From positions 1 through 64,000 of the IMG/VR virus record IMGVR_UViG_3300032116_000001: a stretch of DNA of 64,000 bases; one strand, written 5' to 3'. Origin of the DNA: a virus. Under the pieces are notes generated by a model. The model ran no database searches. It was not told the origin of the DNA and worked only from the letters and a program-made list of their open reading frames with translations. Shown here piece by piece: positions 1 through 64,000 of this stretch. Made by a program: the position numbers and the translations under genes. The first letter of the stretch is position 1. Each line of letters begins with the position of its first letter.

Positions 1-507
1 GACCCTAAAACACTCCAGTTTTACTCTGTGGATTTTGAAGATGACGACACATTGCGCACATTACAAGGCATCGGATCAGTTGTTGTCCGCACGCACCCGA
101 AAACTGAATTGATTTCTTTTTATTCTGATTTTCGAAACAGAGAAATGCAATATGCGCTCGGAGTTAAAATGCTCGGGGCTAATTTTGCCACGATCAGAGA
201 ACTAACTCCCAATTGCAGCTTTTTTGATGATGAATGTGCGTTCTATTTTCATGCCGAAAATCCAGATAAATTAGGAGATGTATATTTCCAAGAATATAGA
301 CGATATCACAATCTTAGAGACAATTTAGCACAAACATCAAAGCTCAGTCGAAAGAAAATCGAACAAGAACTCGTACATTTTGATTCTTACGAAGAATATC
401 GATCTTTTCGGGCTGGGGCAATTTACTTCGTGATCTTTAACATTTGCCGAAAGTATAATATGACTTTTGTGCAAATCCCTTCATGCAGGCTGGATCGAGC
501 TTTTTAA
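1..507 (+). CDS. hypothetical protein, 5' end outside window
   Basis: The reading frame is open from the first base of the window, so the true start lies upstream; GTG at 28 is only an internal candidate. The visible 168 residues are charged and soluble (FYSDFRNREMQYALG; LSRKKIEQELVHFDSYEEY). No family recognised. The stop at 505-507 is followed one base later by the next gene's ATG, so the two are probably co-transcribed. Confidence 0.75.
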   Translation, partial: DPKTLQFYSVDFEDDDTLRTLQGIGSVVVRTHPKTELISFYSDFRNREMQYALGVKMLGANFATIRELTPNCSFFDDECAFYFHAENPDKLGDVYFQEYRRYHNLRDNLAQTSKLSRKKIEQELVHFDSYEEYRSFRAGAIYFVIFNICRKYNMTFVQIPSCRLDRAF

Positions 508-508
508 A

Positions 509-937
509 ATGCAGACATTTCTTCCATATCCTGATTTTAAGAAGAGCGCACAGTCACTCGACTATAGACGATTACAAAAACAGATTGTCGAGTGCCAGCA
601 GCTCCTTAACGCTCTCACGAGCCCCGATGCAAAAGGGTGGCGAAACCACCCAGCTGCACTTATGTGGAAAGGGCATGAAAAGGCACTTGCGCAATATGCC
701 GAAGCATGCTGGGATGAATGGAAAAATCGAGGATACGGCCCCGATCACAAATCCATTGTTAAAATTCGAGAAATAATGCGCGACTTTCAAACGACAGACG
801 AGATGCCCCGATGGATTGGAGATGAAAACTTTCATGCTTCTCATCGGGGAAATCTACTAAGAAAAGATTTGGCTTATTATAGCCAATACAACTGGACAGA
901 AAGCCCCGACCTGGAGTATATCTGGCCAACACCATAA
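509..937 (+). CDS. pyrimidine-dimer DNA glycosylase-like protein (Pyr_excise/MSMEG_6728 type)
   Basis: The 142-residue protein begins MQTFLPYPDFKKSA and carries the pattern LDYRRLQKQ, then GWRNHPAALMW, EWKNRGY, and PRWIGDENFHASHRGNLLRKD ending in a YIWP tail. I recognise this as the MSMEG_6728/Pyr_excise relatives of T4 endonuclease V, which act on UV-damaged DNA by base excision. The ATG at 509 is chosen over an upstream ATG at 467 because homologues start with this Met and the upstream part overlaps the previous gene. Family call is from motif memory; activity is not shown. Confidence 0.7.
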   Translation: MQTFLPYPDFKKSAQSLDYRRLQKQIVECQQLLNALTSPDAKGWRNHPAALMWKGHEKALAQYAEACWDEWKNRGYGPDHKSIVKIREIMRDFQTTDEMPRWIGDENFHASHRGNLLRKDLAYYSQYNWTESPDLEYIWPTP

Positions 938-952
938 AAGAGAACAAACATA

Positions 953-1144
953 ATGACTGATAACGAACGACAAGAACTCGAACTCTTCCTTAAAGACATT
1001 GAAGTGCTTCAGGAAACTTTCACCACATTGCCCGATAAGATGCAAAGCAATATCGGCAAGGACATGACGATTCAGATGAACGATATTATGCGAGAGATCA
1101 AGCGACTCAGAGCAGAAACGCTTGTTGAACTTGGGTTGATTTAA
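953..1144 (+). CDS. small hypothetical protein
   Basis: 63 residues, highly charged and probably fully helical (ELELFLKDIEVLQETF; MREIKRLRAETLVELG). Follows the glycosylase-like gene by 15 nt and precedes the next start by 5 nt, so it sits in the same operon. No clear ribosome-binding site. No function recognised. Confidence 0.65.
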   Translation: MTDNERQELELFLKDIEVLQETFTTLPDKMQSNIGKDMTIQMNDIMREIKRLRAETLVELGLI

Positions 1145-1149
1145 TTGAC

Positions 1150-1509
1150 ATGACAGAGAAACAACAAATCAAACTTTTTCAAGAAATAGTCAAGATGGCA
1201 GCCAGTAATCCAACTGATCATGAATTGGGTGAGTCCGTTGCTGAGTTGTTAAAAAAGAATAACGCGCTCGAATGGTGGGACAAAAAAACCAACCGCACCA
1301 CATTCACCAAAGAAGAACAAGAGGTTATTCACGCAGTAAAAAGTGGTTGGCAGTTTTATCGAATGGATGGTAAAAACTGGTATTGGATGAATGATGTGGA
1401 AGACCCATGGACATGCCCGCGCATGCCGAATATAAGATATGTTTCTACGCGAATGATAAACAGGCTAAAAGCCTGCGGGCAGTTTCCCAAAAACTACAAA
1501 TTCGCTTAA
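1150..1509 (+). CDS. hypothetical protein
   Basis: 119 residues: a helical N-terminal third (KQQIKLFQEIVKMAA), then an aromatic-rich middle (GWQFYRMDGKNWYWMND). No family recognised. Same orientation and tight spacing as its neighbours indicate one transcript from before 1 to about 1.9 kb. Confidence 0.65.
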   Translation: MTEKQQIKLFQEIVKMAASNPTDHELGESVAELLKKNNALEWWDKKTNRTTFTKEEQEVIHAVKSGWQFYRMDGKNWYWMNDVEDPWTCPRMPNIRYVSTRMINRLKACGQFPKNYKFA

Positions 1510-1524
1510 AAATCAATTCATATC

Positions 1525-1932
1525 ATGATCCTGTATCACATTAGCCATCAATACCTCGGGGAAAATCCAACTTTTTCCCCGAAAATCCCCGATCACCCAA
1601 TGCCAGGGGAAAATGAAACCATCCCTCGAATTTGCACGGCTCCAACAATCTCGGGATGTTATCTTGCAATTTTGTCAGATTTCTATCTGCTCGCCAAAGA
1701 AGGACAAGACATCCCCGAATATTTCGTCTATGCAACTGAAACTGACAAAGCTGTTTTCGCAGGGGAAAATGTCCCCGATTCCAACATAACAGGAGAACAC
1801 TGGATTAAGGAGCCAACACAATTTCATCTAATAGGCAAAGCACCTAGAATCAAAATCACAATGAAAAGATATGCCCAGAAACCATTTCTTAACCAACTCA
1901 GAAAAACCGTGGATGAAACGATCACTTTCTAA
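1525..1932 (+). CDS. conserved phage-type hypothetical protein
   Basis: 135 residues starting MILYHISHQYLGENPTF with a later segment PRICTAPTISGCYLAIL, a combination I associate with uncharacterised phage proteins; the YHIS start is loosely like ADP-ribosyltransferase-fold proteins, but I cannot support that assignment. The last residues ETITF and the 40 nt after them are nearly identical to the end of the gene at 2594-2902, pointing to a local duplication that includes a promoter. Confidence 0.65.
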   Translation: MILYHISHQYLGENPTFSPKIPDHPMPGENETIPRICTAPTISGCYLAILSDFYLLAKEGQDIPEYFVYATETDKAVFAGENVPDSNITGEHWIKEPTQFHLIGKAPRIKITMKRYAQKPFLNQLRKTVDETITF

Positions 1933-1973
1933 AAAATCCCCCTTTTCATAAACTCTGATCGGATATATAAATC

Positions 1974-2276
1974 ATGCCGAAATTCAAAGTTGATTTCATT
2001 GTTCAGAACTTTCCCGATCCCGACGAGTCCGCATACCTAGCGACAAGAGAAGCTGTTCGCAATCAGCTCAAACATACTAAGGTCAAAACTAGGCAATGGA
2101 ATAGGAGCACTACAACTATTGTCTATACAGAATTTTGTGATGATGCTGTGATCGGATATGAAGACTGGAAAGAAAAGTATCTCGAAAGCCTGATCGAAGA
2201 AGTCAAAGAAAAGGGAGTCGTGATCCGAAGTGTTGAGATCACTGCCACATCTTACGAATACATTATCCAAGACTGA
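1974..2276 (+). CDS. hypothetical protein, paralog of the 2594 gene
   Basis: 100 residues. It aligns with the product of 2594-2902: MPKFKVDF versus MPKIKIEL, LKHTKVKTRQW versus IKHAKIQTRNW, and DDAVIGYEDWKEKYL versus DDTVIGYDDFNEKYL. Function unknown. Transcribed from its own C4 promoter (TATATA at 1964-1969, ATG 5 nt later, no Shine-Dalgarno). Confidence 0.75.
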   Translation: MPKFKVDFIVQNFPDPDESAYLATREAVRNQLKHTKVKTRQWNRSTTTIVYTEFCDDAVIGYEDWKEKYLESLIEEVKEKGVVIRSVEITATSYEYIIQD

Positions 2277-2283
2277 AAACACT

Positions 2284-2586
2284 ATGCCTAAAACTAACAC
2301 TCAAGAACTGCTTGATCAAATCGTAGAACAGTGCTTTAATCATCTAACCCCAGGTAAAAACATTCATCTTATCTACAGAGAAGGCAACCCAGTTCCATGG
2401 GAATTAAGAATTGATGATTTTGAAAGCTGGACACATTTGAAAAAAGGTATGTCTTTTATGGGAATGATGATGAAGGTAGCGCAAATTCTAGATTGCGAAA
2501 ATGGCGACCAAGAAGTATACAAGACTTATGGATGCCCCACTTGTGGCTGCGGCGACAAAGACATGTATACGCTTAAATTCTGGTGA
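2284..2586 (+). CDS. small protein with C-terminal zinc-ribbon-like cysteines
   Basis: 100 residues with a helical body and a C-terminal cluster YGCPTCGCGDKDMY that could bind zinc. ATG at 2284 is preferred over an upstream frame start at 2230 that overlaps the previous gene. It starts 7 nt after the previous stop; the spacer GAAAACACT is repeated before the next gene, so translation is probably coupled. Confidence 0.7.
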   Translation: MPKTNTQELLDQIVEQCFNHLTPGKNIHLIYREGNPVPWELRIDDFESWTHLKKGMSFMGMMMKVAQILDCENGDQEVYKTYGCPTCGCGDKDMYTLKFW

Positions 2587-2593
2587 AAACACT

Positions 2594-2902
2594 ATGCCGA
2601 AAATCAAAATTGAACTCCAAATTAAAGACTCGCAAAATCATACTAATCCGCCGCATGTCCTGATTAGAAATGTCTTTCGCGATCATATCAAGCACGCCAA
2701 GATTCAAACAAGAAACTGGAGGGCATATGCTCGATGGGGCTACTACTGGATGATTCTGAAATTCAATGATGATACAGTGATCGGATATGATGATTTTAAC
2801 GAAAAGTATCTCCGCGAAATTTTGGATGAAATCGAACAAAATGGTGTATGTGTCCCGAAGGCGGAAGTCACTGTCAAATCCAAAGAAACGATCACTTTCT
2901 AA
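2594..2902 (+). CDS. hypothetical protein, paralog of the 1974 gene
   Basis: 102 residues, clearly related to the 1974-2276 product through the IKHAKIQTRNW and DDTVIGYDDFNEKYL segments. The start at 2594 (MPKIKIEL) matches the paralog start. Last gene of the 1974-2902 trio; its end and downstream promoter repeat the sequence after 1932. Confidence 0.75.
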   Translation: MPKIKIELQIKDSQNHTNPPHVLIRNVFRDHIKHAKIQTRNWRAYARWGYYWMILKFNDDTVIGYDDFNEKYLREILDEIEQNGVCVPKAEVTVKSKETITF

Positions 2903-2943
2903 AAAATCCCCCTTTTCATAAACACTGATCGGATATATAAATC

Positions 2944-3609
2944 ATGAAAAACATTATTGACGTACATGGAAACAAAACCAGAGCCATTTATCATATCACC
3001 ATACGCGGAACTGGTGCATGGGCTCAAATTGATGTTAGATCAACTGGCCCTAAAGCGATCCCAGAATATACGATTGCAGTGGATGAGCCAGATCAATTAG
3101 TTAGTTGTATGACCAATGCGATTAATGCCGCAGAATTTCTAGTGCAGAAGGAAAGAGAAAAGGGTACGCTGTGCGCCAACATTTCGCCCAACAATACTTT
3201 CATTGCAATTGACAACACATACCTTCGGGGCATTGATGTGAATACTATCGTTGAAATTTTGGAAACAGACTTCATTCACGCATGGATTGAAAAAACAAAC
3301 AATAGACTGTCAGCTAACATTAAAGTCAATGTAGAAATGCCCATTTTAGAGTTGCTGGGTTGCACTACAATTGATTATCGCTTTGTGAGCAATAAACACA
3401 CCTCAATCCCTAAGCGCCGAATCAACTTCCCCGAAGGATTTATGTTGCGAGAAAACTCAATCGGAGACTGCAAATACTCTCTTGAAAATCTCACAAGAAC
3501 GAGCATGGACGGTTGCTATATTGCCGATCTGCAAATTCCAGATTGGATGATGCCTCTCGTTGACGCATTCATGGACGAAAACGCAGATTGGGTTAACAAT
3601 CATCCCTAA
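2944..3609 (+). CDS. hypothetical protein, paralog of the 3958 gene
   Basis: 221 residues. Shares the order PNNTFIAID, ILELLG, KYSLEN and QIPDWMMPLVDAFMDENA with the protein at 3958-4614, so the two form a divergent paralog pair. No catalytic motif or membrane segment seen. Own C4 promoter ending just before the ATG. Confidence 0.75.
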   Translation: MKNIIDVHGNKTRAIYHITIRGTGAWAQIDVRSTGPKAIPEYTIAVDEPDQLVSCMTNAINAAEFLVQKEREKGTLCANISPNNTFIAIDNTYLRGIDVNTIVEILETDFIHAWIEKTNNRLSANIKVNVEMPILELLGCTTIDYRFVSNKHTSIPKRRINFPEGFMLRENSIGDCKYSLENLTRTSMDGCYIADLQIPDWMMPLVDAFMDENADWVNNHP

Positions 3610-3649
3610 AAATCCCCCATTTCACAAACCCCAATCGGATATATAAATC

Positions 3650-3958
3650 ATGCCAAAAGTTAACCTTACTGAACACGATACCACAATTCTTAGAGAAGCC
3701 AAAGCCTCCTTAGAACGACTTGCTGAAATGATCGGGCCAACTGGGTTTTACCCCATCAACTTGGCTAATCAAATCCAAGGTATCTTGGACAAAGCCGAAC
3801 AAACCAAGACCGCAACCCCCGAGCTGATCGAACTTGCCCGACAACAATACCAGCAAGAAGGATATGTTGAAATTGATGACAACGCGGAAGTTTCCGAAGG
3901 CAAAGATCAAGGCGTCTATGTGCAAGCATGGGTGTGGGTAGGCAAAGGAGAAGAATAA
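3650..3958 (+). CDS. hypothetical protein
   Basis: 102 residues: a helical N-terminal half (TILREAKASLERLAEMIG) and a short beta-rich C-terminus (VYVQAWVWVGKGEE). C4 promoter immediately upstream. The stop codon overlaps the next ATG (TAATG), indicating translational coupling. Confidence 0.7.
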   Translation: MPKVNLTEHDTTILREAKASLERLAEMIGPTGFYPINLANQIQGILDKAEQTKTATPELIELARQQYQQEGYVEIDDNAEVSEGKDQGVYVQAWVWVGKGEE

Positions 3959-4614
3959 TGGAAAACCATCTCGTTTACGGTGAAAAAGGAAAGACATATA
4001 GCATCACTTTGACTTTGCCTCGTCAAGATTGGCGATACGCTGACATTCACGTTGTTAATAACGCAAACTTACATCAACTGAATATGAACGTTGACCACAT
4101 AGCAGAGCTTTCCGAAAAACTGATGTACGCCGTGAGGGCAATGAATCTTGTTGCGCAAAAAACCAGAAATGAAGCTCGTGACGAAGTGGCGAATGAATGG
4201 CCCGAAATGACCCCATACAATACTTTTATTGATATTGATTACGATGAAGATATGACGGTCAAAATTCTGAGAGAGATTGAATATGAAACGATCAGCACAT
4301 TCGTCCCCGAATGGCAAGCAAAACATCAAGAAAAAACCATGGGATCAAGACAGATCAAGCTGGATCAAACTATTGATATTCTTGAACTTTTGGACTTTAA
4401 TAACCAAGAATATGAATGGGAGAGAGATGTGCCCCCTTATAAACGATCAGTAATGATCGGACCCAAAATCTATCTTCAAGAAAATGAAAAGGGGGAATAT
4501 AAGTATTCATTAGTTAAATTTGTCTGGGTAGGAGAGCGCTCAGTTAAAAATCTCCCTATTCAAAAATGGCTTATGCCGATCATTGATAAATTCATGAATG
4601 AAAACGCAAAGTAA
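3958..4614 (+). CDS. hypothetical protein, paralog of the 2944 gene
   Basis: 218 residues starting MENHLVYGEKG. Paralog of the 2944-3609 product (PYNTFIDID, ILELLDF, KYSLVK, QKWLMPIIDKFMNENA). ATG 3958 overlaps the previous stop; an in-frame upstream extension to 3928 would lie inside the preceding gene. Followed by a strong terminator. Confidence 0.75.
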   Translation: MENHLVYGEKGKTYSITLTLPRQDWRYADIHVVNNANLHQLNMNVDHIAELSEKLMYAVRAMNLVAQKTRNEARDEVANEWPEMTPYNTFIDIDYDEDMTVKILREIEYETISTFVPEWQAKHQEKTMGSRQIKLDQTIDILELLDFNNQEYEWERDVPPYKRSVMIGPKIYLQENEKGEYKYSLVKFVWVGERSVKNLPIQKWLMPIIDKFMNENAK

Positions 4615-4639
4615 ACAAAAAATCATAGCCATTTGAAGC

Positions 4640-4673
4640 AATCCCCGATCTGAATTATGATCGGGGATTTTTT
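4640..4673 (+). terminator. intrinsic terminator
   Basis: Stem ATCCCCGATC / GATCGGGGAT with an 8-nt loop and a T-run; ends the 3650-4614 operon. Confidence 0.85.
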
Positions 4674-4800
4674 ATGACTTTCTATCACGATCTTTTTTAT
4701 GACTTTCTATCACGATCTTTTTTATGACTTTCTATCACGATCTTTTTTATGACTTTCTATCACGATCTTTTTTATGACTTTCTATGATCGGGTGCCACGG
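4668..4800 (+). repeat. five tandem 25-bp repeats
   Basis: Four exact 25-nt units of TTTTTTATGACTTTCTATCA plus CGATC, then a fifth that changes into TGATCGGGTGCCACG. The unit is the first half of the intergenic element found elsewhere in the window, here amplified between a terminator and the rIIA promoter. Confidence 0.9.
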
Positions 4801-4815
4801 CGGGCTTATTTTCTA

Positions 4816-4857
4816 AAAAAATCCCCTTTTTTCATCTGCTCGATATACTATATAAAC
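4816..4857 (+). promoter_or_regulatory. C4 promoter of rIIA with a true leader
   Basis: A-run plus TCCCC, 22-nt spacer, TATATAA. Unlike most C4 promoters the ATG is about 30 nt downstream and is preceded by CAGGAA, so this transcript should have a conventional ribosome-binding site. Confidence 0.75.
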
Positions 4858-4884
4858 TACCTTTAATCAGGAATCCACCAGATA

Positions 4885-6984
4885 ATGATTACTAACCAAA
4901 CTAACAAGCCTGTTGAATCTCTTGGGGTTCAATCTGAAGCATTTTTCAACGTCAAGCAAGAAAACCTCGCGTTTATCTTTGGTATCCTCCGCAATAACCT
5001 TTACTCTGATAAGCCCCTGGCTATTCTGCGAGAGTATTCTGCTAATGCCAAGGATGCTCATGCTGAAAATGGTTGCCCTGAGCGACCGTTTGTCGTCACG
5101 ATGCCCACGGCCTTGTCTCCGAATCTTAGCATCCGAGACTTTGGCAAGGGTCTGAGCGAAGAACAAGTCTATAATATTTTTGCATCGTATGGTGCGTCAA
5201 CCAAGCGCGAAACCAATGACCAGATTGGGGGCTTTGGCATTGGCTCCAAGTCGGCTTTCTGTTATGTTAATGGTTTTACGATTGTTAGCATCTTTGAAGG
5301 CAAGAAGTCTACTTATCGTGCCTACATTGATGAAACCAATATCGGTAAAATCTCTCGAATGGGCGAGCCTACTGACACCGATGAAGAAAGTGGCCTTGAA
5401 ATCATTGTTGAAATCAAGCAAAATGATATTCACTCTTTTGTTGCGGCTGGAAAGTCTCTCTTTAAGCACTTCAATCCCAAGCCGATTATTGTTTCTTGCC
5501 GCGATTTGAGCGAGTATATTGCTAACTATCGTCAGGGTGAAGTCTTGATCGAAGGCTCTGATTGGAGCATTGTGAAGCGTCAAAACTATGGTTCTTCCGA
5601 GGCTTATTGTGTTATGGGAGATATTCGCTATCCCATTCAGATCAACAAGATCACTTCTGATCGTAAGGGCTGGGTTGATTCACTTTATGGTAGCACAATC
5701 AACATTGTCACTCCGATTGGGTCTGTGAAGATGAGCGCAAGCCGTGAATCACTTGAGTATGACGAGGTTACAATTGACTTTCTTAACAAGTCTGTCGAAC
5801 GAATCTATGCCGAAGCCTGCCAAATGGTGACGAATGAACTCAAGAATTGCAAGACTCTTTGGGAAGCGCGAATTTACCTCAAGGAAATGGACAAAATTTA
5901 CGGTAGCCTTAATGTTAAGGCTGAGTGGAATGGCGAACCTATTAAACTACCGCACGTCCATCTTGGGCCGAATGGTTCTGTTGGCGCGATTGAAGGTATT
6001 AGCCTTATTCGACGAGCAGAAAAGACCCGTAACGGGGACCTAAAGTGGTGCCGATGTGCTGATATTGTGCCTTCTAAGAATGTCATTATCTTTACGGACA
6101 ATGGCACGGTGAAGCGAAACACGCTCTTTTCGCGAATTAACAAGTACGTTGCTGACAACAACTTCGGGGGAACCTGCGTGCTTGCTCAATTCACTACGGC
6201 TGAGGCCCAGAAGGAGTTTGAGACTCACGAAGAAATCATCGGCGCGAATATCATTGATGTTGAAACCCTGGCTTATGTGCCTCCGATTCGTGCGAAGCGC
6301 ATTAGCACTGGTGCGCGTGATAAGCAAAAGTGTTCGGCTTTCACTTACAATGGCAAGACCTATGCCAGCGTGAAGTCTCAAGCCTGGGACCCCGTGGAAG
6401 TGGACCTTGTTAATGATGGCGGGGTTTATGTTTACATTGACAAATTCTTGCCAGTCGGTTTTAGTGGCTTTGGACACCTGAAAAAGATCATTGAAGCATT
6501 GGGAGAATTAACTAATGAAACGATCATTGTTCACGGGTTCCGCGCAATGAAGAAAACCGAAAACCTTGGAAGCAATTGGGTTAGCCTTGAGGACAAAATC
6601 AAGAGTGTTATGCAAGATTGGGCCGCTGATGAGCAAACTAGCATGATGGTTGCTTCAAACTACGTCCATGATGAAACGGAAAGAATTTTTGATTATATTC
6701 AAGCGCACCGTGACTTACTTGATGATTCAAGTGTCGCCGCTGAGTTTGTAGACTTTATCAGTGAGTTTCCGACTGTGGTTGATGAAAATGCTCTGGATAA
6801 TCTGAAATACCTGTCTAATTATTCTTGTGATTTTTACAATACGTCTGATGTGGATGAGCATCGGAGTAAGTATAATGAACTCAAGAAAAAGGTCTGGGAA
6901 ACTTATCCTATGCTGATATGCATTGCCCATAAGCATGAAGATCGGCGAGCTTTAGACTACATTGCTCTGGTGGACAAAAAGTAG
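4885..6984 (+). CDS. rIIA: rIIA-like protein (GHKL ATPase fold)
   Basis: 699 residues, close to T4 rIIA (about 725). The N-terminal 200 residues show GHKL/HSP90-type ATP-binding motifs in order: EYSANAKDAH (N box), RDFGKGLS (G1) and GGFGIGSKS (G2). The C-terminal half is the rIIA-specific region. In T4, rIIA and rIIB act together at the membrane in lysis inhibition and exclusion of rII mutants; rIIB follows here 149 nt downstream, supporting the call. ATG 4885 has a CAGGAA site upstream. The exact role in this phage is inferred only. Confidence 0.88.
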   Translation: MITNQTNKPVESLGVQSEAFFNVKQENLAFIFGILRNNLYSDKPLAILREYSANAKDAHAENGCPERPFVVTMPTALSPNLSIRDFGKGLSEEQVYNIFASYGASTKRETNDQIGGFGIGSKSAFCYVNGFTIVSIFEGKKSTYRAYIDETNIGKISRMGEPTDTDEESGLEIIVEIKQNDIHSFVAAGKSLFKHFNPKPIIVSCRDLSEYIANYRQGEVLIEGSDWSIVKRQNYGSSEAYCVMGDIRYPIQINKITSDRKGWVDSLYGSTINIVTPIGSVKMSASRESLEYDEVTIDFLNKSVERIYAEACQMVTNELKNCKTLWEARIYLKEMDKIYGSLNVKAEWNGEPIKLPHVHLGPNGSVGAIEGISLIRRAEKTRNGDLKWCRCADIVPSKNVIIFTDNGTVKRNTLFSRINKYVADNNFGGTCVLAQFTTAEAQKEFETHEEIIGANIIDVETLAYVPPIRAKRISTGARDKQKCSAFTYNGKTYASVKSQAWDPVEVDLVNDGGVYVYIDKFLPVGFSGFGHLKKIIEALGELTNETIIVHGFRAMKKTENLGSNWVSLEDKIKSVMQDWAADEQTSMMVASNYVHDETERIFDYIQAHRDLLDDSSVAAEFVDFISEFPTVVDENALDNLKYLSNYSCDFYNTSDVDEHRSKYNELKKKVWETYPMLICIAHKHEDRRALDYIALVDKK

Positions 6985-6992
6985 TCTAGCAT

Positions 6993-7027
6993 CGGGGAGC
7001 GGGCATAATGCCTGTCTCCCCATTTTT
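6993..7027 (+). terminator. intrinsic terminator after rIIA
   Basis: GGGGA/TCTCCCC and GGCAT/ATGCC stem followed by ATTTTT; separates rIIA and rIIB, each with its own promoter. Confidence 0.8.
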
Positions 7028-7132
7028 ATGACTTTCTGCGATTATGCAGCACGATTAATCTTTTTTTAAAAAAATCCCCTTTTTTCGCAGAGAAACTTGC
7101 TATAATAAAGTATCGGAGACGTAGAATAAGTA

Positions 7133-8386
7133 ATGAAGATCACCGCATGTATTTACCAAACTGGCGATAGCCTCACAATCGCTTTTGACAATGGAAGTCC
7201 GCTGACTATCCATAGTTACGATGGCAATTTTAACAAGGCCGTTGAAGCCTATCGCAATGGGGATGTTGAAGAACTTTATAGTTTGATGAACATCCTCACA
7301 TCTATCGAAAAGATGAGCGAATCTATTGATGACATTAAGGTTGTCGGCAATAGCGTTTATTATCGTGATGAAGAAATCCACAACGTTATTGTTGATCGGA
7401 TTTTGGACTTCCGTAATAATGGCTTTGACATTAAGCCGCTTGCGCGAATGTTGTCCAAGCTGATGCTGAACCCCTCTCGCCGCGCCGTGGAAGAACTCTA
7501 CAAGTTCCTTGCCCACAAGAACCTTCCCGTCACCGATAATGGTAATTTTCTTGCCTATAAGGGCGTGACTTCGGATTATTGGAGCATTACGAGTGGTGAT
7601 GCCAAGCTGATTAAGGGGACGGTTGATGATGGAGGCCGTATCTACAATGGTGTCGGTGAAGAAATCCAAATGCACCGCAATAAGGTGGATGACAATAAGG
7701 ACAATCACTGTTCTTATGGCCTTCATGCTGGTAGCCTTGAATACGCTGATAACTTCCGTAGTTACGGCGGCTACGGCGGAAAGCTGATGATCGTGGAAAT
7801 TGACCCCGCTGATGTAGTGTCGATTCCTAGCGATTGTGGTTGCCAAAAGCTCCGAACTTGCCGCTATAAGGTTGTTGGCGAGTATGACGGACCTCTGACT
7901 CAGCCTCTGTACGAATCTAATTTTTCCACCGAAAATGACGATCTTTATGATGAAGATATTTTTGACGAAGATGATTGCAACGAAGGTGACTACGACTATA
8001 CTGAGCCCGAGGATTTTGACAATGAAGATGATTTAGGTGTCGTCACCGACCAGTGTGGGAATGTTCTTAATGATGGCGATGTTTGTCTGTCTGATGACGG
8101 CAAGTTGTACGCCTGGAATGAAAATAACAAGACGTTTGTTGACCTTGACGATTCTGAAAATGAGCTTGATAGCGCGATGTGGGAGAAGATGACCTATCTC
8201 GACCCCGATGCCCGAAATGATAGTGACTTTTTGGTACTGATTGATGGCATGATCTACGAGGACTCTTTCGGCAATAAACTCAAGTGGAATGAGACGGCTG
8301 ACTTGTTTGAATATGTCAATACAACGTCGTGGCCCAAGCCTACTTATCTTCAGGCAATTCGCAATAAGATTGTTCGCGTTCAGTGA
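7133..8386 (+). CDS. rIIB: rIIB-like protein
   Basis: 417 residues, longer than T4 rIIB (312). The N-terminal 250 residues match rIIB-type proteins (SIDDIKVVGNSVYYRDEEIHN; LPVTDNGNFLAYKGV; GLHAGSLEYA). A strongly acidic stretch (about residues 265-300) and a C-terminal extension of about 120 residues are additional. Own C4-type promoter with a TATAAT hexamer and a short leader containing CGGAG. Expected to work with rIIA; function inferred from T4. Confidence 0.85.
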   Translation: MKITACIYQTGDSLTIAFDNGSPLTIHSYDGNFNKAVEAYRNGDVEELYSLMNILTSIEKMSESIDDIKVVGNSVYYRDEEIHNVIVDRILDFRNNGFDIKPLARMLSKLMLNPSRRAVEELYKFLAHKNLPVTDNGNFLAYKGVTSDYWSITSGDAKLIKGTVDDGGRIYNGVGEEIQMHRNKVDDNKDNHCSYGLHAGSLEYADNFRSYGGYGGKLMIVEIDPADVVSIPSDCGCQKLRTCRYKVVGEYDGPLTQPLYESNFSTENDDLYDEDIFDEDDCNEGDYDYTEPEDFDNEDDLGVVTDQCGNVLNDGDVCLSDDGKLYAWNENNKTFVDLDDSENELDSAMWEKMTYLDPDARNDSDFLVLIDGMIYEDSFGNKLKWNETADLFEYVNTTSWPKPTYLQAIRNKIVRVQ

Positions 8387-8402
8387 ACAATCAAATAAGA
8401 AG

Positions 8403-8428
8403 AAAGGCCCCTAAAAGGGGCCTTTCTT
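8403..8428 (+). terminator. intrinsic terminator after rIIB
   Basis: AAAGGCCCC / GGGGCCTTT stem, TAAA loop, T-rich tail. Confidence 0.88.
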
Positions 8429-8464
8429 TATGACTTTCTACGATTATGCGACAGCACAGCCGAT

Positions 8465-8500
8465 CACTCTCCAAGTCACTCTCCAAGTCACTCTCCAAGT
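8465..8500 (+). repeat. three tandem 12-bp repeats
   Basis: CACTCTCCAAGT three times in a row, placed where other loci carry the second half of the intergenic element, directly before a C4 promoter. Confidence 0.85.
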
Positions 8501-8548
8501 CACCAAAAATCCCCTTTTTTCTGGCAAGCAACACAATATATAGAAGTA

Positions 8549-8848
8549 ATGAAAGTCCGAGTTTATCACAACCCCGATGATGTTTTTGATTTCACCAGCA
8601 TTGAAGATATGATCGCTGTTGCAGACGTTGAGTGTGATGATATTGAGCACGCAATGGAATTGACCATGAGTATTGATGACGATTGGTGGAAGAACAGCGG
8701 TGTGACCAAGTTATTTGAGGATGAAATTTGTCGCAGCACGAATGCTGGCGATGCGATTGTGAACTTGGATACTAATAAGATTCATGTTGTTGAGTTGCTT
8801 GGTTTTCGCACGATTGAATCTGACGTAATCTTTACGGGGAAGGAATAA
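8549..8848 (+). CDS. hypothetical protein
   Basis: 99 residues, acidic (FTSIEDMIAVADVECDDIEHAMELTM). No family recognised. C4 promoter at about 8501-8537 (TATATA hexamer) ends 6 nt before the ATG; no Shine-Dalgarno. Confidence 0.7.
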   Translation: MKVRVYHNPDDVFDFTSIEDMIAVADVECDDIEHAMELTMSIDDDWWKNSGVTKLFEDEICRSTNAGDAIVNLDTNKIHVVELLGFRTIESDVIFTGKE

Positions 8849-8850
8849 CA

Positions 8851-9066
8851 ATGCACGGTATTTTGTTGCTTGGTTTTTTAATGATCGGCTTTGTGGTCAT
8901 GGCTTGCGGCGTGACTGGTTGGATGATGGCTGGCGTGTTAAGTGACACTATTTTCAATGAGAAGTCCGAGATTGATTTTCATAAGCGAATGGCTTTGATC
9001 GGTTTTATGATTATGGTGCTTACTGTTCTTATTGACTGGGCAATTGGAGGGTTCCCATGGGCGTGA
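8851..9066 (+). CDS. small membrane protein, two TM segments
   Basis: 71 residues with hydrophobic segments at about 3-28 and 48-66 separated by a charged loop (NEKSEIDFHKRM). AAGGAA lies upstream of the ATG. Its 3' end overlaps the next gene by 10 nt. Likely inner-membrane; role unknown. Confidence 0.7.
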   Translation: MHGILLLGFLMIGFVVMACGVTGWMMAGVLSDTIFNEKSEIDFHKRMALIGFMIMVLTVLIDWAIGGFPWA

Positions 9067-9389
9067 CACTTGAGTGTCGGTATTTGACCGAAGAGCGGAA
9101 GGGAGGATATGTAAATTTCATAAACGACAATTGTTTTATTTTTGCCAAGTTGCCAATTAATGATACTGGGATTGACGCGATTGGTAAAATGATTGTCCTT
9201 GAGGGTGATATCAGTAAGGTTGAAGAAGATCAACTTTTTGATTGGATCACAGGTGATATGGGAAGCCGAAAATATCACGAAGTGAAGTTTGTTGGGTCTT
9301 TTCAGCCAATTATCGAAGTAAAATACGAACCTTTGGAATTAGATCGGGTAAAAGAATATTTAAGTCTTTTGGAGAAAATCAATGGATAA
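9057..9389 (+). CDS. hypothetical protein, tandem paralog 1
   Basis: 110 residues beginning MGVTLECRYL. Paralog of the 9465-9839 product (MSVTLECSFL, KMI, YHEVKF/FREVKV, IIEVKYEPLELDRVKEYLSLL versus TIEVDDEPMHPDKLKKFIKLL). Function unknown. Confidence 0.7.
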   Translation: MGVTLECRYLTEERKGGYVNFINDNCFIFAKLPINDTGIDAIGKMIVLEGDISKVEEDQLFDWITGDMGSRKYHEVKFVGSFQPIIEVKYEPLELDRVKEYLSLLEKING

Positions 9390-9468
9390 TCTTGAAGCCA
9401 TGACAGATTCACAAACGAATATTTGTGATCGGAATTCTTGTTTTCTAACTGGCAGGAGTTTAACATGA
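9382..9468 (+). pseudogene. truncated copy of the 9832-type gene
   Basis: A 28-codon ORF starting MDNLEAMTDSQ overlaps the end of the 9057 gene exactly as the MDKYEHLETMTAEE gene overlaps the end of the second paralog. It then degenerates. Best read as the remnant of a duplicated two-gene unit. Confidence 0.45.
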
Positions 9469-9839
9469 GTGTAACGCTTGAGTGCAGTTTTCTGGATTTT
9501 GGTTATCGTCACCCACTGCGATTCGGTGTGTTGATGCTTGGCGGATATGCAAAATACATCGAGGGCAATTATTTTGTTTTTGTCAAGGTTCCTCCGCACA
9601 TTGGATGTGAATTTGTCGGGAAAATGATTAGTGAGTCGCATTTTCCTGATGATATAAGTAGCATGCGTGATGATGCTTTTCTTCGGTTGTTTAAGAACGA
9701 TGCAGTTAAAGGTGAGTTTCGCGAAGTAAAGGTTACATCATCATCATGGCGTCATCAAACTATCGAAGTTGACGATGAGCCAATGCATCCCGATAAGCTA
9801 AAAAAATTCATAAAATTATTAAAGGAAAGAAATGGATAA
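9465..9839 (+). CDS. hypothetical protein, tandem paralog 2
   Basis: 124 residues. ATG 9465 is preceded by GGCAGGAG, a good ribosome-binding site, and gives the same MxVTLEC start as its paralog at 9057; a frame extension to 9438 is rejected on that basis. Overlaps the next gene by 8 nt. Confidence 0.72.
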   Translation: MSVTLECSFLDFGYRHPLRFGVLMLGGYAKYIEGNYFVFVKVPPHIGCEFVGKMISESHFPDDISSMRDDAFLRLFKNDAVKGEFREVKVTSSSWRHQTIEVDDEPMHPDKLKKFIKLLKERNG

Positions 9840-10212
9840 GTACGAACATCTTGAAACCATGACCGCGGAAGAATTGCGCTTCAGAATCCACTATTTGGAA
9901 TCTGAGGTTGAAATGTTCCGTAGGCTTGGAAGAGACTTGCTTGAGCAGCGATTAAACTATCGTAGCTTAGTCAAGCATGCTATAGAAACGGGCGAATTAG
10001 ATGAACTGGAGCGGGCCTTGTATGAAACTCAGAGAGATGTTTCTGCTGACCCGCATGCTCATAAAGTGCTGCCAAATTCTCAATCGACTGTTTACACAGA
10101 CGAAAAAGTCACAGTTCAATGGGACCCCGCTTGTTTCAATTACATCAAAGTGTATTTGCCCAGTGAGTTTTCAAAAAAGAAAGTTCATGTTCGTGTTCGC
10201 GCTGTAGAATAA
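9832..10212 (+). CDS. hypothetical coiled-coil protein
   Basis: 126 residues; residues 8-65 are predicted helical and coiled-coil-like (TAEELRFRIHYLESEVEMFRRLG), with a beta-rich C-terminal half (KVHVRVRAVE). No family recognised. The stop region runs into the next C4 promoter. Confidence 0.7.
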   Translation: MDKYEHLETMTAEELRFRIHYLESEVEMFRRLGRDLLEQRLNYRSLVKHAIETGELDELERALYETQRDVSADPHAHKVLPNSQSTVYTDEKVTVQWDPACFNYIKVYLPSEFSKKKVHVRVRAVE

Positions 10213-10248
10213 TCCCCTATTTTTTCACTCTGAGTTGATATAAAAGAC

Positions 10249-10581
10249 ATGGAAGAACTTTTGTTTAAGCATTATGACTCTTTGCTCGGGGAAGAAAAGG
10301 CAAAGGAAGCTCGTGCTATGGGCAATACTGAAGAAGCTCGGGGCTGGCTGGCTTCCGCGATTATTCTTAATGTTGAGGCCACGGACATTCACGAAAGTGA
10401 GCATGGGGACCCGAAGCGTCCCGAAAAGCTATTAAGTGCAGCCAAGTTACTGTATGATATAAAAGAATGGCGTCATGCAGAGCGACTTGCTGCTGAAGGC
10501 ATTTCTTTGAATGCAGATAGGGACACGTTGGTATCGCTTCGCTCGTTGATGTTGGCGTGCCAAATTATGCTAGGGGATTAA
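10249..10581 (+). CDS. hypothetical helical (TPR-like) protein
   Basis: 110 residues, all-helical, with a segment AAKLLYDIKEWRHAERLAAE that resembles a TPR hairpin. C4 promoter (TCCCC at about 10213, hexamer TATAAA) just upstream; leaderless start. Confidence 0.65.
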   Translation: MEELLFKHYDSLLGEEKAKEARAMGNTEEARGWLASAIILNVEATDIHESEHGDPKRPEKLLSAAKLLYDIKEWRHAERLAAEGISLNADRDTLVSLRSLMLACQIMLGD

Positions 10582-10585
10582 TCCA

Positions 10586-10927
10586 GTGGAAAAACAAAGA
10601 ATAAAGCACGATCTTGTTCAGATGGAGTGGGGCAATTATTATGGCAGAGAAGTCATCAAGAATGCTTTGAAAATTGTCAATGACCCCGATCAGGCTGCGA
10701 GGAAAGAGGCCTCATGTTGTGTTCGTTGTTATTATGTTACTCAAGTCGGCGGTGCAGCTATGACAACTTGGTATTGTGGCATTTGTGGAGCGAAGGACAT
10801 GCATGGTAGCACCAATACACCTTGTTTGTGCAAGGCGTGTGCGAAAGATAATGGATTGTGTTTTCGCTGCGGAGCGGACATGGAATTAAAGAATCGGAGA
10901 AAACAAAAATGGACGATAACGGACTGA
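10586..10927 (+). CDS. zinc-ribbon protein
   Basis: 113 residues, GTG start 4 nt after the previous stop. Three CxxC-type pairs in the C-terminal 65 residues (CVRC, CGIC, CKAC, CFRC) suggest two zinc-binding sites. Such proteins often bind nucleic acid or partner proteins; nothing more specific can be said. Confidence 0.65.
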   Translation: MEKQRIKHDLVQMEWGNYYGREVIKNALKIVNDPDQAARKEASCCVRCYYVTQVGGAAMTTWYCGICGAKDMHGSTNTPCLCKACAKDNGLCFRCGADMELKNRRKQKWTITD

Positions 10928-11172
10928 CATTAAAGTTTTTTACAGTCGGGCGGTTTTCCAAAGCTGCTTGGAATGAAATGGCAACTAAGTTTTTTGACCC
11001 TGGGGTTCAAACTACTATCCCGTCTTACACTCGCGCTGAGGCTTTGCGAACGAAAAAAAGAATGGCTAACAAGAAGATCAACATCATCAATGGTGATGGT
11101 GAAGTAGTTGAGTCTGTCAACTTATACGATCACGTTGTCGTCAGGAATGCCAAGGGTAAGATCGTAGGCTAA
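10909..11172 (+). CDS. hypothetical protein
   Basis: 87 residues; ATG 10909 follows CGGAGA at good spacing and overlaps the end of the zinc-ribbon gene. Basic middle region (RTKKRMANKKINI). No family recognised. Confidence 0.68.
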   Translation: MDDNGLTLKFFTVGRFSKAAWNEMATKFFDPGVQTTIPSYTRAEALRTKKRMANKKINIINGDGEVVESVNLYDHVVVRNAKGKIVG

Positions 11173-11173
11173 G

Positions 11174-11217
11174 CCACTAAAAAATCCCCTATAAAATCGT
11201 GGGGATTTTCCTATATA
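11174..11217 (+). promoter_or_regulatory. C4 promoter that also folds as a terminator
   Basis: AAAATCCCC pairs with GGGGATTTT inside the 22-nt spacer before TATATAA. The same DNA can thus end the upstream transcript and start the 11222 gene. Confidence 0.7.
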
Positions 11218-11221
11218 AATT

Positions 11222-11485
11222 ATGATTGTTCATCAGAGTTCTTATCGGGGGTGGGACATCGAGATTCGTGAAGTTGATGGTGGGTTTACTGCTGTTTTCT
11301 CGAACGAGTTTGTTGAGAGTTCTTTCCCCGAAGGTGTTCAAAGTGTCAGTATTGAAGACTGCGTTCGGAAGGCACAGCGTTGCATTGATGTGAACGACTA
11401 TCACGAGCCTCAGTATCGTTCTGCTTCTTATCGCGACGTTGAGCCTCCTGATATTGATGATTGGTTGATAGGTAAAGAAAAATGA
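11222..11485 (+). CDS. hypothetical protein
   Basis: 87 residues (RGWDIEIREVDGGFTAVFSNEF), beta-rich then acidic. Leaderless from a C4 promoter. Overlaps the next ATG (ATGA). Confidence 0.68.
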   Translation: MIVHQSSYRGWDIEIREVDGGFTAVFSNEFVESSFPEGVQSVSIEDCVRKAQRCIDVNDYHEPQYRSASYRDVEPPDIDDWLIGKEK

Positions 11486-11904
11486 AATGGTTTCCTCGAT
11501 TTGCATGGCTGAAGAAGAATGGATTCACTTACAGGCAGGTCGAGGAATTTTCTATTCCTTTGATTGATGATTGTGTGGCGAAATTGTGTGCAGCTACGGG
11601 CACTCCGATTGTCATCAGTAGTGTTTTACTGGGCGGTAAGTTAAGTGTTCGTGGCCGCTTGATTCGTCAAGTTAGGGTTGATGCTCGCGAGATTGATGGC
11701 TTTGATCGAGATACTCTGCCTCAGAGCGCGATCAAGTATTTCGATCAGTACGTGAATAGTGCTTCACAATCGGAGTTGCGTTACTCTGGCGAGTTTAATT
11801 GGGCTTTAATTGATTTGGATAATCGGACTGTTCAGCATATTCTTGGGCAATATGCTGAACATCTTCGCGTCCTTCATCCTGGTTGCGAGTTTATTGTAAT
11901 TTAA
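11482..11904 (+). CDS. hypothetical protein, related to the C-terminal half of the 21692 product
   Basis: 140 residues. The segment SELRYSGEFNWALIDLDNRT followed by a helical tail matches DEIRYSGDYNWSLLGKDYKE in the 21692 protein, so these share a domain of unknown function. Ends convergently, overlapping the minus-strand gene by 14 nt. Confidence 0.7.
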   Translation: MKWFPRFAWLKKNGFTYRQVEEFSIPLIDDCVAKLCAATGTPIVISSVLLGGKLSVRGRLIRQVRVDAREIDGFDRDTLPQSAIKYFDQYVNSASQSELRYSGEFNWALIDLDNRTVQHILGQYAEHLRVLHPGCEFIVI

Positions 11905-12259
11905 CCGCGAGTCCTTGTTCAACTTCTTTTACATATCTATCAAAGAAGTTGGCTGTGATTCTTTTCATAATCGCAGGAGTGATTTCTTGTCCATGTGCCA
12001 CTGCGTTATAAATCTCTGGCAATTCATTGAAATCCTTTTCATACATACTTGGCATAACCATATCTTCCGCTGTCGCTGATTGAATAATATTCACAATAAT
12101 GATTGGGTTTCTTTCTATTTCGTCGATCAGAAAGCGATAAGCATGCTTTTTGATATGATATAGAACTTGAATATAGTCATCTTCCTGGATGTTGTCTGTG
12201 GAGAGGTCACAAATGGTTCCCCCGATCAATTTAACCAAAACTTCGCTCATTTGCTGCAT
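11891..12259 (-). CDS. hypothetical helical protein
   Basis: About 122 residues, starting at ATG 12259 (MQQMSEVLVKLIGG); ATGs at 12265 and 12250 are alternatives. A minus-strand C4 promoter (TCCCC, 22 nt, TACATA) lies immediately upstream. All-helical and acidic; no family recognised. An isolated minus gene between plus-strand genes. Confidence 0.6.
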   Translation of the reverse strand: MQQMSEVLVKLIGGTICDLSTDNIQEDDYIQVLYHIKKHAYRFLIDEIERNPIIIVNIIQSATAEDMVMPSMYEKDFNELPEIYNAVAHGQEITPAIMKRITANFFDRYVKEVEQGLAVKLQ

Positions 12260-12337
12260 TTGCATTATGTATTTGTTTGTGACAGGAAAAATAGGGGATT
12301 TTTTGGAATACATAGTGGAGAGGACAGGAGAAGAACA

Positions 12338-13057
12338 ATGGCTCTTACAACTGCAAGTACATTTCAACCTATCGCTGAGGCCATTGGCGCAGCTGATCAC
12401 AACATACAGAGCACTTTAGACTTGGGTTCTGCCAGCAGCGCGGCGTCTAAGATTACAGATGCTCGCGAAGCGATTGGGGCTGAATCCCTTTTGGCAGCCG
12501 TGGCTGACTTTGACGACATGAACACTTATGAGACGTCGATGCGCACATTGGAAAAGGACTTGGTTACACGTGTTCAACCAGCCGTGGCTGCTGCGATCAC
12601 AGCGACACAAGTCTATTTCCTTGCGGAAACGGGCGCAAATTTTAGAGATTATTTTAATGCAACTACTAGTGGGAAAACATTTACATTTAACACGGACTTC
12701 AATCGATTCCGCACTGCCTGGCGCAGAGTAAGAAATGAAGAGTTAATCGTTCCCATTGGTAGTGTTACTCGATCTGCTGGTGTTTGGCCGACGTCCTTGA
12801 CCACCGAGCAAACATTCTCTTTGCCCAGTTTGCTTGAAGTTCGTGCTGGTAGTTTGATCGGGGCTGCTGCGATCACTCTGAATTTGACTTGTGTGCGTGC
12901 TGATGGGACAAATGATCTGATCGTTTTGAGCATCCCTGCCGCTACGCCCGATGGAACTCGCTTTTCTATTGGTGGGACGCAGAAATACACGAGTGTTACA
13001 ACGGTCACTGCAACTGGTGGCACGAACGCTGATGTGCTCGAAGTCTGGATTCGTTAA
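12338..13057 (+). CDS. probable virion-associated or structural protein
   Basis: 239 residues, rich in Ala, Thr, Ser and Gly, with a helical N-terminal half (AIGAADHNIQSTLDLGSASS) and a beta-rich C-terminal domain (SLIGAAAITLNLTC, KYTSVTTVTATGG). Composition resembles phage structural proteins but no family is recognised. Strong ribosome-binding site AGGAGAAGAACA before ATG 12338 and no C4 promoter, which suggests different (perhaps late) regulation. Confidence 0.7.
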   Translation: MALTTASTFQPIAEAIGAADHNIQSTLDLGSASSAASKITDAREAIGAESLLAAVADFDDMNTYETSMRTLEKDLVTRVQPAVAAAITATQVYFLAETGANFRDYFNATTSGKTFTFNTDFNRFRTAWRRVRNEELIVPIGSVTRSAGVWPTSLTTEQTFSLPSLLEVRAGSLIGAAAITLNLTCVRADGTNDLIVLSIPAATPDGTRFSIGGTQKYTSVTTVTATGGTNADVLEVWIR

Positions 13058-13084
13058 TTTTCTTGATCATGAGTCGATAGCAGA

Positions 13085-13111
13085 AGGGCGGAGATTTTCT
13101 CCGTCCTTTTT
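13085..13111 (+). terminator. intrinsic terminator
   Basis: GGCGGAGA / TCTCCGTCC stem with TTTT loop and T-run after the 12338 gene. Confidence 0.8.
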
Positions 13112-13153
13112 AATTTTCCCCTATTTTTCTAGGCTTTATTTGATATATAAAAC

Positions 13154-13429
13154 ATGAACGAAGTTTCAGAAAATCAAATTATCGTAGATTGTTATGTTTA
13201 TGAACAGGACCCTAATATGTGGTGTGTTCAGGGGCATCTGGTGACTGGAGGATTGTCTATGATGTTTACGGATGGTCTTGTAGACTGCACTGAGCATTTT
13301 GACGTGTATGTTGACCATTTGCGCACAATGGCCGAAAGCCTTGGAATCCCTTTTGTTCTTGAAAAAGATGCCGTAGAGATTCGGCAAGAACTGGAAGAAG
13401 AAGAAATGGGAGAAGAAAATCATGATTAA
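13154..13429 (+). CDS. hypothetical protein
   Basis: 91 residues with an acidic, Glu-rich tail (ELEEEEMGEENHD). C4 promoter with hexamer directly upstream, leaderless. Overlaps the next gene by 8 nt. Confidence 0.7.
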   Translation: MNEVSENQIIVDCYVYEQDPNMWCVQGHLVTGGLSMMFTDGLVDCTEHFDVYVDHLRTMAESLGIPFVLEKDAVEIRQELEEEEMGEENHD

Positions 13430-13619
13430 GGTCGGGCAAGTTGTTTACAACCGTGACAAATCTGAGGTTGGTGTTACCACTGGTTCTGGTCGTCGTTGTC
13501 AATCAAGTGGATGTTCTGGGTTTTGGATTATGGTTCGGTGGGATGATGGGAAAGTCACATGGCCTTGTCTAAAAGGAATGAAATTTGACCCTGATGCGAA
13601 CTCTTGGCAAATTCTGTAA
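13422..13619 (+). CDS. small SH3-like hypothetical protein
   Basis: 65 residues: KVGQVVYNRDKSEVGVTTG then FWIMVRWDDGKVTWPCLKGM, the pattern of a small beta-barrel. Coupled to the upstream gene by overlap. Confidence 0.62.
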   Translation: MIKVGQVVYNRDKSEVGVTTGSGRRCQSSGCSGFWIMVRWDDGKVTWPCLKGMKFDPDANSWQIL

Positions 13620-13660
13620 AAAATCCCCTTTCTTCTTGATTGTGATCGGATATATAAAGT

Positions 13661-13816
13661 ATGCGATTTAAGATTATTGATTTCAAGCCGTACTTCATTT
13701 TCGATGATGAAGATGAAGCCTATGGTTTTTACAATCGGATTCCCCGTTCTTTGCGGCGATTCTTCTTCTTTCAGTGTGTGGGCGGATATTACAACGCGGT
13801 GACGCTTCGCTACTAA
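13661..13816 (+). CDS. very small hypothetical protein
   Basis: 51 residues, basic and aromatic (RIPRSLRRFFFFQCVGGYY). Leaderless start 5 nt after a TATATA hexamer of a C4 promoter; this placement is the main reason to believe it. Confidence 0.6.
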   Translation: MRFKIIDFKPYFIFDDEDEAYGFYNRIPRSLRRFFFFQCVGGYYNAVTLRY

Positions 13817-13822
13817 GAAAAT

Positions 13823-14434
13823 ATGACTTACATTGTTAAGCCTTTGTGGGAAATCATGGTCCCCTATGTTATGGGCGATCATGATGGAACAAATCCTGAT
13901 TTACCGAAAAGAAATCGCAACATTCCCGTTCCCTATCATCAAGAATGGGATGAGTTTGTTCGCAATGTGACAGGCGGCTTAACGATTCATCGCGCTGCTC
14001 GTGGTCAGTGGGAAGATCGTGACGGAAAACTTTACAAGGAAATTATGATTCCTGTGCGGATTGCTTGCACACAAGAGCAGATCGCGGAAATCGCGGAATT
14101 TACAATTCAGCATTACAAGCAGAAGGCAGTTTTCGTTACCCTTGTTAGCGAAAAGACTCTGATCTTTTATGCCGATGGTGAAGCTCCTGAGCCAGACCCC
14201 AACACTATCGTTGCCGTGGCGTTTTACTGGGATGACTTGGAAGATATTGGTGGTTGGTGCTCCGATCTCAGTAAGGAAAGCCTCGATTATGAACGCAAAG
14301 AGTCCCCTGGCTTACGCTTCAAGCCCATCTATGCCAGCGATAAAGGACGATGGGAAAACGACATGGAAGATTGGACGTCAGATTGGATAAATGAGCTTTG
14401 CTCTCGTCCTTTTGTATTTGATAAAAATGATTAA
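13823..14434 (+). CDS. conserved hypothetical protein
   Basis: 203 residues. The middle segment WDEFVRNVTGGLTIHRAARG with EIMIPVRIACT and a later QKAVFVTLVSE is a pattern I have seen in uncharacterised phage and bacterial proteins; no function known. Starts 6 nt after the 13661 gene and overlaps the next one. Confidence 0.7.
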   Translation: MTYIVKPLWEIMVPYVMGDHDGTNPDLPKRNRNIPVPYHQEWDEFVRNVTGGLTIHRAARGQWEDRDGKLYKEIMIPVRIACTQEQIAEIAEFTIQHYKQKAVFVTLVSEKTLIFYADGEAPEPDPNTIVAVAFYWDDLEDIGGWCSDLSKESLDYERKESPGLRFKPIYASDKGRWENDMEDWTSDWINELCSRPFVFDKND

Positions 14435-14909
14435 GCCTCAGAAACCAAGTGCCCGATTAGGATGGATAGCGCCGAATGGTGATTGGTATCCATGCGCTTA
14501 TACTGCTCATCGACATTTAGCCTCGATCATTGGGCAGAATCTATTCCCAGACACATACTTTCATGACGAACTTCTTTTAGAGCAAAATGGATGGGTTTCT
14601 GTTCGATCTGGTGGCATGATTAGTAATGGCAAAATGATCACGCCCGATCAGATGAATACATTAAGGCTAATCGTGGAAGAATTTGAATACATGGAAAGTG
14701 AAAATCCTAATATAAGTTGGGATGAAGAACTCTGTCGTAATCCAGAACTATATTTTCGCGTCCGCTGTTTCACTATGCCAACAGAAGGCATGAAGGCCAG
14801 CTTTGCCAAAACACTACGATCACGATTTGATTACTTATCGGGGAATGATCATTCCTTGGTTGAAGAATCAAGATTGTCACGAAGAAATAACGTTCATCCA
14901 GGGGATTAA
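14427..14909 (+). CDS. hypothetical protein
   Basis: 160 residues starting MIKPQKPSARLGWIAPNGDW. ATG 14427 lies 8 nt inside the previous gene; the longer frame from 14391 would overlap more and lacks a start context. No family recognised. Confidence 0.68.
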   Translation: MIKPQKPSARLGWIAPNGDWYPCAYTAHRHLASIIGQNLFPDTYFHDELLLEQNGWVSVRSGGMISNGKMITPDQMNTLRLIVEEFEYMESENPNISWDEELCRNPELYFRVRCFTMPTEGMKASFAKTLRSRFDYLSGNDHSLVEESRLSRRNNVHPGD

Positions 14910-14950
14910 AATATCCCCTTTCTTTTTGATTGTGATCGGATATATAAACC

Positions 14951-15310
14951 ATGGACTACAAGATCGAATTAAATGAATATTCTGGAATGCTTGTGGGGAA
15001 TAGATGGTACGAGATTGACATCTTCTATTTAAGCGGCGGATGTTTCGTAGTTGCCATTAACTTTTTGGGATTTTATTCAAAAGGAACAAAATTGTCTCAG
15101 CACGGCAAAAAAGAAGTTGTTAAGAAGGCTTGTGGCTCGGTCAATGATGTGAAAGATTTTGTTTTGGCACATTTTGAAATGGAACAATCCACACATGGTG
15201 GTGATGTTGAATTCACTGGGGCGATGATTGATAATGAAGTCCTGACCAAAAGCAAAATCCTTGGTTTTTCGCGGCGCGAAATTGTTATCCCTTCTGCGAG
15301 CTGCTGTTAA
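14951..15310 (+). CDS. hypothetical protein
   Basis: 119 residues, alternating beta strands (YEIDIFYLSGGCFVVAINFLG). C4 promoter ends 4 nt before the ATG. Its stop overlaps the convergent endolysin gene by 4 nt. Confidence 0.68.
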   Translation: MDYKIELNEYSGMLVGNRWYEIDIFYLSGGCFVVAINFLGFYSKGTKLSQHGKKEVVKKACGSVNDVKDFVLAHFEMEQSTHGGDVEFTGAMIDNEVLTKSKILGFSRREIVIPSASCC

Positions 15311-16233
15311 CTTTTTTGATTATCATCATTAGGGTTGGGATCGGGGAAGTTTTCTTGATCTTGAACAAAGTCTCTCAAATCTTCGGTTCGATTAAACCAT
15401 CCTGGGTTTGCTTTGGCATGAGGTCTCGTCTTCAAATAGGCCTCTCGAAGATTCGTGATTTTAATTGCCAGCTCTTGGTCTTTTTCAGGTGTACTTGCGT
15501 ATTCCCACGTAAGTTTCATCGTTGCAGGCCCAAGAACGCCTGTTTGTGGAGCCCCGACAATTCTTTGAAGCAGCCTTATAGCCCTTGTTGTTCCCCCATG
15601 ATATCCCCAGTCGGCGAGGGCCACAGCAGTTCTTTCAGGAAGTTCATTTCCTCGAATGGGGTTCCAATACATCTTTTCCATAATTTTATGGGCTTCATTC
15701 GGGGTCATTTTTCTCACGCTTTGTCTTGGTAAATCCATCGAATCTCGCCATTGATTGTATGTGTTTTGTGTGACGCCCATGTTTGTGGCCCCGCCTGGGT
15801 CAGCGGATTTCTTTCTGTGGACAAATCCGCCTTCTGCTGGCAGCGTGAATTGTTTGAATTTTTTCAGATCGCCACGATTTGGTTTAACTTGTTTTGCTGG
15901 AGCTGGTTTAGTTGCTTGTTGTGGTGCAATAGGCTTGGATGTCTCTTTTCTGATCGGTTCTGGTGCTTTGGCTGCTGGCTGAACAAATTCTGTCGTGATC
16001 TTAACTGGTTCTCGATTTGAATCATAAGCGGGCGTCATTAATGCTTGGCCTGCAAGCATTGCTGGCACGCCGTACATCAGCGCTTTTGCAAATGGGTTTG
16101 TTCGTTTTTTTCTTGATTGAGCAAGTTTAACTGCGATGTCGTCAAGATAGTCAGCCTCTGTATAATGCCCGATATTATCAAGATGGCTGGCTATTCTATT
16201 CAGCTCTCCGATCATAGCAGTAACGTCTCTCAT
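15307..16233 (-). CDS. GH108 endolysin (N-acetylmuramidase) with N-terminal EAD motif and TM segment
   Basis: 308 residues from ATG 16233, which has GGAG upstream; the longer frame would translate the neighbouring promoter. Order: a helical hairpin near residue 10 (IASHLDNIGHYTEADYLDDI), a hydrophobic segment around 45-60 (AKALMYGVPAMLAGQALM), a Pro/Ala/Lys linker, then a GH108 domain beginning AEGGFVHRKKSADPGGATNM, with the Glu of EGG as the expected catalytic acid, and a C-terminal peptidoglycan-binding-type region. Cleaves peptidoglycan for lysis. No C4 promoter, suggesting late expression. Confidence 0.87.
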   Translation of the reverse strand: MRDVTAMIGELNRIASHLDNIGHYTEADYLDDIAVKLAQSRKKRTNPFAKALMYGVPAMLAGQALMTPAYDSNREPVKITTEFVQPAAKAPEPIRKETSKPIAPQQATKPAPAKQVKPNRGDLKKFKQFTLPAEGGFVHRKKSADPGGATNMGVTQNTYNQWRDSMDLPRQSVRKMTPNEAHKIMEKMYWNPIRGNELPERTAVALADWGYHGGTTRAIRLLQRIVGAPQTGVLGPATMKLTWEYASTPEKDQELAIKITNLREAYLKTRPHAKANPGWFNRTEDLRDFVQDQENFPDPNPNDDNQKS

Positions 16234-16345
16234 ATTGGGCAATCTCCAGAACTTATATTTGGCGAAAATTCTGGCTCTCACCTTTGAGGCTAGACGACAT
16301 TTGAAAAATCCCTTATTTTCGAGGTTCTGATCGGATATATGAGCT

Positions 16346-16519
16346 ATGGACATTTTGCGTTCGCCTATGACTCTCAAACAAATCATTTCCATGTCTGAGA
16401 ATGATGAAAATGGCTACGTTCATGGAATTGTGCCCTTTTCGCTTGATGAAATCATGAACAACGATTTCGAGGGTATGATGGATTTGTTTTCGGAAAGACT
16501 CACTGCCACTGATCTTTAA
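16346..16519 (+). CDS. very small hypothetical protein
   Basis: 57 residues (MTLKQIISMSENDENGYVHG), acidic. Leaderless from a C4 promoter at about 16300-16340 whose hexamer reads TATATG. Stop overlaps the next ATG. Confidence 0.6.
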   Translation: MDILRSPMTLKQIISMSENDENGYVHGIVPFSLDEIMNNDFEGMMDLFSERLTATDL

Positions 16520-16794
16520 TGGATATTCATTACGAGGCTGTTGGCTTTGCTAATGGAATGATCTTGATTAAAGTTACTGGCGACCCTGAAACGATCATTG
16601 AGGGTGAATTTGGTCTAAAGGATGAGTTTCCCTACAATCTTCAACCTGGCGACGAGGTTACTTGGAACGACCCCGATGATGGCCTTTGCAGTGTCACAGG
16701 TATTATTTCTGAGATTGAGTGGAATGGCGACTCTGCAACAATCATGTTTACCTCTGGTCAAGAGATTGAAGTATTGGCAGGAGAGCTTTCGTGA
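16519..16794 (+). CDS. hypothetical protein
   Basis: 91 residues, beta-rich (PGDEVTWNDPDDGLCSVTGIIS), possibly a small barrel. Coupled to both neighbours by 1-4 nt overlaps. Confidence 0.65.
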   Translation: MDIHYEAVGFANGMILIKVTGDPETIIEGEFGLKDEFPYNLQPGDEVTWNDPDDGLCSVTGIISEIEWNGDSATIMFTSGQEIEVLAGELS

Positions 16795-17321
16795 AGATTA
16801 CTAAGTTTGCAGACATTCCTCAATACACCCGAGGGGCAAATTACGCAGTTAATGTTCCCTGGAGCCACTTGGAACGTGCGCTTGAAGCTTACAATGAGGG
16901 ATGCACTAATCTTTATCTGGACCCTGATTTCCAACGCGGTCATGTCTGGTCACTTGATAAGAAGATTGCTTATGTTACATACATTCTTCGCGGTGGTCAA
17001 GGCAGTCGTGAAATTAAGTTCAATCATCCTAATTGGTCAAATAGTGTCAAAGGAGATATGGTTCTTGTTGACGGTAAACAAAGACTTGAGGCTGTTCGTG
17101 GATTTCTTAGAGATGAATTCCCAATTTATGGTAGCTTGTTCAGTGAATTTACTGATGAATTGCGAATCATGCGATGCGATTTTGTTTTCCAAGTGAATGA
17201 TTTGAAAACCAGAGAGGAAGTTTTACAATGGTATCTTGACTTGAATAGCGGTGGTGTTGTTCACACCGAAGAAGAGCTTAATCGAGTCAGAGAAATGCTT
17301 GAAAAGGAAAAGGGGAATTAA
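16791..17321 (+). CDS. DUF262 (ParB/Srx-like nuclease fold) protein
   Basis: 176 residues, GTG start overlapping the previous gene. Shows DUF262 landmarks: LDPDFQRGHVWS (QR-W), VLVDGKQRLEAV (the DGQQR motif) and WYLDLNSGGVVHT (the FxxxNxxG motif). Family members include the GmrS part of GmrSD modification-dependent endonucleases and use NTP. Here only this one domain is present, so a regulatory or interference role is possible but unproven. Confidence 0.75.
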   Translation: MKITKFADIPQYTRGANYAVNVPWSHLERALEAYNEGCTNLYLDPDFQRGHVWSLDKKIAYVTYILRGGQGSREIKFNHPNWSNSVKGDMVLVDGKQRLEAVRGFLRDEFPIYGSLFSEFTDELRIMRCDFVFQVNDLKTREEVLQWYLDLNSGGVVHTEEELNRVREMLEKEKGN

Positions 17322-17361
17322 AAAATCCCCTTTTTCAGAATAATGATCGGATATAAGAAGC

Positions 17362-17709
17362 ATGAGTGAAGATTTTTTGAACGGTTTTGCTATCGGTGCT
17401 GTTGCGATTATAGTTATTTGGGTTTGCTCGGCAATTAAGGCGAGTATTCCAAAACCTACAAACATGGGGTGGCTCGATGGATCGGGTGATTGGATTGAGG
17501 TGGTTCGTATCGGTCACTCAGGAGTGACTGTGCGACATTGTGGGTATAATTCACGTAATTCACACTGGACATTTAGGCGCTGTGCAGAAGATGCTGGCTG
17601 GCCTCTTTCCAAGATGCTTGATTACCTGGGCCTTCCCGATGAAAAGACACTCAAGGAAGCTGACATGACCATGGGTGAATGGCTTTCACAAAAAAATAAA
17701 AATTCTTGA
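17362..17709 (+). CDS. membrane-anchored hypothetical protein, paralog of the 18211 gene
   Basis: 115 residues: one N-terminal TM helix (about 8-28), then a soluble domain ending CAEDAGWPLSKMLDYLGLPD. The same C-terminal domain occurs in the 18211 product. C4 promoter with a TATAAG hexamer. Function unknown. Confidence 0.72.
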   Translation: MSEDFLNGFAIGAVAIIVIWVCSAIKASIPKPTNMGWLDGSGDWIEVVRIGHSGVTVRHCGYNSRNSHWTFRRCAEDAGWPLSKMLDYLGLPDEKTLKEADMTMGEWLSQKNKNS

Positions 17710-17729
17710 AACTTTTCAAAGGTGATCGC

Positions 17730-17757
17730 CGTATAACAAAAGAACATACACAAAGCA
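17730..17757 (+). promoter_or_regulatory. tRNA-cluster promoter 1
   Basis: AGGTGATCGCCGTATAAC shares GATCG(N)CGTATAA with the promoter before the second cluster. It lacks the TCCCC box and precedes a leader ORF rather than a structural gene. Confidence 0.55.
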
Positions 17758-17777
17758 AAAGCTTTAAGGACACAATT

Positions 17778-17846
17778 ATGACTCGCCGATATCTTTCACT
17801 GCTAGGACTCTTATCGCTTTCTCTTGAGAAAGCGGCGATTAGCTGA
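17778..17846 (+). CDS. Leu-rich leader peptide of tRNA-Leu cluster
   Basis: A 22-codon ORF after the promoter at 17730. Seven of 22 codons are Leu (CTT, CTG, CTA, CTC, TTA all used), and the next genes are tRNA-Leu(TAG) and tRNA-Leu(GAG). The last Leu codons lie within the stem CGCTTTCTC / GAGAAAGCG, and an intrinsic terminator follows before the first tRNA. This is the layout of an amino-acid attenuator. No ribosome-binding site stronger than AAGGA is seen. Coding role inferred. Confidence 0.6.
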   Translation: MTRRYLSLLGLLSLSLEKAAIS

Positions 17847-17868
17847 TAGATTTTGCGATCAGTGTTTA

Positions 17869-17909
17869 ATCCCCGATTTCTCTCAAGGAGTCGGGGATTT
17901 TTGTTTTTG
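17869..17909 (+). terminator. attenuator terminator before tRNA-Leu
   Basis: AATCCCCGA / TCGGGGATT stem with a T-rich tail, located between the leader peptide and tRNA-Leu(TAG). Its loop TTTCTCTCAAG can pair with CTTGAGAAA in the leader, giving a possible competing fold. Confidence 0.75.
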
Positions 17910-17919
17910 CGTTTCACAT

Positions 17920-18004
17920 ACCGCTCTGGAGTAGCCAAACTTGCTACAGGCAACAGTCTTAGAAACTGTCTCTTTTCTGGGTTGGAATCCCAGGGGCGGT
18001 ACCA
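17920..18004 (+). tRNA. tRNA-Leu(TAG)
   Basis: Acceptor ACCGCTC/GGGCGGT, anticodon arm ACAGT-CTTAGAA-ACTGT, T-loop TTGGAAT, long variable region, encoded ACCA. 85 nt. Confidence 0.9.
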
Positions 18005-18055
18005 ATATTGACAATAGAATAGAGGAAAGAGAAAATAGATTTTCGAGTGATAAAT

Positions 18056-18142
18056 GCGGACGTGGCGGAATTGGTTTACGCGCTACTTTGAGATGGTAGT
18101 CCCCGATTGGGGGTGTGGGTTCGAGTCCCACCGTCCGCACCA
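18056..18142 (+). tRNA. tRNA-Leu(GAG)
   Basis: Acceptor GCGGACG/CGTCCGC, anticodon loop TTGAGAT, class II variable arm CCCCGATTGGGGG, T-arm GTGGG-TTCGAGT-CCCAC, encoded ACCA. Confidence 0.92.
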
Positions 18143-18184
18143 AAAATCCCTCAAATTTTCGAGCCGCGATTGTATATATGAATT

Positions 18185-18226
18185 ATGAATGATTTTCATG
18201 GGAGTGCTCTTTGTCTAGTTGGCTGA
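18185..18226 (+). CDS. 13-codon upstream ORF
   Basis: The C4 promoter at about 18142-18180 places ATG 18185 in the leaderless position, but it opens only a 13-codon ORF. This overlaps the TTG start of the real gene at 18211, so the real gene may be translated by re-initiation. Confidence 0.4.
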   Translation: MNDFHGSALCLVG

Positions 18227-18567
18227 TCGGGTTGATTATCACGTTCTTTGTGATTTATTTTTTCTTCGGGAGTCAAAACCTTGATGATGAAGAAGAAGAT
18301 TTAGAGTACTTACATTCTTGGAAAGATGGAAATGGCTTTACGACTAAAGTAATCCAAATCGGTCACGATAAGATCGTTGTAGAAAATTTTAGCAGAAAGC
18401 GCGGGCGAAAAGTTCGGGTGTGGACTGTTGAAGAATGCGCCAAAGACGCAGGATGGTCAGTTGAAAAGATGAGAGATCATCTTGGCCTTCCCGATGAAAG
18501 CGCTTTAAAAGAAGTTGAAATGACTCTTGGCGAGTGGCTTCACGAAAAGAATCAACATCAAAGATAG
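18211..18567 (+). CDS. membrane-anchored hypothetical protein, paralog of the 17362 gene
   Basis: 118 residues from TTG 18211, preceded by GGGAG. N-terminal TM helix (WLIGLIITFFVIYFFF), acidic linker, then a soluble domain ending CAKDAGWSVEKMRDHLGLPD that matches the 17362 product. The pair flanks the tRNA-Leu genes, suggesting duplication around them. Confidence 0.7.
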   Translation: MSSWLIGLIITFFVIYFFFGSQNLDDEEEDLEYLHSWKDGNGFTTKVIQIGHDKIVVENFSRKRGRKVRVWTVEECAKDAGWSVEKMRDHLGLPDESALKEVEMTLGEWLHEKNQHQR

Positions 18568-18577
18568 AACCGATCAG

Positions 18578-18618
18578 TAAAAAATCCCCTGTTTTCGTGG
18601 GGGATTTTTGATAGATAA
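18578..18618 (+). promoter_or_regulatory. C4 promoter/terminator hybrid
   Basis: AAAAAATCCCC faces GGGGGATTTTT within the spacer before a TAGATA hexamer, so it can form a terminator hairpin for the upstream gene. Confidence 0.65.
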
Positions 18619-18621
18619 AGC

Positions 18622-19032
18622 ATGGCAACACGAGGCTGGGAGCCCACAGACTACAATCCGAACATTATTCGTGATGTTTCTAATCGAACCATTGAAGAAT
18701 TTGAAAACGATATTCGATTTTCTCGTGACTGGGGCTTCGTACAAAGTTATGGCCTTGAAAGAGCTACTCAGCTTCTGGGTCGAGCCCCAGATACCCGAGC
18801 AGTTGAATTCTTTAATGAGTTCATGTCTCAGTATTCCCGAGCCGTCGAGCTTATGGAACAGCTAGGCATCAAAAAGAAGATTCTGAAAAAATTCAAGCGA
18901 TATCCGATTGCTCCTTGTCTTTATGCTGATTTGAATGAAGAATGTAATGATGTATTGACGGGATCGAAAATCGGTGGAATTCCTGACCAGCGCCAAGCTG
19001 GAAGTGCGCTGTCTTCAAGGCAATATTGTTAG
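18622..19032 (+). CDS. hypothetical protein, possibly frameshifted from the next ORF
   Basis: 136 residues, helical (NRTIEEFENDIRFSRDWGFV). The final 20 or so residues look non-native (GGIPDQRQAGSALSSRQYC), and the adjacent +1 frame opens at 18959 and continues for 257 codons. The two may be one gene broken or joined by a frameshift. Confidence 0.55.
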   Translation: MATRGWEPTDYNPNIIRDVSNRTIEEFENDIRFSRDWGFVQSYGLERATQLLGRAPDTRAVEFFNEFMSQYSRAVELMEQLGIKKKILKKFKRYPIAPCLYADLNEECNDVLTGSKIGGIPDQRQAGSALSSRQYC

Positions 19033-19747
19033 TCGCATCAAGGCAGCTTGGCCCAAGGATTCAAATGGTAAATATATGATATTCGTTGGCCAAATCAAAG
19101 TGCCTGGACACATCGTCGCTCCCTGGGATTATATCATGGGCGAGAAAATAGACAAGTATGGAAATTATGATCGACCTCTTAATGGGTTTAGCCACGGGCA
19201 GAACATTTTTGAACAAGAGCATACTTATTTAATTTTTCGCAGTGCGCATGCACCAAATTTTGGAGACATGTTCGATTGTGCGATGGTGCATTCTCGCTTC
19301 GATGCCAATGAATCGGTAAAGGAAGATAAATATATTGAGGCTGTGAAAAAAGCTATTCCGCAGTATCGCCGAAGCAACATGGAAGACAATTGTCCAATTT
19401 GGAGTGATCGGTGTCACACGCTAACTGATTACCGAGTTAGCATGACGCTTGATTTAATTCGCGACTTTGAATGGGCAGGTGGGTTTGAAGGCAATGTATT
19501 TGATTACATAGATTCGTGGAGAGAACACTTCGGTTCTTATGGCACAATTCAAATTTTTGGCGATCCAAGATCACAACAGACCCCACAGCGATTTGCTGAA
19601 ACACGCACTGTTTACCGTCCTCGAATGATGCGCCCGTGGCTTGGAATGACAGACCTAAAGCACGATTACACTTGGCAATATAATTTTTGTCACGAAGGTT
19701 TTCTGAGTGAATCAATTATGGGCAAAGTTGATGGAAGCTGTACCTAA
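18974..19747 (+). CDS. hypothetical protein
   Basis: 257 residues from a GTG at 18974 that overlaps the previous ORF by 59 nt. Acidic and aromatic-rich, no TM segment (KYMIFVGQIKVPGHIVAPWD; WREHFGSYGTIQIFG). Start uncertain: the frame opens just after an in-frame TGA at 18956 and no strong ribosome-binding site is seen, so frameshift expression from 18622 is an alternative. Confidence 0.6.
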   Translation: MEFLTSAKLEVRCLQGNIVSRIKAAWPKDSNGKYMIFVGQIKVPGHIVAPWDYIMGEKIDKYGNYDRPLNGFSHGQNIFEQEHTYLIFRSAHAPNFGDMFDCAMVHSRFDANESVKEDKYIEAVKKAIPQYRRSNMEDNCPIWSDRCHTLTDYRVSMTLDLIRDFEWAGGFEGNVFDYIDSWREHFGSYGTIQIFGDPRSQQTPQRFAETRTVYRPRMMRPWLGMTDLKHDYTWQYNFCHEGFLSESIMGKVDGSCT

Positions 19748-19791
19748 TTAAAAATCCCCTGTTTTTCATGGGGGATTTTGATATATAAGGC

Positions 19792-20193
19792 ATGGCTGAT
19801 TATTACACCCATTTTTCCTTTGTCGTTGACGTTAAGAATCGTGAACAAGCAGACGGTTTGAAGAAAATGCTCACCCAGGCCAAAAATGAAGAGCTAAATG
19901 AAGAAACTTTGTACACTCCTTGGAGTTGTGAAACTAAGGACGATTTAACTAGCTTTTGGTTTCACTCTGATGATTGTGGTCAGGTTGATCTTATTGTTGA
20001 CATTTTGGCTAAATGGCAAGAAGACTTCAATTACGATCAGCCCATTTGTTTTGAGTGGGCGAATACTTGTAGTAAGCCCAAACTGGATGCTTTTGGTGGT
20101 GGGTCAGTTCTGATTTACAAGGGCGAAGCTCATTACACGAACACTTTTGATTGGTTGACTAAAAAGAAAGCCGAACTTGGAATCGTTGACTGA
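19792..20193 (+). CDS. conserved hypothetical protein
   Basis: 133 residues. The combination SFWFHSDDCGQVDLIVDIL and CFEWANTCSKPKLDAFGGGS occurs in widespread uncharacterised proteins of phages and bacteria as far as I recall. C4 promoter/terminator hybrid upstream; leaderless ATG. Confidence 0.7.
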   Translation: MADYYTHFSFVVDVKNREQADGLKKMLTQAKNEELNEETLYTPWSCETKDDLTSFWFHSDDCGQVDLIVDILAKWQEDFNYDQPICFEWANTCSKPKLDAFGGGSVLIYKGEAHYTNTFDWLTKKKAELGIVD

Positions 20194-20195
20194 CT

Positions 20196-20236
20196 AAAAA
20201 ATCCCCTGTTTTTCAATAGGGGATTTGATATATCAA
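20196..20236 (+). promoter_or_regulatory. C4 promoter of the tRNA-like RNA
   Basis: TCCCC, 22 nt, TATATC. The predicted start (5-7 nt after the hexamer) coincides with the 5' end of the acceptor-like stem at 20239-20241. The spacer carries GGGGAT and can pair with the ATCCCC box. Confidence 0.7.
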
Positions 20237-20238
20237 TT

Positions 20239-20375
20239 GTGCCAAGAAGCACTTGAAGTGCAGTCTACGGATATGCCTTATTAGGGCATGTGATTACTGC
20301 GTAGGAAGGACAGGGTGTAATGAAGTACGGTCGCGACGAAAAGTTACATCGGGTTAAAATCCCAACTTGGCACCA
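20239..20375 (+). ncRNA. tRNA-like structured RNA ending in CCA
   Basis: The 5' GTGCCAAG pairs with 3' CTTGGCAC, and the 3' end reads ACCA after a T-arm-like CGGG-TTAAAAT-CCC. Between them lie hairpins GCAC/GTGC, CTACG/CGTAG around ATGCC/GGGCAT, and TGTAA/TTACA. At about 137 nt it is too long for a normal tRNA, and no anticodon arm of standard size is evident. It is transcribed from its own C4 promoter. Could be an aberrant tRNA with an insertion or a tRNA mimic. Confidence 0.55.
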
Positions 20376-20397
20376 AATTGAAAAATGAGAATCTAAT

Positions 20398-20698
20398 CGG
20401 GGCGTGGCGAAATGGCAGACGCAGGGGACTTATAAAATGAGCACTTGTTTGTGAAAGCTGCAAGTGAATGCAATCAAATTCGGTGAAACCTTAACAGTTA
20501 GGCTGATGGCAATACCGAGCCAAGCTAACTCAAAACAGAGTTAGAAGGTGTAGAGACTAGATGGTTGCTGCCTAAGTCGAAAGATATGGCAAAGGTATAG
20601 TCCAGACCACAAAATCCTTTGGGATCGTAGTGAAAGCTATAGTGGTATGAAAATCCCTTAGTAGCAATACTGTGTGGGTTCGAGTCCCACCGCCCCGA
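20398..20698 (+). tRNA. tRNA-Leu(TAA) interrupted by a group I intron
   Basis: Exon 1 20398-20431 and exon 2 20650-20698 join to a class II tRNA: acceptor CGGGGCG/CGCCCCG, anticodon arm GGGGA-CTTAAAA-TCCCT (anticodon TAA), T-arm GTGGG-TTCGAGT-CCCAC. The intron splits the anticodon between U34 and A35. No CCA encoded. Confidence 0.85.
20432..20649 (+). other. group I intron in tRNA-Leu(UAA)
   Basis: 218 nt. The preceding exon base is U and the last intron base is G, as in group I introns. Core elements resemble the cyanobacterial/plastid tRNA-Leu intron: GGCAATACCGAGCCAAGC (P/Q region), GTGTAGAGACTAGATGG (R/S region) and ATAGTCCAGACCAC near P8-P9. No ORF inside; an HNH gene follows the tRNA. 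Confidence 0.82.
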
Positions 20699-20748
20699 TT
20701 AGGTTATATATTGATTACTAATGCGCTTTGTGTGCTTTTAGTATAAGA

Positions 20749-21246
20749 ATGTTTGTGTCACGTTTGCAAAAATATACCCTAGAGGAGATAAAAGAAATAA
20801 TATCTAAATCAAAATCTTATGCTGAAGTAATTCGATCTATTGGTTTAATTCCTGCTGGTGGAAATTACAAAACATTGCAAAGTTTTGTACATGAATACCG
20901 AATTGATACTTCGCATTTTCTGGGCTCAGCTTGGGGGCGAGGAAACCAATTGGATTATCTCCACAATAGCAATAGAAAATCATTAGAAGATGTTTTTTCG
21001 GGAAAAGTAGCTTATAAATCAAGCCATAAATTAAGGCTTCGGCTGATTAAAGAAGGATATTTTGAGCATAAATGCTATAAATGTGGACTAAAAGAGTGGC
21101 AAGGACACGAAATACCCTTGGAATTAGAGCATATAAATGGAGATCATTGTGATAACAGTCTCGAAAACCTCATTATTCTTTGCCCCAACTGTCATGCTCA
21201 AACAGAAACTTATGCTGGTAAAAACAAAAAAAGACGATTAGGTTAA
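20749..21246 (+). CDS. HNH homing endonuclease
   Basis: 165 residues from ATG 20749 (TTG 20728 is an alternative). N-terminal helical region (SKSYAEVIRSIGLIPAGGNY), then CYKCGL, LELEHINGDHCDNSLENLIILCPNCH: an HNH core with two zinc-binding CxxC pairs. Family members cut DNA to spread themselves or adjacent introns. It lies 50 nt after the intron-containing tRNA-Leu, so it may mobilise that intron. Related to the 44272 protein. Confidence 0.85.
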   Translation: MFVSRLQKYTLEEIKEIISKSKSYAEVIRSIGLIPAGGNYKTLQSFVHEYRIDTSHFLGSAWGRGNQLDYLHNSNRKSLEDVFSGKVAYKSSHKLRLRLIKEGYFEHKCYKCGLKEWQGHEIPLELEHINGDHCDNSLENLIILCPNCHAQTETYAGKNKKRRLG

Positions 21247-21286
21247 AAATCCCCTAAATTTTTCTTCAGATTTCGATAAATTAATT

Positions 21287-21535
21287 ATGATCGATGACAA
21301 AAGAACTTCAGAATGTGTTATTCTTCATATTGAAGTTGATGTTGAGTACCCTGAAGGAATGCATCTTGGGGTTGTTCTATCTGGTTTGCAAAACAATGCG
21401 AAAATTGCCATTACTGAACTTGATGACGATAGGGTCCAAATCACAGCAAATAGAATCACAGCAGTTGAACATTTTGTTACTGGAGAAATTTTAGAAGATT
21501 ACCAGTGGAAAAAGAAAAAAGAATCTCCTCGATAA
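21287..21535 (+). CDS. hypothetical protein
   Basis: 82 residues, beta-rich with a basic tail (WKKKKESPR). C4 promoter upstream. Ends 4 nt before tRNA-Leu(CAA), which is probably co-transcribed. Confidence 0.65.
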   Translation: MIDDKRTSECVILHIEVDVEYPEGMHLGVVLSGLQNNAKIAITELDDDRVQITANRITAVEHFVTGEILEDYQWKKKKESPR

Positions 21536-21539
21536 ATGT

Positions 21540-21623
21540 GCCGCAGTGGTGGAATGGTAGACACGGCAAGCTCAAACCTTGCTGCCGAAAGGCGTGAAGG
21601 TTCGAATCCTTTTTGCGGCACCA
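21540..21623 (+). tRNA. tRNA-Leu(CAA)
   Basis: Acceptor GCCGCAG/TTGCGGC, anticodon arm GCAAG-CTCAAAC-CTTGC, variable arm TGCCGAAAGGCG, T-arm GAAGG-TTCGAAT-CCTTT, encoded ACCA. Confidence 0.92.
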
Positions 21624-21691
21624 TATTTTCACATATGCATGACTATGTGAAAAATCCCCTGTTTTCTCTTTCTTGATCGGATATATAAATC

Positions 21692-22321
21692 ATGTTTAAT
21701 ATGAATGTGATTCTTTTCAAGAACAATTCTATCGAAGAAAATTATCTTTTCTCTGGTGAAAATTCTGAAGATGTTGCGAAAAAGGCAGAAAGCAAAATGA
21801 TTGAAATTCTTCGTTCAGAAATGTCTAACTTTGACGAATACACGTCGGAAGATATTGACAACATTTTGGAAGATGGATATGAATCCTTTGGAAATGGAGC
21901 GGTTTTTATTACGTGGCCTGACATTGTTGATGTTGATAAGGAGATTGATTCGGAAAATAATTTTGTTTTTCGTGGCACTATTGAATACTCCATCCCGCAC
22001 ATTGATTCAGAAGTAGTTCGCCTGTGCGCCGCACTAAATGAGCCCATTGAAGTTGGTCTACAGTGGGAATCACATTATCGCAATGGTAATGGCTACGCTG
22101 TCCGCGTTAATGCAGATATCTACTCAGTTGATGAAGAACTTGCTGCCGAGGAATTTAGTGATTATTGGGATTCAGGATGCGATGATGAAATTCGCTATTC
22201 TGGGGACTACAATTGGTCCCTTTTGGGCAAAGACTATAAAGAGGCCATCAGTATTCTCCAAAAGTATGTTGATGAGCAAAAGCGTCGTTACCCAGGCTAC
22301 GATATTAGAATTAGCAAATAA
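21692..22321 (+). CDS. hypothetical protein with domain shared with the 11482 product
   Basis: 209 residues. N-terminal acidic part, then a C-terminal domain (DDEIRYSGDYNWSLLGKDYK) that matches the end of the 11482 protein. Function unknown. Leaderless from a C4 promoter. Confidence 0.72.
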   Translation: MFNMNVILFKNNSIEENYLFSGENSEDVAKKAESKMIEILRSEMSNFDEYTSEDIDNILEDGYESFGNGAVFITWPDIVDVDKEIDSENNFVFRGTIEYSIPHIDSEVVRLCAALNEPIEVGLQWESHYRNGNGYAVRVNADIYSVDEELAAEEFSDYWDSGCDDEIRYSGDYNWSLLGKDYKEAISILQKYVDEQKRRYPGYDIRISK

Positions 22322-22358
22322 TCCCCTGTTTTCTCTTTCTTGATCGAATATATAAATC

Positions 22359-22781
22359 ATGACAATTGACGGAAAGTTGCTTAAAAGACTAATGTGTAGC
22401 AACGAGGCTTTTGATATTTTGGGTGACATCGTAAGTTGGAATTCTGGAGGTTGCTGGATTCTTGCCGAAGCTCTGCGCCGATTCATTGGCGATCAGGCTA
22501 CTATCGTGGCCATCGCTGATGATCGCTGCCAACACCAACATATTGTCGTGAAAGTGGGGAATTTGTATTATGACGCCGACGGAGAGTCGAACGAAGGGCG
22601 TCTGCTGCATCGCTGGATGGATTATGAACGACTCCGTAATCCTCGAATCGTAGGTTTTGATCCAGAACTGGCCGCTGATTTAGAAATTCCTTGCGAAGAA
22701 GAACTTGTAACGCAAGTCTATAACTTGCTGAACTCGCGTCTGAAAAATCCCCTTTTTTCACAATCGGGAGCGCATATATAA
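22359..22781 (+). CDS. possible papain-like (Cys-His-Asp) protein
   Basis: 140 residues. GGCWILAEALRRFIG, HQHIVVKVGNLYYDADG: a Cys at a helix start followed by His and Asp in beta context, the order of a papain/transglutaminase-like fold. I have seen this arrangement in uncharacterised phage proteins. Catalysis is not shown. The last 15 codons overlap the C4 promoter of the next gene. Confidence 0.6.
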   Translation: MTIDGKLLKRLMCSNEAFDILGDIVSWNSGGCWILAEALRRFIGDQATIVAIADDRCQHQHIVVKVGNLYYDADGESNEGRLLHRWMDYERLRNPRIVGFDPELAADLEIPCEEELVTQVYNLLNSRLKNPLFSQSGAHI

Positions 22782-22784
22782 ATC

Positions 22785-22991
22785 ATGGACCCATTTCTTT
22801 TTTATTCTACCTATTTTATCTTGGGACTTGGTTTTATGTTCGCATTGATGGCAATCGGAGCGCATCACTATACCAATGGCCCATCTCGTGAACAAGAACA
22901 AAAACAAAGAATCAAGTTTATTATTCTATCAGTGCTTTTAATAGCTAGTGCAATTTTTCTGGGCCGTTATGCTGCGGGTCTGCTTTTTTGA
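22785..22991 (+). CDS. small membrane protein, two TM segments
   Basis: 68 residues with hydrophobic helices at about 5-27 and 44-64. Starts 3 nt after the previous stop; its C4 promoter is embedded in the preceding coding sequence. Confidence 0.68.
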   Translation: MDPFLFYSTYFILGLGFMFALMAIGAHHYTNGPSREQEQKQRIKFIILSVLLIASAIFLGRYAAGLLF

Positions 22992-23057
22992 TTTCATTCT
23001 CTTGAAATGGTTTTAAAAAATCCCCTTTTTTCAGAAAACCAAATCAATATAAAAAAT

Positions 23058-23378
23058 ATGCGAATTCGACCGCAATCCGACCCGAACAAGGAATATCTCA
23101 TCGACTTTTACTACCCGTATGGGAAGCAAGGACACAAGAAGAAGGGCACCAAGACTGTCTGCACTATCTCTGTCGGCCCTGTGGGTAGTCTCGACAAGGA
23201 CAAGACCGAAGTCTCGACCACTACCGTTCGCCGACATAGTACCGATCAGGACAATCTTGTCGTAGCTCGTAATTATGCACTGGCCAAGGCCCTATCCCCG
23301 ATTGAAGCTAGTGTCCGACAAGAGATTTGGGAACAGGCTCCGATTCGACGAGCAGACATTTCCCTGGAACTCGACTAA
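23058..23378 (+). CDS. hypothetical basic protein
   Basis: 106 residues (FYYPYGKQGHKKKGTKTVCT; ARNYALAKALSPIEAS), starting MRIRPQ at the leaderless position of a C4 promoter. A longer frame from 23007 would translate the promoter. GC content is higher than in its neighbours. No family recognised. Confidence 0.68.
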   Translation: MRIRPQSDPNKEYLIDFYYPYGKQGHKKKGTKTVCTISVGPVGSLDKDKTEVSTTTVRRHSTDQDNLVVARNYALAKALSPIEASVRQEIWEQAPIRRADISLELD

Positions 23379-23390
23379 ACTCCAAAAACA

Positions 23391-23430
23391 TTCTCATTGA
23401 GGGAGAATTTAATCCCTCAATGAGAAAAAA
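23391..23430 (+). terminator. strong hairpin terminator
   Basis: Perfect 14-bp stem TTCTCATTGAGGGA / TCCCTCAATGAGAA; isolates the following tRNA unit. Confidence 0.75.
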
Positions 23431-23451
23431 CAAAAAACTGCTAACAAAAAG

Positions 23452-23471
23452 CAGGTGATCGTCGTATAATA
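23452..23471 (+). promoter_or_regulatory. tRNA-cluster promoter 2
   Basis: AGGTGATCGTCGTATAATAA, nearly identical to the promoter at 17730; no TCCCC box. Confidence 0.6.
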
Positions 23472-23505
23472 AGAGAAGAAACTGAAAAGCACAAAGAGCT
23501 ATATT

Positions 23506-23628
23506 ATGAATCATCTCTTATCGACGACAATATGTGGAACAACAGGAACCTCAACAAGAGGAATCCTTTCCCTTGGCGTTATCGGCAAGGATAGTGATTC
23601 TGATTCAGGAGAACCCATCGAATCGTAG
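23506..23628 (+). CDS. Gly/Ser/Thr/Asp-rich leader peptide of tRNA cluster 2
   Basis: A 40-codon ORF. Seven Ser, six Thr, six Gly and three Asp make up 55% of it, and the next intact tRNAs carry Gly, Ser, Thr and Asp. Frequent codons include GGA, ACA, TCA and GAT, which those anticodons read. Its end (ATCGAATCG, 23617-23625) is exactly complementary to CGATTCGAT inside the following terminator, and GATTC upstream can pair with GAATC. This matches a leader-peptide attenuator. Confidence 0.62.
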   Translation: MNHLLSTTICGTTGTSTRGILSLGVIGKDSDSDSGEPIES

Positions 23629-23648
23629 CTTTACTGTGATTACAGAAC

Positions 23649-23688
23649 AAAGAGGCTCGATTCGATAAGATCGAGCCTCTTTTCTTTT
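23649..23688 (+). terminator. attenuator terminator of tRNA cluster 2
   Basis: Perfect 13-bp stem AAAGAGGCTCGAT / ATCGAGCCTCTTT with a T-rich tail, between the leader ORF and tRNA-Gly. Confidence 0.85.
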
Positions 23689-23759
23689 TAGATATGATGT
23701 CTGGGAAGAGAAAGATCGAATATTGAAAATTTCATACAGGTATAGATATAAAAGTGTTA

Positions 23760-23799
23760 GGGGGTGTTGGATCGATCTTTGATCGCAGGCCTCACCCCC
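23760..23799 (+). other. hairpin upstream of tRNA-Gly
   Basis: AGGGGGTG pairs with CACCCCCT; ends about 20 nt before tRNA-Gly. May be a processing signal or structured spacer. Confidence 0.4.
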
Positions 23800-23818
23800 T
23801 TGATCGAGACACATTTTC

Positions 23819-23892
23819 GCGAGATTGGTATATGGGTTGTGCCCTAGCCTTCCAAGCTAGAGAAAAGGGTTCGAATCCCTTATCTCGCTCCA
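23819..23892 (+). tRNA. tRNA-Gly(TCC)
   Basis: Acceptor GCGAGAT/ATCTCGC, anticodon arm CTAGC-CTTCCAA-GCTAG, T-arm AAGGG-TTCGAAT-CCCTT, encoded TCCA. Confidence 0.93.
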
Positions 23893-23943
23893 ATTTAAGA
23901 CACATTTCTTTGTGCTGCCAATGGGCAGCTTTCAAAAGAAAAC

Positions 23944-24030
23944 GGATGGGTGACAGAGCGATCTATTGTAGCGGTCTTGAAAACCGCCGTGCCAAAAGCA
24001 CCGTGGGTTTGAATCCCACCCCATCCTCCA
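23944..24030 (+). tRNA. tRNA-Ser(TGA)
   Basis: Acceptor GGATGGG/CCCATCC, anticodon arm GCGGT-CTTGAAA-ACCGC, class II variable arm GTGCCAAAAGCAC, T-arm GTGGG-TTTGAAT-CCCAC, encoded TCCA. Confidence 0.92.
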
Positions 24031-24058
24031 TTTTGTAACAAAATCATAAAATTCAAAG

Positions 24059-24097
24059 CAGGTGTAGCTCAGTGGTAGAGCGCCCGCCGCGAAGGTT
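24059..24097 (+). pseudogene. 5' half of a disrupted tRNA gene
   Basis: GCAGGTGTAGCTCAGTGGTA and the following GAGC form a normal acceptor strand and D-arm and the start of an anticodon stem (CCCGC), but no anticodon loop with U33 follows. The matching 3' half lies at about 24625-24652. Confidence 0.6.
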
Positions 24098-24128
24098 GAT
24101 GGTTGCAATATCGATAAATAGATTATGT

Positions 24129-24545
24129 ATGGCAATAACAAAATACAAAGGAGCCGTCGGGCTAACTAATGTAATGGCCTGTCTTGTCAATCAAAAAGCA
24201 AAAATCTTTGTTCCAATAGACGAAGACTGTCAATATGACCTGGTGGTAGATTATCAAAATTATCTTTACAGAGTGCAAGTTAAATATGCTGAGGCAAAAA
24301 ATGGCAAGATCGTTGTAAAGACGCGCTCAACGAATAACTATTGTGAAATTCGTTATACTAAAGATCATTTTGACGTGATTGCTGTTTGGGACAATGTTGG
24401 CAAAAAAGCATATTTTATTTCATCGAATTTAATCACAGAAGGAATGACGGAAATGACCTTGAGATTAGATGCACCAAAAAACAATCAAACTAAAAACATA
24501 AGATTGGCTCGTAATTATGAGCAATTTAATGCTGCGGTCGCATAG
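24129..24545 (+). CDS. PD-(D/E)XK homing endonuclease (I-Ssp6803I type)
   Basis: 138 residues starting MAITKYKGAVG. The segment FVPIDEDCQYDLVVDYQNYL followed by RVQVKYAE gives the P-D-QxK core of the group-I-intron-associated PD-(D/E)XK endonucleases typified by I-Ssp6803I. ATG 24129 is chosen because the upstream frame would translate the tRNA fragment. Its TAG stop lies 15 nt inside tRNA-Thr(TGT). It splits a tRNA into 5' and 3' pieces. Confidence 0.8.
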   Translation: MAITKYKGAVGLTNVMACLVNQKAKIFVPIDEDCQYDLVVDYQNYLYRVQVKYAEAKNGKIVVKTRSTNNYCEIRYTKDHFDVIAVWDNVGKKAYFISSNLITEGMTEMTLRLDAPKNNQTKNIRLARNYEQFNAAVA

Positions 24546-24613
24546 TGGTCGATTGCACCTCTCTTGTAAAGAGGAACTCCACACCGTGGGTTCGAATCCC
24601 ACCCGTAGCTCCA
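24531..24613 (+). tRNA. tRNA-Thr(TGT)
   Basis: Acceptor GCTGCGG/CCGTAGC, anticodon arm CCTCT-CTTGTAA-AGAGG, long variable region (AACTCCACACC), T-arm GTGGG-TTCGAAT-CCCAC, encoded TCCA. The 5' end overlaps the endonuclease stop codon. Confidence 0.9.
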
Positions 24614-24619
24614 TTTTTC

Positions 24620-24652
24620 GCACATATGTGTCAGGGGTTCGAATCCCCTCTC
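24620..24652 (+). pseudogene. 3' half of the disrupted tRNA gene
   Basis: T-arm AGGGG-TTCGAAT-CCCCT followed by CTCCTGC, which pairs with GCAGGTG of the fragment at 24059 (6 of 7 positions). No anticodon arm precedes it. Confidence 0.55.
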
Positions 24653-24682
24653 CTGCTTTGAGTTGAGTGATGATATCCGATC

Positions 24683-24723
24683 ATAAAAAATCCCCCTTTT
24701 TCTCAATAGTGATCGGATATATA
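24683..24723 (+). promoter_or_regulatory. C4 promoter of a large non-coding RNA
   Basis: TCCCC, 22-nt spacer, TATATA at 24718-24723; predicted start near 24728. No ORF of note follows. Confidence 0.72.
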
Positions 24724-24727
24724 AAGT

Positions 24728-25187
24728 ATTGCTGTGAGCTAAATCAATTGACACAGCATGATGAAACCAAAATCATCTAAAAACAATAAGGTGCTCCATA
24801 TACGTCTGGGAAAGATAAATTAGACGTGGACACACTGTGATGTGGACTAATCACAGCGCACTGGGGCATGTGTGCAAGCCCGAAAAGCCTATCTTTACTG
24901 ATATAGTTAAAGAGAAAGAGCAGAGAGTTAAGGCTTAAAATAAACTCCATGCGTTCGTAAGGATGAACTCAAAGACGAGTTCAGTTATGACTAGGATACG
25001 AGAGGAGGGAGGCAATGAGTTTCTCTCCTCTCCCCGACAAAGCGATTTCCGACTGCTCATCGGAGAAGTGATCTAGTAAAACACTCAGAAAAACACTAGC
25101 GTAGGAAATGCGTTAATCCCTGATTTTTTATCGGTTTTTAGAGACAAAAAACTGTTCGTATAGGGCTTGCGGTAAGCCTCTTGTTTT
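24728..25187 (+). ncRNA. large structured RNA, about 460 nt, family unassigned
   Basis: Begins at the predicted start of a C4 promoter and ends at a terminator-like hairpin (GGCTT/AAGCC, then TTGTTTT). Contains many perfect stems: GCTGTG/CACAGC, GATGA/TCATC, ACGTCT/AGACGT, CTGTGAT/ATCACAG, GAACTC/GAGTTC, GAGAGGAG/CTCCTCTC, TCCGA/TCGGA. No long ORF. Size, phage origin and tRNA-cluster position are like the ornate large RNA classes GOLLD and ROOL, but I cannot assign it to either. Confidence 0.6.
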
Positions 25188-25339
25188 AGCTAGGTGATCC
25201 TGTATGTAAAAACCAAGCGGATGGAACAAATCAATTTGTTTTCGCGAGCAAATGATCCATTGACTTTGGGGAACAGCGTAAGAACGTTTCGCCATGAGGC
25301 TTTGAGCAAAGTCTCGTTCCCCAAAAATAAAAAGATTCT
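25188..25339 (+). other. non-coding spacer with promoter-like box before tRNA-Asp
   Basis: TAGGTGATCCTGTATGTA resembles the tRNA-cluster promoters. A stem GGGGAAC/GTTCCCC (about 25278-25324) encloses a second hairpin just before tRNA-Asp. A 42-codon frame from 25221 runs into the tRNA but has no other support. Confidence 0.4.
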
Positions 25340-25416
25340 GGGTATGTAGTTCAGTTGGTTAGAGCACCTGCCTGTCACGCAGGAAGTCGCGAGTTCAAGT
25401 CTCGTCATATCCGCCA
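25340..25416 (+). tRNA. tRNA-Asp(GTC)
   Basis: Acceptor GGGTATG/CATATCC, anticodon arm CCTGC-CTGTCAC-GCAGG, T-arm GCGAG-TTCAAGT-CTCGT, encoded GCCA. Confidence 0.94.
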
Positions 25417-25436
25417 AAATTTCCAAAGGAGACAAA

Positions 25437-25652
25437 ATGAATAGACAAATAGAAAGCCTCGATCATCTGGTGTCTCTTGGGCTACTGACATCATATGAGT
25501 TTGTAAACGTGTCAGCCAATAACATTGAGGGCGAGATTTCAGAACATCATAATTCTGATCGATTGAAACTCATATTCCCGAATGGGTTGGAAGTGAAGAT
25601 CACTGCGATCACAACAGGCATGGAAGAAGATGCTCTTTTGAGATTGGAATAA
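25437..25652 (+). CDS. small hypothetical protein
   Basis: 71 residues (LGLLTSYEFVNVSANNIEGE; LKLIFPNGLEVKIT). One of few genes here with a full Shine-Dalgarno (AAAGGAGA), as expected if it is read from the tRNA transcript and not from a leaderless promoter. Confidence 0.7.
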   Translation: MNRQIESLDHLVSLGLLTSYEFVNVSANNIEGEISEHHNSDRLKLIFPNGLEVKITAITTGMEEDALLRLE

Positions 25653-25692
25653 AAATCCCCCATTTTCAGAAGAGTGATCGGATATAAGAAGT

Positions 25693-25950
25693 ATGGAAGC
25701 AAAGATTTATCGCCAGGCTCATCCCCAGGATGAAAATCGTCTTTCTGTTGCCGCTGATATTTTTGCACGGCGGCACCGCCTTGAGATTTCTCACCACAGC
25801 GATTTGAACTACACTGATCTAACTGGGGCAAACAATTTGGCTTTCCTTTGGGAACGCGCAAAGTGCCGAGCATTACTTATGCCCTTGAAGATCAGTGAAA
25901 AGCATCAAATTTGGCTTGAGAACGACAAAATTGTTCTGACTCCTTACTGA
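25693..25950 (+). CDS. hypothetical protein
   Basis: 85 residues (AADIFARRHRLEISHHSDLN). C4 promoter with TATAAG hexamer, leaderless. No family recognised. Confidence 0.66.
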   Translation: MEAKIYRQAHPQDENRLSVAADIFARRHRLEISHHSDLNYTDLTGANNLAFLWERAKCRALLMPLKISEKHQIWLENDKIVLTPY

Positions 25951-25952
25951 CA

Positions 25953-26291
25953 ATGGTCCCGCTTGGGAACACTATCGGCAAGACCAATCGTAGAACAAGT
26001 ATGAATAGTTCAGACAACATTCTTCAGGAACAAGAAATCGAAAGAATTCTCACGTCATTTATCCAATCGCGAAATCGACAAGAAAGAGAATGCTCATTGG
26101 AGGAATGCCAAGGGATTATTAATTGGGCAGCTGAAGTTATTGTGAATTACACAGCCTTGCAGCTTTTATTAAAAGGTCATGCGGAAATCGAAGATTTTGA
26201 TGGTGATGATGTTCGTCTCACCACTCCCGAAAACATTCAGTTTCATACTCCGCTGATGAATCAAATCGCGAGGCAAATTGAAGAACTTTAA
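25953..26291 (+). CDS. hypothetical helical protein
   Basis: 112 residues from ATG 25953, 2 nt after the previous stop; ATG 26001 is an alternative start. Helical with RNRQERECSLEECQGIINWA. No family recognised. Confidence 0.6.
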   Translation: MVPLGNTIGKTNRRTSMNSSDNILQEQEIERILTSFIQSRNRQERECSLEECQGIINWAAEVIVNYTALQLLLKGHAEIEDFDGDDVRLTTPENIQFHTPLMNQIARQIEEL

Positions 26292-26295
26292 TAAT

Positions 26296-26422
26296 TGATT
26301 TTCCAACGAAGCACCTTGGCAAGAGCTTTTTCTAACAGTTTTGGCTCCATGCCAAGAAGGACACGTGCCCTGAAACCACGTGTTAATGCTGAAAATATGG
26401 GGACAATCGGGAGAGACCGATA
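26296..26422 (+). ncRNA. structured non-coding region
   Basis: CCTTGGCA pairs with TGCCAAGAAGG across about 28 nt, followed by the perfect hairpin ACACGTG/CACGTGT. No promoter of its own is obvious, so it may be the 3' end of the upstream transcript. Followed by ATCGG-GAGAGA-CCGAT, which recurs at 26722. Confidence 0.45.
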
Positions 26423-26460
26423 AAAAATCCCTCTTTTTTGGGGAATGAAATTCATATAAG
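26423..26460 (+). promoter_or_regulatory. C4-type promoter of structured RNA A1
   Basis: A-run, TCCCT, 22 nt, TATAAG; no start codon follows at the usual place. Confidence 0.65.
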
Positions 26461-26464
26461 AAAT

Positions 26465-26640
26465 GTGAAGTGAAAGAAAAGTAAAAAGTTCGCCCGAATT
26501 AAATATCGGAACAATCCTTTCCTGAAGAGGTTTAGCACTAATTAGGATTAAAGACACTTGGAGTGGGAACTCTGTTTGAAAGAAGTAACATATACCCCGC
26601 AATGGTAACAGACCTACCACCGAGGCGAAAAATTGCTAGA
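26465..26640 (+). ncRNA. structured RNA A, copy 1
   Basis: Core 26489-26629 is bracketed by TTCGCC/GGCGAA. Shares the 5' block TTCGCCCGAATTAAATATCG and the 3' block ACCACCGAGGCGAAAAATT with a second copy at 50739-50901. The variable interior keeps a hairpin architecture (AATCC/GGATT; TCTGTT/AACAGA). Both copies start from a C4-type promoter with no ORF, which argues for a conserved, undescribed RNA. Confidence 0.65.
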
Positions 26641-26734
26641 TAAATGGAAATCTAGCTCAACGAGCACAGACACCTTGTAGCTAAAAGCGTCGCATGTGAG
26701 AGCCATTGCGGAAGTGGTGTGACAATCGGGAGAG

Positions 26735-26782
26735 ACCGATAAAAAATCCCCTTTTTTCGAGGGATAAAACAATATAAAAGAT
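26735..26782 (+). promoter_or_regulatory. C4-type promoter of structured RNA B
   Basis: A-run, TCCCC, 21 nt, TATAAA, preceded by the repeated ATCGG-GAGAGA-CCGAT hairpin. Confidence 0.6.
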
Positions 26783-26786
26783 ATCA

Positions 26787-26940
26787 GTGCAGTGCGGAGT
26801 GATAGCTACACGAAGCACCTGGAAAAGCTAACCAGAGACACTGTGATGCTACGGTGGTGTATAGAGCACAGCAGAACGAATTGACCTCGGTCATGCAGGG
26901 ACGCAGGAGGCGACTTCGCTCGCCCCGTAGCTATAATTTT
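26787..26940 (+). ncRNA. structured RNA B upstream of two tRNA-Ser genes
   Basis: ATAGCTAC near 26800 pairs perfectly with GTAGCTAT near 26930, enclosing GGCGA/TCGCC and other stems. It ends 3-5 nt before tRNA-Ser(GGA), so it may be a leader of these tRNAs or an independent RNA. Only a 12-codon frame (from an internal ATG) is present. Confidence 0.5.
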
Positions 26941-26942
26941 TC

Positions 26943-27030
26943 GGAGAGTAAACCAGTCAAGGATTGGGGCATCCTGGAAAGATGATCGGATGTGCGAACA
27001 TCTACGGGGCAGGTCCGTTGCTCTCCTCCA
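26943..27030 (+). tRNA. tRNA-Ser(GGA)
   Basis: Acceptor GGAGAGT/GCTCTCC, anticodon loop CTGGAAA, class II variable arm GGATGTGCGAACATC, encoded TCCA. U at position 73 is unusual for Ser. Confidence 0.85.
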
Positions 27031-27047
27031 TTTTCATTCAAAAGAAC

Positions 27048-27133
27048 GGAACGTAATCCCGACAGGTGCTGGGCGATGTTTGCTAAACAATCGGCTTTGT
27101 AAAAGAAGTGGGGTTCGAGTCCTCTGCGTTCCT
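27048..27133 (+). tRNA. tRNA-Ser(GCT)
   Basis: Acceptor GGAACGT/GCGTTCC, anticodon loop TTGCTAA, long variable arm, T-loop TTCGAGT. T-stem has one mismatch and no CCA is encoded. Confidence 0.78.
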
Positions 27134-27178
27134 AAAAAAATCCCCCTTTCTTTTTGTTCCTGGAGTGATATATAAAAC

Positions 27179-27379
27179 ATGAAAGATTTTGAAGACGTGG
27201 TTTTTGGAAGTTCCGATGAATGGAATGGGGCAGCTGGTATTGTGCCTGAGGACAAGTTTTACGTTTCTTATCCCGATTGTTCCATTCAGATTTGCGACAC
27301 CGAAGGAGAGTGTGCGGCAATTCAAAGAGAATTCCGTGTTATGCACCGCCGAAACCCGATCACTGGCGAAGCAACTTAA
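27179..27379 (+). CDS. small hypothetical protein
   Basis: 66 residues, acidic (MKDFEDVVFGSSDEWNGAAG). C4 promoter ends 4 nt before the ATG. No family recognised. Confidence 0.65.
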   Translation: MKDFEDVVFGSSDEWNGAAGIVPEDKFYVSYPDCSIQICDTEGECAAIQREFRVMHRRNPITGEAT

Positions 27380-27419
27380 AAATCCCCTTTCTTTCGTGGC
27401 CTAATCGGATATATAAGAT

Positions 27420-27602
27420 ATGGAACGAGACTACCAAGTTGATATTAGTGCCACGGCTGTGGTGCGAACCTGTGTTGAAGTTCGGGCTTCCAGCCCCGAA
27501 GAGGCCGTAGGCTTGGCCATCGAAGTTGCTGAAAGCGGCAACGTGATCTGGAAGTATGACGGCGTAAACGATGGGACTATGATCGTTTTTAACGTGGAAT
27601 AA
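27420..27602 (+). CDS. small hypothetical protein
   Basis: 60 residues, beta-alpha-beta pattern (YQVDISATAVVRTCVEVRAS then EEAVGLAIEVAES). Leaderless from a C4 promoter. Confidence 0.65.
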   Translation: MERDYQVDISATAVVRTCVEVRASSPEEAVGLAIEVAESGNVIWKYDGVNDGTMIVFNVE

Positions 27603-27643
27603 AAAATCCCCTTTTTGTTCACAAGCAAAATCATATAAAAGAC

Positions 27644-27994
27644 ATGGGAAACACATCTTACAAACCCACGCTCGGATTCTATATCACTTTTGGTATTTTG
27701 AATCTTGTCACTTCGATTTTTTCAGGCTACGCCGTCTCGACTCTCTGGGAATGGTTTGTTGTTCCCCTTGGGGTTCCTAGCATCGGGCTTTTTCATGCGA
27801 TTGGGCTCGTTGTCTTGGGGACTGTGTTCACGATGGGAATCACCCAAGTTCTTGCGATTCTTAACATGAACACTAGCGAGAATGTTTCACCAGAAGAGAG
27901 TTACACTCGTTTGAATGTTGTCCTCGGGTTTGTTGGCATTATGCTTCCCGCAATTGCTCTTGGCTCGGGATACATCTGCAAGATTTTGATGTAA
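27644..27994 (+). CDS. membrane protein, three TM segments, paralog of the 28819 gene
   Basis: 116 residues with TM helices at about 9-30, 47-72 and 90-113. The TLWEWFVVPLGVPSIGLFHA segment aligns with QIWLWFATPHGATPLTIFQA in the 28819 product. Function unknown; inner membrane expected. Confidence 0.72.
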   Translation: MGNTSYKPTLGFYITFGILNLVTSIFSGYAVSTLWEWFVVPLGVPSIGLFHAIGLVVLGTVFTMGITQVLAILNMNTSENVSPEESYTRLNVVLGFVGIMLPAIALGSGYICKILM

Positions 27995-28001
27995 AACATT
28001 A

Positions 28002-28026
28002 TCCAGGGGGAGTAATTCCCCCTGGA
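28002..28026 (+). other. intergenic hairpin
   Basis: Perfect TCCAGGGGGA/TCCCCCTGGA without a T-run, between the 27644 and 28040 genes. It probably stabilises or partitions the mRNA, since no promoter separates the two genes. Confidence 0.55.
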
Positions 28027-28039
28027 AGCGAGCATAAAC

Positions 28040-28306
28040 ATGAAATTCAAAGTTTGCAACATTCAACATGGCGAAGAAGATTTTTGTGTCATGGTGTCTA
28101 TTCATCAAGACCCGATCAGTGATCTGACCGTAGTGCAATGCTTGGATTATGATATTGCTTCACAAGGCAAAACCGAAGAAGCTGCGATGATTCGATTTGA
28201 GCGATGTTTTATTGTCGCTATCGAAGCCTTTGAAAAATACGGCGTGAACTTTCGAGAAAGTCTTGCTGAAGCTCCGCCCGAATACTGGAAAGGCTGCCCG
28301 ATTTAA
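28040..28306 (+). CDS. HicB-like fold protein
   Basis: 88 residues. TVVQCLDYDIASQGKTEEAA followed by a helix and EAPPEYW resembles HicB-type antitoxin domains, but no HicA toxin is adjacent. Ends directly against tRNA-Thr(GGT). Confidence 0.6.
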   Translation: MKFKVCNIQHGEEDFCVMVSIHQDPISDLTVVQCLDYDIASQGKTEEAAMIRFERCFIVAIEAFEKYGVNFRESLAEAPPEYWKGCPI

Positions 28307-28381
28307 GCTGATATGGCGCAGTGGTAGCGCATCTCCTTGGTAAGGAGAAGGCCGCGAGTTCAAATCTCGCTATCAGCTCCA
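28307..28381 (+). tRNA. tRNA-Thr(GGT)
   Basis: Acceptor GCTGATA/TATCAGC, anticodon arm TCTCC-TTGGTAA-GGAGA, T-arm GCGAG-TTCAAAT-CTCGC, encoded TCCA. Confidence 0.94.
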
Positions 28382-28423
28382 AAAAATCCCCCATTTTCTA
28401 AACTCTTATCGGATATATAAGAT

Positions 28424-28765
28424 ATGAGCAATTACATCAAGAAGGCAGATGAAATTTACAAAGCAATCGAAGACCTGAGCCGAAATGACGATGGAGTTGA
28501 ACGATTTAAGAAAGCCGAAGAAGATGATCTGATTGACGTTGAGGTTTATGGCAAGGACTTTCGTCACGCAAAGCATGGTGAAGGATGCTATGTTCTGCAA
28601 ATCACGATTTGCGATAAGGATTATTGCGCCGTTTGGTTCAACACTGTTGGCGGCGATTGGATTGAAATCAATCACTATGAATTTTCCGAATGGCGTCAGC
28701 TATACAAGAAGTATATTTCCAACACTTCTAATGATATTTTGGGCGATGATTTGGTGACCAATTGA
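28424..28765 (+). CDS. hypothetical protein
   Basis: 113 residues: helical N-terminus then a beta-rich middle (YVLQITICDKDYCAVWFNTV). C4 promoter immediately after the tRNA. No family recognised. Confidence 0.68.
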   Translation: MSNYIKKADEIYKAIEDLSRNDDGVERFKKAEEDDLIDVEVYGKDFRHAKHGEGCYVLQITICDKDYCAVWFNTVGGDWIEINHYEFSEWRQLYKKYISNTSNDILGDDLVTN

Positions 28766-28818
28766 AAATCGGGTAAAAAAATCCCCTTTTTTCATTCAAT
28801 CAGAATCATATAAGAAAT

Positions 28819-29187
28819 ATGGGTAATGATCCTGTAGTAATCAAAGTTCGGGCGTCGGCCTTTTTCGGATTTCTTTTCATGTCTGTTTTGGTGGGCATCT
28901 ATCGAGCCTTCGTACTGACTCAAATTTGGCTTTGGTTTGCCACCCCTCATGGAGCCACGCCTTTGACGATCTTCCAGGCTATTGTGATTATGCTTGTAAC
29001 CTCACTTCTGTCATATTCCAAGTCATTGTCAAATACTCAATATAAAGTCGAAGAAAAGACTGAGACTAAGCCGAATGAAAAGTTCAATGATTTTGTGAGT
29101 ATTCTTTACAGCAATCTCAACTCTTCCCTAGTGTTGATCACGTTCGTTTACATCACTTGTTTCGCCATCTACAAACTGGCCCCCTAA
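28819..29187 (+). CDS. membrane protein, three TM segments, paralog of the 27644 gene
   Basis: 122 residues, TM helices at about 12-35, 47-68 and 98-119 with a charged loop between the last two. See the 27644 entry for the shared segment. C4 promoter with TATAAG hexamer. Confidence 0.72.
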   Translation: MGNDPVVIKVRASAFFGFLFMSVLVGIYRAFVLTQIWLWFATPHGATPLTIFQAIVIMLVTSLLSYSKSLSNTQYKVEEKTETKPNEKFNDFVSILYSNLNSSLVLITFVYITCFAIYKLAP

Positions 29188-29192
29188 AAGAT

Positions 29193-29217
29193 TTGTCCCC
29201 TGTAAACCAGGGGGCAA
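29193..29217 (+). other. intergenic hairpin
   Basis: TTTGTCCCCTG/CAGGGGGCAAA without a T-run, similar in position to the hairpin at 28002 after the paralogous gene. Confidence 0.5.
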
Positions 29218-29235
29218 ACTCCCCATAATATCACC

Positions 29236-29496
29236 ATGAATTCAGAAACCGAAAAGCAAGAAAGTATTCTTGTCGTGAAAGATCACAAGACGCTCAGAAA
29301 TCATCCCGTGCCCGTGCTGAAAGCCTGGTTGAATAGATTTGTTGAGAATGGAGATCAAGTGACAATCAAACAAGTGGACGATGACATTCTATTTACTTGT
29401 CCTAATCGATCACTTGAATTTTATGTTCTTAAACTTTGTGATGTGATCGATGAATTTGGATTTGCAAAAACACTCTTCCCCGAGGACACGATCTAA
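29236..29496 (+). CDS. hypothetical protein
   Basis: 86 residues, mixed helix and strand (LKAWLNRFVENGDQVTIKQV). No own promoter, so probably co-transcribed with 28819. Confidence 0.62.
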   Translation: MNSETEKQESILVVKDHKTLRNHPVPVLKAWLNRFVENGDQVTIKQVDDDILFTCPNRSLEFYVLKLCDVIDEFGFAKTLFPEDTI

Positions 29497-29540
29497 AAAA
29501 TCCCCCTTTTTTGCACGACGAAACAGATATATAAAAAGTA

Positions 29541-29735
29541 ATGGTAATTTTCAACAAAGGTGATCGAGTTCAAATCTCCGCAAAAGAATCCACTTCCGTG
29601 GATGAATGGGGTAGAATCTCCTCGACTGGAACCGTGGAAAGCAACATCCCAGACCAAAATGGCGAAATCTTAGTGCATGCTGATGGCCTTTTGGCTATGA
29701 TTAGTGTTCTGCCTACAGAATTGACGAAAATCTAA
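29541..29735 (+). CDS. small SH3-like hypothetical protein
   Basis: 64 residues (FNKGDRVQISAKESTSVDEW; GEILVHADGLLAMISV), typical of a small beta-barrel. C4 promoter upstream; tRNA-Met follows 18 nt downstream. Confidence 0.62.
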   Translation: MVIFNKGDRVQISAKESTSVDEWGRISSTGTVESNIPDQNGEILVHADGLLAMISVLPTELTKI

Positions 29736-29753
29736 AACAACGTAAAACACCTT

Positions 29754-29831
29754 GGGGGTGTAGCTTAGTTGGACTAAAGCAAACCGCTCATAACGGTTAG
29801 ATCGTGGGATCGTAGCCCACCGCCCCCACCA
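29754..29831 (+). tRNA. tRNA with CAT anticodon (Met, or Ile if lysidine-modified)
   Basis: Acceptor GGGGGTG/CGCCCCC, anticodon arm AACCG-CTCATAA-CGGTT, encoded ACCA. The C1-A72 mismatch of an initiator is absent, so it is an elongator-type tRNA. Confidence 0.9.
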
Positions 29832-29873
29832 AATTTCCCCTTTTTTCACCCGATCAGAATCATATAATAGATA

Positions 29874-30353
29874 ATGAACATCTCAGTTAGAAACGCAAAG
29901 GTTGACGCACATAATTCCCAGGAAACTCTGTGCTTTTCGGCGCAAATAACCATTGATGACAAACTTGCTTTTTATGCCGAAAACAATGGCACTGGCGGAA
30001 CTAATACTTATTATCTCAACACTGATGAAGATCAATCCGCACAATTCCTTGAAGATGCAGAGGAATTTGCTAAGAATCTAACTGGAGAAAATTTTGAAGC
30101 ACTGGATTTGCTGATCGGGTCACTGGTAAGCGCATACACAACCGCGAACGAAAAGATTGACACGACCATTTTTATGATCGAAGATTCACAAGTTTACACC
30201 GTGGATTTTGGAAAGAATCTTACCCTGTTGGATATTGTAGGCTTTGTTAAAGACAATCCCAACGCAAAGGTTCTGAATATGCTGAATTTTTCAGACGCAG
30301 TTCGCGAAATCGCCCTGGCAGATTTGAAGAACCAGGATTTTTCCCAAGTTTAA
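29874..30353 (+). CDS. hypothetical acidic protein
   Basis: 159 residues (FYAENNGTGGTNTYYLNTDE; DIVGFVKDNPNAKVLNML). No family recognised. C4 promoter with TATAAT hexamer between tRNA-Met and the gene. Confidence 0.68.
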   Translation: MNISVRNAKVDAHNSQETLCFSAQITIDDKLAFYAENNGTGGTNTYYLNTDEDQSAQFLEDAEEFAKNLTGENFEALDLLIGSLVSAYTTANEKIDTTIFMIEDSQVYTVDFGKNLTLLDIVGFVKDNPNAKVLNMLNFSDAVREIALADLKNQDFSQV

Positions 30354-30398
30354 GAGAAAAATCCCCTAAGTTTTGGAAATCAAAAGGATATATAAAAC

Positions 30399-30980
30399 AT
30401 GAACCAGCTGCTTTCGGAAGAAGAACAACAAGATCGCGCAAGCTTCTTGAAGAAACAAAAGTTATCTCAAATCAAGACAATCGCGATCATTATGGTGATC
30501 GTGTTCACTGGAATCTGGGGCACGACTAGTATCATCAAGAACCATCAAAACATGATTGCACAACAAAAAGCCGCGCAAGAACGACAAGCAAAGAAAGATC
30601 AAGAAGCTGCACGGCTCGCAGAACAATCGAAGGCTGAACAAGATTTTATCGAATCCTATAAAGGACGACTTGAAGCATGGGAGAACATTCTCGGCAATGA
30701 CAACCCCATTAAGGGCTGGCCCGTGCGCCGACGAGAATACATCATTCAAGACATTGCCAATAAAGAAGCAGAGATCACAAATATCTTGAGCAAAATTGGT
30801 TCAGCCACAACTAGGACTGAACACAATAACGGAAACACATCGCTTGCTTACAACGTAGAACAGATGAGCGAACTGCAAAGTCAACTCAAAAAGGCTGAAT
30901 ACGAGCTTTATCTACTGAATACAGAACTCCGCCGCGATGAATACTTTGAAGGACGAATCGCTGGATACGATCTAAAATGA
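30399..30980 (+). CDS. membrane-anchored coiled-coil protein
   Basis: 193 residues: cytoplasmic start, TM helix at about 25-46, then a long Glu/Gln/Lys-rich coiled coil (residues 50-85 and again 150-180). The topology suggests an envelope protein with a long extra-membrane rod. Overlaps the next small TM gene by 4 nt. No homologue recognised. Confidence 0.68.
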   Translation: MNQLLSEEEQQDRASFLKKQKLSQIKTIAIIMVIVFTGIWGTTSIIKNHQNMIAQQKAAQERQAKKDQEAARLAEQSKAEQDFIESYKGRLEAWENILGNDNPIKGWPVRRREYIIQDIANKEAEITNILSKIGSATTRTEHNNGNTSLAYNVEQMSELQSQLKKAEYELYLLNTELRRDEYFEGRIAGYDLK

Positions 30981-31075
30981 TTAGCTTTTTCTATGTCATG
31001 TCGTTTGTAACGATCATAGCCATTGTTCTGATCGTAGCGTGGATTAAAGAAGTGATTCATCACTTCAAAAAGTAA
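30977..31075 (+). CDS. 32-residue single-TM protein
   Basis: Translationally coupled (ATGA) to the upstream coiled-coil membrane gene. One TM helix (MSFVTIIAIVLIVAWI) and a basic tail. Overlap with a membrane gene supports it despite its size; a spanin-like pairing is possible but not shown. Confidence 0.55.
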   Translation: MISFFYVMSFVTIIAIVLIVAWIKEVIHHFKK

Positions 31076-31083
31076 AACAAAAT

Positions 31084-31159
31084 GCCCCAGTAGCTCAGTG
31101 GATAGAGCAGCGGCCTTCTAAGCCGTTTGTCGGAGGTTCGAGTCCTCTCTGGGGCACCA
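31084..31159 (+). tRNA. tRNA-Arg(TCT)
   Basis: Acceptor GCCCCAG/CTGGGGC, anticodon arm GCGGC-CTTCTAA-GCCGT, T-arm GGAGG-TTCGAGT-CCTCT, encoded ACCA. Confidence 0.94.
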
Positions 31160-31202
31160 AATTTTCCCCTTATTTCAAAACACTTTTATACTATATCAAA
31201 GT

Positions 31203-31913
31203 ATGAAGCTCTACACCACGCAACCAATTGAAGTGTGGAACAAACTCCAAGAACAAAAGATTCTGATCGCAGATGCGATGCTGGGAGAACACATCGATCA
31301 AGAATACGCAGAAAAGAATGGGTTTTCTATCGAAGATGATAGCTTCTATGCCGCCTATTCGTGGATGAAAGAGCAAATGGAACATCGAATTCCAGGCTAC
31401 CAAGGTAACTGGCCGTGGTGGGCATGGACGCATAAAATTGACATCCGATCAGAACGACATCTGTACCCAAAGGGAGAAGAATTTGTTATGATCGAACTCG
31501 AAATCCCCGATGAGAAAGTATTATGTTCTTGCTTCCAGGGATGGCACTCCGTTTTGAATCGACGCTATCTAGCGAAAACTATGATCGAAGAAGCCAAAGC
31601 CGATCAAGAATGGATGGAGATTACGAACATGGACACAGACCCCGAGAAACCCAAAATCTCACTCTACCAATTACGAAAGTATGCCAAGGGCGAAGAACCA
31701 TGGCCCGAAACAATCGAAGATTCCCCCGAAAAAGCACGAAAGAAGCAAGAATATAAAGAAAAGCAAAAACGAACATGGGAAAATATCTTCGACATTGAAT
31801 GGATGAAGAAATCACAGTACGAAGGCGGGGACCAGATTCAAGCCTGCTTTGAAGAACTAAACATCAACCAAGTCATCAAAGCAAAGATGTTCAAAGGGGC
31901 GCGAAAGTCATAA
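31203..31913 (+). CDS. DUF3841 family protein
   Basis: 236 residues. MKLYTTQPIEVWNKL, YSWMKEQMEHRIPGYQG with WPWWAWTH, and KVLCSCFQGWHSVLNRRYL are the DUF3841 pattern. The family is of unknown function and occurs in bacteria and phages. First gene of the block containing the PARP homologue. C4 promoter with TATATC hexamer. Confidence 0.78.
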   Translation: MKLYTTQPIEVWNKLQEQKILIADAMLGEHIDQEYAEKNGFSIEDDSFYAAYSWMKEQMEHRIPGYQGNWPWWAWTHKIDIRSERHLYPKGEEFVMIELEIPDEKVLCSCFQGWHSVLNRRYLAKTMIEEAKADQEWMEITNMDTDPEKPKISLYQLRKYAKGEEPWPETIEDSPEKARKKQEYKEKQKRTWENIFDIEWMKKSQYEGGDQIQACFEELNINQVIKAKMFKGARKS

Positions 31914-31953
31914 AAATCCCCCTTTTGTTTACGATCAAATTCATATAATAGAT

Positions 31954-32163
31954 ATGAACGATTCAAATCGCTTTGAAGTAATCAGCTCAGGTCCATACAA
32001 TTTGAAGATTGTTGCGCAAACTATGACTGAGTGCATGGATATGATTCGACGAAACTCTGACATGGTGGACTTCTGGGCAGTTTTAGACCATTCTACGAAA
32101 ACCGTGGTCGCTTTAAGCCAGGACTGGAAAGTCTTGCCAACATTCAAACCCGCAGTAAACTAA
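31954..32163 (+). CDS. small hypothetical protein
   Basis: 69 residues (FEVISSGPYNLKIVAQTMTE). Own C4 promoter; its TAA overlaps the ATG of the PARP gene (TAATG), so it is the upstream partner in a two-gene unit and a candidate accessory of the enzyme. Confidence 0.65.
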   Translation: MNDSNRFEVISSGPYNLKIVAQTMTECMDMIRRNSDMVDFWAVLDHSTKTVVALSQDWKVLPTFKPAVN

Positions 32164-33443
32164 TGAAAGAATCTCGATATATTTTCGCTGACGTGAGCGC
32201 GAATAATAACAAGTTTTGGAACATCAAAATTGAACCAAACTTCACGGTCGTAACTTCGTGGGGCCGAGTCGGAGATAACGCACAATCAAAGGAATTTCCC
32301 CACGGAAGCCTTGCAGACGCAGAAAAGTTCTTCGATAGGAAATGCCGCGAAAAGGAACGAAAAGGATACGTTAAGCAAAGAGTTCTGATCGGAGAATACA
32401 CCACGCAAGATAACACTTCGCTTGCGTCAGTTGCCAAACAACAAATCAACACAAATAGCCCCGAATTAGATGAACTAATTGCCTTCCTGACTAAAGCAAA
32501 CGTTCATAACATTCTAACAGCAACAGCTATGGAATACGACACTTCAAAGGGAGTTTTTACAACGCCCCTCGGAGTTGTCACGAACGATGCCATTCAAGAT
32601 GCACGAAGCATCTTGGCATCAATGGGCCTTCTTGTGCATAATCAAGATTGGAACTCCCCCGATTGGAATTCGCTCTTGTCTATGTACCTTACTGCCATCC
32701 CTCAAAAGATTGGACGCAGAAAGCCAGACCCAAGAGAACTCTTCCCGAGCCTTCAAGCTATTCAAAATCAAAGCAAAATTCTTGACGACCTGGAAGCATC
32801 ATTCCAATCTGTCGTGAGCGCACCACTGACGCAGAAAGGGGATGACACAAACACGCCACAAGTGTTTGATGTGAAATTGCATCTTGTAGACGATCAAAGC
32901 ATAATTCGACGAATCAAAAACAAATACGACTCCACACGAAAGACCATGCACGCATCATATCATCTGGGGGTGAAACGAGTCTTTTCTGTCGAAATTAACG
33001 CGATGGCAAAGGCATATGGTGATCGGGGAAAGAACGTCGGCAACGTGATGGAACTCTGGCATGGGACACGAGCGGGGAACCTTTTGAGCATCCTTAAAGG
33101 CGGACTGCAAGTCCCACCCGCATCGAGCCCTCATGTGACGGGGAGAATGTTCGGGGATGGATTGTATTTTTCAGATCAGTCCACGAAAAGCCTCAATTAT
33201 GCCTATGGAGCAGCACCAGGACAAAGAGGAGGAATTGAATCGTCCACGTTCATGTTTCTCGCAGATGTAGCAATGGGACGCCCATTTGTCCCAACGTCCT
33301 ATACACGACCGTCAAAGTACCCCGTGCAAGGACATGATTCAATATTTGCAAAAGCAGGACAATCAGGCGTACACAATAATGAAATGATCGTATACACCAC
33401 CGATCAATGCAACCTCACCTACCTGGTTGAATTCGGAAACTAA
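32163..33443 (+). CDS. WGR-PARP ADP-ribosyltransferase
   Basis: 426 residues. Residues about 5-75 form a WGR domain (VTSWGRVGDNAQSKEF), 97-215 a helical PARP regulatory-type region, and 235-426 a PARP catalytic domain. The H-Y-E triad is present: His300 in LWHGTR, Tyr335 in MFGDGLYFSDQSTKSLNYA, Glu407 in NNEMIVY. The family uses NAD+ to add (poly)ADP-ribose to proteins or nucleic acids and is activated by DNA through WGR. Complete and apparently active. A macro-domain gene follows 1.2 kb downstream. Rare in phages; target unknown. Confidence 0.92.
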   Translation: MKESRYIFADVSANNNKFWNIKIEPNFTVVTSWGRVGDNAQSKEFPHGSLADAEKFFDRKCREKERKGYVKQRVLIGEYTTQDNTSLASVAKQQINTNSPELDELIAFLTKANVHNILTATAMEYDTSKGVFTTPLGVVTNDAIQDARSILASMGLLVHNQDWNSPDWNSLLSMYLTAIPQKIGRRKPDPRELFPSLQAIQNQSKILDDLEASFQSVVSAPLTQKGDDTNTPQVFDVKLHLVDDQSIIRRIKNKYDSTRKTMHASYHLGVKRVFSVEINAMAKAYGDRGKNVGNVMELWHGTRAGNLLSILKGGLQVPPASSPHVTGRMFGDGLYFSDQSTKSLNYAYGAAPGQRGGIESSTFMFLADVAMGRPFVPTSYTRPSKYPVQGHDSIFAKAGQSGVHNNEMIVYTTDQCNLTYLVEFGN

Positions 33444-33486
33444 AAAAATCCCCCGTTATCAAAAGGGGGATTTGATATAATAAAAT
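33439..33486 (+). promoter_or_regulatory. C4 promoter/terminator hybrid after the PARP gene
   Basis: AAATCCCCC faces GGGGGATTT in the 22-nt spacer before TATAAT; can end the PARP transcript and start the 33493 gene. Confidence 0.65.
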
Positions 33487-33492
33487 ACCACA

Positions 33493-33786
33493 ATGACCGT
33501 TAAACAAGCATTTGAAAAGGCCTTTGGACCAATCCCCGAAGGGGCTACTTGCCATATCGGGTGCCGCGACATGTACAAGAACATCGAAGTGGACGCTTGC
33601 TATCGCCACATTGGTGAGACGTTCTTTTTGAACGTTCATAACAAGTTTGTTAGGTTCTGCGACCATTTTGCGTTTGGACCCGACATTAGCCACCGACCCG
33701 CGTCAGCGTTCCTCGGCTTCTTTGGGGGTGAGTATGATCGTGTGGTCGAAGAATGGATCGAATCTCAAAACGAAAAGCATAACTAA
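33493..33786 (+). CDS. hypothetical protein
   Basis: 97 residues, aromatic-rich (ETFFLNVHNKFVRFCDHFAF). Start lies 13 nt from the hexamer, slightly longer than usual. No family recognised. Confidence 0.66.
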   Translation: MTVKQAFEKAFGPIPEGATCHIGCRDMYKNIEVDACYRHIGETFFLNVHNKFVRFCDHFAFGPDISHRPASAFLGFFGGEYDRVVEEWIESQNEKHN

Positions 33787-33831
33787 AAAAAATCCCCCTT
33801 TTTTCAAAAGGGGATTGAATATATAGAAGAG

Positions 33832-34506
33832 ATGAGCATTTCTCAATCGCAAACCAATAGCATCAAGAACATCGTAAACGAGCTTGTGAAGAAGGGGACT
33901 TCCTTCACCGCCCATGACATCACCCTGATTATGCGCGGCTCTGGCAATGACGTTACGCATAATTCCGTCAAGCCCGTTGTGCATGATTATATGCAGAGCG
34001 TAGGAAAGTATTCCAGTAAGCTGCGCACCTTCGGCCTCGCCGTGTTCGGCACGCTCGTCGCCATCCGCGCCATTGTCTATGGCCCGACTTCCACGGACAT
34101 TGCCAATTATGACCCGAATTCCATTCGGAATATTCTTGCCAATAATCAGGCACCCGTGACCTCCAACACGAATCAGCCCACGACTAGTTCTGCTCGTGGA
34201 ACTAAGACCACCAACACTCAAAACAAGGGAGTGATTAAGGTGGGTAGTGGTGGCCGTGTCCGCGTCCCGACCAAGTATGTAAACGCCCTTGGAGTGAACT
34301 GGCAAGGCAAGGAAGTTGGACCTTACGTTTACTACTCGAAAACCAGTGACGGCTTTATCGTCGCCAAGAATGACCAAGGTCAAGGATGGAAGTCCATCAC
34401 CGTCGATCAATACGGAAACGTTCTGCTCCGAACCAATCTCAACGTAAGTAACTTTACGATTGAACAAGTTGGCTCCGACAAGATTGAAATTCGCGCAAGT
34501 CAATAA
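33832..34506 (+). CDS. possible DNA-binding protein with AbrB-like C-terminus
   Basis: 224 residues: N-terminal helical, possibly winged-helix region (AHDITLIMRGSGNDVTHNSV), a Ser/Thr/Asn-rich linker (about 112-134), and a C-terminal IKVGSGGRVRVPTKYVNALG that resembles AbrB-type swapped hairpins. The region is more GC-rich than its neighbours, hinting at recent acquisition. Function inferred only weakly. Confidence 0.6.
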   Translation: MSISQSQTNSIKNIVNELVKKGTSFTAHDITLIMRGSGNDVTHNSVKPVVHDYMQSVGKYSSKLRTFGLAVFGTLVAIRAIVYGPTSTDIANYDPNSIRNILANNQAPVTSNTNQPTTSSARGTKTTNTQNKGVIKVGSGGRVRVPTKYVNALGVNWQGKEVGPYVYYSKTSDGFIVAKNDQGQGWKSITVDQYGNVLLRTNLNVSNFTIEQVGSDKIEIRASQ

Positions 34507-34531
34507 ACTGACTTAACACAATCGGCTATAG

Positions 34532-34565
34532 GCGGAAGTGATTTTATCACTTCCGCTTTTCTTTT
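34532..34565 (+). terminator. intrinsic terminator
   Basis: GCGGAAGTGAT/ATCACTTCCGC with a TTT loop and T-rich tail. Confidence 0.9.
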
Positions 34566-34640
34566 ATGAACACGATTTTTTATGACTTTATATCATGATC
34601 TTTTTTATGACTTTCTATGATCGGGTGGCACGATTATAAT
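34566..34640 (+). repeat. intergenic element with partial tandem copies
   Basis: Two full and one partial copy of the TTTTTTATGACTTT(C/A)TAT-type unit, ending in GATCGGGTGGCACG, as in the array at 4668; lies between terminator and macro-domain promoter. Confidence 0.75.
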
Positions 34641-34682
34641 AAAAATCCCCTTTCTTTTGTGGTCCAATCGGATATATAAATT

Positions 34683-35264
34683 GTGATTAATATCAGTAAT
34701 TTCCGCGGTCCTATCGTCCAAATCGAACTTCGCCAGGGGAGTCTTTTGGAAGCAAAAGACTTAGACATCATTGTTAATGCTGCGAACTGTAAGATGCGCG
34801 GTGGCGGAGGATTAGACGGCGCGGTTCATGATGCTGCAGGCCCTAACCTTCTTGAAAAGCTGAAAGAACTTGCCCCCTACGGCAGCCCGACTTCCCATCC
34901 CGTTGTTACAGATGGCTTTGAAACTGGATTTAAGAAAATCATTCACACTCCTGGTCCTGTGTGGGCTGATGGTGTTTCAGGCGAGCGCATTGCACTTCGG
35001 GCAACATATGATTATGCTCTTGATGCCGCTAATGCGATCTGCAAAAACAAGAATTATAAATCAGTGGGGTTTGGTTCTATTAGCACAGGAATCTTTGGAT
35101 TTCCTCTTGACCTTGCAATGCCCATCGCTCTTGGTGCCGTATCTGAATGGGTGCGGGTTGCGCAAAATGTTTATTTCAACAAAATTGTCTTTGTGATGTA
35201 CGGGGAAGAAGAATACAACAAGTATAAAACAGCTTTTGACGCTATTAAAGCGTGGAACCCGTAA
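34683..35264 (+). CDS. macro-domain protein (ADP-ribose binding/hydrolase type)
   Basis: 193 residues, leaderless GTG at 34683. Macro motifs: DIIVNAANCKMRGGGGLDGA (ADP-ribose binding, Asn in NAAN) and SISTGIFGFPLDLAM. Such proteins bind or remove ADP-ribose from macromolecules. Its proximity to the PARP gene suggests that it reverses or reads ADP-ribosylation, or counters host ADP-ribosyl signalling; that link is inference. Confidence 0.9.
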   Translation: MINISNFRGPIVQIELRQGSLLEAKDLDIIVNAANCKMRGGGGLDGAVHDAAGPNLLEKLKELAPYGSPTSHPVVTDGFETGFKKIIHTPGPVWADGVSGERIALRATYDYALDAANAICKNKNYKSVGFGSISTGIFGFPLDLAMPIALGAVSEWVRVAQNVYFNKIVFVMYGEEEYNKYKTAFDAIKAWNP

Positions 35265-35273
35265 AATATCGCC

Positions 35274-35312
35274 AAAATCAAAAGAACTCTAATATGGGTT
35301 CTTTTGATTTTA
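35274..35312 (+). terminator. intrinsic terminator
   Basis: AAAATCAAAAGAAC pairs with GTTCTTTTGATTTT after the macro-domain gene. Confidence 0.82.
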
Positions 35313-35412
35313 TAACGCTCTTCCATCGTGACGCATAAAAATAGAAAGTCATAAAAATCCCCGATTTTCGAGCGAAAACCTACTATAATAATTAAGGAAA
35401 ATCGAGGAAACA

Positions 35413-35961
35413 ATGAAAACCCTGAGTGAATGGAAATCTTTCCTGAAGACAAATCCCTGCATGAACTCTCGATTTGCCAAGGCACGAGAAGAATGTCCCG
35501 ATTTAATTAACAAAGAATTAAATCAATTGCCTGTCCCACCATTGGATTTGATTTTCGAGGCTGTAAGTCGTGCGTCTTGCGATCCAAACTTTGATCCTTA
35601 CGAGCCTTTCGAGGCCCTTTTGCACGAAGACCCGATGCGGCGCATGCGGGCACTTTCAGAGGTTAACATGCGCATGGATCATATTTACACTCTGGTTCAC
35701 AAAACACATTGTCGAGGATGCTTAGCGAGAGGCAATTTTGAATACATTTGGCAAATCATCAAGCATTACTGCCCCGATCACGATATTGACTGGCCCGACA
35801 TTGAATATAAAAAATTCTCATTGAGTGATTATGTTCGTGACGTAACTAAAACGCTTAATAGTCGCATGTGTTACGATATTGGCTGCATGGATTCCATGAG
35901 TGAAGATTATGGTCGAGAAGGCAAAGCGCAGCTTTTGCCACATGTGCTTGACGAGGGATAA
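35413..35961 (+). CDS. hypothetical protein
   Basis: 182 residues, helical, Cys/His-containing segment HKTHCRGCLARG. Unlike most neighbours it has a leader with AAGGAAAATCGAGGAA before ATG 35413, from a C4-type promoter with TATAAT. No family recognised. Confidence 0.7.
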   Translation: MKTLSEWKSFLKTNPCMNSRFAKAREECPDLINKELNQLPVPPLDLIFEAVSRASCDPNFDPYEPFEALLHEDPMRRMRALSEVNMRMDHIYTLVHKTHCRGCLARGNFEYIWQIIKHYCPDHDIDWPDIEYKKFSLSDYVRDVTKTLNSRMCYDIGCMDSMSEDYGREGKAQLLPHVLDEG

Positions 35962-36002
35962 AAATCCCCTTATTTTCGAGGTTCTGATCGGATATATAAG
36001 CC

Positions 36003-36251
36003 ATGAAGTCTTGTGATTTCGAGCTTAGTGGCCAGTTATTGATCGACGAAAATCTTGCCCCCCAACACGATTTTGAAGGAAAGTGCTTTGGATTCAAGCT
36101 GCCTGATGGTCGTATTGTTCGAATGGTAATGGCCTTGGAGATTGAAAACCCAGACACGGGGAATTTCGAGTATTTTTCTGATTGTTCCAAGATGGAATCC
36201 ATCGGGATGACTCTTCTCGATTACTTTAAGTCTAATTTTACTTTGATCTGA
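36003..36251 (+). CDS. small hypothetical protein
   Basis: 82 residues, beta-rich (GKCFGFKLPDGRIVRMVMAL). Leaderless from a C4 promoter. Confidence 0.66.
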   Translation: MKSCDFELSGQLLIDENLAPQHDFEGKCFGFKLPDGRIVRMVMALEIENPDTGNFEYFSDCSKMESIGMTLLDYFKSNFTLI

Positions 36252-36268
36252 AGTGGAGAAGAATAAAA

Positions 36269-36658
36269 ATGTCTAAGTGGACCAAAGAAATTCCGACGGA
36301 ACCTGGGTATTATTGGTTCTACGGATGGTTTGAAAAAAACAGCTCTTACTACAAAAAAGACGGAAGTATGTATTTTGTCGAGGTTAGTAAAGCGGCAAAT
36401 TCTCTTGTCTTCGTAACGAAAGGTACGTTTCTTTATCCCACAATGGCCCTTGGACAATGGTCTAAAGCTGATGTCCCCGATGTGCCCGATCTTGGTCCGC
36501 ATTTTTATGAGGGTTGTGAAGCATTGTTGATTGAAGATCAAGAGCGCCATATAGTCGCAAAAATAGATGCCCCCACCACCCGTGTGAAAACCCACCCGAT
36601 TGGTGTTGACCCAATTCATGCGGTGTGGCGGGCAATGGATGATCTTGAATTCATCTAA
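36269..36658 (+). CDS. hypothetical protein
   Basis: 129 residues starting MSKWTKEIPTEPGYYWFYGW, an N-terminal pattern (W..EIPTEPGYYW) common to many small phage proteins of unknown role. Preceded by GTGGAGAAG; co-transcribed with 36003. Confidence 0.66.
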   Translation: MSKWTKEIPTEPGYYWFYGWFEKNSSYYKKDGSMYFVEVSKAANSLVFVTKGTFLYPTMALGQWSKADVPDVPDLGPHFYEGCEALLIEDQERHIVAKIDAPTTRVKTHPIGVDPIHAVWRAMDDLEFI

Positions 36659-36710
36659 AAATCCCCTTTCTATCGTTGCAGAAAATAATATAAAACCGAG
36701 GATACACATT

Positions 36711-36950
36711 TTGATTTCAAAGCAACAAGCACTTGATTATAATACGAAAGAGTCTTTATTGATGCGTTACATTGATTCAAAGATTCTTCTCTATCGCGGT
36801 CGTATATTAGAGTTTTCGGTTGAGGGTCATTCTCAAGAATTGCTTGATAAGTTGATGCCATTGTATCAAGAAAATGGGTGGGATATCAAGCAAATTAATC
36901 GAAAAAAGACAGGTGGACACAGCAAACATCGGTATTGGCGCGTAAAATAA
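36711..36950 (+). CDS. hypothetical protein, TTG start
   Basis: 79 residues from TTG 36711, 8 nt after GAGGAT. The frame upstream would cross the C4 promoter at about 36659-36696. Basic C-terminus (NRKKTGGHSKHRYWRVK). Confidence 0.6.
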   Translation: MISKQQALDYNTKESLLMRYIDSKILLYRGRILEFSVEGHSQELLDKLMPLYQENGWDIKQINRKKTGGHSKHRYWRVK

Positions 36951-36985
36951 TCCCCCATTTTCCATAGCCGAAAATAATATAAAAA
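36948..36985 (+). promoter_or_regulatory. C4 promoter of tRNA-Lys
   Basis: TCCCC, 22 nt, TATAAA; tRNA-Lys begins 7 nt after the hexamer, at or within two bases of the predicted start, so little or no 5' trimming would be needed. Confidence 0.7.
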
Positions 36986-36989
36986 GAAC

Positions 36990-37065
36990 GGGTCAGTAGC
37001 TCAGCAGGTAGAGCAGCGGTCTTTTAAACCGCGGGTCGTGGGTTCGAGTCCCACCTGGCCCACCA
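36990..37065 (+). tRNA. tRNA-Lys(TTT)
   Basis: Acceptor GGGTCAG/CTGGCCC, anticodon arm GCGGT-CTTTTAA-ACCGC, T-arm GTGGG-TTCGAGT-CCCAC, encoded ACCA. Confidence 0.95.
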
Positions 37066-37081
37066 AATTTCCATCACTCTC

Positions 37082-37306
37082 ATGAACATATATTCAACCA
37101 GCGCAGAAGAAATCGTTTCGGCGATTGTCAAGCAGCAAAAGAACAAGCCGACATTTGTGCATGTTCAAGGTGATGACAGTTATGAATTTTACATGACTGA
37201 TGCCAATGTGTTCCTGTGCTACGATTGGAATATTAACAAGGAATTTAAGGTCGAAACGATTGAAGAACTGATCGACGAAATCAATCGACTCAAGTCGTAC
37301 ACCTAA
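37082..37306 (+). CDS. small hypothetical protein
   Basis: 74 residues (FVHVQGDDSYEFYMTDANVF), 16 nt after tRNA-Lys and probably on the same transcript. No family recognised. Confidence 0.62.
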   Translation: MNIYSTSAEEIVSAIVKQQKNKPTFVHVQGDDSYEFYMTDANVFLCYDWNINKEFKVETIEELIDEINRLKSYT

Positions 37307-37351
37307 TTTTCCCCCGTTTTTACACGATCAGAATCAATATATAAAGGTATC

Positions 37352-38260
37352 ATGGACGAATCGCAGATCATCTTTTATTCTGTTTTTCTGGGGTTGATTT
37401 TCTTGAGCATTGCGATTTACGCATTGTGCCAACACCTAGACAAGAAAAAGAAAGTAGAAAGAGTAGAGCTTTATTCATTTATCAAAACTGGTCTGGCACA
37501 GACGGTTGATATCAAAGTGTTTTTTTCTACAATTGAAACAATGGCTCATAAGCAGCGCTGGAGTTGTTATCAGGTATCTAGGGCGATTGCTGAAGTTACT
37601 TGCACTTCGATGCTTAATAAACCAATAGGATCAGCATTATTTTCCTGGATTGATATACCCCGCTTTGCTGTGTGGTATGCAGTAAATGTTTTTGCCAGCG
37701 AAAACACAAGAAAAATGGCATGCATCAATCCACTTACTGCAATTGACTACGCTCTATATGTTGACAAAATGCCTCACCACACAACCAGATCAGCAGCATG
37801 TAGACTAGGCGTTGTCCCGAACTATCTCGAAGCCCCATACAATACTTTTTTTGCTATTGATCGCAGCTTTGGTTACACTAATGTTGAAAAACAACATAAT
37901 TATAGTTTGCCTTGGAAGGTTTTAGTGTCATCTGGCAGGTTCGCAATAGATTATGCATTAAAGGTTGATAAATCCCCCAACGAAGAAACTAGAGAGGCGG
38001 CATGCAGGCATTTTGTAACGGCGATGGAGTATGCTATTCAGATTGATCGAGGTCCTAATGAAAAAACTCGGAAGGCCTGTTGTGAAGATGCACGCTGCGC
38101 CTTTGAATATGCTTTTAATATAGATAAGTCGGCGCATCCTGATACGTATAGATCAGTTTGCGGTTTGCAGCTCCATCACGGCCTTGTTAGGTGGAAGCAT
38201 GTTAAATTCAATGATTTAGTTAGACAATATGAAGCTTCGTTGGGTAAACCAAAGATTTAA
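37352..38260 (+). CDS. membrane-anchored repeat protein
   Basis: 302 residues: N-terminal TM helix (about 7-28), then at least four copies of a motif A-(I/M/F)-(D/E)-YA-(3)-(V/I)-D-(K/R)-(3)-(H/E/D)-x-TR-x-AC, e.g. AIDYALKVDKSPNEETREAAC. This looks like an alpha-helical solenoid held at the membrane. Function unknown. AT-rich relative to its neighbours. Confidence 0.65.
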   Translation: MDESQIIFYSVFLGLIFLSIAIYALCQHLDKKKKVERVELYSFIKTGLAQTVDIKVFFSTIETMAHKQRWSCYQVSRAIAEVTCTSMLNKPIGSALFSWIDIPRFAVWYAVNVFASENTRKMACINPLTAIDYALYVDKMPHHTTRSAACRLGVVPNYLEAPYNTFFAIDRSFGYTNVEKQHNYSLPWKVLVSSGRFAIDYALKVDKSPNEETREAACRHFVTAMEYAIQIDRGPNEKTRKACCEDARCAFEYAFNIDKSAHPDTYRSVCGLQLHHGLVRWKHVKFNDLVRQYEASLGKPKI

Positions 38261-38305
38261 CTTAATTTTCCCCGTTTTTGCACGATCAGAATCAATATAT
38301 AAAGT

Positions 38306-38633
38306 ATGAGCAAAATCACAATTGGAATCTACAAGTCCGATGGCACTCTACTTGGTTACAAGGCAAGCCCCAAGTGGACACTCACTTCTGACAAAAGTGA
38401 TGCCGAACGCTACGTTTACAATCCAAGCGGGGATGGTTACAATTACAACATTGAGAAAGTGTTCCATATTGTCACGCGCAATCATGGGGCCTCTAAATTT
38501 CGTTTTCGATGAAATCTTCAACATACTAAAGTCTCACAAAGGTTTGAGAATCGGATATGAGTTTGAGGATTCTGACGAGCCTGTAATCACACACATGATT
38601 GAAAGCTCGGGTGTCTACCAAATTTCCCCTTAA
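38306..38633 (+). pseudogene. frameshifted paralog of the 38663 gene
   Basis: The first frame starts MSKITIGIYKSDG and stops early after IVTRNHGASKFRFR; the adjacent frame continues MGPLNFVFDEIFNILKSHKG to THMIESSGVYQISP. The intact paralog at 38663-38992 reads IVTRNMGPLAFFSAE through, so one extra base near 38483 breaks this copy. A programmed frameshift or assembly error is possible. Confidence 0.75.
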
Positions 38634-38662
38634 TTTCTAAAAAGCAATCAATATATAAAGCA

Positions 38663-38992
38663 ATGAAGGACACAATTGCTATTGGCATTTACCACTCTGA
38701 CGGAAAACTTCTCGGATACAAAGTAGACACGTTTTGGTCACTTTCTCAAGACAAAGCTGATGCCAAGCCTCACATTTTTGATGAAAAAGGAGAAATCCCC
38801 GATAATATTATTGGTAATCTAAGTCAGATTGTCACGCGCAATATGGGTCCTCTAGCCTTCTTCTCCGCAGAAACCGTGAACAAGATCAGTTCTCATAAGG
38901 GTCTCCGAGTGGGCTATGAACAAGATGGCTCCGACAAGCCTGTGATCACACACATGATCGAGGCTACAGGGGTTCATAAAATTTCCCCTTAA
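38663..38992 (+). CDS. hypothetical protein
   Basis: 109 residues (IAIGIYHSDGKLLGYKVDTF; HKGLRVGYEQDGSDKPVITH). Intact member of the pair with 38306. The TCCCC box of its promoter overlaps the end of the upstream copy, and the next gene's promoter overlaps its own end. Confidence 0.7.
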   Translation: MKDTIAIGIYHSDGKLLGYKVDTFWSLSQDKADAKPHIFDEKGEIPDNIIGNLSQIVTRNMGPLAFFSAETVNKISSHKGLRVGYEQDGSDKPVITHMIEATGVHKISP

Positions 38993-39020
38993 TTCCAAAC
39001 AAAACTCCCTATATAAAGAC

Positions 39021-39917
39021 ATGAGTAGAGTAAAGAGAGTTATTGATAATGGTCTGGTATCGAAAAACTCAGTGCCAAAGCACTTCCCCGATTCGATTCA
39101 ATACGAGACGATCATGGGAAGTGTGGCCTACGGAGTGTCTTCTGATACGTCGGATATGGATATTTATGGATTTTGTATCCCGCCCAAGCACATTGTCTTT
39201 CCTCACTTAGCGGGACATATCCCTGGCTTTGGTCAACAGCCTGAGAAATTCGAGCAATGGTCGGTGCATCATATCAAAGATGAAGAAAAAAATACCGAGT
39301 ACGATTTTTGCATTTACAATATCGTCAAGTATTTTAGTTTGGTTATGGAAAACAATCCCAACATGGTGGATTCTCTTTTCACTCCACAAAACGCGATTTT
39401 GCACTGCTCTCCAATCGCTCAAATGGTGCGTGACGAACGTCATATCTTCTTGCATAAGGGAGCGTGGCACAAGTTCAAGGGCTATGCCTACTCGCAGATG
39501 CACAAAATTCGATCAAAGGAGGCTCCGCAAGGCAAGCGAAAAGAGCTGGTGGAACAGTTTGGATTCGACGTGAAGTTTGCTTATCATGTTGTAAGATTGA
39601 TTGACGAAGTTGAGCAAATTCTTGTTGAGGGCACTCTTGATCTTCAAAGAAATCGAGAACAGCTTAAATCTATTCGGAGAGGTGAATGGACTTTAGAGGA
39701 AATCGAGGAATACTTTACTCGTCGAGAAAAAGAACTTGAGCTGGCTTATGCTAACTCAAAGCTGCCTCACACGCCCGATGAAAAGCGAATCCGCCAGCTT
39801 TTGATGAATTGCCTTGAGCATCATTACGGAAACCTATCAGACGCCGTAGTGGATGTTGACGCGGCCACGAGAACACTTCAGCAAGTTGCGCATCTAATTC
39901 GACAAGGGGGATTCTAA
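39021..39917 (+). CDS. RlaP-type nucleotidyltransferase
   Basis: 298 residues. MGSVAYGVSSDTSDMDIYGF is the GS...DxD signature of DNA-polymerase-beta-like nucleotidyltransferases, and the rest (YDFCIYNIVKYFSLVMENNP; NMVDSLFT) matches the RlaP family linked to RNA repair. Likely adds nucleotides to RNA or modifies a substrate. With about 18 phage tRNAs in the window, tRNA repair or maturation is a reasonable guess. C4 promoter, leaderless ATG. Confidence 0.8.
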   Translation: MSRVKRVIDNGLVSKNSVPKHFPDSIQYETIMGSVAYGVSSDTSDMDIYGFCIPPKHIVFPHLAGHIPGFGQQPEKFEQWSVHHIKDEEKNTEYDFCIYNIVKYFSLVMENNPNMVDSLFTPQNAILHCSPIAQMVRDERHIFLHKGAWHKFKGYAYSQMHKIRSKEAPQGKRKELVEQFGFDVKFAYHVVRLIDEVEQILVEGTLDLQRNREQLKSIRRGEWTLEEIEEYFTRREKELELAYANSKLPHTPDEKRIRQLLMNCLEHHYGNLSDAVVDVDAATRTLQQVAHLIRQGGF

Positions 39918-39957
39918 AAATCCCCCGTTTTTTCTTTTTTGATCAATATATAATTCC

Positions 39958-40308
39958 GTGAGCATCAACAGATTGCAGCTATCACCATCGGTTCTCGAAA
40001 AGCTCGATTCTCTAATTAATCGAGCTAAGGAAATTGAGAAGAACGCTCCTGATGACTATGACGAAAATGGAGTCATCATTGATTTTTTGGGAGACAACAC
40101 AAAGACCAAGGCCCAATCAGCGATCAGTTTTTTCCGCGATTCTATTACAGAACGAGCAACACGCCTTTCTGAAAATCTTGTTGAAGCTATTGAGCAACAG
40201 GTTCCGCAATTACCAGATCATCCTCTTGAAGCCTTTGATATCGCGAATCAACCCAAAAGCCCAATGAGAAACATGATGATTCGGAATGAAATTGATCTTC
40301 TTGATTGA
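39958..40308 (+). CDS. hypothetical helical protein
   Basis: 116 residues, leaderless GTG directly after a C4 promoter. Mostly helical and coiled (VLEKLDSLINRAKEIEKNAP). No family recognised. Confidence 0.65.
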   Translation: MSINRLQLSPSVLEKLDSLINRAKEIEKNAPDDYDENGVIIDFLGDNTKTKAQSAISFFRDSITERATRLSENLVEAIEQQVPQLPDHPLEAFDIANQPKSPMRNMMIRNEIDLLD

Positions 40309-40351
40309 TAAAATTCCCCTTTGTTTTTGAATCCAATCGGATATATAAGAA

Positions 40352-40708
40352 GTGAAGTTCAATCAAGAAGCGCCTGGTGAATTTGTTTCGTCCTGTGGCA
40401 ATTGGTGCATTCAAGCATCCAATTCTAAGTTCCGCGCATTTAAGGTTTTCACTCAAATCAACCTTGGGCCTTTTGACACTTTTGAATTAGCAGTCGCGGG
40501 CATCGGCGATTATGACCCCAGCACTTGCAGCCGCGATGAAGAATTCGATGTTGATGACCGTGTGCAAGTTCCCGCGCCCGTAGAGGGCGATTTGCACAAT
40601 CATGAATTTGTTGGTACAATTGTGGGTTTTCGTGAAGATTATGCCCAGGTCGAAGATATGGAAGGTAATGTTTTCGATATTGAACCATGCAGACTCGAAA
40701 AGATTTAG
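40352..40708 (+). CDS. hypothetical protein with C-terminal barrel-like domain
   Basis: 118 residues, leaderless GTG. The C-terminal half (FDVDDRVQVP; FVGTIVGFREDYAQVEDMEG) looks like a small beta-barrel. No family recognised. Confidence 0.65.
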   Translation: MKFNQEAPGEFVSSCGNWCIQASNSKFRAFKVFTQINLGPFDTFELAVAGIGDYDPSTCSRDEEFDVDDRVQVPAPVEGDLHNHEFVGTIVGFREDYAQVEDMEGNVFDIEPCRLEKI

Positions 40709-40753
40709 TCAAAAAATCCCCTTAGTTCATGGTGCAAAAATCATATATTAAGG

Positions 40754-41065
40754 GTGGACAAGCGAGAACCCAGTAACCTTTTTGACGCTTTTAGCATTTG
40801 TGCAGAAATTATTAAGCAAATGCTAGCAGGACGTTCGACTGCCGAAATCATCGACAGCATTGACGTGAATGAAGAACATCTTGCCAACATTGCCGCCGAC
40901 ATGATTGTTGTTTGTGGGTTGAATAATGATTTGGCGATGGTTCTTAATGATGGAGAAACTTACACAAACATCTCAGGGTGTTCTATTCGGCAAATGACCG
41001 AAGAGTTTGACGAAGATGGGGAGTTCGTTGAAGATACGTTCGGTGACCCTATCATCGTAATGTGA
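40754..41065 (+). CDS. hypothetical protein
   Basis: 103 residues, leaderless GTG, acidic C-terminus (EEFDEDGEFVEDTFGD). C4 promoter with TATATT hexamer. Confidence 0.65.
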   Translation: MDKREPSNLFDAFSICAEIIKQMLAGRSTAEIIDSIDVNEEHLANIAADMIVVCGLNNDLAMVLNDGETYTNISGCSIRQMTEEFDEDGEFVEDTFGDPIIVM

Positions 41066-41083
41066 GTAAATTGACAGGAAACT

Positions 41084-41112
41084 AATCGGGGCAATGAAGC
41101 CCTGATTTTTTA
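41084..41112 (+). terminator. intrinsic terminator
   Basis: AATCGGGGC/GCCCTGATT stem, then TTTTT; followed by a copy of the intergenic element. Confidence 0.8.
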
Positions 41113-41188
41113 TAACTTTCTACGATTGTGCGGCACGATCATTATAAAAATCCCCCTTATTAATCGGCTCAATTTACTATAATGATAT

Positions 41189-41527
41189 ATGTACCACGTA
41201 GACGATTGCGTTATCGGAAAAGAAATTGCAAGTCAGGCTGAATATCATATCAATGTTTATGACTATGACGTTCGGTTATGTTCCGATGGCTGTTGCATTG
41301 AGGCGCGGACGGCAGCTGAACTTTGGAGCAACGACTGTAAAACTTTTCTAACCGAAGATGTGGATGGGTTTTGCAATAGTGGCGAGGCCGCTCAGAAGGT
41401 AATCAATTTGGCCAAGGCGCGTGGCCTCAATGTTCATCGAGGTAATACGGCGATCTATGTGGACGGCGATAGAGATTGTTCTAACGAATTGATTTACGGA
41501 TTGAAAAAATTTCCCCTAGATTACTGA
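41189..41527 (+). CDS. hypothetical protein
   Basis: 112 residues, Cys-containing (VRLCSDGCCIEARTAAELW). C4-type promoter with TATAAT. Its 3' end overlaps the TCCCC box of the next gene's promoter. Confidence 0.66.
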   Translation: MYHVDDCVIGKEIASQAEYHINVYDYDVRLCSDGCCIEARTAAELWSNDCKTFLTEDVDGFCNSGEAAQKVINLAKARGLNVHRGNTAIYVDGDRDCSNELIYGLKKFPLDY

Positions 41528-41551
41528 GACAAGAGGCATATATAAACTACC

Positions 41552-42292
41552 ATGACAATCGAACACGATAACATCGAAGAGCGAGTTGGAAAGGGAACTT
41601 TAATTCGTATTTCCAAGCTGCTTACCATGGCGAAGGATAAGCGCACGAACGAGAATGAAGCCCATAGCGCTATGCAATCGGCTCTTGCGCTTTTGTCTCG
41701 GTATAACATTACGGCTTCTGATGTTGAGAATTCGGGCATTTTCGAGGAAGCAGTGGGTTCTGAATCTTTTAATCCAACTGAAAATCGAAATCACTCCACA
41801 TGGCGATCCCAGCTAATCAATTCCATCGCAAGCACTCACTTCTGTCATGTCTATCGACGAAACGGGGGCGAGTTTATTCTGACTGGTAAGGAAACTAATC
41901 GTGCCGCCGCGATGATGCTTTTTCAGTATCTTTCCGTCGTGATTGAAGAAAATGCCCTTCAGGCTGTCCGCGAATACGACGGATGGGAATCGAAAAAGAC
42001 TTATGGCAATGCCTATCGGCTTGGAATGGTGACTCGAATTAATGAACGACTTATTGACCAAAAGCGCCAAATTATTCAAGAGGCTTCATCCAATAACACT
42101 GAAATTGTTGCTGTCAATCCTTATGAACAGGCCGAAAAAGAAAATCAAGCCTATGTCAAATCGAAGGGCGTAAAACTGTCGTCACACGCCTCAAGCAGTA
42201 ATCTTGGAAGTGGCGCGGGTTGGCATCGAGGGCGCAAAGATGGCGAGCGCGTTGGGCTTACCGCTGGGCGAGCACTAGGATATAAAAAGTGA
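41552..42292 (+). CDS. DUF2786 protein
   Basis: 246 residues. LIRISKLLTMAKDKRTNENEA with ALALLSRYNITASDVE is the DUF2786 N-terminal domain; the remainder, including a Gly/Arg-rich tail (GWHRGRKDGERVGLTAGRAL), matches its usual partner domain. Function unknown. Coupled by overlap to a metallopeptidase-like gene, a combination I have seen elsewhere in phages. Confidence 0.8.
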   Translation: MTIEHDNIEERVGKGTLIRISKLLTMAKDKRTNENEAHSAMQSALALLSRYNITASDVENSGIFEEAVGSESFNPTENRNHSTWRSQLINSIASTHFCHVYRRNGGEFILTGKETNRAAAMMLFQYLSVVIEENALQAVREYDGWESKKTYGNAYRLGMVTRINERLIDQKRQIIQEASSNNTEIVAVNPYEQAEKENQAYVKSKGVKLSSHASSSNLGSGAGWHRGRKDGERVGLTAGRALGYKK

Positions 42293-42717
42293 GAGATACG
42301 CAAAAAGCCAAATTTTACAAATTCGAGGACTATATCATCAAGCGATTCCTCCAAAAAGAACTACATGATGGACTTGAATTTCGAGAAATCGAAGGGCTTG
42401 TTGGAAGAATCTGCCATTCTTATAATGTCCGCCCGCCAAAGATAAAGGTCGGTCGGCAGAATTCGAGCAAAGCCTACTACAAAACGATTGACCATAGTAT
42501 CACGCTTCCGCCATGGGCTCAGAGAACATGGACGGTAGTCCATGAAACAGCTCATGCAATTACTTATGGGAAAGGATATAAGGACCCTGGGCACGATGGT
42601 GATTTTGTTGGAGTATGGGTAGAGCTTTTTTCAAGAATGTATGACATCCCCAAGGAAACTCTTGAGTCGGAAGTTAAGCTGGCGGGATTGAGATATGTCA
42701 AATTTTCCCCCAAATAA
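42289..42717 (+). CDS. zinc metallopeptidase-like protein (HExxH)
   Basis: 142 residues from GTG 42289 overlapping the DUF2786 stop. HETAH at about residue 86 with a preceding WTVVHE strand-helix is the zincin motif; it resembles the TIGR04338 putative metallohydrolase family. Substrate unknown. The last codons overlap the next C4 promoter. Confidence 0.75.
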   Translation: MRDTQKAKFYKFEDYIIKRFLQKELHDGLEFREIEGLVGRICHSYNVRPPKIKVGRQNSSKAYYKTIDHSITLPPWAQRTWTVVHETAHAITYGKGYKDPGHDGDFVGVWVELFSRMYDIPKETLESEVKLAGLRYVKFSPK

Positions 42718-42742
42718 ATCAGAAAGAAATCATATATAAGAC

Positions 42743-42958
42743 ATGAACACCAAGCAAAATCAGGTCGCAGATGACATTTATAATCGGCTTTCCAGTTCCG
42801 CGCCTGGGTTTTATCGATATTGGTCTGATACGGTTGACCGATCAGTGGCCCAAGCACTAATCAAAAAGGGACCATTTTTCAGTTACGGCAATTCTTGGCG
42901 ATTCAAGGCCGAAAGTCTCGGGGCTGGAATGTATCGTGTCAAGATCATTGAAGCCTAG
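42743..42958 (+). CDS. small hypothetical protein
   Basis: 71 residues (YNRLSSSAPGFYRYWSDTVD; GMYRVKIIEA). Leaderless from a C4 promoter whose TCCCC lies in the upstream coding end. Confidence 0.65.
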   Translation: MNTKQNQVADDIYNRLSSSAPGFYRYWSDTVDRSVAQALIKKGPFFSYGNSWRFKAESLGAGMYRVKIIEA

Positions 42959-43029
42959 TCCCGATCAGGCCATCTTCATAAAAATCCCTTATTTTTATCG
43001 TTTCGATTCGATATAAAAAGGGAGGCTAA

Positions 43030-43482
43030 ATGATTACCCTTTTCAAGTTCGAGACCGAAGATGACGGCACGATTATCATTCCGATGGAGAAAATCGGAGT
43101 CACTATCAAGGACCTACAAGATGCCTTCAAGGAGGCAAAAGAACACGCCCAAGACGAATATGATGTAGAGCTGACCAAAGACACGATTTTCACAGTCGAA
43201 GAAGTCCACGGCCTGAAAGATTTTCTTGAGAAATACACTCTAATCGAGCGTCCGACGGCGAAGGCTGGCAAACCGTTCTCTAAAGCCGTTTTTGACCCTG
43301 ATTTGCATACCCTTCCCGAAGTTGCAGACCAGAACCAAGTCTGGACCTGGACCGATTGTGATGATGGCGGAAGTTATCTGATTCAAGGATACCATCATGC
43401 CAATCGCTTGGGCTATATCTTTACTGAAAACAAAGATGGAGAACCAGTGCCGATTGATGGAAACTCCTACTTTGTAGACTAG
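43030..43482 (+). CDS. hypothetical protein
   Basis: 150 residues. GGGAGG precedes ATG 43030, so this gene has both a C4 promoter and a Shine-Dalgarno. Helical N-terminus (LQDAFKEAKEHAQDEYDVEL) and Trp-rich middle (QVWTWTDCDDGGSYLIQG). No family recognised. Confidence 0.68.
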   Translation: MITLFKFETEDDGTIIIPMEKIGVTIKDLQDAFKEAKEHAQDEYDVELTKDTIFTVEEVHGLKDFLEKYTLIERPTAKAGKPFSKAVFDPDLHTLPEVADQNQVWTWTDCDDGGSYLIQGYHHANRLGYIFTENKDGEPVPIDGNSYFVD

Positions 43483-43494
43483 GTGACTGGGAAC

Positions 43495-43527
43495 AAGAAA
43501 GGGGGAAGTAACTCCCTCTTTCTTTAT
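43495..43527 (+). terminator. intrinsic terminator
   Basis: AAGAAAGGGGGA/TCCCTCTTTCTT hairpin, then the intergenic element. Confidence 0.85.
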
Positions 43528-43602
43528 GACTTTCCGTGATTATGCGCCACGATCATTAAAAATCCCCTATATCTTATATTCCAATCGGATATATAAGATA
43601 TA

Positions 43603-43773
43603 ATGAAAACCAAACATGTTTTTCGAGTTTACCCCAAGAATGCAACATCTTCCGAGGATGCTTTGGTAATTGAGAAAACCATAAGCCCGAAATCTGTCCT
43701 TCGAGTAATGGGAAACCTTCTTGGCAAGTATAATGCTTCAGAAGTGGCTTTATTGAAATCCGAGGACAAATAA
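43603..43773 (+). CDS. very small hypothetical protein
   Basis: 56 residues (FRVYPKNATSSEDALVIEKT), basic. Leaderless from a C4 promoter. Confidence 0.6.
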   Translation: MKTKHVFRVYPKNATSSEDALVIEKTISPKSVLRVMGNLLGKYNASEVALLKSEDK

Positions 43774-43819
43774 GACTTTTTTAACAAAAAGTCCCAAAAT
43801 CATAGGACGATTTTGTTTT

Positions 43820-43836
43820 TTGATCGTATAATAGAT
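43820..43836 (+). promoter_or_regulatory. tRNA-cluster promoter 3
   Basis: TTGATCGTATAATAG; same GATCG-TATAAT core as the promoters at 17730 and 23452, no TCCCC box. Confidence 0.55.
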
Positions 43837-43850
43837 AAGGACACTTTATT

Positions 43851-43943
43851 ATGAAGACCCACACCACATCAAATACGAATATGGTCTTCACCCGACGCAA
43901 TTCCGCGACGGGCGTCCAACAACGCTGTCGGCGTTCCGCTTAA
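43851..43943 (+). CDS. Gln/Arg/Cys leader peptide of tRNA cluster 3
   Basis: A 30-codon ORF after AAGGACACTTTATT, a leader also seen at 17766. It contains QQRCRR near its end (codons CAA CAA CGC TGT CGG CGT); the tRNAs that follow are Gln, Gln, Arg, Arg and Cys. TGTCGGC in these codons can pair with GCTGACA just before a weak terminator (GTTAC/GTAAC, TTCTTTTT). Consistent with attenuation, although the competing folds are less clear than in cluster 2. Confidence 0.58.
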   Translation: MKTHTTSNTNMVFTRRNSATGVQQRCRRSA

Positions 43944-43956
43944 GTCGGGCTGACAC

Positions 43957-43985
43957 GTTACCACCTGCAAGTAACTTCTTTTTCG
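43957..43985 (+). terminator. possible attenuator terminator of tRNA cluster 3
   Basis: GTTAC-9 nt-GTAAC followed by TTCTTTTT; enclosed by CGGGCT/AGCCCG. Weak stem. Confidence 0.45.
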
Positions 43986-44032
43986 AAGAATTAGCCCGCT
44001 CTCTGAGCGAGACGTCGATTATCATCTCGTGC

Positions 44033-44106
44033 TCGGGGATCGTCTAGAGGCAGGACTCTGGTCTCTGGAACCAGAAGCGGTGGTTCGAATCCATCTCTCC
44101 GAGCCA
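44033..44106 (+). tRNA. tRNA-Gln(CTG)
   Basis: Acceptor TCGGGGA/TCTCCGA, anticodon arm CTGGT-CTCTGGA-ACCAG, T-loop TTCGAAT, encoded GCCA. Confidence 0.93.
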
Positions 44107-44113
44107 GCTTCAC

Positions 44114-44199
44114 TGGGTCTTAGGCGAATTGGTAGAGCCGCCTGTCTTTGGAACAGGACTCCTGAAAAGGTGGAGGTTCGAATCCTCCCGACCCAGCCA
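44114..44199 (+). tRNA. tRNA-Gln(TTG) with an unusually long variable arm
   Basis: Acceptor TGGGTCT/CGACCCA, anticodon arm CCTGT-CTTTGGA-ACAGG, T-arm GGAGG-TTCGAAT-CCTCC, encoded GCCA. The 14-nt variable region with CCT-GAAA-AGG is class-II-like, atypical for Gln. Confidence 0.88.
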
Positions 44200-44271
44200 A
44201 TTAAAGGCTTTATGCATTTTGAAAAAATAATTAAAAAAGGCTTTCTTAACAGAAGTACATAATTAAAACGA

Positions 44272-45057
44272 GTGATTCAAACTTCCAATAAGAAAACAAG
44301 AGTAAAGCGCAGTCGAATTTGGACGATGCCTAAAGACGAGTTCGCTCAACTAGTGGCCTCAAGTCAAACTTATGTCGAAATTCTCCGAGCCATTAACTAC
44401 ACCATACGAGGAGGAGCTTTTCGAATTTTAAAAGAACGAATTGCGACAGAAATGATCGACGATTCACATATATTAAAGAATGGAAGGCAAACCATTTATG
44501 CCCATAGATTCAATACTCGGTCAGATGACGATATATTTTGCGAAAATTCTACATACAATAGTGGCCCTGCCCTGAAAAAGAGAATGATTAAGCTAGGCTT
44601 ACCTGAAGAATGCACAAAATGTGGGCTTGGTGCAACATGGAATGATGAACCTCTATCTCTGCAAGTAGACCATATCAATGGGGTGCGCAACGATAACAGA
44701 TTAGAGAATTTGAGGCTTCTGTGCCCAAATTGTCATTCTCAAACCGAAAATTTTGCTGGCAGAAAGTTGAACGCAAAAAACAAATCATGTCCAGAATGCT
44801 GCGCTAAGATCAGTGGATACCGTAAAGATCAGAGATGCCAATCTTGTGCCAATAAGATCAGGTCTAGAGAAATGCAACTAATATCAAAACCATCAAAAGA
44901 CGAGCTTCAAGATATGTTGTGGAAAATGCCCGCGACTAGGATTGCTAAGATATACAATGTGTCCGATAAAACAGTTGGTAATTGGGCTAAATCCTACAAA
45001 ATTGACAAACCGAGCCGTGGACACTGGGTCAAAAAAAATACTCCCCCCCCCTTGTAG
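44272..45057 (+). CDS. HNH homing endonuclease with zinc and HTH domains
   Basis: 261 residues from GTG 44272 (ATG 44326 is an alternative). N-terminal region like the 20749 protein (SQTYVEILRAINYTIRGGAF), HNH core CTKCGL, LSLQVDHINGVRNDNRLENL, CPNCH, then extra cysteines (CPECC, CQSC) and a C-terminal helix-turn-helix (ATRIAKIYNVSDKTVGNWAK). Free-standing homing endonuclease inside the Gln-Arg-Cys tRNA cluster. Its TAG stop is at positions 8-10 of tRNA-Arg(TCG). Confidence 0.87.
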   Translation: MIQTSNKKTRVKRSRIWTMPKDEFAQLVASSQTYVEILRAINYTIRGGAFRILKERIATEMIDDSHILKNGRQTIYAHRFNTRSDDDIFCENSTYNSGPALKKRMIKLGLPEECTKCGLGATWNDEPLSLQVDHINGVRNDNRLENLRLLCPNCHSQTENFAGRKLNAKNKSCPECCAKISGYRKDQRCQSCANKIRSREMQLISKPSKDELQDMLWKMPATRIAKIYNVSDKTVGNWAKSYKIDKPSRGHWVKKNTPPPL

Positions 45058-45123
45058 CTTAATGGATAGAGCGCAGCACTTCGGATGCTGATGTTATGGG
45101 TTCGAGTCCTATCGAGGGGGCCA
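45048..45123 (+). tRNA. tRNA-Arg(TCG)
   Basis: Acceptor CCCCTTG/CGAGGGG, anticodon arm CAGCA-CTTCGGA-TGCTG, T-loop TTCGAGT, encoded GCCA. Overlaps the HNH gene's stop codon. Confidence 0.9.
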
Positions 45124-45134
45124 AAATTTAAAAC

Positions 45135-45210
45135 ACGCCTGTAGCTCAGTGGATAGAGCATCAGCTTGCGGAGCTGAGGGTCGGAGGTTCGAACCCTCTC
45201 AGGCGTGCCA
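45135..45210 (+). tRNA. tRNA-Arg(GCG)
   Basis: Acceptor ACGCCTG/CAGGCGT, anticodon arm TCAGC-TTGCGGA-GCTGA, T-loop TTCGAAC, encoded GCCA. Confidence 0.92.
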
Positions 45211-45216
45211 ATATAC

Positions 45217-45291
45217 GGCCACGTACCCAAATGGTTAAGGGCTCCCTCTGCAAAAGGGATGTTGCGAGTTCGATTCTCGCCGTGGCCTCCA
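45217..45291 (+). tRNA. tRNA-Cys(GCA)
   Basis: Acceptor GGCCACG/CGTGGCC, anticodon arm TCCCT-CTGCAAA-AGGGA, T-arm GCGAG-TTCGATT-CTCGC, encoded TCCA. Confidence 0.93.
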
Positions 45292-45335
45292 AAAATCCCC
45301 TATATTTTTGTCACAATCGGATATATAGTTAGAGA

Positions 45336-45902
45336 ATGACCCAGATTCAAATCGAAGCCGCGAAGCAAATGAAAAAGGCCTGCTATCGGAGTCGCGGGAC
45401 CTTAATCAAAGCAATTCTGGCTTATGTCGAATACCTGATGCGATGTTCGGATTGCCCGCGCAATTGGCCCAAGCACAATCAAGTGAACGTTTCTGCCGAA
45501 ACTCTAAAGTCTCTTGCGTGGCTTTACGGCAATTATCATACTGCGGTTTTAGGACAGAAGTTAAACAACCTTCAGTTTTGGATTGAAGAAAGTGGTCGTC
45601 AAATCCCGAGCGAATCTATCGAAGACTATCATGTAAACTCTCTTGACAATAGGATGCTTACCCGAAGAGAGATTTGGGCTGGTGAGATTTTGAGTCACTT
45701 GGTTTTTGCGATTGTCTTTCCCGAAGAAATGGCTCAGACGGGGCTGACTGCTGATGGAATGAATCAAAGATTCGCGGAACTTGATTATGATTTTAACTTG
45801 GTGCTTGAAGATGCTTCAGAAGGCTACGGGACGATTTGCGCATGGATGTCTAAATCAACATCGGTTGAAGTCTTGCGAGACATCTGGCACTTAAACAAGT
45901 AA
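45336..45902 (+). CDS. hypothetical helical protein
   Basis: 188 residues, helical throughout (GTLIKAILAYVEYLMRCSDC; REIWAGEILSHLVFAIVF). C4 promoter right after tRNA-Cys, with a slightly longer gap (10 nt) to the ATG. No family recognised. Confidence 0.7.
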   Translation: MTQIQIEAAKQMKKACYRSRGTLIKAILAYVEYLMRCSDCPRNWPKHNQVNVSAETLKSLAWLYGNYHTAVLGQKLNNLQFWIEESGRQIPSESIEDYHVNSLDNRMLTRREIWAGEILSHLVFAIVFPEEMAQTGLTADGMNQRFAELDYDFNLVLEDASEGYGTICAWMSKSTSVEVLRDIWHLNK

Positions 45903-45908
45903 GTTGAT

Positions 45909-45941
45909 AAAAATACCCCTGTCCACCAAGGGGTATTTTTT
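45909..45941 (+). terminator. intrinsic terminator
   Basis: AAAATACCCCT/AGGGGTATTTT with T-tail, then the intergenic element. Confidence 0.88.
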
Positions 45942-46021
45942 ATTACTTTCTACGATTATGGTTCACGATCATTATAAAAAATCCCCTGTTTTCGAGAAAT
46001 CAAAACAATATATAAAATAGA

Positions 46022-46261
46022 ATGTTGATTCAAGTGTATGACAGTCTTGACGGCAATTATGTCGGCGGCATCTACAAAGTCACTCGCAATGATGGCGGAG
46101 ACCAATCGCAACACCAATTCATTGATGCTTGGGCTCGTGCTGTGGAACAAGCGAAAAGCATTGGAGAGGATTGGGGAGAAGATGACATTTTCGAGGCTCT
46201 GAAAGAGTTTGGTTGGGAAGTCGTGCTTCCAGCCATTGACATTTTGCCAGTACAATACTAA
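46022..46261 (+). CDS. small hypothetical protein
   Basis: 79 residues (VYDSLDGNYVGGIYKVTRND). C4 promoter upstream. One base separates its stop from the next ATG. Confidence 0.66.
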   Translation: MLIQVYDSLDGNYVGGIYKVTRNDGGDQSQHQFIDAWARAVEQAKSIGEDWGEDDIFEALKEFGWEVVLPAIDILPVQY

Positions 46262-46262
46262 A

Positions 46263-46592
46263 ATGACCGCAAAACAAGCAAAAGAAATTCAACAAGAAGT
46301 CATTGTGAAGCAAAACAATGATAACGCAAGCATCATCGACAATCTTCTTGAAAAGGGTATTTTTAAGAAGATTGAAGACGCGGCTAGGGATGGTAGAAAT
46401 TCAACTCGTATTGGGCGTCCTTACCACGATACTGGTTTTGAAACTCCAGAATTCCGTTGTGGCGACTTTAGCCTAAATTATGTTTTGGGCTTCATTGACA
46501 ACAATGCGATGCGCGAGATTATCATTCAAAAACTCAAAAACCTGGGATATACTGTGTCTGTTGAGGCCTCTAGTTTGATAATTGAGTGGTAA
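46263..46592 (+). CDS. hypothetical protein
   Basis: 109 residues from ATG 46263 (MTAKQAKEIQQEVIVKQNND); the frame extends upstream into the previous gene but that start is rejected. Helical N-terminal half, mixed C-terminal half. Confidence 0.66.
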   Translation: MTAKQAKEIQQEVIVKQNNDNASIIDNLLEKGIFKKIEDAARDGRNSTRIGRPYHDTGFETPEFRCGDFSLNYVLGFIDNNAMREIIIQKLKNLGYTVSVEASSLIIEW

Positions 46593-46640
46593 AAATCCTT
46601 TCTTTTCATTGATGCAATCGGATATATGATTTAGGTCACG

Positions 46641-46925
46641 ATGAGAAACGAAGACGCCTCTAGCATTAATTTTGACATTGATAAGCCCTTTCATGTATTT
46701 ATTTGCGATGGATGTCGGGAGGCTGGCCCGTATACTCAATATGGCATAAGTCATCTTGACGCTGCTGGTCGCTTTGCAGAACGATGGAACAAGAATCTTA
46801 TGTCATGCTCTAAATCGCATTATGGCTATGGGAAACAATGGGAGGAAGCCCCCCGTAAACCTGAACAGTACGCAAACCATCACTATTTCCAAGACGAGCG
46901 AGGCAACAAACTCTTGATTATCTAA
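46641..46925 (+). CDS. hypothetical Cys-motif protein
   Basis: 94 residues with FICDGCREAG and a C-terminal ERGNKLLII. C4-like promoter with TCCTT in place of TCCCC, then a short leader before ATG 46641. Its 3' end forms one arm of a terminator. Confidence 0.64.
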   Translation: MRNEDASSINFDIDKPFHVFICDGCREAGPYTQYGISHLDAAGRFAERWNKNLMSCSKSHYGYGKQWEEAPRKPEQYANHHYFQDERGNKLLII

Positions 46926-46940
46926 CCAAGAGTTTGTTGC
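46903..46940. terminator. bidirectional hairpin terminator
   Basis: Perfect 14-bp stem GCAACAAACTCTTG/CAAGAGTTTGTTGC overlapping the end of the 46641 gene. Confidence 0.8.
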
Positions 46941-46964
46941 AATATAATTATTTTTCACGACAAA

Positions 46965-46998
46965 ATGATCGTGCCGCATAACCATAGAAAGTTATAAA
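46965..46998 (-). repeat. intergenic element, minus orientation
   Basis: GATCGTGCCGCATAACCATA then GAAAGTTATAAA: reverse complement of the TTTATAACTTTC...CACGATC element. Confidence 0.7.
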
Positions 46999-47002
46999 AA
47001 AG

Positions 47003-47021
47003 AAGGGGGCAGTGCCCCCTT
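47003..47021 (-). terminator. intrinsic terminator of the 47020 gene
   Basis: AAGGGGGC/GCCCCCTT followed on the minus strand by CTTTTTT. Confidence 0.85.
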
Positions 47022-47706
47022 AGTGTTTGAGAAAAGCAATATCTTTCTTATGCTTGGGATTGAAGCACAGACGACAGGCCGCGCAATTTGTTTTCTTATC
47101 ACTTCCTTTATGAAGTGCCAAGTCATAAGGGCAAAGAGTCGTATTATCGTCCTGGTCTGCAATCGTATCAATGACTTGCGCGGTTCGGAATCCGTTATCC
47201 TTCGCAATCTTGCGCTCAATCGGAGACTCTACAGAGGCCACAATATGTAGGTTTTCGGGGAAACTTCCCTTGGCATAACTGAAGCCCGCCGCAATCATAC
47301 AACGCACGTCATGAGTATACGTCCATACCGTCACGTCGGGATTCTGCTTGCACCATTCAATAACTTCCGTTAGATACGGCACGTCTAGCGCATGAACACC
47401 GTTCCCGTCAGAAGTAAAGAAGTCGCCAGAAGTATGCAAACGAACCAATCTGGCACCTTTTGAAGTCAGGCGGTCAAGGTCATCATGCCGCGCCGCAGAC
47501 TTTTTTTGTTGCTGATTTACAAGAAACTTCCGAGTGTAACACCCTCCGCCCTTACTCGGCAAGTGAGGACAGGTGCCAGGACAGGTGCCTTCACCCTTGC
47601 CAGCATCCCCGACAGGGCGATAAGTCGTCGCCACCTTATTGAGTTTATCCTTGGGGTCGCTCAGTTTGGAGTTCTGCGACCAAGGAGAAATCAAAGTCGT
47701 GTTCAT
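47020..47706 (-). CDS. GP88/DUF5131-like phage protein with cysteine cluster
   Basis: 228 residues, leaderless ATG at 47706. Contains CPGTCPHLPSKGGGCY, VRLHTSGDFFT, TVWTYTHDVR and a C-terminal C-(9)-CAACRLC. This resembles mycobacteriophage gp88/DUF5131-type proteins, some of which look like radical-SAM relatives with a Cys-bound cluster. Function unknown. C4 promoter on the minus strand, divergent from 47824. Confidence 0.65.
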   Translation of the reverse strand: MNTTLISPWSQNSKLSDPKDKLNKVATTYRPVGDAGKGEGTCPGTCPHLPSKGGGCYTRKFLVNQQQKKSAARHDDLDRLTSKGARLVRLHTSGDFFTSDGNGVHALDVPYLTEVIEWCKQNPDVTVWTYTHDVRCMIAAGFSYAKGSFPENLHIVASVESPIERKIAKDNGFRTAQVIDTIADQDDNTTLCPYDLALHKGSDKKTNCAACRLCFNPKHKKDIAFLKH

Positions 47707-47822
47707 GCTTTATATATCCGATTGTGCTACGGCAGAAAGGGGATTTTTTATGACTTTCTAAGGTTATGTGCCACGATCATAAAAAATCCCTTGCTTTTTG
47801 TGTTTCAAGCGGATATATAAGA
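47707..47822. promoter_or_regulatory. divergent C4 promoters sharing one intergenic element
   Basis: Minus promoter (TATATA at about 47711-47716, TCCCC near 47740) and plus promoter (TCCCT near 47792, TATATA near 47814-47819) face away from each other with a single TTTATGACTTTCTAAGGTTA ... CACGATCAT element between. Confidence 0.7.
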
Positions 47823-47823
47823 T

Positions 47824-48300
47824 ATGTTGATTTTGCCTAAGTTTCACAGCCGATTTGGTGATAAGGGTTTTGCACGCACGCTAGGCAGGCTTATCAGATT
47901 TTATTTTTGGCCTGTTGCCTTTTTTGTCATTTCTCTTGTCTGCCGATTTCAGACTAACCATCATGCAGCGTTTATCTTTAGTGTAGCCACACTGGGAGTG
48001 GTAATCGTTCTGTGCGTTTTATCGGGGTTCGTTGCAAAACTTTCTGAGTCAAGCAATGAACAAGTAGATGCTTTTTGGGCTTTTCTTTCGCATACGGCAA
48101 AGGGCATTTCTGTTGGGTTTTCGCTTTCTGTTTTGAGTTTCATCTTGTGCGTGGCAAGCGTTGTAATTTATAACACCCAAGTCAATGACTTGGTGTCTAT
48201 AACTCTATCGTCTCTTATCGTGGCAAATCTTGTGGTAATGGGCTCTATCGTAAAAGAAACCTTTGAAGACATCGTGCTTGCTTTTAGGGAGCAAAAATAA
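47824..48300 (+). CDS. membrane protein, about four TM segments
   Basis: 158 residues with hydrophobic helices at about 25-42, 48-73, 98-118 and 125-145. Leaderless ATG. No family recognised. Confidence 0.7.
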   Translation: MLILPKFHSRFGDKGFARTLGRLIRFYFWPVAFFVISLVCRFQTNHHAAFIFSVATLGVVIVLCVLSGFVAKLSESSNEQVDAFWAFLSHTAKGISVGFSLSVLSFILCVASVVIYNTQVNDLVSITLSSLIVANLVVMGSIVKETFEDIVLAFREQK

Positions 48301-48394
48301 TGCGACACTATATCATTTTTATGACTTTCTACGATTGTGTGGCACGATCATAAAAAATCCCCCTAATAAAGCTGAGTAATCGGATATATAATGT

Positions 48395-48474
48395 GGGGCA
48401 AATAGCTCAGTAAAGACATATGGGAATGTAACAGTAGAGGTTTCCGCGTATGTTCAAATCCTGTTGCTCCACCA
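48395..48474 (+). tRNA. degenerate tRNA-like gene
   Basis: Acceptor GGGGCAA/TTGCTCC, a recognisable AGCTCAGT D-arm start, TTCAAAT T-loop and encoded ACCA, but the T-stem is mostly unpaired and no clear anticodon arm forms. Own C4 promoter, with the predicted start at the first acceptor base. Possibly a decaying tRNA or another tRNA mimic. Confidence 0.5.
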
Positions 48475-48515
48475 AAAATCCCCTATATTTTCCGCGTTCA
48501 TGCCATATATAAACT

Positions 48516-48698
48516 ATGGCAAAATACACTGTCACCTGCTACAATCCTCACTGCGGCCAAAATGGTCAAGTCATCAATAAAATTGACGTTGACGAGGCTA
48601 ACGAAAATCTACTCGTAGAAAACTTTGGTCAAGGAGGAGAAGATGAAGAAGATTTTTGTGAAGAGTGCGGAATGTTAGGGGTTTTGGAAGAAGCCTAA
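48516..48698 (+). CDS. small zinc-ribbon-like protein
   Basis: 60 residues with CYNPHC near the start and CEEC near the end, spaced as for one zinc site; very acidic between. Leaderless from a C4 promoter. Confidence 0.65.
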   Translation: MAKYTVTCYNPHCGQNGQVINKIDVDEANENLLVENFGQGGEDEEDFCEECGMLGVLEEA

Positions 48699-48737
48699 AA
48701 CCATTTTTTGAGGAAAAAATCGAAGGAGAAAATCGAA

Positions 48738-49055
48738 GTGAACAACCAAACCGTAACAATCCCGCAGGTGGGCATGGGAGCCACTCAATGCGTCGGCTCT
48801 GACCGACGAGCGTATACAGTCGTTGAAATTATCAATGACCGAAAAATTGTCCTCCAGCGAGACAAGGTAAAGCGCATCGACTCGAACGGTTTTAGCACAG
48901 AACAAAAGTACTCTTATGAACCAAACCCCAATGGTCACGAAGTTGTTGTGACTTTACGCAAGAATGGACGATGGTGCGAGGTTGGAGAGGCCATCGACAA
49001 CGGAGTTCAATATGTAGTTGGGCATCGAAAAGAATACGACGACCCGCACTTCTAA
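48738..49055 (+). CDS. conserved hypothetical protein
   Basis: 105 residues from GTG 48738, 9 nt after AAGGAG; TTG 48708 is less likely. MGATQCVGSDRRAYTVVEII, then VVVTLRKNGRW and GHRKEYDDPHF form a pattern I recall from many phage and plasmid proteins of unknown function. Confidence 0.72.
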   Translation: MNNQTVTIPQVGMGATQCVGSDRRAYTVVEIINDRKIVLQRDKVKRIDSNGFSTEQKYSYEPNPNGHEVVVTLRKNGRWCEVGEAIDNGVQYVVGHRKEYDDPHF

Positions 49056-49062
49056 AACAAAA

Positions 49063-49107
49063 GCAAAAGACAATGGTATCTAAGAAAATGATGCCATTGT
49101 CTTTTGC
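49063..49107. terminator. strong hairpin terminator
   Basis: GCAAAAGACAATGG pairs with CCATTGTCTTTTGC. Confidence 0.8.
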
Positions 49108-49192
49108 GAAAAAATCGAAAAATCGTGGCACACAATCGCAGAAAGTCATAAAAAATCCCTTATCTTTGAGATTCTAATCGGATATATAAATT

Positions 49193-49405
49193 ATGAAGAA
49201 GTTTCTCCTTTTCGCTGGCGAATATACTCCCGAGGGAGGAATGAAAGATTTTCAGGCCTCTGATGACAATGTCGATGCTCTTTACAGAATTTTGTCTTAC
49301 GAAATGGTCAAGCATGATTGGCGATGGTGGCATATTGTTGATAGAGACACTATGAACATTGTTTCAGACAGCAAGTTCCCCGAAGATGGTCCGACCCGAG
49401 TGTAA
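49193..49405 (+). CDS. hypothetical protein, tandem paralog
   Basis: 70 residues starting MKKFLLFAGEYTPEGG, with RWWHIVDRDTMNIV. Paralog of the next gene. C4 promoter; the preceding intergenic element is in the opposite orientation here. Confidence 0.7.
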   Translation: MKKFLLFAGEYTPEGGMKDFQASDDNVDALYRILSYEMVKHDWRWWHIVDRDTMNIVSDSKFPEDGPTRV

Positions 49406-49406
49406 A

Positions 49407-49604
49407 ATGAAGAAGTTTCTCCTTTTCGCTGGCTCTTTCCCAAATGAGGGGCAAGGCTGGCGAGATTATAAGTTCACAGCAGATACGATAGGGGAGGTTC
49501 ACGCCTTCCTTGCCAACTACATGGTAAACGAAATGGTGGGCTGGTGGCATATTGTATCTGCGGAAACGATGGAAATTGTAGATAATAACAAGCCGATTCA
49601 TTGA
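49407..49604 (+). CDS. hypothetical protein, tandem paralog
   Basis: 65 residues starting MKKFLLFAGSFPNEGQ, with GWWHIVSAETMEIV. Direct duplicate of 49193 with one base between; start fixed by the shared N-terminus. Confidence 0.7.
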   Translation: MKKFLLFAGSFPNEGQGWRDYKFTADTIGEVHAFLANYMVNEMVGWWHIVSAETMEIVDNNKPIH

Positions 49605-49682
49605 TAAGGGCAATTCGTTGAAAAGCGAAAAGTCCTTTTTTCACGCCTTAATGATCGTGCCGCACAATCGTAGAAAGTCATA

Positions 49683-49710
49683 AAAAATGGGGGCCAATCC
49701 CCCATTTTTT
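49683..49710. terminator. bidirectional terminator
   Basis: AAAAAATGGGGG/CCCCCATTTTTT between convergent genes 49407 (+) and 49724 (-). Confidence 0.88.
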
Positions 49711-49723
49711 ATCTTAGTCCTTT

Positions 49724-50599
49724 TTAGGCCGTCGCCAGTTCTTTCTTTGCTTCCAGGCTCTTGGCCTTGCCTCGGCCCATAATGAAGTTTGCGGCTTTCC
49801 CCGCAAGTCCTGCGGCCTGCACGACCATTTTGGGGTCGTCATTCAGAACCTTGAGCCAGCCCTGAATATAGGCCTGGGTGTTCTCGGTGTCATTGTCGAT
49901 GCCGATTTCTTGGCAGAGAAAGGCGGCTGTGAGTTCTGCTACCAGTTCCTCGCGGCTGTAACCTTCCTTGTCAAGCGTTGAGATTTGCATGACTTCGGGT
50001 CGAGCCAATCGGGATTCGTGGCCCGTCGCGTGACCAAGTTCATGGAATAAGGTCGCGTAATAGGCTTCGGAACTGACAAAAGATTCGATAATAGGCATTT
50101 GGACCCAATCGCCATAAGGCGAATAACAGGCACGATTTCCACCGTGACGAATCTCAGGCACCAGCGGCATTTCTTGGACCACTTCCTCACAACGTTCGAT
50201 GCGGCGATTGTCTTTCAGTTCCTCAATCGGCGGCAGGTCGAGCCCTTCGGTTTGCTCCACATTGAAAACATAAAATTGCTTCAATACGGGGTAGGAACCT
50301 GTCTTGCCAGTCTTATCATCCTCATAACTCACCTGCTTCCAGAACACAATCGGTGTGCCCTTCTCGCCCTTCTTGATTCGCCCGCCCATCTTGTTGATTT
50401 GATTGCAAGTCATCCAGCGCGGGTCGGCAAAGGTAGACATTGACAAAAGCAGAAGGTTGAGCCCGCTATACTTGGTTCCGCTACTGGGGTTGCAGGGTCG
50501 AATCACCGACCAGGGTCGCTTCCAAGCAACGTTTCCGCTCTTTAGGCCCTCGATGATGGTGTTGGTTACGATTTCGTAGACTTCGGACTTCTTCTTCAT
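49724..50599 (-). CDS. ArdC-like antirestriction protein
   Basis: 291 residues. N-terminal ssDNA-binding ArdC domain (NVAWKRPWSV; PSSGTKYSGLNLLLLS; GGRIKKGEKGTPIVFWK) and C-terminal zincin with LFHELGHATGHESRL and EELVAELTAAFLC. Such proteins protect incoming DNA from host restriction. ATG 50599 follows GAGAGGCAGACTA, a real leader. GC-rich compared with neighbours, as if acquired recently. Confidence 0.9.
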   Translation of the reverse strand: MKKKSEVYEIVTNTIIEGLKSGNVAWKRPWSVIRPCNPSSGTKYSGLNLLLLSMSTFADPRWMTCNQINKMGGRIKKGEKGTPIVFWKQVSYEDDKTGKTGSYPVLKQFYVFNVEQTEGLDLPPIEELKDNRRIERCEEVVQEMPLVPEIRHGGNRACYSPYGDWVQMPIIESFVSSEAYYATLFHELGHATGHESRLARPEVMQISTLDKEGYSREELVAELTAAFLCQEIGIDNDTENTQAYIQGWLKVLNDDPKMVVQAAGLAGKAANFIMGRGKAKSLEAKKELATA

Positions 50600-50609
50600 T
50601 AGTCTGCCT

Positions 50610-50650
50610 CTCTTTATATATCCGATTAGACTACGATAGAAAGGGGATTT
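50610..50650 (-). promoter_or_regulatory. minus-strand C4 promoter of the ArdC gene
   Basis: Reverse complement of TATATATCCGATTAG ... GGGGATTTTTT; TCCCC to TATATA spacing is again 22 nt. Confidence 0.75.
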
Positions 50651-50680
50651 TTTATGGCTTTCTGAGATTATGGGCCACGA

Positions 50681-50723
50681 TCATTAAAAATCCCCTTTTC
50701 AAGTAAATTCATATAATATAATA
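50681..50723 (+). promoter_or_regulatory. C4-type promoter of structured RNA A, copy 2
   Basis: AAAAATCCCC then TATAAT about 21 nt later; no ORF follows. Confidence 0.6.
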
Positions 50724-50726
50724 GAA

Positions 50727-50915
50727 AGAAAGGCAAAATTCGCCCGAATTAAATATCGGATTAATGAAGCGAACACATGAATAAATCATGTGGTGACATT
50801 GAAAATAAAGAGGCCGTAAAGATAAGACTTGGCATCCAAGTCAATGCCGTGAAGCCAAGGGCCAACGACATCTGGTGGAGCCTTACCACCACCGAGGCGA
50901 AAAATTACTTGACAA
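50727..50915 (+). ncRNA. structured RNA A, copy 2
   Basis: Core 50739-50901 bracketed by TTCGCC/GGCGAA and sharing both end blocks with the copy at 26489-26629. The interior has its own perfect hairpins: CACATGA/TCATGTG, GACTTGG/CCAAGTC and GGTGG/CCACC. Conserved ends with different but paired interiors are the pattern expected of a functional RNA. Confidence 0.68.
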
Positions 50916-50961
50916 TCGGAAAAATCCCCCTTTTCCACTAACACAATCGGATATATAAGCA

Positions 50962-51062
50962 GGTGTCCAGGGGGCGGTGAAAGTCCGCAAGGCGGCTGCA
51001 GAGTCATGAATCTGCAGTGCGGCTGGTTTCCTCTGCGCTTGCGCAAGACCACCCTGGCGAGC
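50962..51062 (+). ncRNA. structured leader or small RNA
   Basis: Starts at a C4 promoter start site. Outer stem CCAGGG/CCCTGG encloses GCGG/CCGC, the perfect hairpin CTGCAGA/TCTGCAG and TGCGC/GCGCA. The next ORF begins at 51080 with its own GAGAG site, so this could be a 5' regulatory leader or an independent RNA. Confidence 0.55.
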
Positions 51063-51079
51063 CTTCACAAGAGAGAAAT

Positions 51080-51292
51080 ATGCACGAGTTTGGTATAACT
51101 TTCCAAAACATCCATGGCGAAACATATGACAGCCCCGAATATGTTGGTCTTACGCTGCCGTTTCGCCCAAATGTTGGTGATGAAATCCTGATTGTGGGGG
51201 CAGGAGGAAAATCCTACAGAGTCTTGAAAGTTGAATATTGCGCTGGGCCATCGTTTGGTGACTTTCTTCTCACCGTCGAACCCGTGGTGTAA
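51080..51292 (+). CDS. small hypothetical protein
   Basis: 70 residues from ATG 51080 (MHEFGITFQNIHGETYDSPE), beta-rich. Lies downstream of the structured leader. Confidence 0.66.
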   Translation: MHEFGITFQNIHGETYDSPEYVGLTLPFRPNVGDEILIVGAGGKSYRVLKVEYCAGPSFGDFLLTVEPVV

Positions 51293-51333
51293 AAAATCCC
51301 CTATATCTTTTCATCACAAAAGATATAACAAGT

Positions 51334-51570
51334 ATGCTGGAACAGCTGACTCTTGAACATCACGGCGACTTTCATTGCGTGCGTGAGTTTTGGGATTGTG
51401 AATGTGATGATGATTACATTCGGGGCAATGATGACCACAAGTGCGAAAAGTGCGGCATTGAACGCGATGATGCGCCAAACTCTCGACTGACCGAAGTGAT
51501 TGAACGCTATCCCGATTTGGAGAACGTTCCCTGGGTCATTGACCAAGCGTCCAAGAGCTTCATTCACTAA
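51334..51570 (+). CDS. small zinc-ribbon-like protein
   Basis: 78 residues; CDCECDDDYIRGNDDHKCEKCG could bind zinc. Leaderless from a C4 promoter with TATAAC. Confidence 0.66.
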   Translation: MLEQLTLEHHGDFHCVREFWDCECDDDYIRGNDDHKCEKCGIERDDAPNSRLTEVIERYPDLENVPWVIDQASKSFIH

Positions 51571-51580
51571 AGGTTCAAAC

Positions 51581-51607
51581 AAAAAAGAGGGCATTGCCCT
51601 CTTTTTT
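51581..51607. terminator. terminator
   Basis: AAAAAAGAGGGC/GCCCTCTTTTTT. Confidence 0.88.
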
Positions 51608-51665
51608 ATAACTTTCCATGATTATGGGCCACGATCATTAAAAATGGAAACAAAAAAATGAGACC

Positions 51666-51848
51666 CTATAAGGGCCTCTCGGAGATTTCTTTCTTCCATT
51701 CGGTAATGGTTCGATACCATCCTGGGTACGTATCGGTTTTCCATCCGCCTTGGTATCTAAAGATATTACAAACCGCCACCCAGCCGTGACCATTGTGATA
51801 GCCAATTTGCTTCGAGCCGTCTGACAAAACCGTGGTTTGGATTCTCAT
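51666..51848 (-). CDS. small hypothetical protein
   Basis: 60 residues (RIQTTVLSDGSKQIGYHNGH), beta-rich and Trp-rich. Overlaps the upstream minus gene by 4 nt. Confidence 0.65.
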   Translation of the reverse strand: MRIQTTVLSDGSKQIGYHNGHGWVAVCNIFRYQGGWKTDTYPGWYRTITEWKKEISERPL

Positions 51849-52057
51849 TGCGACTTTGCATTGCTGCGAACTTGGCAGCAGTGACAGGGAAAAAACATGT
51901 TATTCACCAAAATCATAAGAATGGCGACATTAAGCCAATCTTGAGTATCAAGTGGAATGCCCAGCGAGAAAACAGAATTACACAGCACAAGAAGAGCCAA
52001 CGGGATGAGAGTGATTGTGTTATTGATGATATTGTTCTTGATGGTCGAAAAACTCAC
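51845..52057 (-). CDS. small membrane protein, two TM segments
   Basis: 70 residues, leaderless GTG at 52057 right after a minus C4 promoter. TM helices at about 10-32 and 42-58. First gene of a long run of minus-strand units. Confidence 0.65.
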   Translation of the reverse strand: MSFSTIKNNIINNTITLIPLALLVLCNSVFSLGIPLDTQDWLNVAILMILVNNMFFPCHCCQVRSNAKSQ

Positions 52058-52137
52058 ACTTTATATATCCGATTAGACCACGAAAAACAAGGGATTTTTC
52101 AATAATCGTGACACATAATCTCAGAAAGTTATAAAAA

Positions 52138-52163
52138 ATCCGCTTCCTAAAAGGAAACGGATT
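52138..52163 (-). terminator. terminator of the 52147 gene
   Basis: AATCCG..TTCC/GGAA..CGGATT followed on the minus strand by TTTTTT. Confidence 0.8.
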
Positions 52164-52587
52164 TGAGTGTGTCTAGTATGGCTTCGTTCGATTTGATTTC
52201 GGCTTCCATTTCTTTAAGTCTTTGTTTAGCCCGAGGTATCGAATCCGATAAACGCCTAATTCTATCCTTTCTCCACTTTTCAAGATTCCCCCGCAAAATG
52301 TCATTGTCCAAAATCGCTTTCACCACCAAGTCCTGAAGTTCTTGAGGCACTTGAAACGACTGGCGTCCAGGTCCATGTTTATTGGGCTCCCATCCTTTGA
52401 AACGCCATTCACCGTTATCAAAAGTTGCGCTAATAACATGGCTCATTTGCCTAAAGTGAATAATAGGGGCATTTGAAAGAAGAGTTCCATAACCGACTTC
52501 AAACTGATTGTTATAGTGTCCTTCACCCATGAAACACACCCCATATTTGCCCAAATCACCTTGGTGGTTATAACATCTTGTGTTCAC
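52147..52587 (-). CDS. hypothetical protein with C-terminal coiled coil
   Basis: 146 residues, leaderless GTG at 52587. Beta-rich N-terminal half, then a helical C-terminus (RAKQRLKEMEAEIKSNEAIL). No family recognised. Confidence 0.68.
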   Translation of the reverse strand: MNTRCYNHQGDLGKYGVCFMGEGHYNNQFEVGYGTLLSNAPIIHFRQMSHVISATFDNGEWRFKGWEPNKHGPGRQSFQVPQELQDLVVKAILDNDILRGNLEKWRKDRIRRLSDSIPRAKQRLKEMEAEIKSNEAILDTLKSVSF

Positions 52588-52627
52588 ACTTTATATATCC
52601 GATTAGGCCATGAAAAACAAGGGATTT

Positions 52628-52972
52628 TTATCGAACCCAGTGAATTGCCACGGTTCGCTCACCCTGTTGAAGCCCCAGCCCGTGAACACTTGGCTTGCTT
52701 ACAGCAATTTCACGCGCTTCCTCGAAAGTCTTAGTTACTAGGTCGCCAGTCAAATCATAAATGGCACTCCACGCTTCTGCATCTTGCTCAGACGCGAAAG
52801 TAGCCAAAAGACCAACCGTCATAGGGTCTGGCGCAGGAGTCGTTGCATTTACAGCCGCAAAACGACCACTACCAAGTGAAATCATCACTACAGCATCGGG
52901 GAAAGATTCATCCCCGCCAAGAACATCATTGACTTCAATGTCCAAATCACTCAGAATATCTTCGAGGGGCAC
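52628..52972 (-). CDS. hypothetical protein
   Basis: 114 residues, leaderless GTG at 52972. DAVVMISLGSGRFAAVNATT and EQDAEAWSAIYDLTGDLVTK. No family recognised. Confidence 0.66.
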   Translation of the reverse strand: MPLEDILSDLDIEVNDVLGGDESFPDAVVMISLGSGRFAAVNATTPAPDPMTVGLLATFASEQDAEAWSAIYDLTGDLVTKTFEEAREIAVSKPSVHGLGLQQGERTVAIHWVR

Positions 52973-53039
52973 CCTTTATATATCCGATTAGAACAAGAAA
53001 AACAAGGGATTTTTATGACTTTCTACAATCATGTGCCAC

Positions 53040-53222
53040 ACCCAAAGAACACACCAAAATCTCGGATGGAGCGAACACACTTTTGTGCGCCGCTCAAGCC
53101 GAGAAACATACAGAAAACAGAAAATGCCAGAATACTTAGATGCTACATGGTTTTGTTCTCCTCGATGGTGTTTCGCATATTGATTTGATTTTCCTTCGAG
53201 TTTAGAGCTGTTGCCAACTCTT
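53040..53222 (-). ncRNA. candidate small RNA on the minus strand
   Basis: A minus C4 promoter (TATATA at 53225-53230) faces a region whose only ORF is 11 codons. It ends in a strong composite hairpin CTCGG..GAGCG..GCAC/GTGT..CGCTC..CCGAG at about 53063-53105. The small ORF or the RNA may be functional. Confidence 0.45.
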
Positions 53223-53305
53223 CTTTATATATCCGATTAGAGCCATGCAAAAAGGGGATTTTTTATATAATGATCGTATCACATAATCTCGGAAAGTCAT
53301 AAAGA

Positions 53306-53327
53306 AAGGCCCCATTTTAGGGGCCTT
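53306..53327 (-). terminator. terminator of the 53341 gene
   Basis: AAGGCCCC/GGGGCCTT with a minus-strand T-tail. Confidence 0.82.
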
Positions 53328-53340
53328 GTTTTCTTAGACG

Positions 53341-53511
53341 CTAGTCGTCATAATCGTCATTCCGACGTTCTTTTCCTCGGCGGCGAGACCAATTTAGGTC
53401 CTCACGAGCATGCTTCCCCGCCTTTTCTTTCTTTCTCTTGTTTTTGATGTCTTTGGGCACTAGCCCCCAGTGTTTTTCTGGCCAATCCGAGTTTCGGTTG
53501 GGATTCATCAT
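53341..53511 (-). CDS. small, very basic hypothetical protein
   Basis: 56 residues, Lys/Arg-rich (KNKRKKEKAGKHAREDLNWS). ATG 53511 follows AAGGAGGG, one of the best Shine-Dalgarno sites in the window. A nucleic-acid-binding role is plausible from charge alone. Confidence 0.62.
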   Translation of the reverse strand: MMNPNRNSDWPEKHWGLVPKDIKNKRKKEKAGKHAREDLNWSRRRGKERRNDDYDD

Positions 53512-53601
53512 TACCCTCCTTTTTATATATCCGATTGAAACCATTCAAAAAGGGGATTTTTATAATGATCGTGGCGCATAATCGCAGAAAGTTATAAAGA
53601 A

Positions 53602-53617
53602 AGGGGCATTAGCCCCT
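53602..53617 (-). terminator. terminator
   Basis: AGGGGC/GCCCCT with a minus-strand T-rich tail, downstream of the 53647 gene. Confidence 0.7.
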
Positions 53618-53646
53618 AGTCTTTACTTATGCCCCAGAAGGCAACT

Positions 53647-53841
53647 TCACTTAGCCGTCGGCTTGAGATAAAACATTCCGTCAGTGGCGTCCACACGTTC
53701 AAGAGGTAATTGTTCAGTCACCCCAAGTGACTCCGCAAAACCAAGAAGCGAATAATACGCACTTTCCACCACGCCCATGTCGTTGTCAAGAAGCTCATTG
53801 AAGAGTAGAAGGAATTGCTTTTGTATGAGTCCCTTATTCAC
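53647..53841 (-). CDS. small helical hypothetical protein
   Basis: 64 residues, leaderless GTG at 53841 after a C4 promoter (FNELLDNDMGVVESAYYSLL). Confidence 0.63.
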   Translation of the reverse strand: MNKGLIQKQFLLLFNELLDNDMGVVESAYYSLLGFAESLGVTEQLPLERVDATDGMFYLKPTAK

Positions 53842-53881
53842 TCTTTATATATCCGATTAGAACACGAAAGAAAAGGGATTT

Positions 53882-54277
53882 TTATGAAGCCCACTCGAAG
53901 CGATTCCGCTCAATATGATTCTGAAACACGCGGACAACGGCATCAATGTCCGTGAGTTTTTCATACTCCATATGAGTGTTGAGGCCACCACGGTAGTCCT
54001 TTTGCCCCTTAACGCATCGATAGTAGAACTCAGGTCGCGGAATGCTTCCACCCAGGTGAACATAAAGATTGTCCGAGTGCAAAATCACTTCACCAAGACA
54101 AGCCACGCCAGCCTTGTTTGAGCGAATAGAATACTGCCCGTCTCTCAGGCCAAGACCGTGAGCAATTTCTTCAAGATACTGCTTTGCAAGACGATGAAAA
54201 GTTCGCTTAGCCCTATCATTATAGCCACTATGGGTGGAAGCGATATGAGCCATCATCCTAATGTCTTTAACGTCCAT
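53882..54277 (-). CDS. hypothetical protein
   Basis: 131 residues from ATG 54277, with GTAGGAAC in a short leader. Helical start (KRTFHRLAKQYLEEIAHGLG). No family recognised. Confidence 0.68.
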   Translation of the reverse strand: MDVKDIRMMAHIASTHSGYNDRAKRTFHRLAKQYLEEIAHGLGLRDGQYSIRSNKAGVACLGEVILHSDNLYVHLGGSIPRPEFYYRCVKGQKDYRGGLNTHMEYEKLTDIDAVVRVFQNHIERNRFEWAS

Positions 54278-54372
54278 GGTTTGTTCCTACATTATATATC
54301 TGATTGAAATACAAAAGAAAAGGGATTTTTTATAATGATCGTGGCGCATAATCTCAGAAAGTTATAAAGAAA

Positions 54373-54389
54373 GCCCCGTTTTCAGGGGC
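54373..54389 (-). terminator. terminator of the 54409 gene
   Basis: GCCCC/GGGGC with minus-strand CTTTCTTT tail. Confidence 0.65.
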
Positions 54390-54408
54390 ATTTCTTTGAA
54401 GTCAGTTA

Positions 54409-54870
54409 TTAGAACCCAAAAGACGGGGTTTTCAGCAAGGTGGGCAGTTCTTGAATCGGCACCAACTTCACCTTCCCGTTGGTCTTTTGGTGGACCAAAT
54501 CCGCCCACTTTTCATCCAAGTGCGTGTTAGCGTTGTAAACGATGAGCCCGCCGTCGTAATTCCCGATAATGCTCATCAATCGGGCCACATTGTTCTTCAC
54601 CATAGACCCGATGTAAAGTTGCTGGGTGGCGAAGATTTCAACGGCAATTTTCTTGCCGTTAGTCACCACTTCAAGGTCAATGGTGTGTTCAAATCCAGGC
54701 CGCTCAACGACCGCTTGCGGAACAACCATACCCTTTCCAACGACGGCCTCGAAGGCCTGTTGGACAACAAGTTCGAGCTGAGAGTGCTCGTTGCTGGTGG
54801 AGCGGAAAAGCTTTAGGGGCCAATTGTCGGGGATTTGAAGAAGGGCGACGATGGTTGCAATCTCAGTCAT
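54409..54870 (-). CDS. possible PD-(D/E)XK nuclease-fold protein
   Basis: 153 residues from ATG 54870 with AGGAGAGG upstream. HTIDLEVVTNGKKIAVEIFA gives a D-x(n)-E-x(n) strand arrangement like restriction-endonuclease folds, but Lys of the ExK motif is not clear. Possibly inactive or a DNA-binding derivative. Confidence 0.55.
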   Translation of the reverse strand: MTEIATIVALLQIPDNWPLKLFRSTSNEHSQLELVVQQAFEAVVGKGMVVPQAVVERPGFEHTIDLEVVTNGKKIAVEIFATQQLYIGSMVKNNVARLMSIIGNYDGGLIVYNANTHLDEKWADLVHQKTNGKVKLVPIQELPTLLKTPSFGF

Positions 54871-54961
54871 GATTGTTTTCCTCTCCTTATATATCAGATT
54901 GGGCTACGAAAGAAAGAGGATTTTTTATGACTTTCTGCGATTGTGTGACACAATTCAATGC

Positions 54962-55193
54962 AAGCCAAATATAAACAAAATCCCTGGCCACGGAGCCTCA
55001 TGCTCATGCGCGACCAGGGTGCCGTCAGTTTTTGGATAATCTCTATACTGTTTGCAACCAATATAGAACCACGTAATCGCGTCCTGAGACTGACCGTTGC
55101 ATTTTCACGCTCTGCAACTAGAGGGGAAGCGGATACTCTTTGGTGTGCAGTCCACTTCTCAGCACTAGCGAGGTTGAGGCCTCGTTCTTCTTA
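54962..55193 (-). ncRNA. candidate structured RNA on the minus strand
   Basis: About 230 nt from a minus C4 promoter with no long ORF. Contains GTTGCA/TGCAAC and ends in CCCTGG/CCAGGG followed by GATTTTG, a terminator-like end. It lies between two coding units. Confidence 0.5.
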
Positions 55194-55271
55194 TATATCC
55201 GATTAGGCCAATGTAAAAAGGGGATTGTTTATAAAAAAACCCCCGCATTTTCAAACACAATCGGATATATA
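55194..55271. promoter_or_regulatory. divergent C4 promoters
   Basis: Minus promoter for the RNA at 54962-55193 and plus promoter (ACCCCC, TATATA at about 55266) for the 55276 gene, without an intergenic element between them. Confidence 0.65.
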
Positions 55272-55275
55272 AAAT

Positions 55276-55674
55276 ATGACCGAAGTCTTTGGACAGACCA
55301 CAGTCGCCGAGGCACTGCACTCGTCAGTTCACGAAGTCGCAAATCTCATTCTTGACAAAGGTTACCAAATCTTTACAGCTGACTGCCGCCCCGACATTCA
55401 CTTCGCATGGCCCAATCGTGACTTTTACTTCACTGACGGGAAGCGCGTTGGATATTGCCAGTATGACAATCTCAATGGACTTGTATTTTGTCAAGTGTTG
55501 AAGGGTCATGGGTTTGGGAATGTCTACGATTATAAAAGCCCCCTGAGCGATTTAGTAGAAAAGACCCTAAACGAAATGCATGAACGACAATATCAAGACT
55601 TTGCAGAGTTTTTGGAATACAGAAAGCAAATTGGTGTACTGTATGAAGTGAAGTCTTTTGAAGTGAAGTTGTAA
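55276..55674 (+). CDS. hypothetical protein
   Basis: 132 residues (DIHFAWPNRDFYFTDGKRVG), the only plus-strand gene between 51.6 and 58.4 kb. Leaderless ATG. No family recognised. Confidence 0.68.
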   Translation: MTEVFGQTTVAEALHSSVHEVANLILDKGYQIFTADCRPDIHFAWPNRDFYFTDGKRVGYCQYDNLNGLVFCQVLKGHGFGNVYDYKSPLSDLVEKTLNEMHERQYQDFAEFLEYRKQIGVLYEVKSFEVKL

Positions 55675-55756
55675 ATCTCAGGGGCAAAATAAGCCCTTGA
55701 TATTTACTTTTATAACCAAAATGATCGTGCCACACAATCGTAGAAAGTTATAAAAA

Positions 55757-55777
55757 AGACTAGGGCAAGCCCTAGTC
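55757..55777 (-). terminator. terminator of the 55772 gene
   Basis: GACTAGGGC/GCCCTAGTC followed on the minus strand by TTTTTT. Confidence 0.8.
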
Positions 55778-55960
55778 CAAATCCTCAAGAAGTTCAGCGT
55801 CGCCTTCATCCATCTCGTTGTCAGAATACCATCGAGAAAATGGGATACTGGCTTTGAAATCTTCCCATGCTTGCCCCAATTCATCTGCTGAATTTACAGA
55901 GAATGATGCCGTATAAGCGGCACTACTGTCTTTATCACAAGCCCGAAAGATTCCAGTCAT
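55772..55960 (-). CDS. small acidic hypothetical protein
   Basis: 62 residues, acidic tail (NEMDEGDAELLEDLD). Leaderless ATG at 55960 after a C4 promoter. Confidence 0.64.
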   Translation of the reverse strand: MTGIFRACDKDSSAAYTASFSVNSADELGQAWEDFKASIPFSRWYSDNEMDEGDAELLEDLD

Positions 55961-56000
55961 GCCTTATATATCCGATTGGGACAAAACAAACGGGGGATTT

Positions 56001-56396
56001 TTAGATTTGACTCTCTCGAACAGGAATCCAGTTCTTTTGACGTTCAACTCTTTGGCCAAACTTACCAACCGTGGAAATCAACTCACGAAGTGAAGCGTAT
56101 CCCTTCTCTCGCTCATTGCCCTCGACAATCCCGTAAAACAGGAAGTCATGAGCCTCGGACTGGCGGGCAGTCGAATCTTCGGGGTGAATCATCACACCAT
56201 TTTCGTCCACGGGGCTGCCCTCGATTATAAACCATCGCCAAGTAGGAGCAACAAAGAACAGTTTCAAAACCACCATCGGATTCGGATTCGAGTCTTGAGA
56301 GTAGAGCGGAGGAAGAATGTCCAAAATCTCATCGGGGAGCAAGTGAGAAGCCTGCTTCATGAGTTCAGAGTAGGAAAGTTCAGCGGTGGTGGACAT
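56001..56396 (-). CDS. DUF2958 family protein
   Basis: 131 residues. LPPLYSQDSN, VVLKLFFVAPTWRWFIIEGS and FLFYGIVEGNEREKGYASLRELI form the DUF2958 signature. The family is frequent on plasmids and phages near antirestriction genes; function unknown. Leader with CAGAGG before ATG 56396. Confidence 0.8.
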   Translation of the reverse strand: MSTTAELSYSELMKQASHLLPDEILDILPPLYSQDSNPNPMVVLKLFFVAPTWRWFIIEGSPVDENGVMIHPEDSTARQSEAHDFLFYGIVEGNEREKGYASLRELISTVGKFGQRVERQKNWIPVRESQI

Positions 56397-56451
56397 TTTC
56401 TGTTAACCTCTGTCTTATATATCCGATTAGAATACGAAAGAAAGGGGTTTT

Positions 56452-56676
56452 TTATAATGAGCTTGGCCTATACTCACGGACCACAGGTGCATCATAGACA
56501 TCGTTGGAAATGTCACTCTGAAGGTCACCACAATCCATTATTTTGCTGCACTTATCAAAAAAAGATTTATCAATGCTTTCACCAAGAAGTTCAGCACACA
56601 AAGCCGCGACCTGAAAGTTGTATTCGCTCGGAACACCAGATTCAGCCATGAGCTTTAGGTTTCGCATTTTATCCAT
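56452..56676 (-). CDS. small hypothetical protein
   Basis: 74 residues, helical (FQVAALCAELLGESIDKSFF). C4 promoter with TATATG hexamer; ATG 56676. Confidence 0.64.
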   Translation of the reverse strand: MDKMRNLKLMAESGVPSEYNFQVAALCAELLGESIDKSFFDKCSKIMDCGDLQSDISNDVYDAPVVREYRPSSL

Positions 56677-56763
56677 ATTTTCATATATCCGATTAGAACA
56701 CGAAAAACAAGGGTTTTTTTATAATGATCGTGTCACACAATCGTAGAAAGCCATAAAGAAAAA

Positions 56764-56786
56764 GACCCGTCCATCCATGACGGGCC
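56764..56786 (-). terminator. terminator
   Basis: GACCCGTC/GACGGGCC with minus-strand TTTTTCTTT tail. Confidence 0.78.
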
Positions 56787-56789
56787 TTT

Positions 56790-57045
56790 CTTCCTCTTCT
56801 TTTTGTACTTGTATTTTTTTATTCTGGATTTTTGATAGAGTGTGACTTGGGAAACCCAAACAAGATACAAATGAAAATGGTTAATTACTCCATCCTCATA
56901 ATCTCTTGCATCTGATATACGCCCATCGTATACTTCGACACCGCTAAGTTTCAAGACAACGCGCCCGCCTTGCAAGGGACTCGAACCCAAGCTTCGATGT
57001 TAAACGTTTCTCAGATTGTGAAACTTAATTCACTATCACACTCTT
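56790..57045 (-). other. transcribed region of unclear coding status
   Basis: A minus C4 promoter lies at about 57047-57083, but no ORF starts at the leaderless position. An 85-codon frame from TTG 56990 has a Lys-rich tail (KKYKYKKKRKKG) and weak support. An 8-bp pair AAGTTTCA/TGAAACTT (56947 to 57027) encloses GGGTTCGAGTCCC, a tRNA T-arm-like piece. Could be a decayed tRNA, a small RNA or a broken gene. Confidence 0.35.
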
Positions 57046-57128
57046 CTTTATATATCCGATTAGAGCCATGCAAAAAGGGGATTTTTTAATGATCGTGGCG
57101 CACAATCGTAGAAAGTCATAAAAAAGAC

Positions 57129-57149
57129 GGATGCTCATATTGAGCATCC
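57129..57149 (-). terminator. terminator of the 57153 gene
   Basis: GGATGCTC/GAGCATCC, then minus-strand GTCTTTTTT. Confidence 0.82.
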
Positions 57150-57152
57150 AAT

Positions 57153-57353
57153 TTAGAGTCTGCGGTATACCGTTACCCCATTGCGATTATGAGACTTCAT
57201 ATAGCCTAGATTTTCCAGTTTTTCAAGTCTCTCAGCCAAAATCACATCATCAAAAGACACTTTAAGGGACAATTGATAGAGCGTTTTTCGCTCGTTGGTG
57301 CCACCGAATTGTCTCAGAATGGCATGGTCGTATGCGGTCAGATTCTTATCCAT
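57153..57353 (-). CDS. small winged-helix-like DNA-binding protein
   Basis: 66 residues: KTLYQLSLKVSFDDVILAER with EKLENLGYMKSHNRNGVTVY reads as a helix-turn-helix followed by a wing. Possible transcriptional regulator. Overlaps the upstream gene (TAATG). Confidence 0.62.
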   Translation of the reverse strand: MDKNLTAYDHAILRQFGGTNERKTLYQLSLKVSFDDVILAERLEKLENLGYMKSHNRNGVTVYRRL

Positions 57354-57571
57354 TAGGACACTCGCTCAAGCCGAATCACACCCGCATCATCGAGTTGCAT
57401 AAGTGCTGGGCAAACGACGTAAGACCTATTGCAGTAATAGCCGTCAGCAGGAAATGCAACACAATCCCCATGAACATCATGGTTTTGTTCGCGCCAAGGC
57501 ATCATATCCATGCCTTTCAGAAGTTCCTTGATGGCTTGCTTGAGAATGTCATTTTCTTCTTGAACCGTCAT
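57353..57571 (-). CDS. small hypothetical protein
   Basis: 72 residues, leaderless ATG 57571 from a C4 promoter. Coiled-coil-like start (QEENDILKQAIKELLKGMDM) then Cys-containing part. Partner of the 57153 gene. Confidence 0.64.
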   Translation of the reverse strand: MTVQEENDILKQAIKELLKGMDMMPWREQNHDVHGDCVAFPADGYYCNRSYVVCPALMQLDDAGVIRLERVS

Positions 57572-57636
57572 ATCTTATATATCCGATTAGACCACGAAAG
57601 AAAGGGGATTTTTAATCAACGGCGTAAACAGAAAAG

Positions 57637-57668
57637 TTTAGCCCCAACAAATAATTGTTGGGGCTAAC
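57637..57668 (-). terminator. strong terminator of the minus-strand RNA
   Basis: TTAGCCCCAACAA/TTGTTGGGGCTAA, then minus-strand ACTTTTC. Confidence 0.88.
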
Positions 57669-57812
57669 GACATGCCTATCTTGTCTTGGTTTTTGAGTTT
57701 TCAGTTACACTTTCTTTCTCATGCTGGTAAGGTTCGTCCAGCTACTATAAGGGCTACAGGGCCTGGTCATCGAGCACAATCTGAGTCTCGCGCTTTCCTC
57801 AGTCTTGTTACT
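57640..57812 (-). ncRNA. candidate small RNA on the minus strand
   Basis: About 170 nt between a minus C4 promoter (TATATA at about 57815-57820) and a strong terminator, with only a 20-codon frame. Contains CTGAG/CTCAG. A complete transcription unit without a convincing gene. Confidence 0.52.
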
Positions 57813-57888
57813 TTATATATCCGATTAGAGCCATGCAAAAAGGGGATTTTTTAATGATCGTGCCACATGATCACGGAAAGTCATAAAG

Positions 57889-57915
57889 AAAGACAGATAA
57901 CTTGTATCTGCCTTT
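57889..57915 (-). terminator. terminator of the 57924 gene
   Basis: AAAGACAGAT/ATCTGCCTTT stem; T-rich on the minus strand. Confidence 0.72.
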
Positions 57916-57923
57916 CCAAGTTT

Positions 57924-58328
57924 TCAATCCCCGATGGAGTAGTATTGTTTGAACACCACTACTTGAATGTTCGCCATTATGCAGTGAACAGAAATGTCCC
58001 CGCCCTGCCATGCATTGCCAATGTCATAAAGAACATTTGCAAGTTCGGAGTTTTCAAGCCCAGCCGTGGTGAAGAGATTGTATCTGACCGCACTGTAAGA
58101 CGCATTGCCCCAGGCCTCTTCAACATTTTGGATTCGATTGAACGCATTGTCGCTTGAAATGTCAATCCAAAGCCGCTCTCCATTTGACAAATCGGCGATA
58201 TAGTATTCTCCCCGATTGGTTACAACCTTGCGAATGGCATGATTCAGAAAGTGTTCGCCCGACCGCGTGGGAAGGATTTTTTCAGGCTGAGTAGGATACT
58301 CGGCTGTGATTGTGGGGACTTTGATCAT
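57924..58328 (-). CDS. hypothetical protein
   Basis: 134 residues (REHFLNHAIRKVVTN-type start; YYIADLSNGERLWIDISSDN). ATG 58328 has a leader with AGGTGGAAAG. No family recognised. Confidence 0.66.
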   Translation of the reverse strand: MIKVPTITAEYPTQPEKILPTRSGEHFLNHAIRKVVTNRGEYYIADLSNGERLWIDISSDNAFNRIQNVEEAWGNASYSAVRYNLFTTAGLENSELANVLYDIGNAWQGGDISVHCIMANIQVVVFKQYYSIGD

Positions 58329-58470
58329 CTTGACTTTCCACCTAGTTTATATATCCGATTAGAATACAAAAGACAAGGGATTTTTTTAATGATCGTGCCA
58401 CATAAAAACAGAAAGCCATAAAAAATCCCCTTTCTGCATGGCTCCAATCGAATATATAAAGAGAGGAACA

Positions 58471-58953
58471 ATGACTACTGAACAAGTCGCCGCCGCCCTC
58501 GCCACCAAGCGCAAGGGAACAATATTCACCCTTCGCGTTGCACGTCCCGCCAAACTTCGCGCTGGTTCGCGAGATATGGATATTGTCAAGGCTTCCGTTA
58601 TGCAAGGCATGGCGAACACTGACTATGCCAGCCGTGGCCCCGTTCGCGAAGCCGTGGCCCTGGGAGAACGTGATGCCCCTGCCCTGCCCAAGCATATTGA
58701 AAAGACATTCACGGAAAACGACGTGAAGTTTTGGAAAGGCCACAATGGCGAAATCTACTTGCCCGTTTGCCTTACGGGGAATCATGCCGAAGTCACCTGG
58801 CTTCAGGATGGCGAGGAAGTCAGCCTGGACGAAATCAAGGACCATCTGCTTGCTTCCGAATATGCAAGCCGCACCGATAAGGATGACCTTGCAGAACGCG
58901 GCCAAGTGCCCTTTATCGGCGTAAATGTCAAGCACATCGAATCGGTAAACTAA
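58471..58953 (+). CDS. hypothetical protein
   Basis: 160 residues from ATG 58471 with GAGAGGAAC upstream. N-terminal basic part (LATKRKGTIFTLRVARPAKL), C-terminal acidic part. More GC-rich than its neighbours. Confidence 0.7.
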   Translation: MTTEQVAAALATKRKGTIFTLRVARPAKLRAGSRDMDIVKASVMQGMANTDYASRGPVREAVALGERDAPALPKHIEKTFTENDVKFWKGHNGEIYLPVCLTGNHAEVTWLQDGEEVSLDEIKDHLLASEYASRTDKDDLAERGQVPFIGVNVKHIESVN

Positions 58954-58970
58954 GCCAGACCATAAAGACT

Positions 58971-58990
58971 AGGGGCGCAAGCCCCTTTCT
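58971..58990 (+). terminator. intrinsic terminator
   Basis: AGGGGC-GCAA-GCCCCT with a TTTCTTT tail. Confidence 0.85.
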
Positions 58991-59068
58991 TTATAACTTT
59001 CTATGATTGTGTGCCACGATCATTATAAAAATCCCCTTTCTTTTGTGTTCTAATCGGATATATAAAAC

Positions 59069-59176
59069 ATGAACAAAGGATTTACGCTCCCAGAACTTGT
59101 TTTCCTCATGCTTGGAGTTATTATCTTTGTCATCTTGACCCTTGCTGCTATTTACATCGGGATGCGAGTCTTTTGA
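59069..59176 (+). CDS. 35-residue prepilin-like peptide
   Basis: MNKGFTLPELVFLMLGVIIF then a hydrophobic stretch and a short basic end. The KG-FTLPEL sequence followed by a hydrophobic helix is the class III (type IV prepilin) signal: cleavage after Gly and Glu at mature position 5. The whole protein is only this segment. It could enter or poison type IV pilus, type II secretion or competence machinery. Leaderless from a C4 promoter; TGATG overlap with the next gene. Confidence 0.65.
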   Translation: MNKGFTLPELVFLMLGVIIFVILTLAAIYIGMRVF

Positions 59177-59502
59177 TGCCAGAAGTTATCAATGCAGAAA
59201 AATGGCTAAAGGCACCCAATAGACAGGGTAAATGGCTTTGCCTGACCGTGGGCTTCCAAAATTACGACCCACAAACAATCCGAGATTACGATGTCAATAA
59301 TGAACGTGATGGCGCAAGGGTGGTCAAAGCCGATTTCATCTACGTCCATTGGGCATATGACCAAAAGACCAAATCAAAGATTTTGCTCCAGGTGTATGCA
59401 CCGTTCACTTCCCGATGCCCGTCTATGCCACTGCCCGAAGATACCGATGCGGTAAAGTATTTCTATATCGGGCCTTTTGAACTTCCTTTTGACCAGCGAT
59501 AA
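59176..59502 (+). CDS. hypothetical protein
   Basis: 108 residues from ATG 59176 coupled to the prepilin-like gene. ADFIYVHWAYDQKTKSKILL and a hydrophilic N-terminus. As a partner of the prepilin-like peptide it may act in the same process. Confidence 0.65.
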   Translation: MPEVINAEKWLKAPNRQGKWLCLTVGFQNYDPQTIRDYDVNNERDGARVVKADFIYVHWAYDQKTKSKILLQVYAPFTSRCPSMPLPEDTDAVKYFYIGPFELPFDQR

Positions 59503-59542
59503 AAATCCCCTGTATTTTCAAACACAATCGGATATATAAGAT

Positions 59543-59713
59543 ATGCAGAACGTAGAAGGAACAAACACCTGGGTGGGCGAGACTGTGCCAATGCAGTTCG
59601 GACGCATGGCTGATGAATGTGGCGAACCGATTGACCATACCGCTGTCACTATCGTTGTCCCCGATTGCCTTGAACACAAAAATGTTCGCATCACCATTGA
59701 AGTCATTGAATGA
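59543..59713 (+). CDS. very small hypothetical protein
   Basis: 56 residues (FGRMADECGEPIDHTAVTIV), beta-rich. Leaderless ATG after the last C4 promoter that serves a gene. Confidence 0.62.
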   Translation: MQNVEGTNTWVGETVPMQFGRMADECGEPIDHTAVTIVVPDCLEHKNVRITIEVIE

Positions 59714-59887
59714 TGGGCAGGCAGTGACCACAATAAAAATCCCCCGTTTCTTATAAGGCAAAACCATATATAAGAGGAGGGGGCAAAAACCCCTACCCAC
59801 ATCCGACCACCAAGACCCTGTACCACGATCAACAACGATGATGATTATGATCGGGCACCCATGTGTCATGATCGCTGCTATAGTAGA

Positions 59888-60267
59888 GGGGGGGGTACTA
59901 AAACTTTTAGGTACCATAAGGAAGCGGTACGCCACCCCGTCATTTTTTCGATCATGCCAAAAAAATGGCCCCGATAGTTTCCCCGATCATAACTAATATT
60001 GTAGTTTACCCGATAGTTTTCTCGATCATAACCGATCAGAATCCACCCCGATAGTTTTCCCGATCATCTCGCCAGAGTAAGAAAAATAATTTGCGCTTAC
60101 TTTGCCCCCTATGATTATTTTTGTGATAGCAGGGGGGGTGGTAAAATTTTCGAGTAAGGTATCCCCCACCATTTCGGGAATCTTTCTATATATGTATATA
60201 ATTCTTTTCCCCGATCATAATTCTGATAGTGTATGGGGGGTATTGAAATTTTTCTTAAGGTATCCCT
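59888..60267 (+). repeat. three dispersed about 35-bp G-rich repeats
   Basis: Copies at 59888-59921, 60132-60167 and 60235-60266 share GGGGGG-TA-(N)-T-(N)-AAA-(N)-TTTT-(N)-TAAGGTATCC-like sequence, each after GATAG or TATAG. Confidence 0.7.
59969..60067 (+). repeat. three direct 22-bp repeats, 38-39 bp apart
   Basis: (C/A)CCCGATAGTTTTC plus CCGATCAT at 59969, 60008 and 60046; a rearranged fourth copy near 60209. Iteron-like spacing. Confidence 0.75.
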
Positions 60268-60287
60268 GGTGGGGCCTTGAGTATACG

Positions 60288-60322
60288 TGAGGAGATTAGA
60301 GTGTTTATTCTCCTCATTTTTT
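60288..60322 (+). terminator. intrinsic terminator
   Basis: TGAGGAGA/TCTCCTCA, then TTTTTT. Confidence 0.82.
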
Positions 60323-60355
60323 GATGCGAATAACTACGCTATTCGCATCAAGATA
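60323..60355. terminator. hairpin terminator
   Basis: Perfect GATGCGAATA/TATTCGCATC stem, flanked by T-runs/A-rich sequence. Confidence 0.7.
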
Positions 60356-60363
60356 TTTTGGGC

Positions 60364-60390
60364 TTTTAAAATGGCTTGTCCATTTTAAAA
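60364..60390. repeat. inverted repeat
   Basis: TTTTAAAATGG/CCATTTTAAAA just before the HD-domain gene; possible operator. Confidence 0.65.
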
Positions 60391-60438
60391 TTTGTTTGCG
60401 ATAAAAATGGTTTTCTTTTCGTAGTATTGTTTGTAGTT

Positions 60439-60975
60439 ATGTTTAAAATAGAAAGTCATTTATCTAAGTTGGCCGAGCATTTTTCTCGGCGCGTTCACAG
60501 TGAGACGGGCTGCACTTATGATGGTGTTGCTTATGACAAGCATTTGGATCATGTTTATGAAGTTTATTATAGATATTCTTATTTGCTTGATGATTCTGTT
60601 AAGACTTTCGTAGAGTGTGGAATTTGGCTTCATGATGTGATGGAAGACTGTCGTATTTCTTACGAGGAGTTATCTATTATGTTTGGTGTTGAAGTTGCTG
60701 ATTTGGTGTATGCGTTGACGAATGAGTTGGGTAAAACTCGATCTGATATTGTGAAGCGTACATATCCGAAAATCCGCGATCATGGTGATTTGGCTATTTT
60801 CGTAAAGCTTTGTGATCGTATTGCGAATACAGAGGCTTCTTTACGTGATGGTAATGAAAAGTACCGATCATTATATTTTCTTGAGTATTTTTATTTTAAG
60901 CAAGCTTTAAAGACTGATGCTTGGGATATCATGTGGCTACATTTGGATTCTTTGCATACGAGGCTTTGCGAATAA
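60439..60975 (+). CDS. HD-domain hydrolase, SpoT/MESH1-like
   Basis: 178 residues from ATG 60439 (TTG 60376 would translate the inverted repeat). HLDHVYEV, then WLHDVMEDCRISYEEL (HD with ED) and FVKLCDRIANTEAS (second metal Asp region) match the SpoT/MESH1-type (p)ppGpp hydrolase layout. It could remove host alarmone or another nucleotide. No C4 promoter. Confidence 0.75.
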   Translation: MFKIESHLSKLAEHFSRRVHSETGCTYDGVAYDKHLDHVYEVYYRYSYLLDDSVKTFVECGIWLHDVMEDCRISYEELSIMFGVEVADLVYALTNELGKTRSDIVKRTYPKIRDHGDLAIFVKLCDRIANTEASLRDGNEKYRSLYFLEYFYFKQALKTDAWDIMWLHLDSLHTRLCE

Positions 60976-60978
60976 TTT

Positions 60979-61524
60979 ATGCGTTATTTTTTTGACACTG
61001 AGTTTTTCGAAGACGGCAAGACTATTGATTTAATTTCCATTGGTGTTGTTGCTGAAGATGGCCGCACCTTTTACGCAATTTCTTCTGAATTTGATGTTGA
61101 TCGTGTATTAGATGATCCGTGGATGCGCGATCATGTTTGGTCTTTTATCAAGGATGATTACGAGCATGGAAATACTTTAAGCCGCGAGGAAATAGCTGTT
61201 AAGTTTTTAGATTTCGTTGCTCCTCACCATCACTGGGATATTTTGCATATGAATATTCTGCCATTTGATTCCCCTTATGATTCGGAGTTATGGGGATATT
61301 ACTGTGCTTATGATTGGGTGGCTGTTCGCCAACTATATGGCAAGATGATTAACGGTCCACGAGGATTACCTCATTATTGCAATGATATTATGCAATATCG
61401 CGGCAAGTTGGGTGAGATTGCTTTGCCTCGCATACCCGAAAAGGATCGGCATCATGCTTTAGCAGATGCTGAAGAAGTAAAGCTGATGTTCGAATATTTG
61501 CGTGAAATTGAGGCGAATAAATAA
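60979..61524 (+). CDS. RNase AS-like 3'-5' exoribonuclease (Rv2179c type)
   Basis: 181 residues. MRYFFDTEFFEDGKTIDLIS contains the DxE of DEDD exonucleases, and HHALADAEEVKLMFEYL near the end the HxxxD part. Rv2179c-type RNase AS trims adenylate-rich RNA ends. Co-transcribed with the HD gene (3 nt apart). Substrate here unknown. Confidence 0.8.
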   Translation: MRYFFDTEFFEDGKTIDLISIGVVAEDGRTFYAISSEFDVDRVLDDPWMRDHVWSFIKDDYEHGNTLSREEIAVKFLDFVAPHHHWDILHMNILPFDSPYDSELWGYYCAYDWVAVRQLYGKMINGPRGLPHYCNDIMQYRGKLGEIALPRIPEKDRHHALADAEEVKLMFEYLREIEANK

Positions 61525-61527
61525 GTT

Positions 61528-61568
61528 AAAATCTTCAAGAGAATTTATTTATTTCTCTTGAAGATTTT
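61528..61568. terminator. bidirectional terminator
   Basis: AAAATCTTCAAGAGAA/TTCTCTTGAAGATTTT between convergent genes. Confidence 0.9.
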
Positions 61569-61991
61569 CTTCCACCACGGTTGTGGATCATCAATTTTTG
61601 GTTTTGTGTTTTGTATAGGATCGGGGAATTTTGGATGAAAGATTTGTCTTTCATTTTCGATCATTGTTGCGTTATTAATTTGGTTAATCGCCCAGTTTGC
61701 TTTTTGTATGAGAAAGTCTTCAACTTTTGTTTTTTCTCTTTTTCTCTTACCCATTTCATCGATCATTTTAAAGTATGCTTCTTCGGCTTCTTCTGGCGTT
61801 GCGTTTGGAGAAATTCCTAATACATAGAATGGATTTTCTATAACTTGTGCCAATCTTTTCATTACATCCGTGGATGCTGTTTTAATAGCAAGTTGTTTTG
61901 TAATTTCGTCGGCCAATTTATAAAGCCCCATTGAATCCGCGATTTGTGCGAGTTCACAGTATTCATTTATAGAATTCAATGGGTTCATCAT
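61545..61991 (-). CDS. J-domain-like protein with EAD-type N-terminal motif
   Basis: 148 residues. Residues about 10-35 read CELAQIADSMGLYKLADEIT, followed by FYVLGISPNATPEEAEEAYF, which resembles a DnaJ helix I-II start, but the HPD motif is absent. Basic C-terminus (WWKKIFKRNK). Overlaps the upstream minus gene (TAATG). Perhaps virion-associated. Confidence 0.62.
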   Translation of the reverse strand: MMNPLNSINEYCELAQIADSMGLYKLADEITKQLAIKTASTDVMKRLAQVIENPFYVLGISPNATPEEAEEAYFKMIDEMGKRKREKTKVEDFLIQKANWAINQINNATMIENERQIFHPKFPDPIQNTKPKIDDPQPWWKKIFKRNK

Positions 61992-62512
61992 TACTGTCGA
62001 TTTTGGAGCGCCTTTTGGCTAGCAATTTGTGCATCAAATGCGCTAAGTGTTTTGATACCAAATTCGAGTGATTGTTTGCTTGATTTCAGATGTTGTTCAA
62101 GCGCGGCTCTTGTTTCTGATACGTTCTTGCCTTTTCTTGTGATCGCGTCGAATGCCCAGCCAAGATATCTTTTAATAAGTTCATTTTCTGGAGTAGTGGC
62201 TTGTGCTGGTTGCTGTGCATTGGGATTTTGCATAAAGTTCTGCAAAGACTGAGGGGCTTGTACATTTGCTGGCAATGTGTATACGGGACTGGCTAGAGCA
62301 GGAGTTTGAGGAATATTCACCGATCTTAAATCAACTGGTGCCAATGGATTGTAGGAATTTTGCTGTGGCATTTGTTGTGTAAACGGCATGGGGCTAAATT
62401 GCGCCACTCTTTTCATAACATCCGTGACTACATCTGCTTCTTTGGTCATATTTTGATTATCGAGATCAGATGCGATCCCTGCCAGAGTTTCGAGAATATC
62501 TTTGTTTTCCAT
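61991..62512 (-). CDS. Pro/Gln-rich protein with EAD-type N-terminal motif
   Basis: 173 residues from ATG 62512 (GTG 62521 alternative). N-terminus LAGIASDLDNQNMTKEADVV matches the helical motif of the endolysin and the 61545 protein, then a Pro/Gln/Asn-rich linker (40-105) and a helical C-terminal domain. Looks like a structural or virion-associated protein. Confidence 0.64.
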   Translation of the reverse strand: MENKDILETLAGIASDLDNQNMTKEADVVTDVMKRVAQFSPMPFTQQMPQQNSYNPLAPVDLRSVNIPQTPALASPVYTLPANVQAPQSLQNFMQNPNAQQPAQATTPENELIKRYLGWAFDAITRKGKNVSETRAALEQHLKSSKQSLEFGIKTLSAFDAQIASQKALQNRQ

Positions 62513-62548
62513 TTTTATCACCGTGGAGAAGTTATTATATATTTTCTT

Positions 62549-63859
62549 TTATTGATTATGAATCCCTTCTTTATTTGGTCTTCCGATAGAATAATATTCA
62601 TATCCGATTCGTTTCATTTCTTCTTCTTCGAACATATTTCTTCCGTCAAAAATCCGCGGATTTCTCATTTTCTGTTTAATTTCGCGCCATTTAATGTCTT
62701 TGAATTCTTTCCATTCTGTAATGATCAGTATCGCGTCTGTGTTTTCGGCTAGTTCTTCGATAGTGTTAGTCCATTGCACATTCGTTAATATTTTTTCAGC
62801 ATTATGTTTGGCCACGGGATCATATACTTTAACGATGGCTCCTTCCTTGACAAGTTTTTGAATAATTGGAATTGACCTAGCGTCTCTCATATCATCAGTA
62901 TCGGGTTTAAATGCAACTCCGAGCACTCCGATAATTTTGTCATTGACTCCATTGAGATTCGTTTGAATTTTTTGGATAAATTCTTTAGGCATTTGTTCAT
63001 TAATTTCTTTAGTTGCTTTAAGCATTTTGAAATCATATCCGATTTGATCGGCGATATGGATAAGTGCGCTTGTATCTTTCCCGAAGCAGCTTCCACCCCA
63101 TCCTATTCCAGCCCCGAGGAATTTATCTCCGATTCTATGATCGAGTCCCATTCCTCTTGCCACTTCTTTTACATCGGCCCCGACTTGTTCGCATATTTGT
63201 GCAATGGCGTTGATAAAGCTAATTTTCGTGGCGAGGAATGCGTTTGATGCATATTTAATCATTTCGGCGCTAATTGTATCTGTGAGGAAAACTTGTGTTT
63301 GTAGTTCTTGATATGCTTCGATCAATTTCTCCGCGGTTTTCCAGTTATCTGTTCCGATCACGATTCTATCTCCATTCATAGCGTCATGGATTGCGCATCC
63401 TTCTCTAAGGAATTCTGGATTACTTACGACATCGAATGTTGTTGGAAATTTTTGATATTTTTGAATAATTTCTTTGACTCTATGTGCTGTTCCAGGGGGT
63501 ACTGTGGATTTATTCACCACGATGATATGTTCTCTCATGGACTCTCCGATTTCTTTCGCAACATTATCAATATATTGCAGATCGGGGCTGCCGTCTTCTT
63601 TTTCTGGAGTTCCCACGCACACAAAGACAATTTCGCCCCAGTTTGCGGCTTGTTCCACCGTGTTTCCGTAGAATATTTGTGCTTTAGCGTCTTCGATCAT
63701 ATCTTGGAGTTCTGGCTCATAGATAGGGCATTCTCCATTTTTGAGTTTTTTAATTTTTTCTGGATCACTATCTACGCACATAACATCGTGCCCGATGTTT
63801 GCCATGATTGCTGTTTGCACGAGTCCCACATATCCTGCTCCGATCACGCTAATTCTCAT
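62549..63859 (-). CDS. ugd: UDP-glucose 6-dehydrogenase
   Basis: 436 residues, full length. N-terminal NAD-binding GAGYVG (residues 7-12), VNKSTVPPGT, NPEFLREG, and the catalytic GIGWGGSCFGKD with its nucleophilic Cys, then a C-terminal UDP-binding domain (GVAFKPDTDDMRDARSIPII). Oxidises UDP-glucose to UDP-glucuronate with 2 NAD+. In a phage this may serve capsule or surface-sugar changes, or DNA/protein glycosylation. ATG 63859. Confidence 0.95.
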   Translation of the reverse strand: MRISVIGAGYVGLVQTAIMANIGHDVMCVDSDPEKIKKLKNGECPIYEPELQDMIEDAKAQIFYGNTVEQAANWGEIVFVCVGTPEKEDGSPDLQYIDNVAKEIGESMREHIIVVNKSTVPPGTAHRVKEIIQKYQKFPTTFDVVSNPEFLREGCAIHDAMNGDRIVIGTDNWKTAEKLIEAYQELQTQVFLTDTISAEMIKYASNAFLATKISFINAIAQICEQVGADVKEVARGMGLDHRIGDKFLGAGIGWGGSCFGKDTSALIHIADQIGYDFKMLKATKEINEQMPKEFIQKIQTNLNGVNDKIIGVLGVAFKPDTDDMRDARSIPIIQKLVKEGAIVKVYDPVAKHNAEKILTNVQWTNTIEELAENTDAILIITEWKEFKDIKWREIKQKMRNPRIFDGRNMFEEEEMKRIGYEYYSIGRPNKEGIHNQ

Positions 63860-63922
63860 ATTTACTACTTATACCTTATAATTGCTTATTTTTCCTAATT
63901 GATTATCGTATTACATTTAGTT

Positions 63923-64000
63923 ATGGACATGAAAACATTTATTAGTGAGTTGTCTGATGGCGAGGCTCTTTTTATTGATGGTTTTGACAATGCTTTATTG
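63923..64000 (+). CDS. hypothetical protein, 3' end outside window
   Basis: The first 26 codons from ATG 63923 (MDMKTFISELSDGEALFIDG). Divergent from ugd. The window ends before any diagnostic sequence. Confidence 0.55.
   Translation, partial: MDMKTFISELSDGEALFIDGFDNALL

Follow-up and report, generated by a model that had tools for sequence, protein, structure and literature searches.

Why should a short open reading frame (ORF) that carries a run of Gln, Arg and Cys codons near its end stand directly upstream of tRNA genes for exactly these amino acids, and could its translation govern them? The question is raised by positions 43820–45291 of the 64,000-base stretch of DNA analysed here (the window), which comprises bases 1–64000 of a 378,848-base IMG/VR virus record (the 379-kb phage). 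The best explanation was found to be that phage tRNA operons are controlled by ribosome-mediated transcription attenuation, which we consider likely (probability about 0.85), all the evidence for it being computational.

The leader and tRNA genes of the Gln/Arg/Cys unit

A preliminary description of this locus, made from the sequence alone, had claimed a 30-codon ORF with Gln-Gln-Arg-Cys-Arg-Arg codons close to its end, a GATCG-TATAAT promoter similar to that of other units, a start shared with a Leu unit, and tRNA-Gln, -Gln, -Arg, -Arg and -Cys genes downstream. Each of these claims held. The leader ORF MKTHTTSNTNMVFTRRNSATGVQQRCRRSA spans 43851–43943 on the plus strand, as do all the window features described below, and starts with ATG; its peptide ends in ...VQQRCRRSA, and the control codons at 43917–43934 are CAA CAA CGC TGT CGG CGT, exactly as claimed. 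With CGA and CGC further upstream in the ORF, all four CGN codons are present. A Shine–Dalgarno (SD)-like AAGGAC lies at 43837–43842, 8 nt before the ATG, and the promoter-like TGATCG-TATAAT at 43821–43832, read directly in the sequence and missed by a sigma-70 consensus scan, places the ATG 18 nt to its 3' side. The related motif TGATCGNNGTATAAYA precedes both the Leu and the Gly/Ser/Thr/Asp units of the window, and the AAGGACAC start is common to this leader and the Leu leader. The promoter pattern of the window phage matched no other virus. With TATAAT as the −10 box, the Gln/Arg/Cys transcript would have a 5' leader of only ~12 nt, compared with ~35 nt in the Leu unit, and its SD might be partly cut off.

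The tRNA genes called by ARAGORN on the same strand are tRNA-Gln(CUG) (44033–44106), tRNA-Gln(UUG) (44114–44199), tRNA-Arg(UCG) (45048–45123), tRNA-Arg(GCG) (45135–45210) and tRNA-Cys(GCA) (45217–45291). The ORF of an HNH endonuclease (44272–45057; phrog_10822, E 1.2e-47) is inserted as a passenger in this cluster after the second tRNA.

No strong U-tailed hairpin was found in the plus strand between leader and tRNA (43944–44032). The sole terminator-like site before tRNA-Gln on this strand is a weak hairpin, GTTAC..GTAAC followed by TTCTTTTTC (43956–43984), which is doubtful and was not called by the scan. Folding prediction gave a candidate antiterminator-like helix between GGGCTGA (43947–43953) and TTAGCCC (43991–43997), which is predicted with a probability of 0.96 as long as the ribosome has not moved beyond the last Arg codon; by the end of the leader it is gone. 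This point of loss is, in the model, where an antiterminator ought to switch. A terminator competing with this helix was looked for and not found. A switch in which the leader end sequesters the acceptor strand of tRNA-Gln was considered and rejected, because 57% of shuffled upstream sequences do likewise. Since it has no convincing intrinsic terminator of the kind expected of an attenuator, the Gln/Arg/Cys unit can be said to work like an attenuator and is not a proven member of the class; its leader half is shown, and its terminator half, or output step, is inferred from the sister units.

Sister units in the same phage and in other phages

The window contains two further units. In the Leu unit, a promoter-like TGATCGCCGTATAA read in the sequence (17723–17736) is followed by the leader ORF MTRRYLSLLGLLSLSLEKAAIS (17778–17846) with the Leu codons CTT CTG CTA CTC TTA CTT CTT, and by the intrinsic terminator AATCCCCGATTTCTC..GAGTCGGGGATT-TTTGTTTTT (17868–17908; dG −20.1). 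Directly after the terminator lies a tRNA-Leu(UAG)-like gene (17922–18006), which was recognised by eye and called neither by ARAGORN nor by Rfam. ARAGORN called tRNA-Leu(GAG) (18056–18142) and tRNA-Leu(CAA) (21540–21623), and the tRNA-Leu(UAA) gene (20397–20700, end approximate) carries a group I intron at 20421–20624 (Rfam RF00028). An HNH-like ORF (20728–21246) adjoins this intron-split gene on its 3' side. The Gly/Ser/Thr/Asp unit has a promoter-like TGATCGTCGTATAA, likewise read in the sequence (23456–23469), the leader ORF MNHLLSTTICGTTGTSTRGILSLGVIGKDSDSDSGEPIES (23506–23628) and the intrinsic terminator AAAGAGGCTCGAT..ATCGAGCCTCTTT-TCTTTTT (23649–23690; dG −21.1), and ARAGORN called tRNA-Gly(UCC) (23819–23892), tRNA-Ser(UGA) (23944–24030), tRNA-Thr(UGU) (24531–24613) and tRNA-Asp(GUC) (25340–25416) behind it. 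At 24062–24660 in this cluster lies a tRNA-like gene split by an insertion with an ORF (24072–24545), and the 3' half of the gene appears after tRNA-Thr. The tRNAs of the window that lie outside the three clusters (Thr-GGU, Met, Arg-UCU and Lys) have no such leader and stand directly behind genes or a promoter.

Three more matching leaders were found outside the window in the 379-kb phage. The Lys leader MRHNILKRKPKHY stands before two tRNA-Lys genes, and its terminator lacks a good U-tract. The nine-amino-acid leader MKAMQVNNMEIIAAGAFNATAVVFAIPASPWYFEPGRKTETLT stands before tRNAs for Trp, Ser, Ile, Phe, Glu, Glu, Ala, Pro, Val, Val, Pro and Tyr. The His leader MSDDHHHSTKLHMAS... (MSDDHHHSTKLH...), at 324692–324760 of the phage record (G000 C1; L042 1193–1261), precedes tRNA-His; its ORF overlaps the first 30 nt of the tRNA, and there is no terminator. 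With this geometry a translating ribosome would enter tRNA-His, and a separate, translation-based tRNA gate is conceivable here. The same phage encodes a tmRNA (tag AENNFAFAA) at 294065–294860 of the record (L040 566–1359), followed by two tRNAs with CUA anticodons that could be amber suppressors; similar CUA tRNAs were seen in several other large phages scanned. The phrog_2 terminase was looked for in the 379-kb phage and not found, and single-query IMG/VR searches with a neighbouring protein and with RIIA returned no relatives.

The search was extended to the tRNA regions of about 39 records, comprising RIIA relatives and known large phages, with a filter blind to composition that required an ATG, an SD, 7–50 codons, a distance of at most 330 nt from the tRNA, and an intrinsic terminator between stop and tRNA. 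Its output consisted mostly of leaders matching their tRNAs. The design was recovered in a distant 476-kb phage (IMGVR_UViG_3300018080_008436, with the near-identical copy 3300017991_005548), Agrobacterium phage Atu_ph07, Salicola phage SCTP-2, Bacillus phage G and Synechococcus phage S-PM2. Seven units belong to the 476-kb phage: MSVQVQQNNQNNQ... before Gln/Asn, MYATTKTTKTTKTTKK... before three Thr and three Lys tRNAs, ...REPEREEPP... before Glu/Pro, ...FRFF... before two Phe tRNAs, MNVVRDMHIIRRDWSHR... before four Arg tRNAs and those for Trp, Ile, Val, Asp, Met and His, ...IAIAVVAVAVVA... before Val/Ala/Ile, and MKSLSLSLCSSYLSL... before Cys, Tyr, Leu and Ser. Most of its tRNA leaders have a promoter, CTTGAAAAG-N13-YTATAATRGGGGYAAC, in common, which within IMG/VR recurs in the near-identical relative and in no other record. 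The Atu_ph07 leader ...EIIAIERNVFVRAEAAMFWYPI... precedes tRNAs for Ala, Arg, Phe, Pro, Ile, Tyr, Trp, Met and Glu. SCTP-2 has ...VDHNIAMHNDHINNDIDM... before Asp/His/Met/Ile/Asn, ...TTRSSERTSEVRSTERET... before Ser/Glu/Thr, ...QYQLQQLPLVLYPYNGG... before Leu/Pro/Tyr/Gly/Gln and, recovered by a relaxed search and not by the blind filter, ...KGGFVWAFSFKK... before Lys/Phe/Trp. The phage G leader ...CSWFEFDTDFTDVFYCEYTFYSLYTF... stands before Cys, Asp, Phe, Tyr, Glu, Thr and Ser, and the S-PM2 leader ...SKQIEIIMESDCRYWHI... before Lys, Tyr, Asp, Glu, Ile, Ser, Met, His, Gln, Trp, Arg, Val and Pro.

Blind hits without a match, or not open to a comparison of composition, were one in each of two other records (G001 and G020) and one in KVP40, where an ORF and a terminator precede a tRNA cluster that covers almost all amino acids, so that composition cannot be compared. 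The filter also let through a few additional ORFs on the 5' side of the same terminators. In seven other RIIA-related phages that carry tRNAs, no match went below p 0.03. No such leader system was found in the tRNA-rich phages XacN1, CcrColossus, T5 and Aeh1, nor in RaK2, 121Q, Mildred21 and LR756511, in searches confined to tRNA regions and, for some records, to a part of these; the tRNA-Arg/Gly cluster of LR745208, the first BLAST hit, also lacks a leader. At the DNA level, homologues of the leaders of Atu_ph07, phage G, SCTP-2 and S-PM2 occur only in records of those same phages. The comparison across phages is one of composition and not of descent, and no relative was encountered whose homologous leader had diverged.

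Codon match and predicted RNA switch

The preliminary description had held that three matches between leader and tRNA identity are hard to ascribe to chance, and that the idea would fall if random short ORFs matched equally often. This comparison was run in the window on 133 SD-preceded ORFs of 8–50 codons on both strands, and it came out for the finding. The Gln/Arg/Cys, Leu and Gly/Ser/Thr/Asp leaders each ranked 1/133 for their own tRNA set, with uncorrected stretch p values of 8e-7, 1.6e-5 and 2e-7, respectively; the runner-up ORFs gave 1.5e-4, 9e-4 and 9e-4, leaving margins of about 180-, 54- and 4500-fold. Permutation of the three window units alone gave only 1 in 6. When the six leaders of the 379-kb phage were assigned to its six clusters, the real assignment was the best of 720. 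Over 20 units, misses included, the summed log-likelihood of the leaders given their own tRNA sets was 84.6, and none of 300,000 random leader–tRNA assignments equalled it (mean −179.5, sd 27.1, maximum −21.0; z 9.7). The Atu_ph07 and S-PM2 leaders are individually weaker on composition because their large tRNA sets leave little to match. At all three levels, the window, the whole phage and the comparison across phages, leader codons thus agree with the downstream tRNA set far more closely than chance would allow.

An amino-acid attenuator is expected to show an SD and a short ORF in the 5' leader, control codons cognate to the downstream genes, an intrinsic terminator, and an antiterminator that excludes it in a position-dependent manner. 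The SD and short ORF are present in all the units listed, and the control codons are cognate to the downstream genes. The terminator was found in the Leu, Gly/Ser/Thr/Asp and nine-amino-acid units and in 14 units of other phages, and the distance from stop to terminator is 15–38 nt in all 18 units, from six phage lineages, that were examined for an antiterminator. In this examination the leader segment complementary to the terminator 5' arm was compared with 2000 dinucleotide shuffles of the leader. Complementarity was significant at p<0.05 in 15/18 units, in five of them at p≤0.001 (Fisher 2.5e-23); the exceptions were SCTP-2 Lys/Phe/Trp (0.06), Lys (0.08) and the nine-amino-acid unit of the window phage, where the antiterminator was no better than shuffles (p 0.46). 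In every one of the 18 units the complementary segment lies in the 3' half of the ORF or just past its stop. The 5' arm of the Leu terminator is complementary to TCTTGAGAAAGCGGCGATTA in the 3' end of the ORF (p 0.026), and that of the Gly/Ser/Thr/Asp terminator pairs with CATCGAATCG at the ORF end (p 0.008).

The switch was modelled by folding, at each codon, the RNA free ahead of the ribosome, with the terminator 3' arm not yet made. In this model the terminator 5' arm is sequestered when the ribosome stands on or before the control codons and is released afterwards; in the Leu unit the fold switches after codon 14. The share of residues belonging to the tRNA set was 0.76 of the 12 before the switch compared with 0.24 after it (Wilcoxon p 7.6e-6), and it was higher before the switch in 17/17 testable units. 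The antiterminator segment, however, constrains its own codons, and this alone depletes control codons after the switch. Over the 18 pooled units, the model predicts a position-dependent, mutually exclusive antiterminator and an order of folds that follows the logic of trp-type attenuation.

Proposed mechanism, alternatives and relation to known systems

According to the proposed mechanism, transcription would start at the phage promoter and a ribosome would follow on the leader ORF. When the charged tRNAs are plentiful, the ribosome would reach the stop and cover the 3' segment of the ORF, and the terminator would form before the first tRNA gene. When they are scarce, it would stall on the control codons, and the free 3' segment would pair with the terminator 5' arm; with this antiterminator formed, the polymerase would enter the very tRNA genes that read those control codons, and the phage would make extra tRNAs only in response to a shortage in the cell. 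Host tRNA decay, cuts by host anticodon nucleases and a phage codon demand that outruns supply are possible triggers. For the 18 pooled units of six lineages, the codon–tRNA match, the SD, the terminator, the antiterminator complementarity and the predicted fold switch are shown; that the leader is translated, that transcription terminates and that the outcome depends on charging is inferred, as is the trigger in infection. The general “tRNA attenuation” that the preliminary description proposed is supported not only for “this phage group” but also for cultivated jumbo phages unrelated to it, with the qualification that the terminator anatomy was seen in sister units and is only inferred for the Gln/Arg/Cys unit.

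Among phages with the system the number of units ranges from one to seven, and each unit is adapted to the amino acids that its own tRNA cluster serves. On a bolder reading, towards which the evidence leans by a narrow margin, many large phages run a codon-resolved panel of sensors, in which a tRNA operon is turned on only by ribosomes stalled at the codons that its tRNAs read, and which replaces the particular tRNAs lost to host decay or anticodon nucleases. Because the hosts of the phages with this design include Gram-negative bacteria, Gram-positive bacteria and cyanobacteria, the design would have arisen repeatedly or be ancient.

The alternative that survives best, although we regard it as unlikely, is that the leaders do sense shortage through the position of the ribosome, but that in the Gln/Arg/Cys and His units this would act on the maturation of the tRNAs or the stability of the RNA instead of on termination. 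A ribosome moving along the His leader would run into tRNA-His and unfold it, and a stalled one would leave it free. The overlap of the His leader with the first 30 nt of the tRNA and the absence of a terminator there favour this view, as does the Gln/Arg/Cys unit, which has no strong terminator and yet loses its 43947–43953:43991–43997 helix as the ribosome passes the control codons. Against it stand the acceptor sequestration at tRNA-Gln, no better than in shuffles (57%), an effect that would reach the first tRNA only, and the ordinary terminators of the sister units. It is very unlikely that the small ORFs encode functional peptides, such as anti-host proteins, whose residue bias is unrelated to tRNAs. 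Several are indeed annotated as ordinary genes of unknown function (phage G gp86, Atu_ph07 AUZ95228.1, SCTP-2 PBI_SCTP2_335), but the peptides vary between phages and units except in codon content, their bias tracks the downstream tRNA set and weakens where the RNA switches, and the end of the ORF also serves as the antiterminator. An accidental sharing of amino acids between short ORFs and the tRNA clusters behind them, for which it can be said that the three window units alone give 1 in 6 and that the reported stretch was chosen by eye, is all but excluded by the first rank among 133 ORFs for all three leaders, by 0/300,000 permutations over 20 units and by the independent antiterminator evidence.

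Attenuation as preferred here resembles the trp, his, leu, thr and ilv attenuators in its SD, short leader ORF, control codons, antiterminator at the ORF 3' end and intrinsic terminator before the first gene; the theory of attenuator control and codon choice has been described (PMC1183508). Unlike these operons, the phage leaders regulate the tRNAs themselves and not biosynthetic enzymes, they are carried by a phage, a single leader frequently covers several amino acids in one run (up to about eleven), and several independent units occur per genome. The pheST and pheA genes of enterobacteria are attenuated through a leader with Phe codons. There, too, a leader peptide governs a gene of the tRNA-charging machinery, but the target is a synthetase gene and a single amino acid, whereas the phage units act on tRNA genes. 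The T-box riboswitches of Gram-positives likewise respond to whether a specific tRNA is charged, but they bind uncharged tRNA directly and without a leader ORF; the Rfam T-box covariance model had no match in the window at the gathering score, and none at E≤5 in 43780–44110. Phage tRNA genes are also reported to be under transcriptional control in the T4 tRNA operon (Goldfarb and Daniel, 1980, cited in PMC9693318). The Atu_ph07 paper (PMC6102473) discusses tRNAs by codon usage, and the words attenuation, leader and terminator do not occur in it. In the literature searched, which excluded preprints and most subscription papers, no account was found of phage or bacterial tRNA genes being controlled by a leader peptide. 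The mechanism is already known; what is new is its use on tRNA operons, with leaders for several amino acids and several units per phage, and as far as the searched literature shows this would be the first case of leader-peptide attenuation on tRNA genes.

Why and when phages use their own tRNAs is an old question, so far answered mostly by codon statistics. If the proposal is true, phage tRNAs would be responses to named shortages, measurable by read-through, and not a constant supplement; the compensation and anti-nuclease hypotheses would become directly testable in the cultivated phages G, Atu_ph07, SCTP-2 and S-PM2; and the units would provide a readout of which tRNAs turn limiting during infection.

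Two minor observations concern the remainder of the window. Between about 18 and 45 kb, AAAATCCCC...TGATCGGATATATAA motifs recur (for example at 21676–21692, 22342–22359 and 43586–43603), with an ATG 5–12 nt after TATATAA and no SD, and resemble promoters of leaderless mRNAs; unlike these sites, most tRNA leaders keep an SD and a longer 5' end. In addition, a protein with a PARP-like C-terminal region (32163–33443; phrog_23333 “polymerase”) is encoded near a macrodomain-looking protein (34683–35264), and the two might form an ADP-ribosylation pair.
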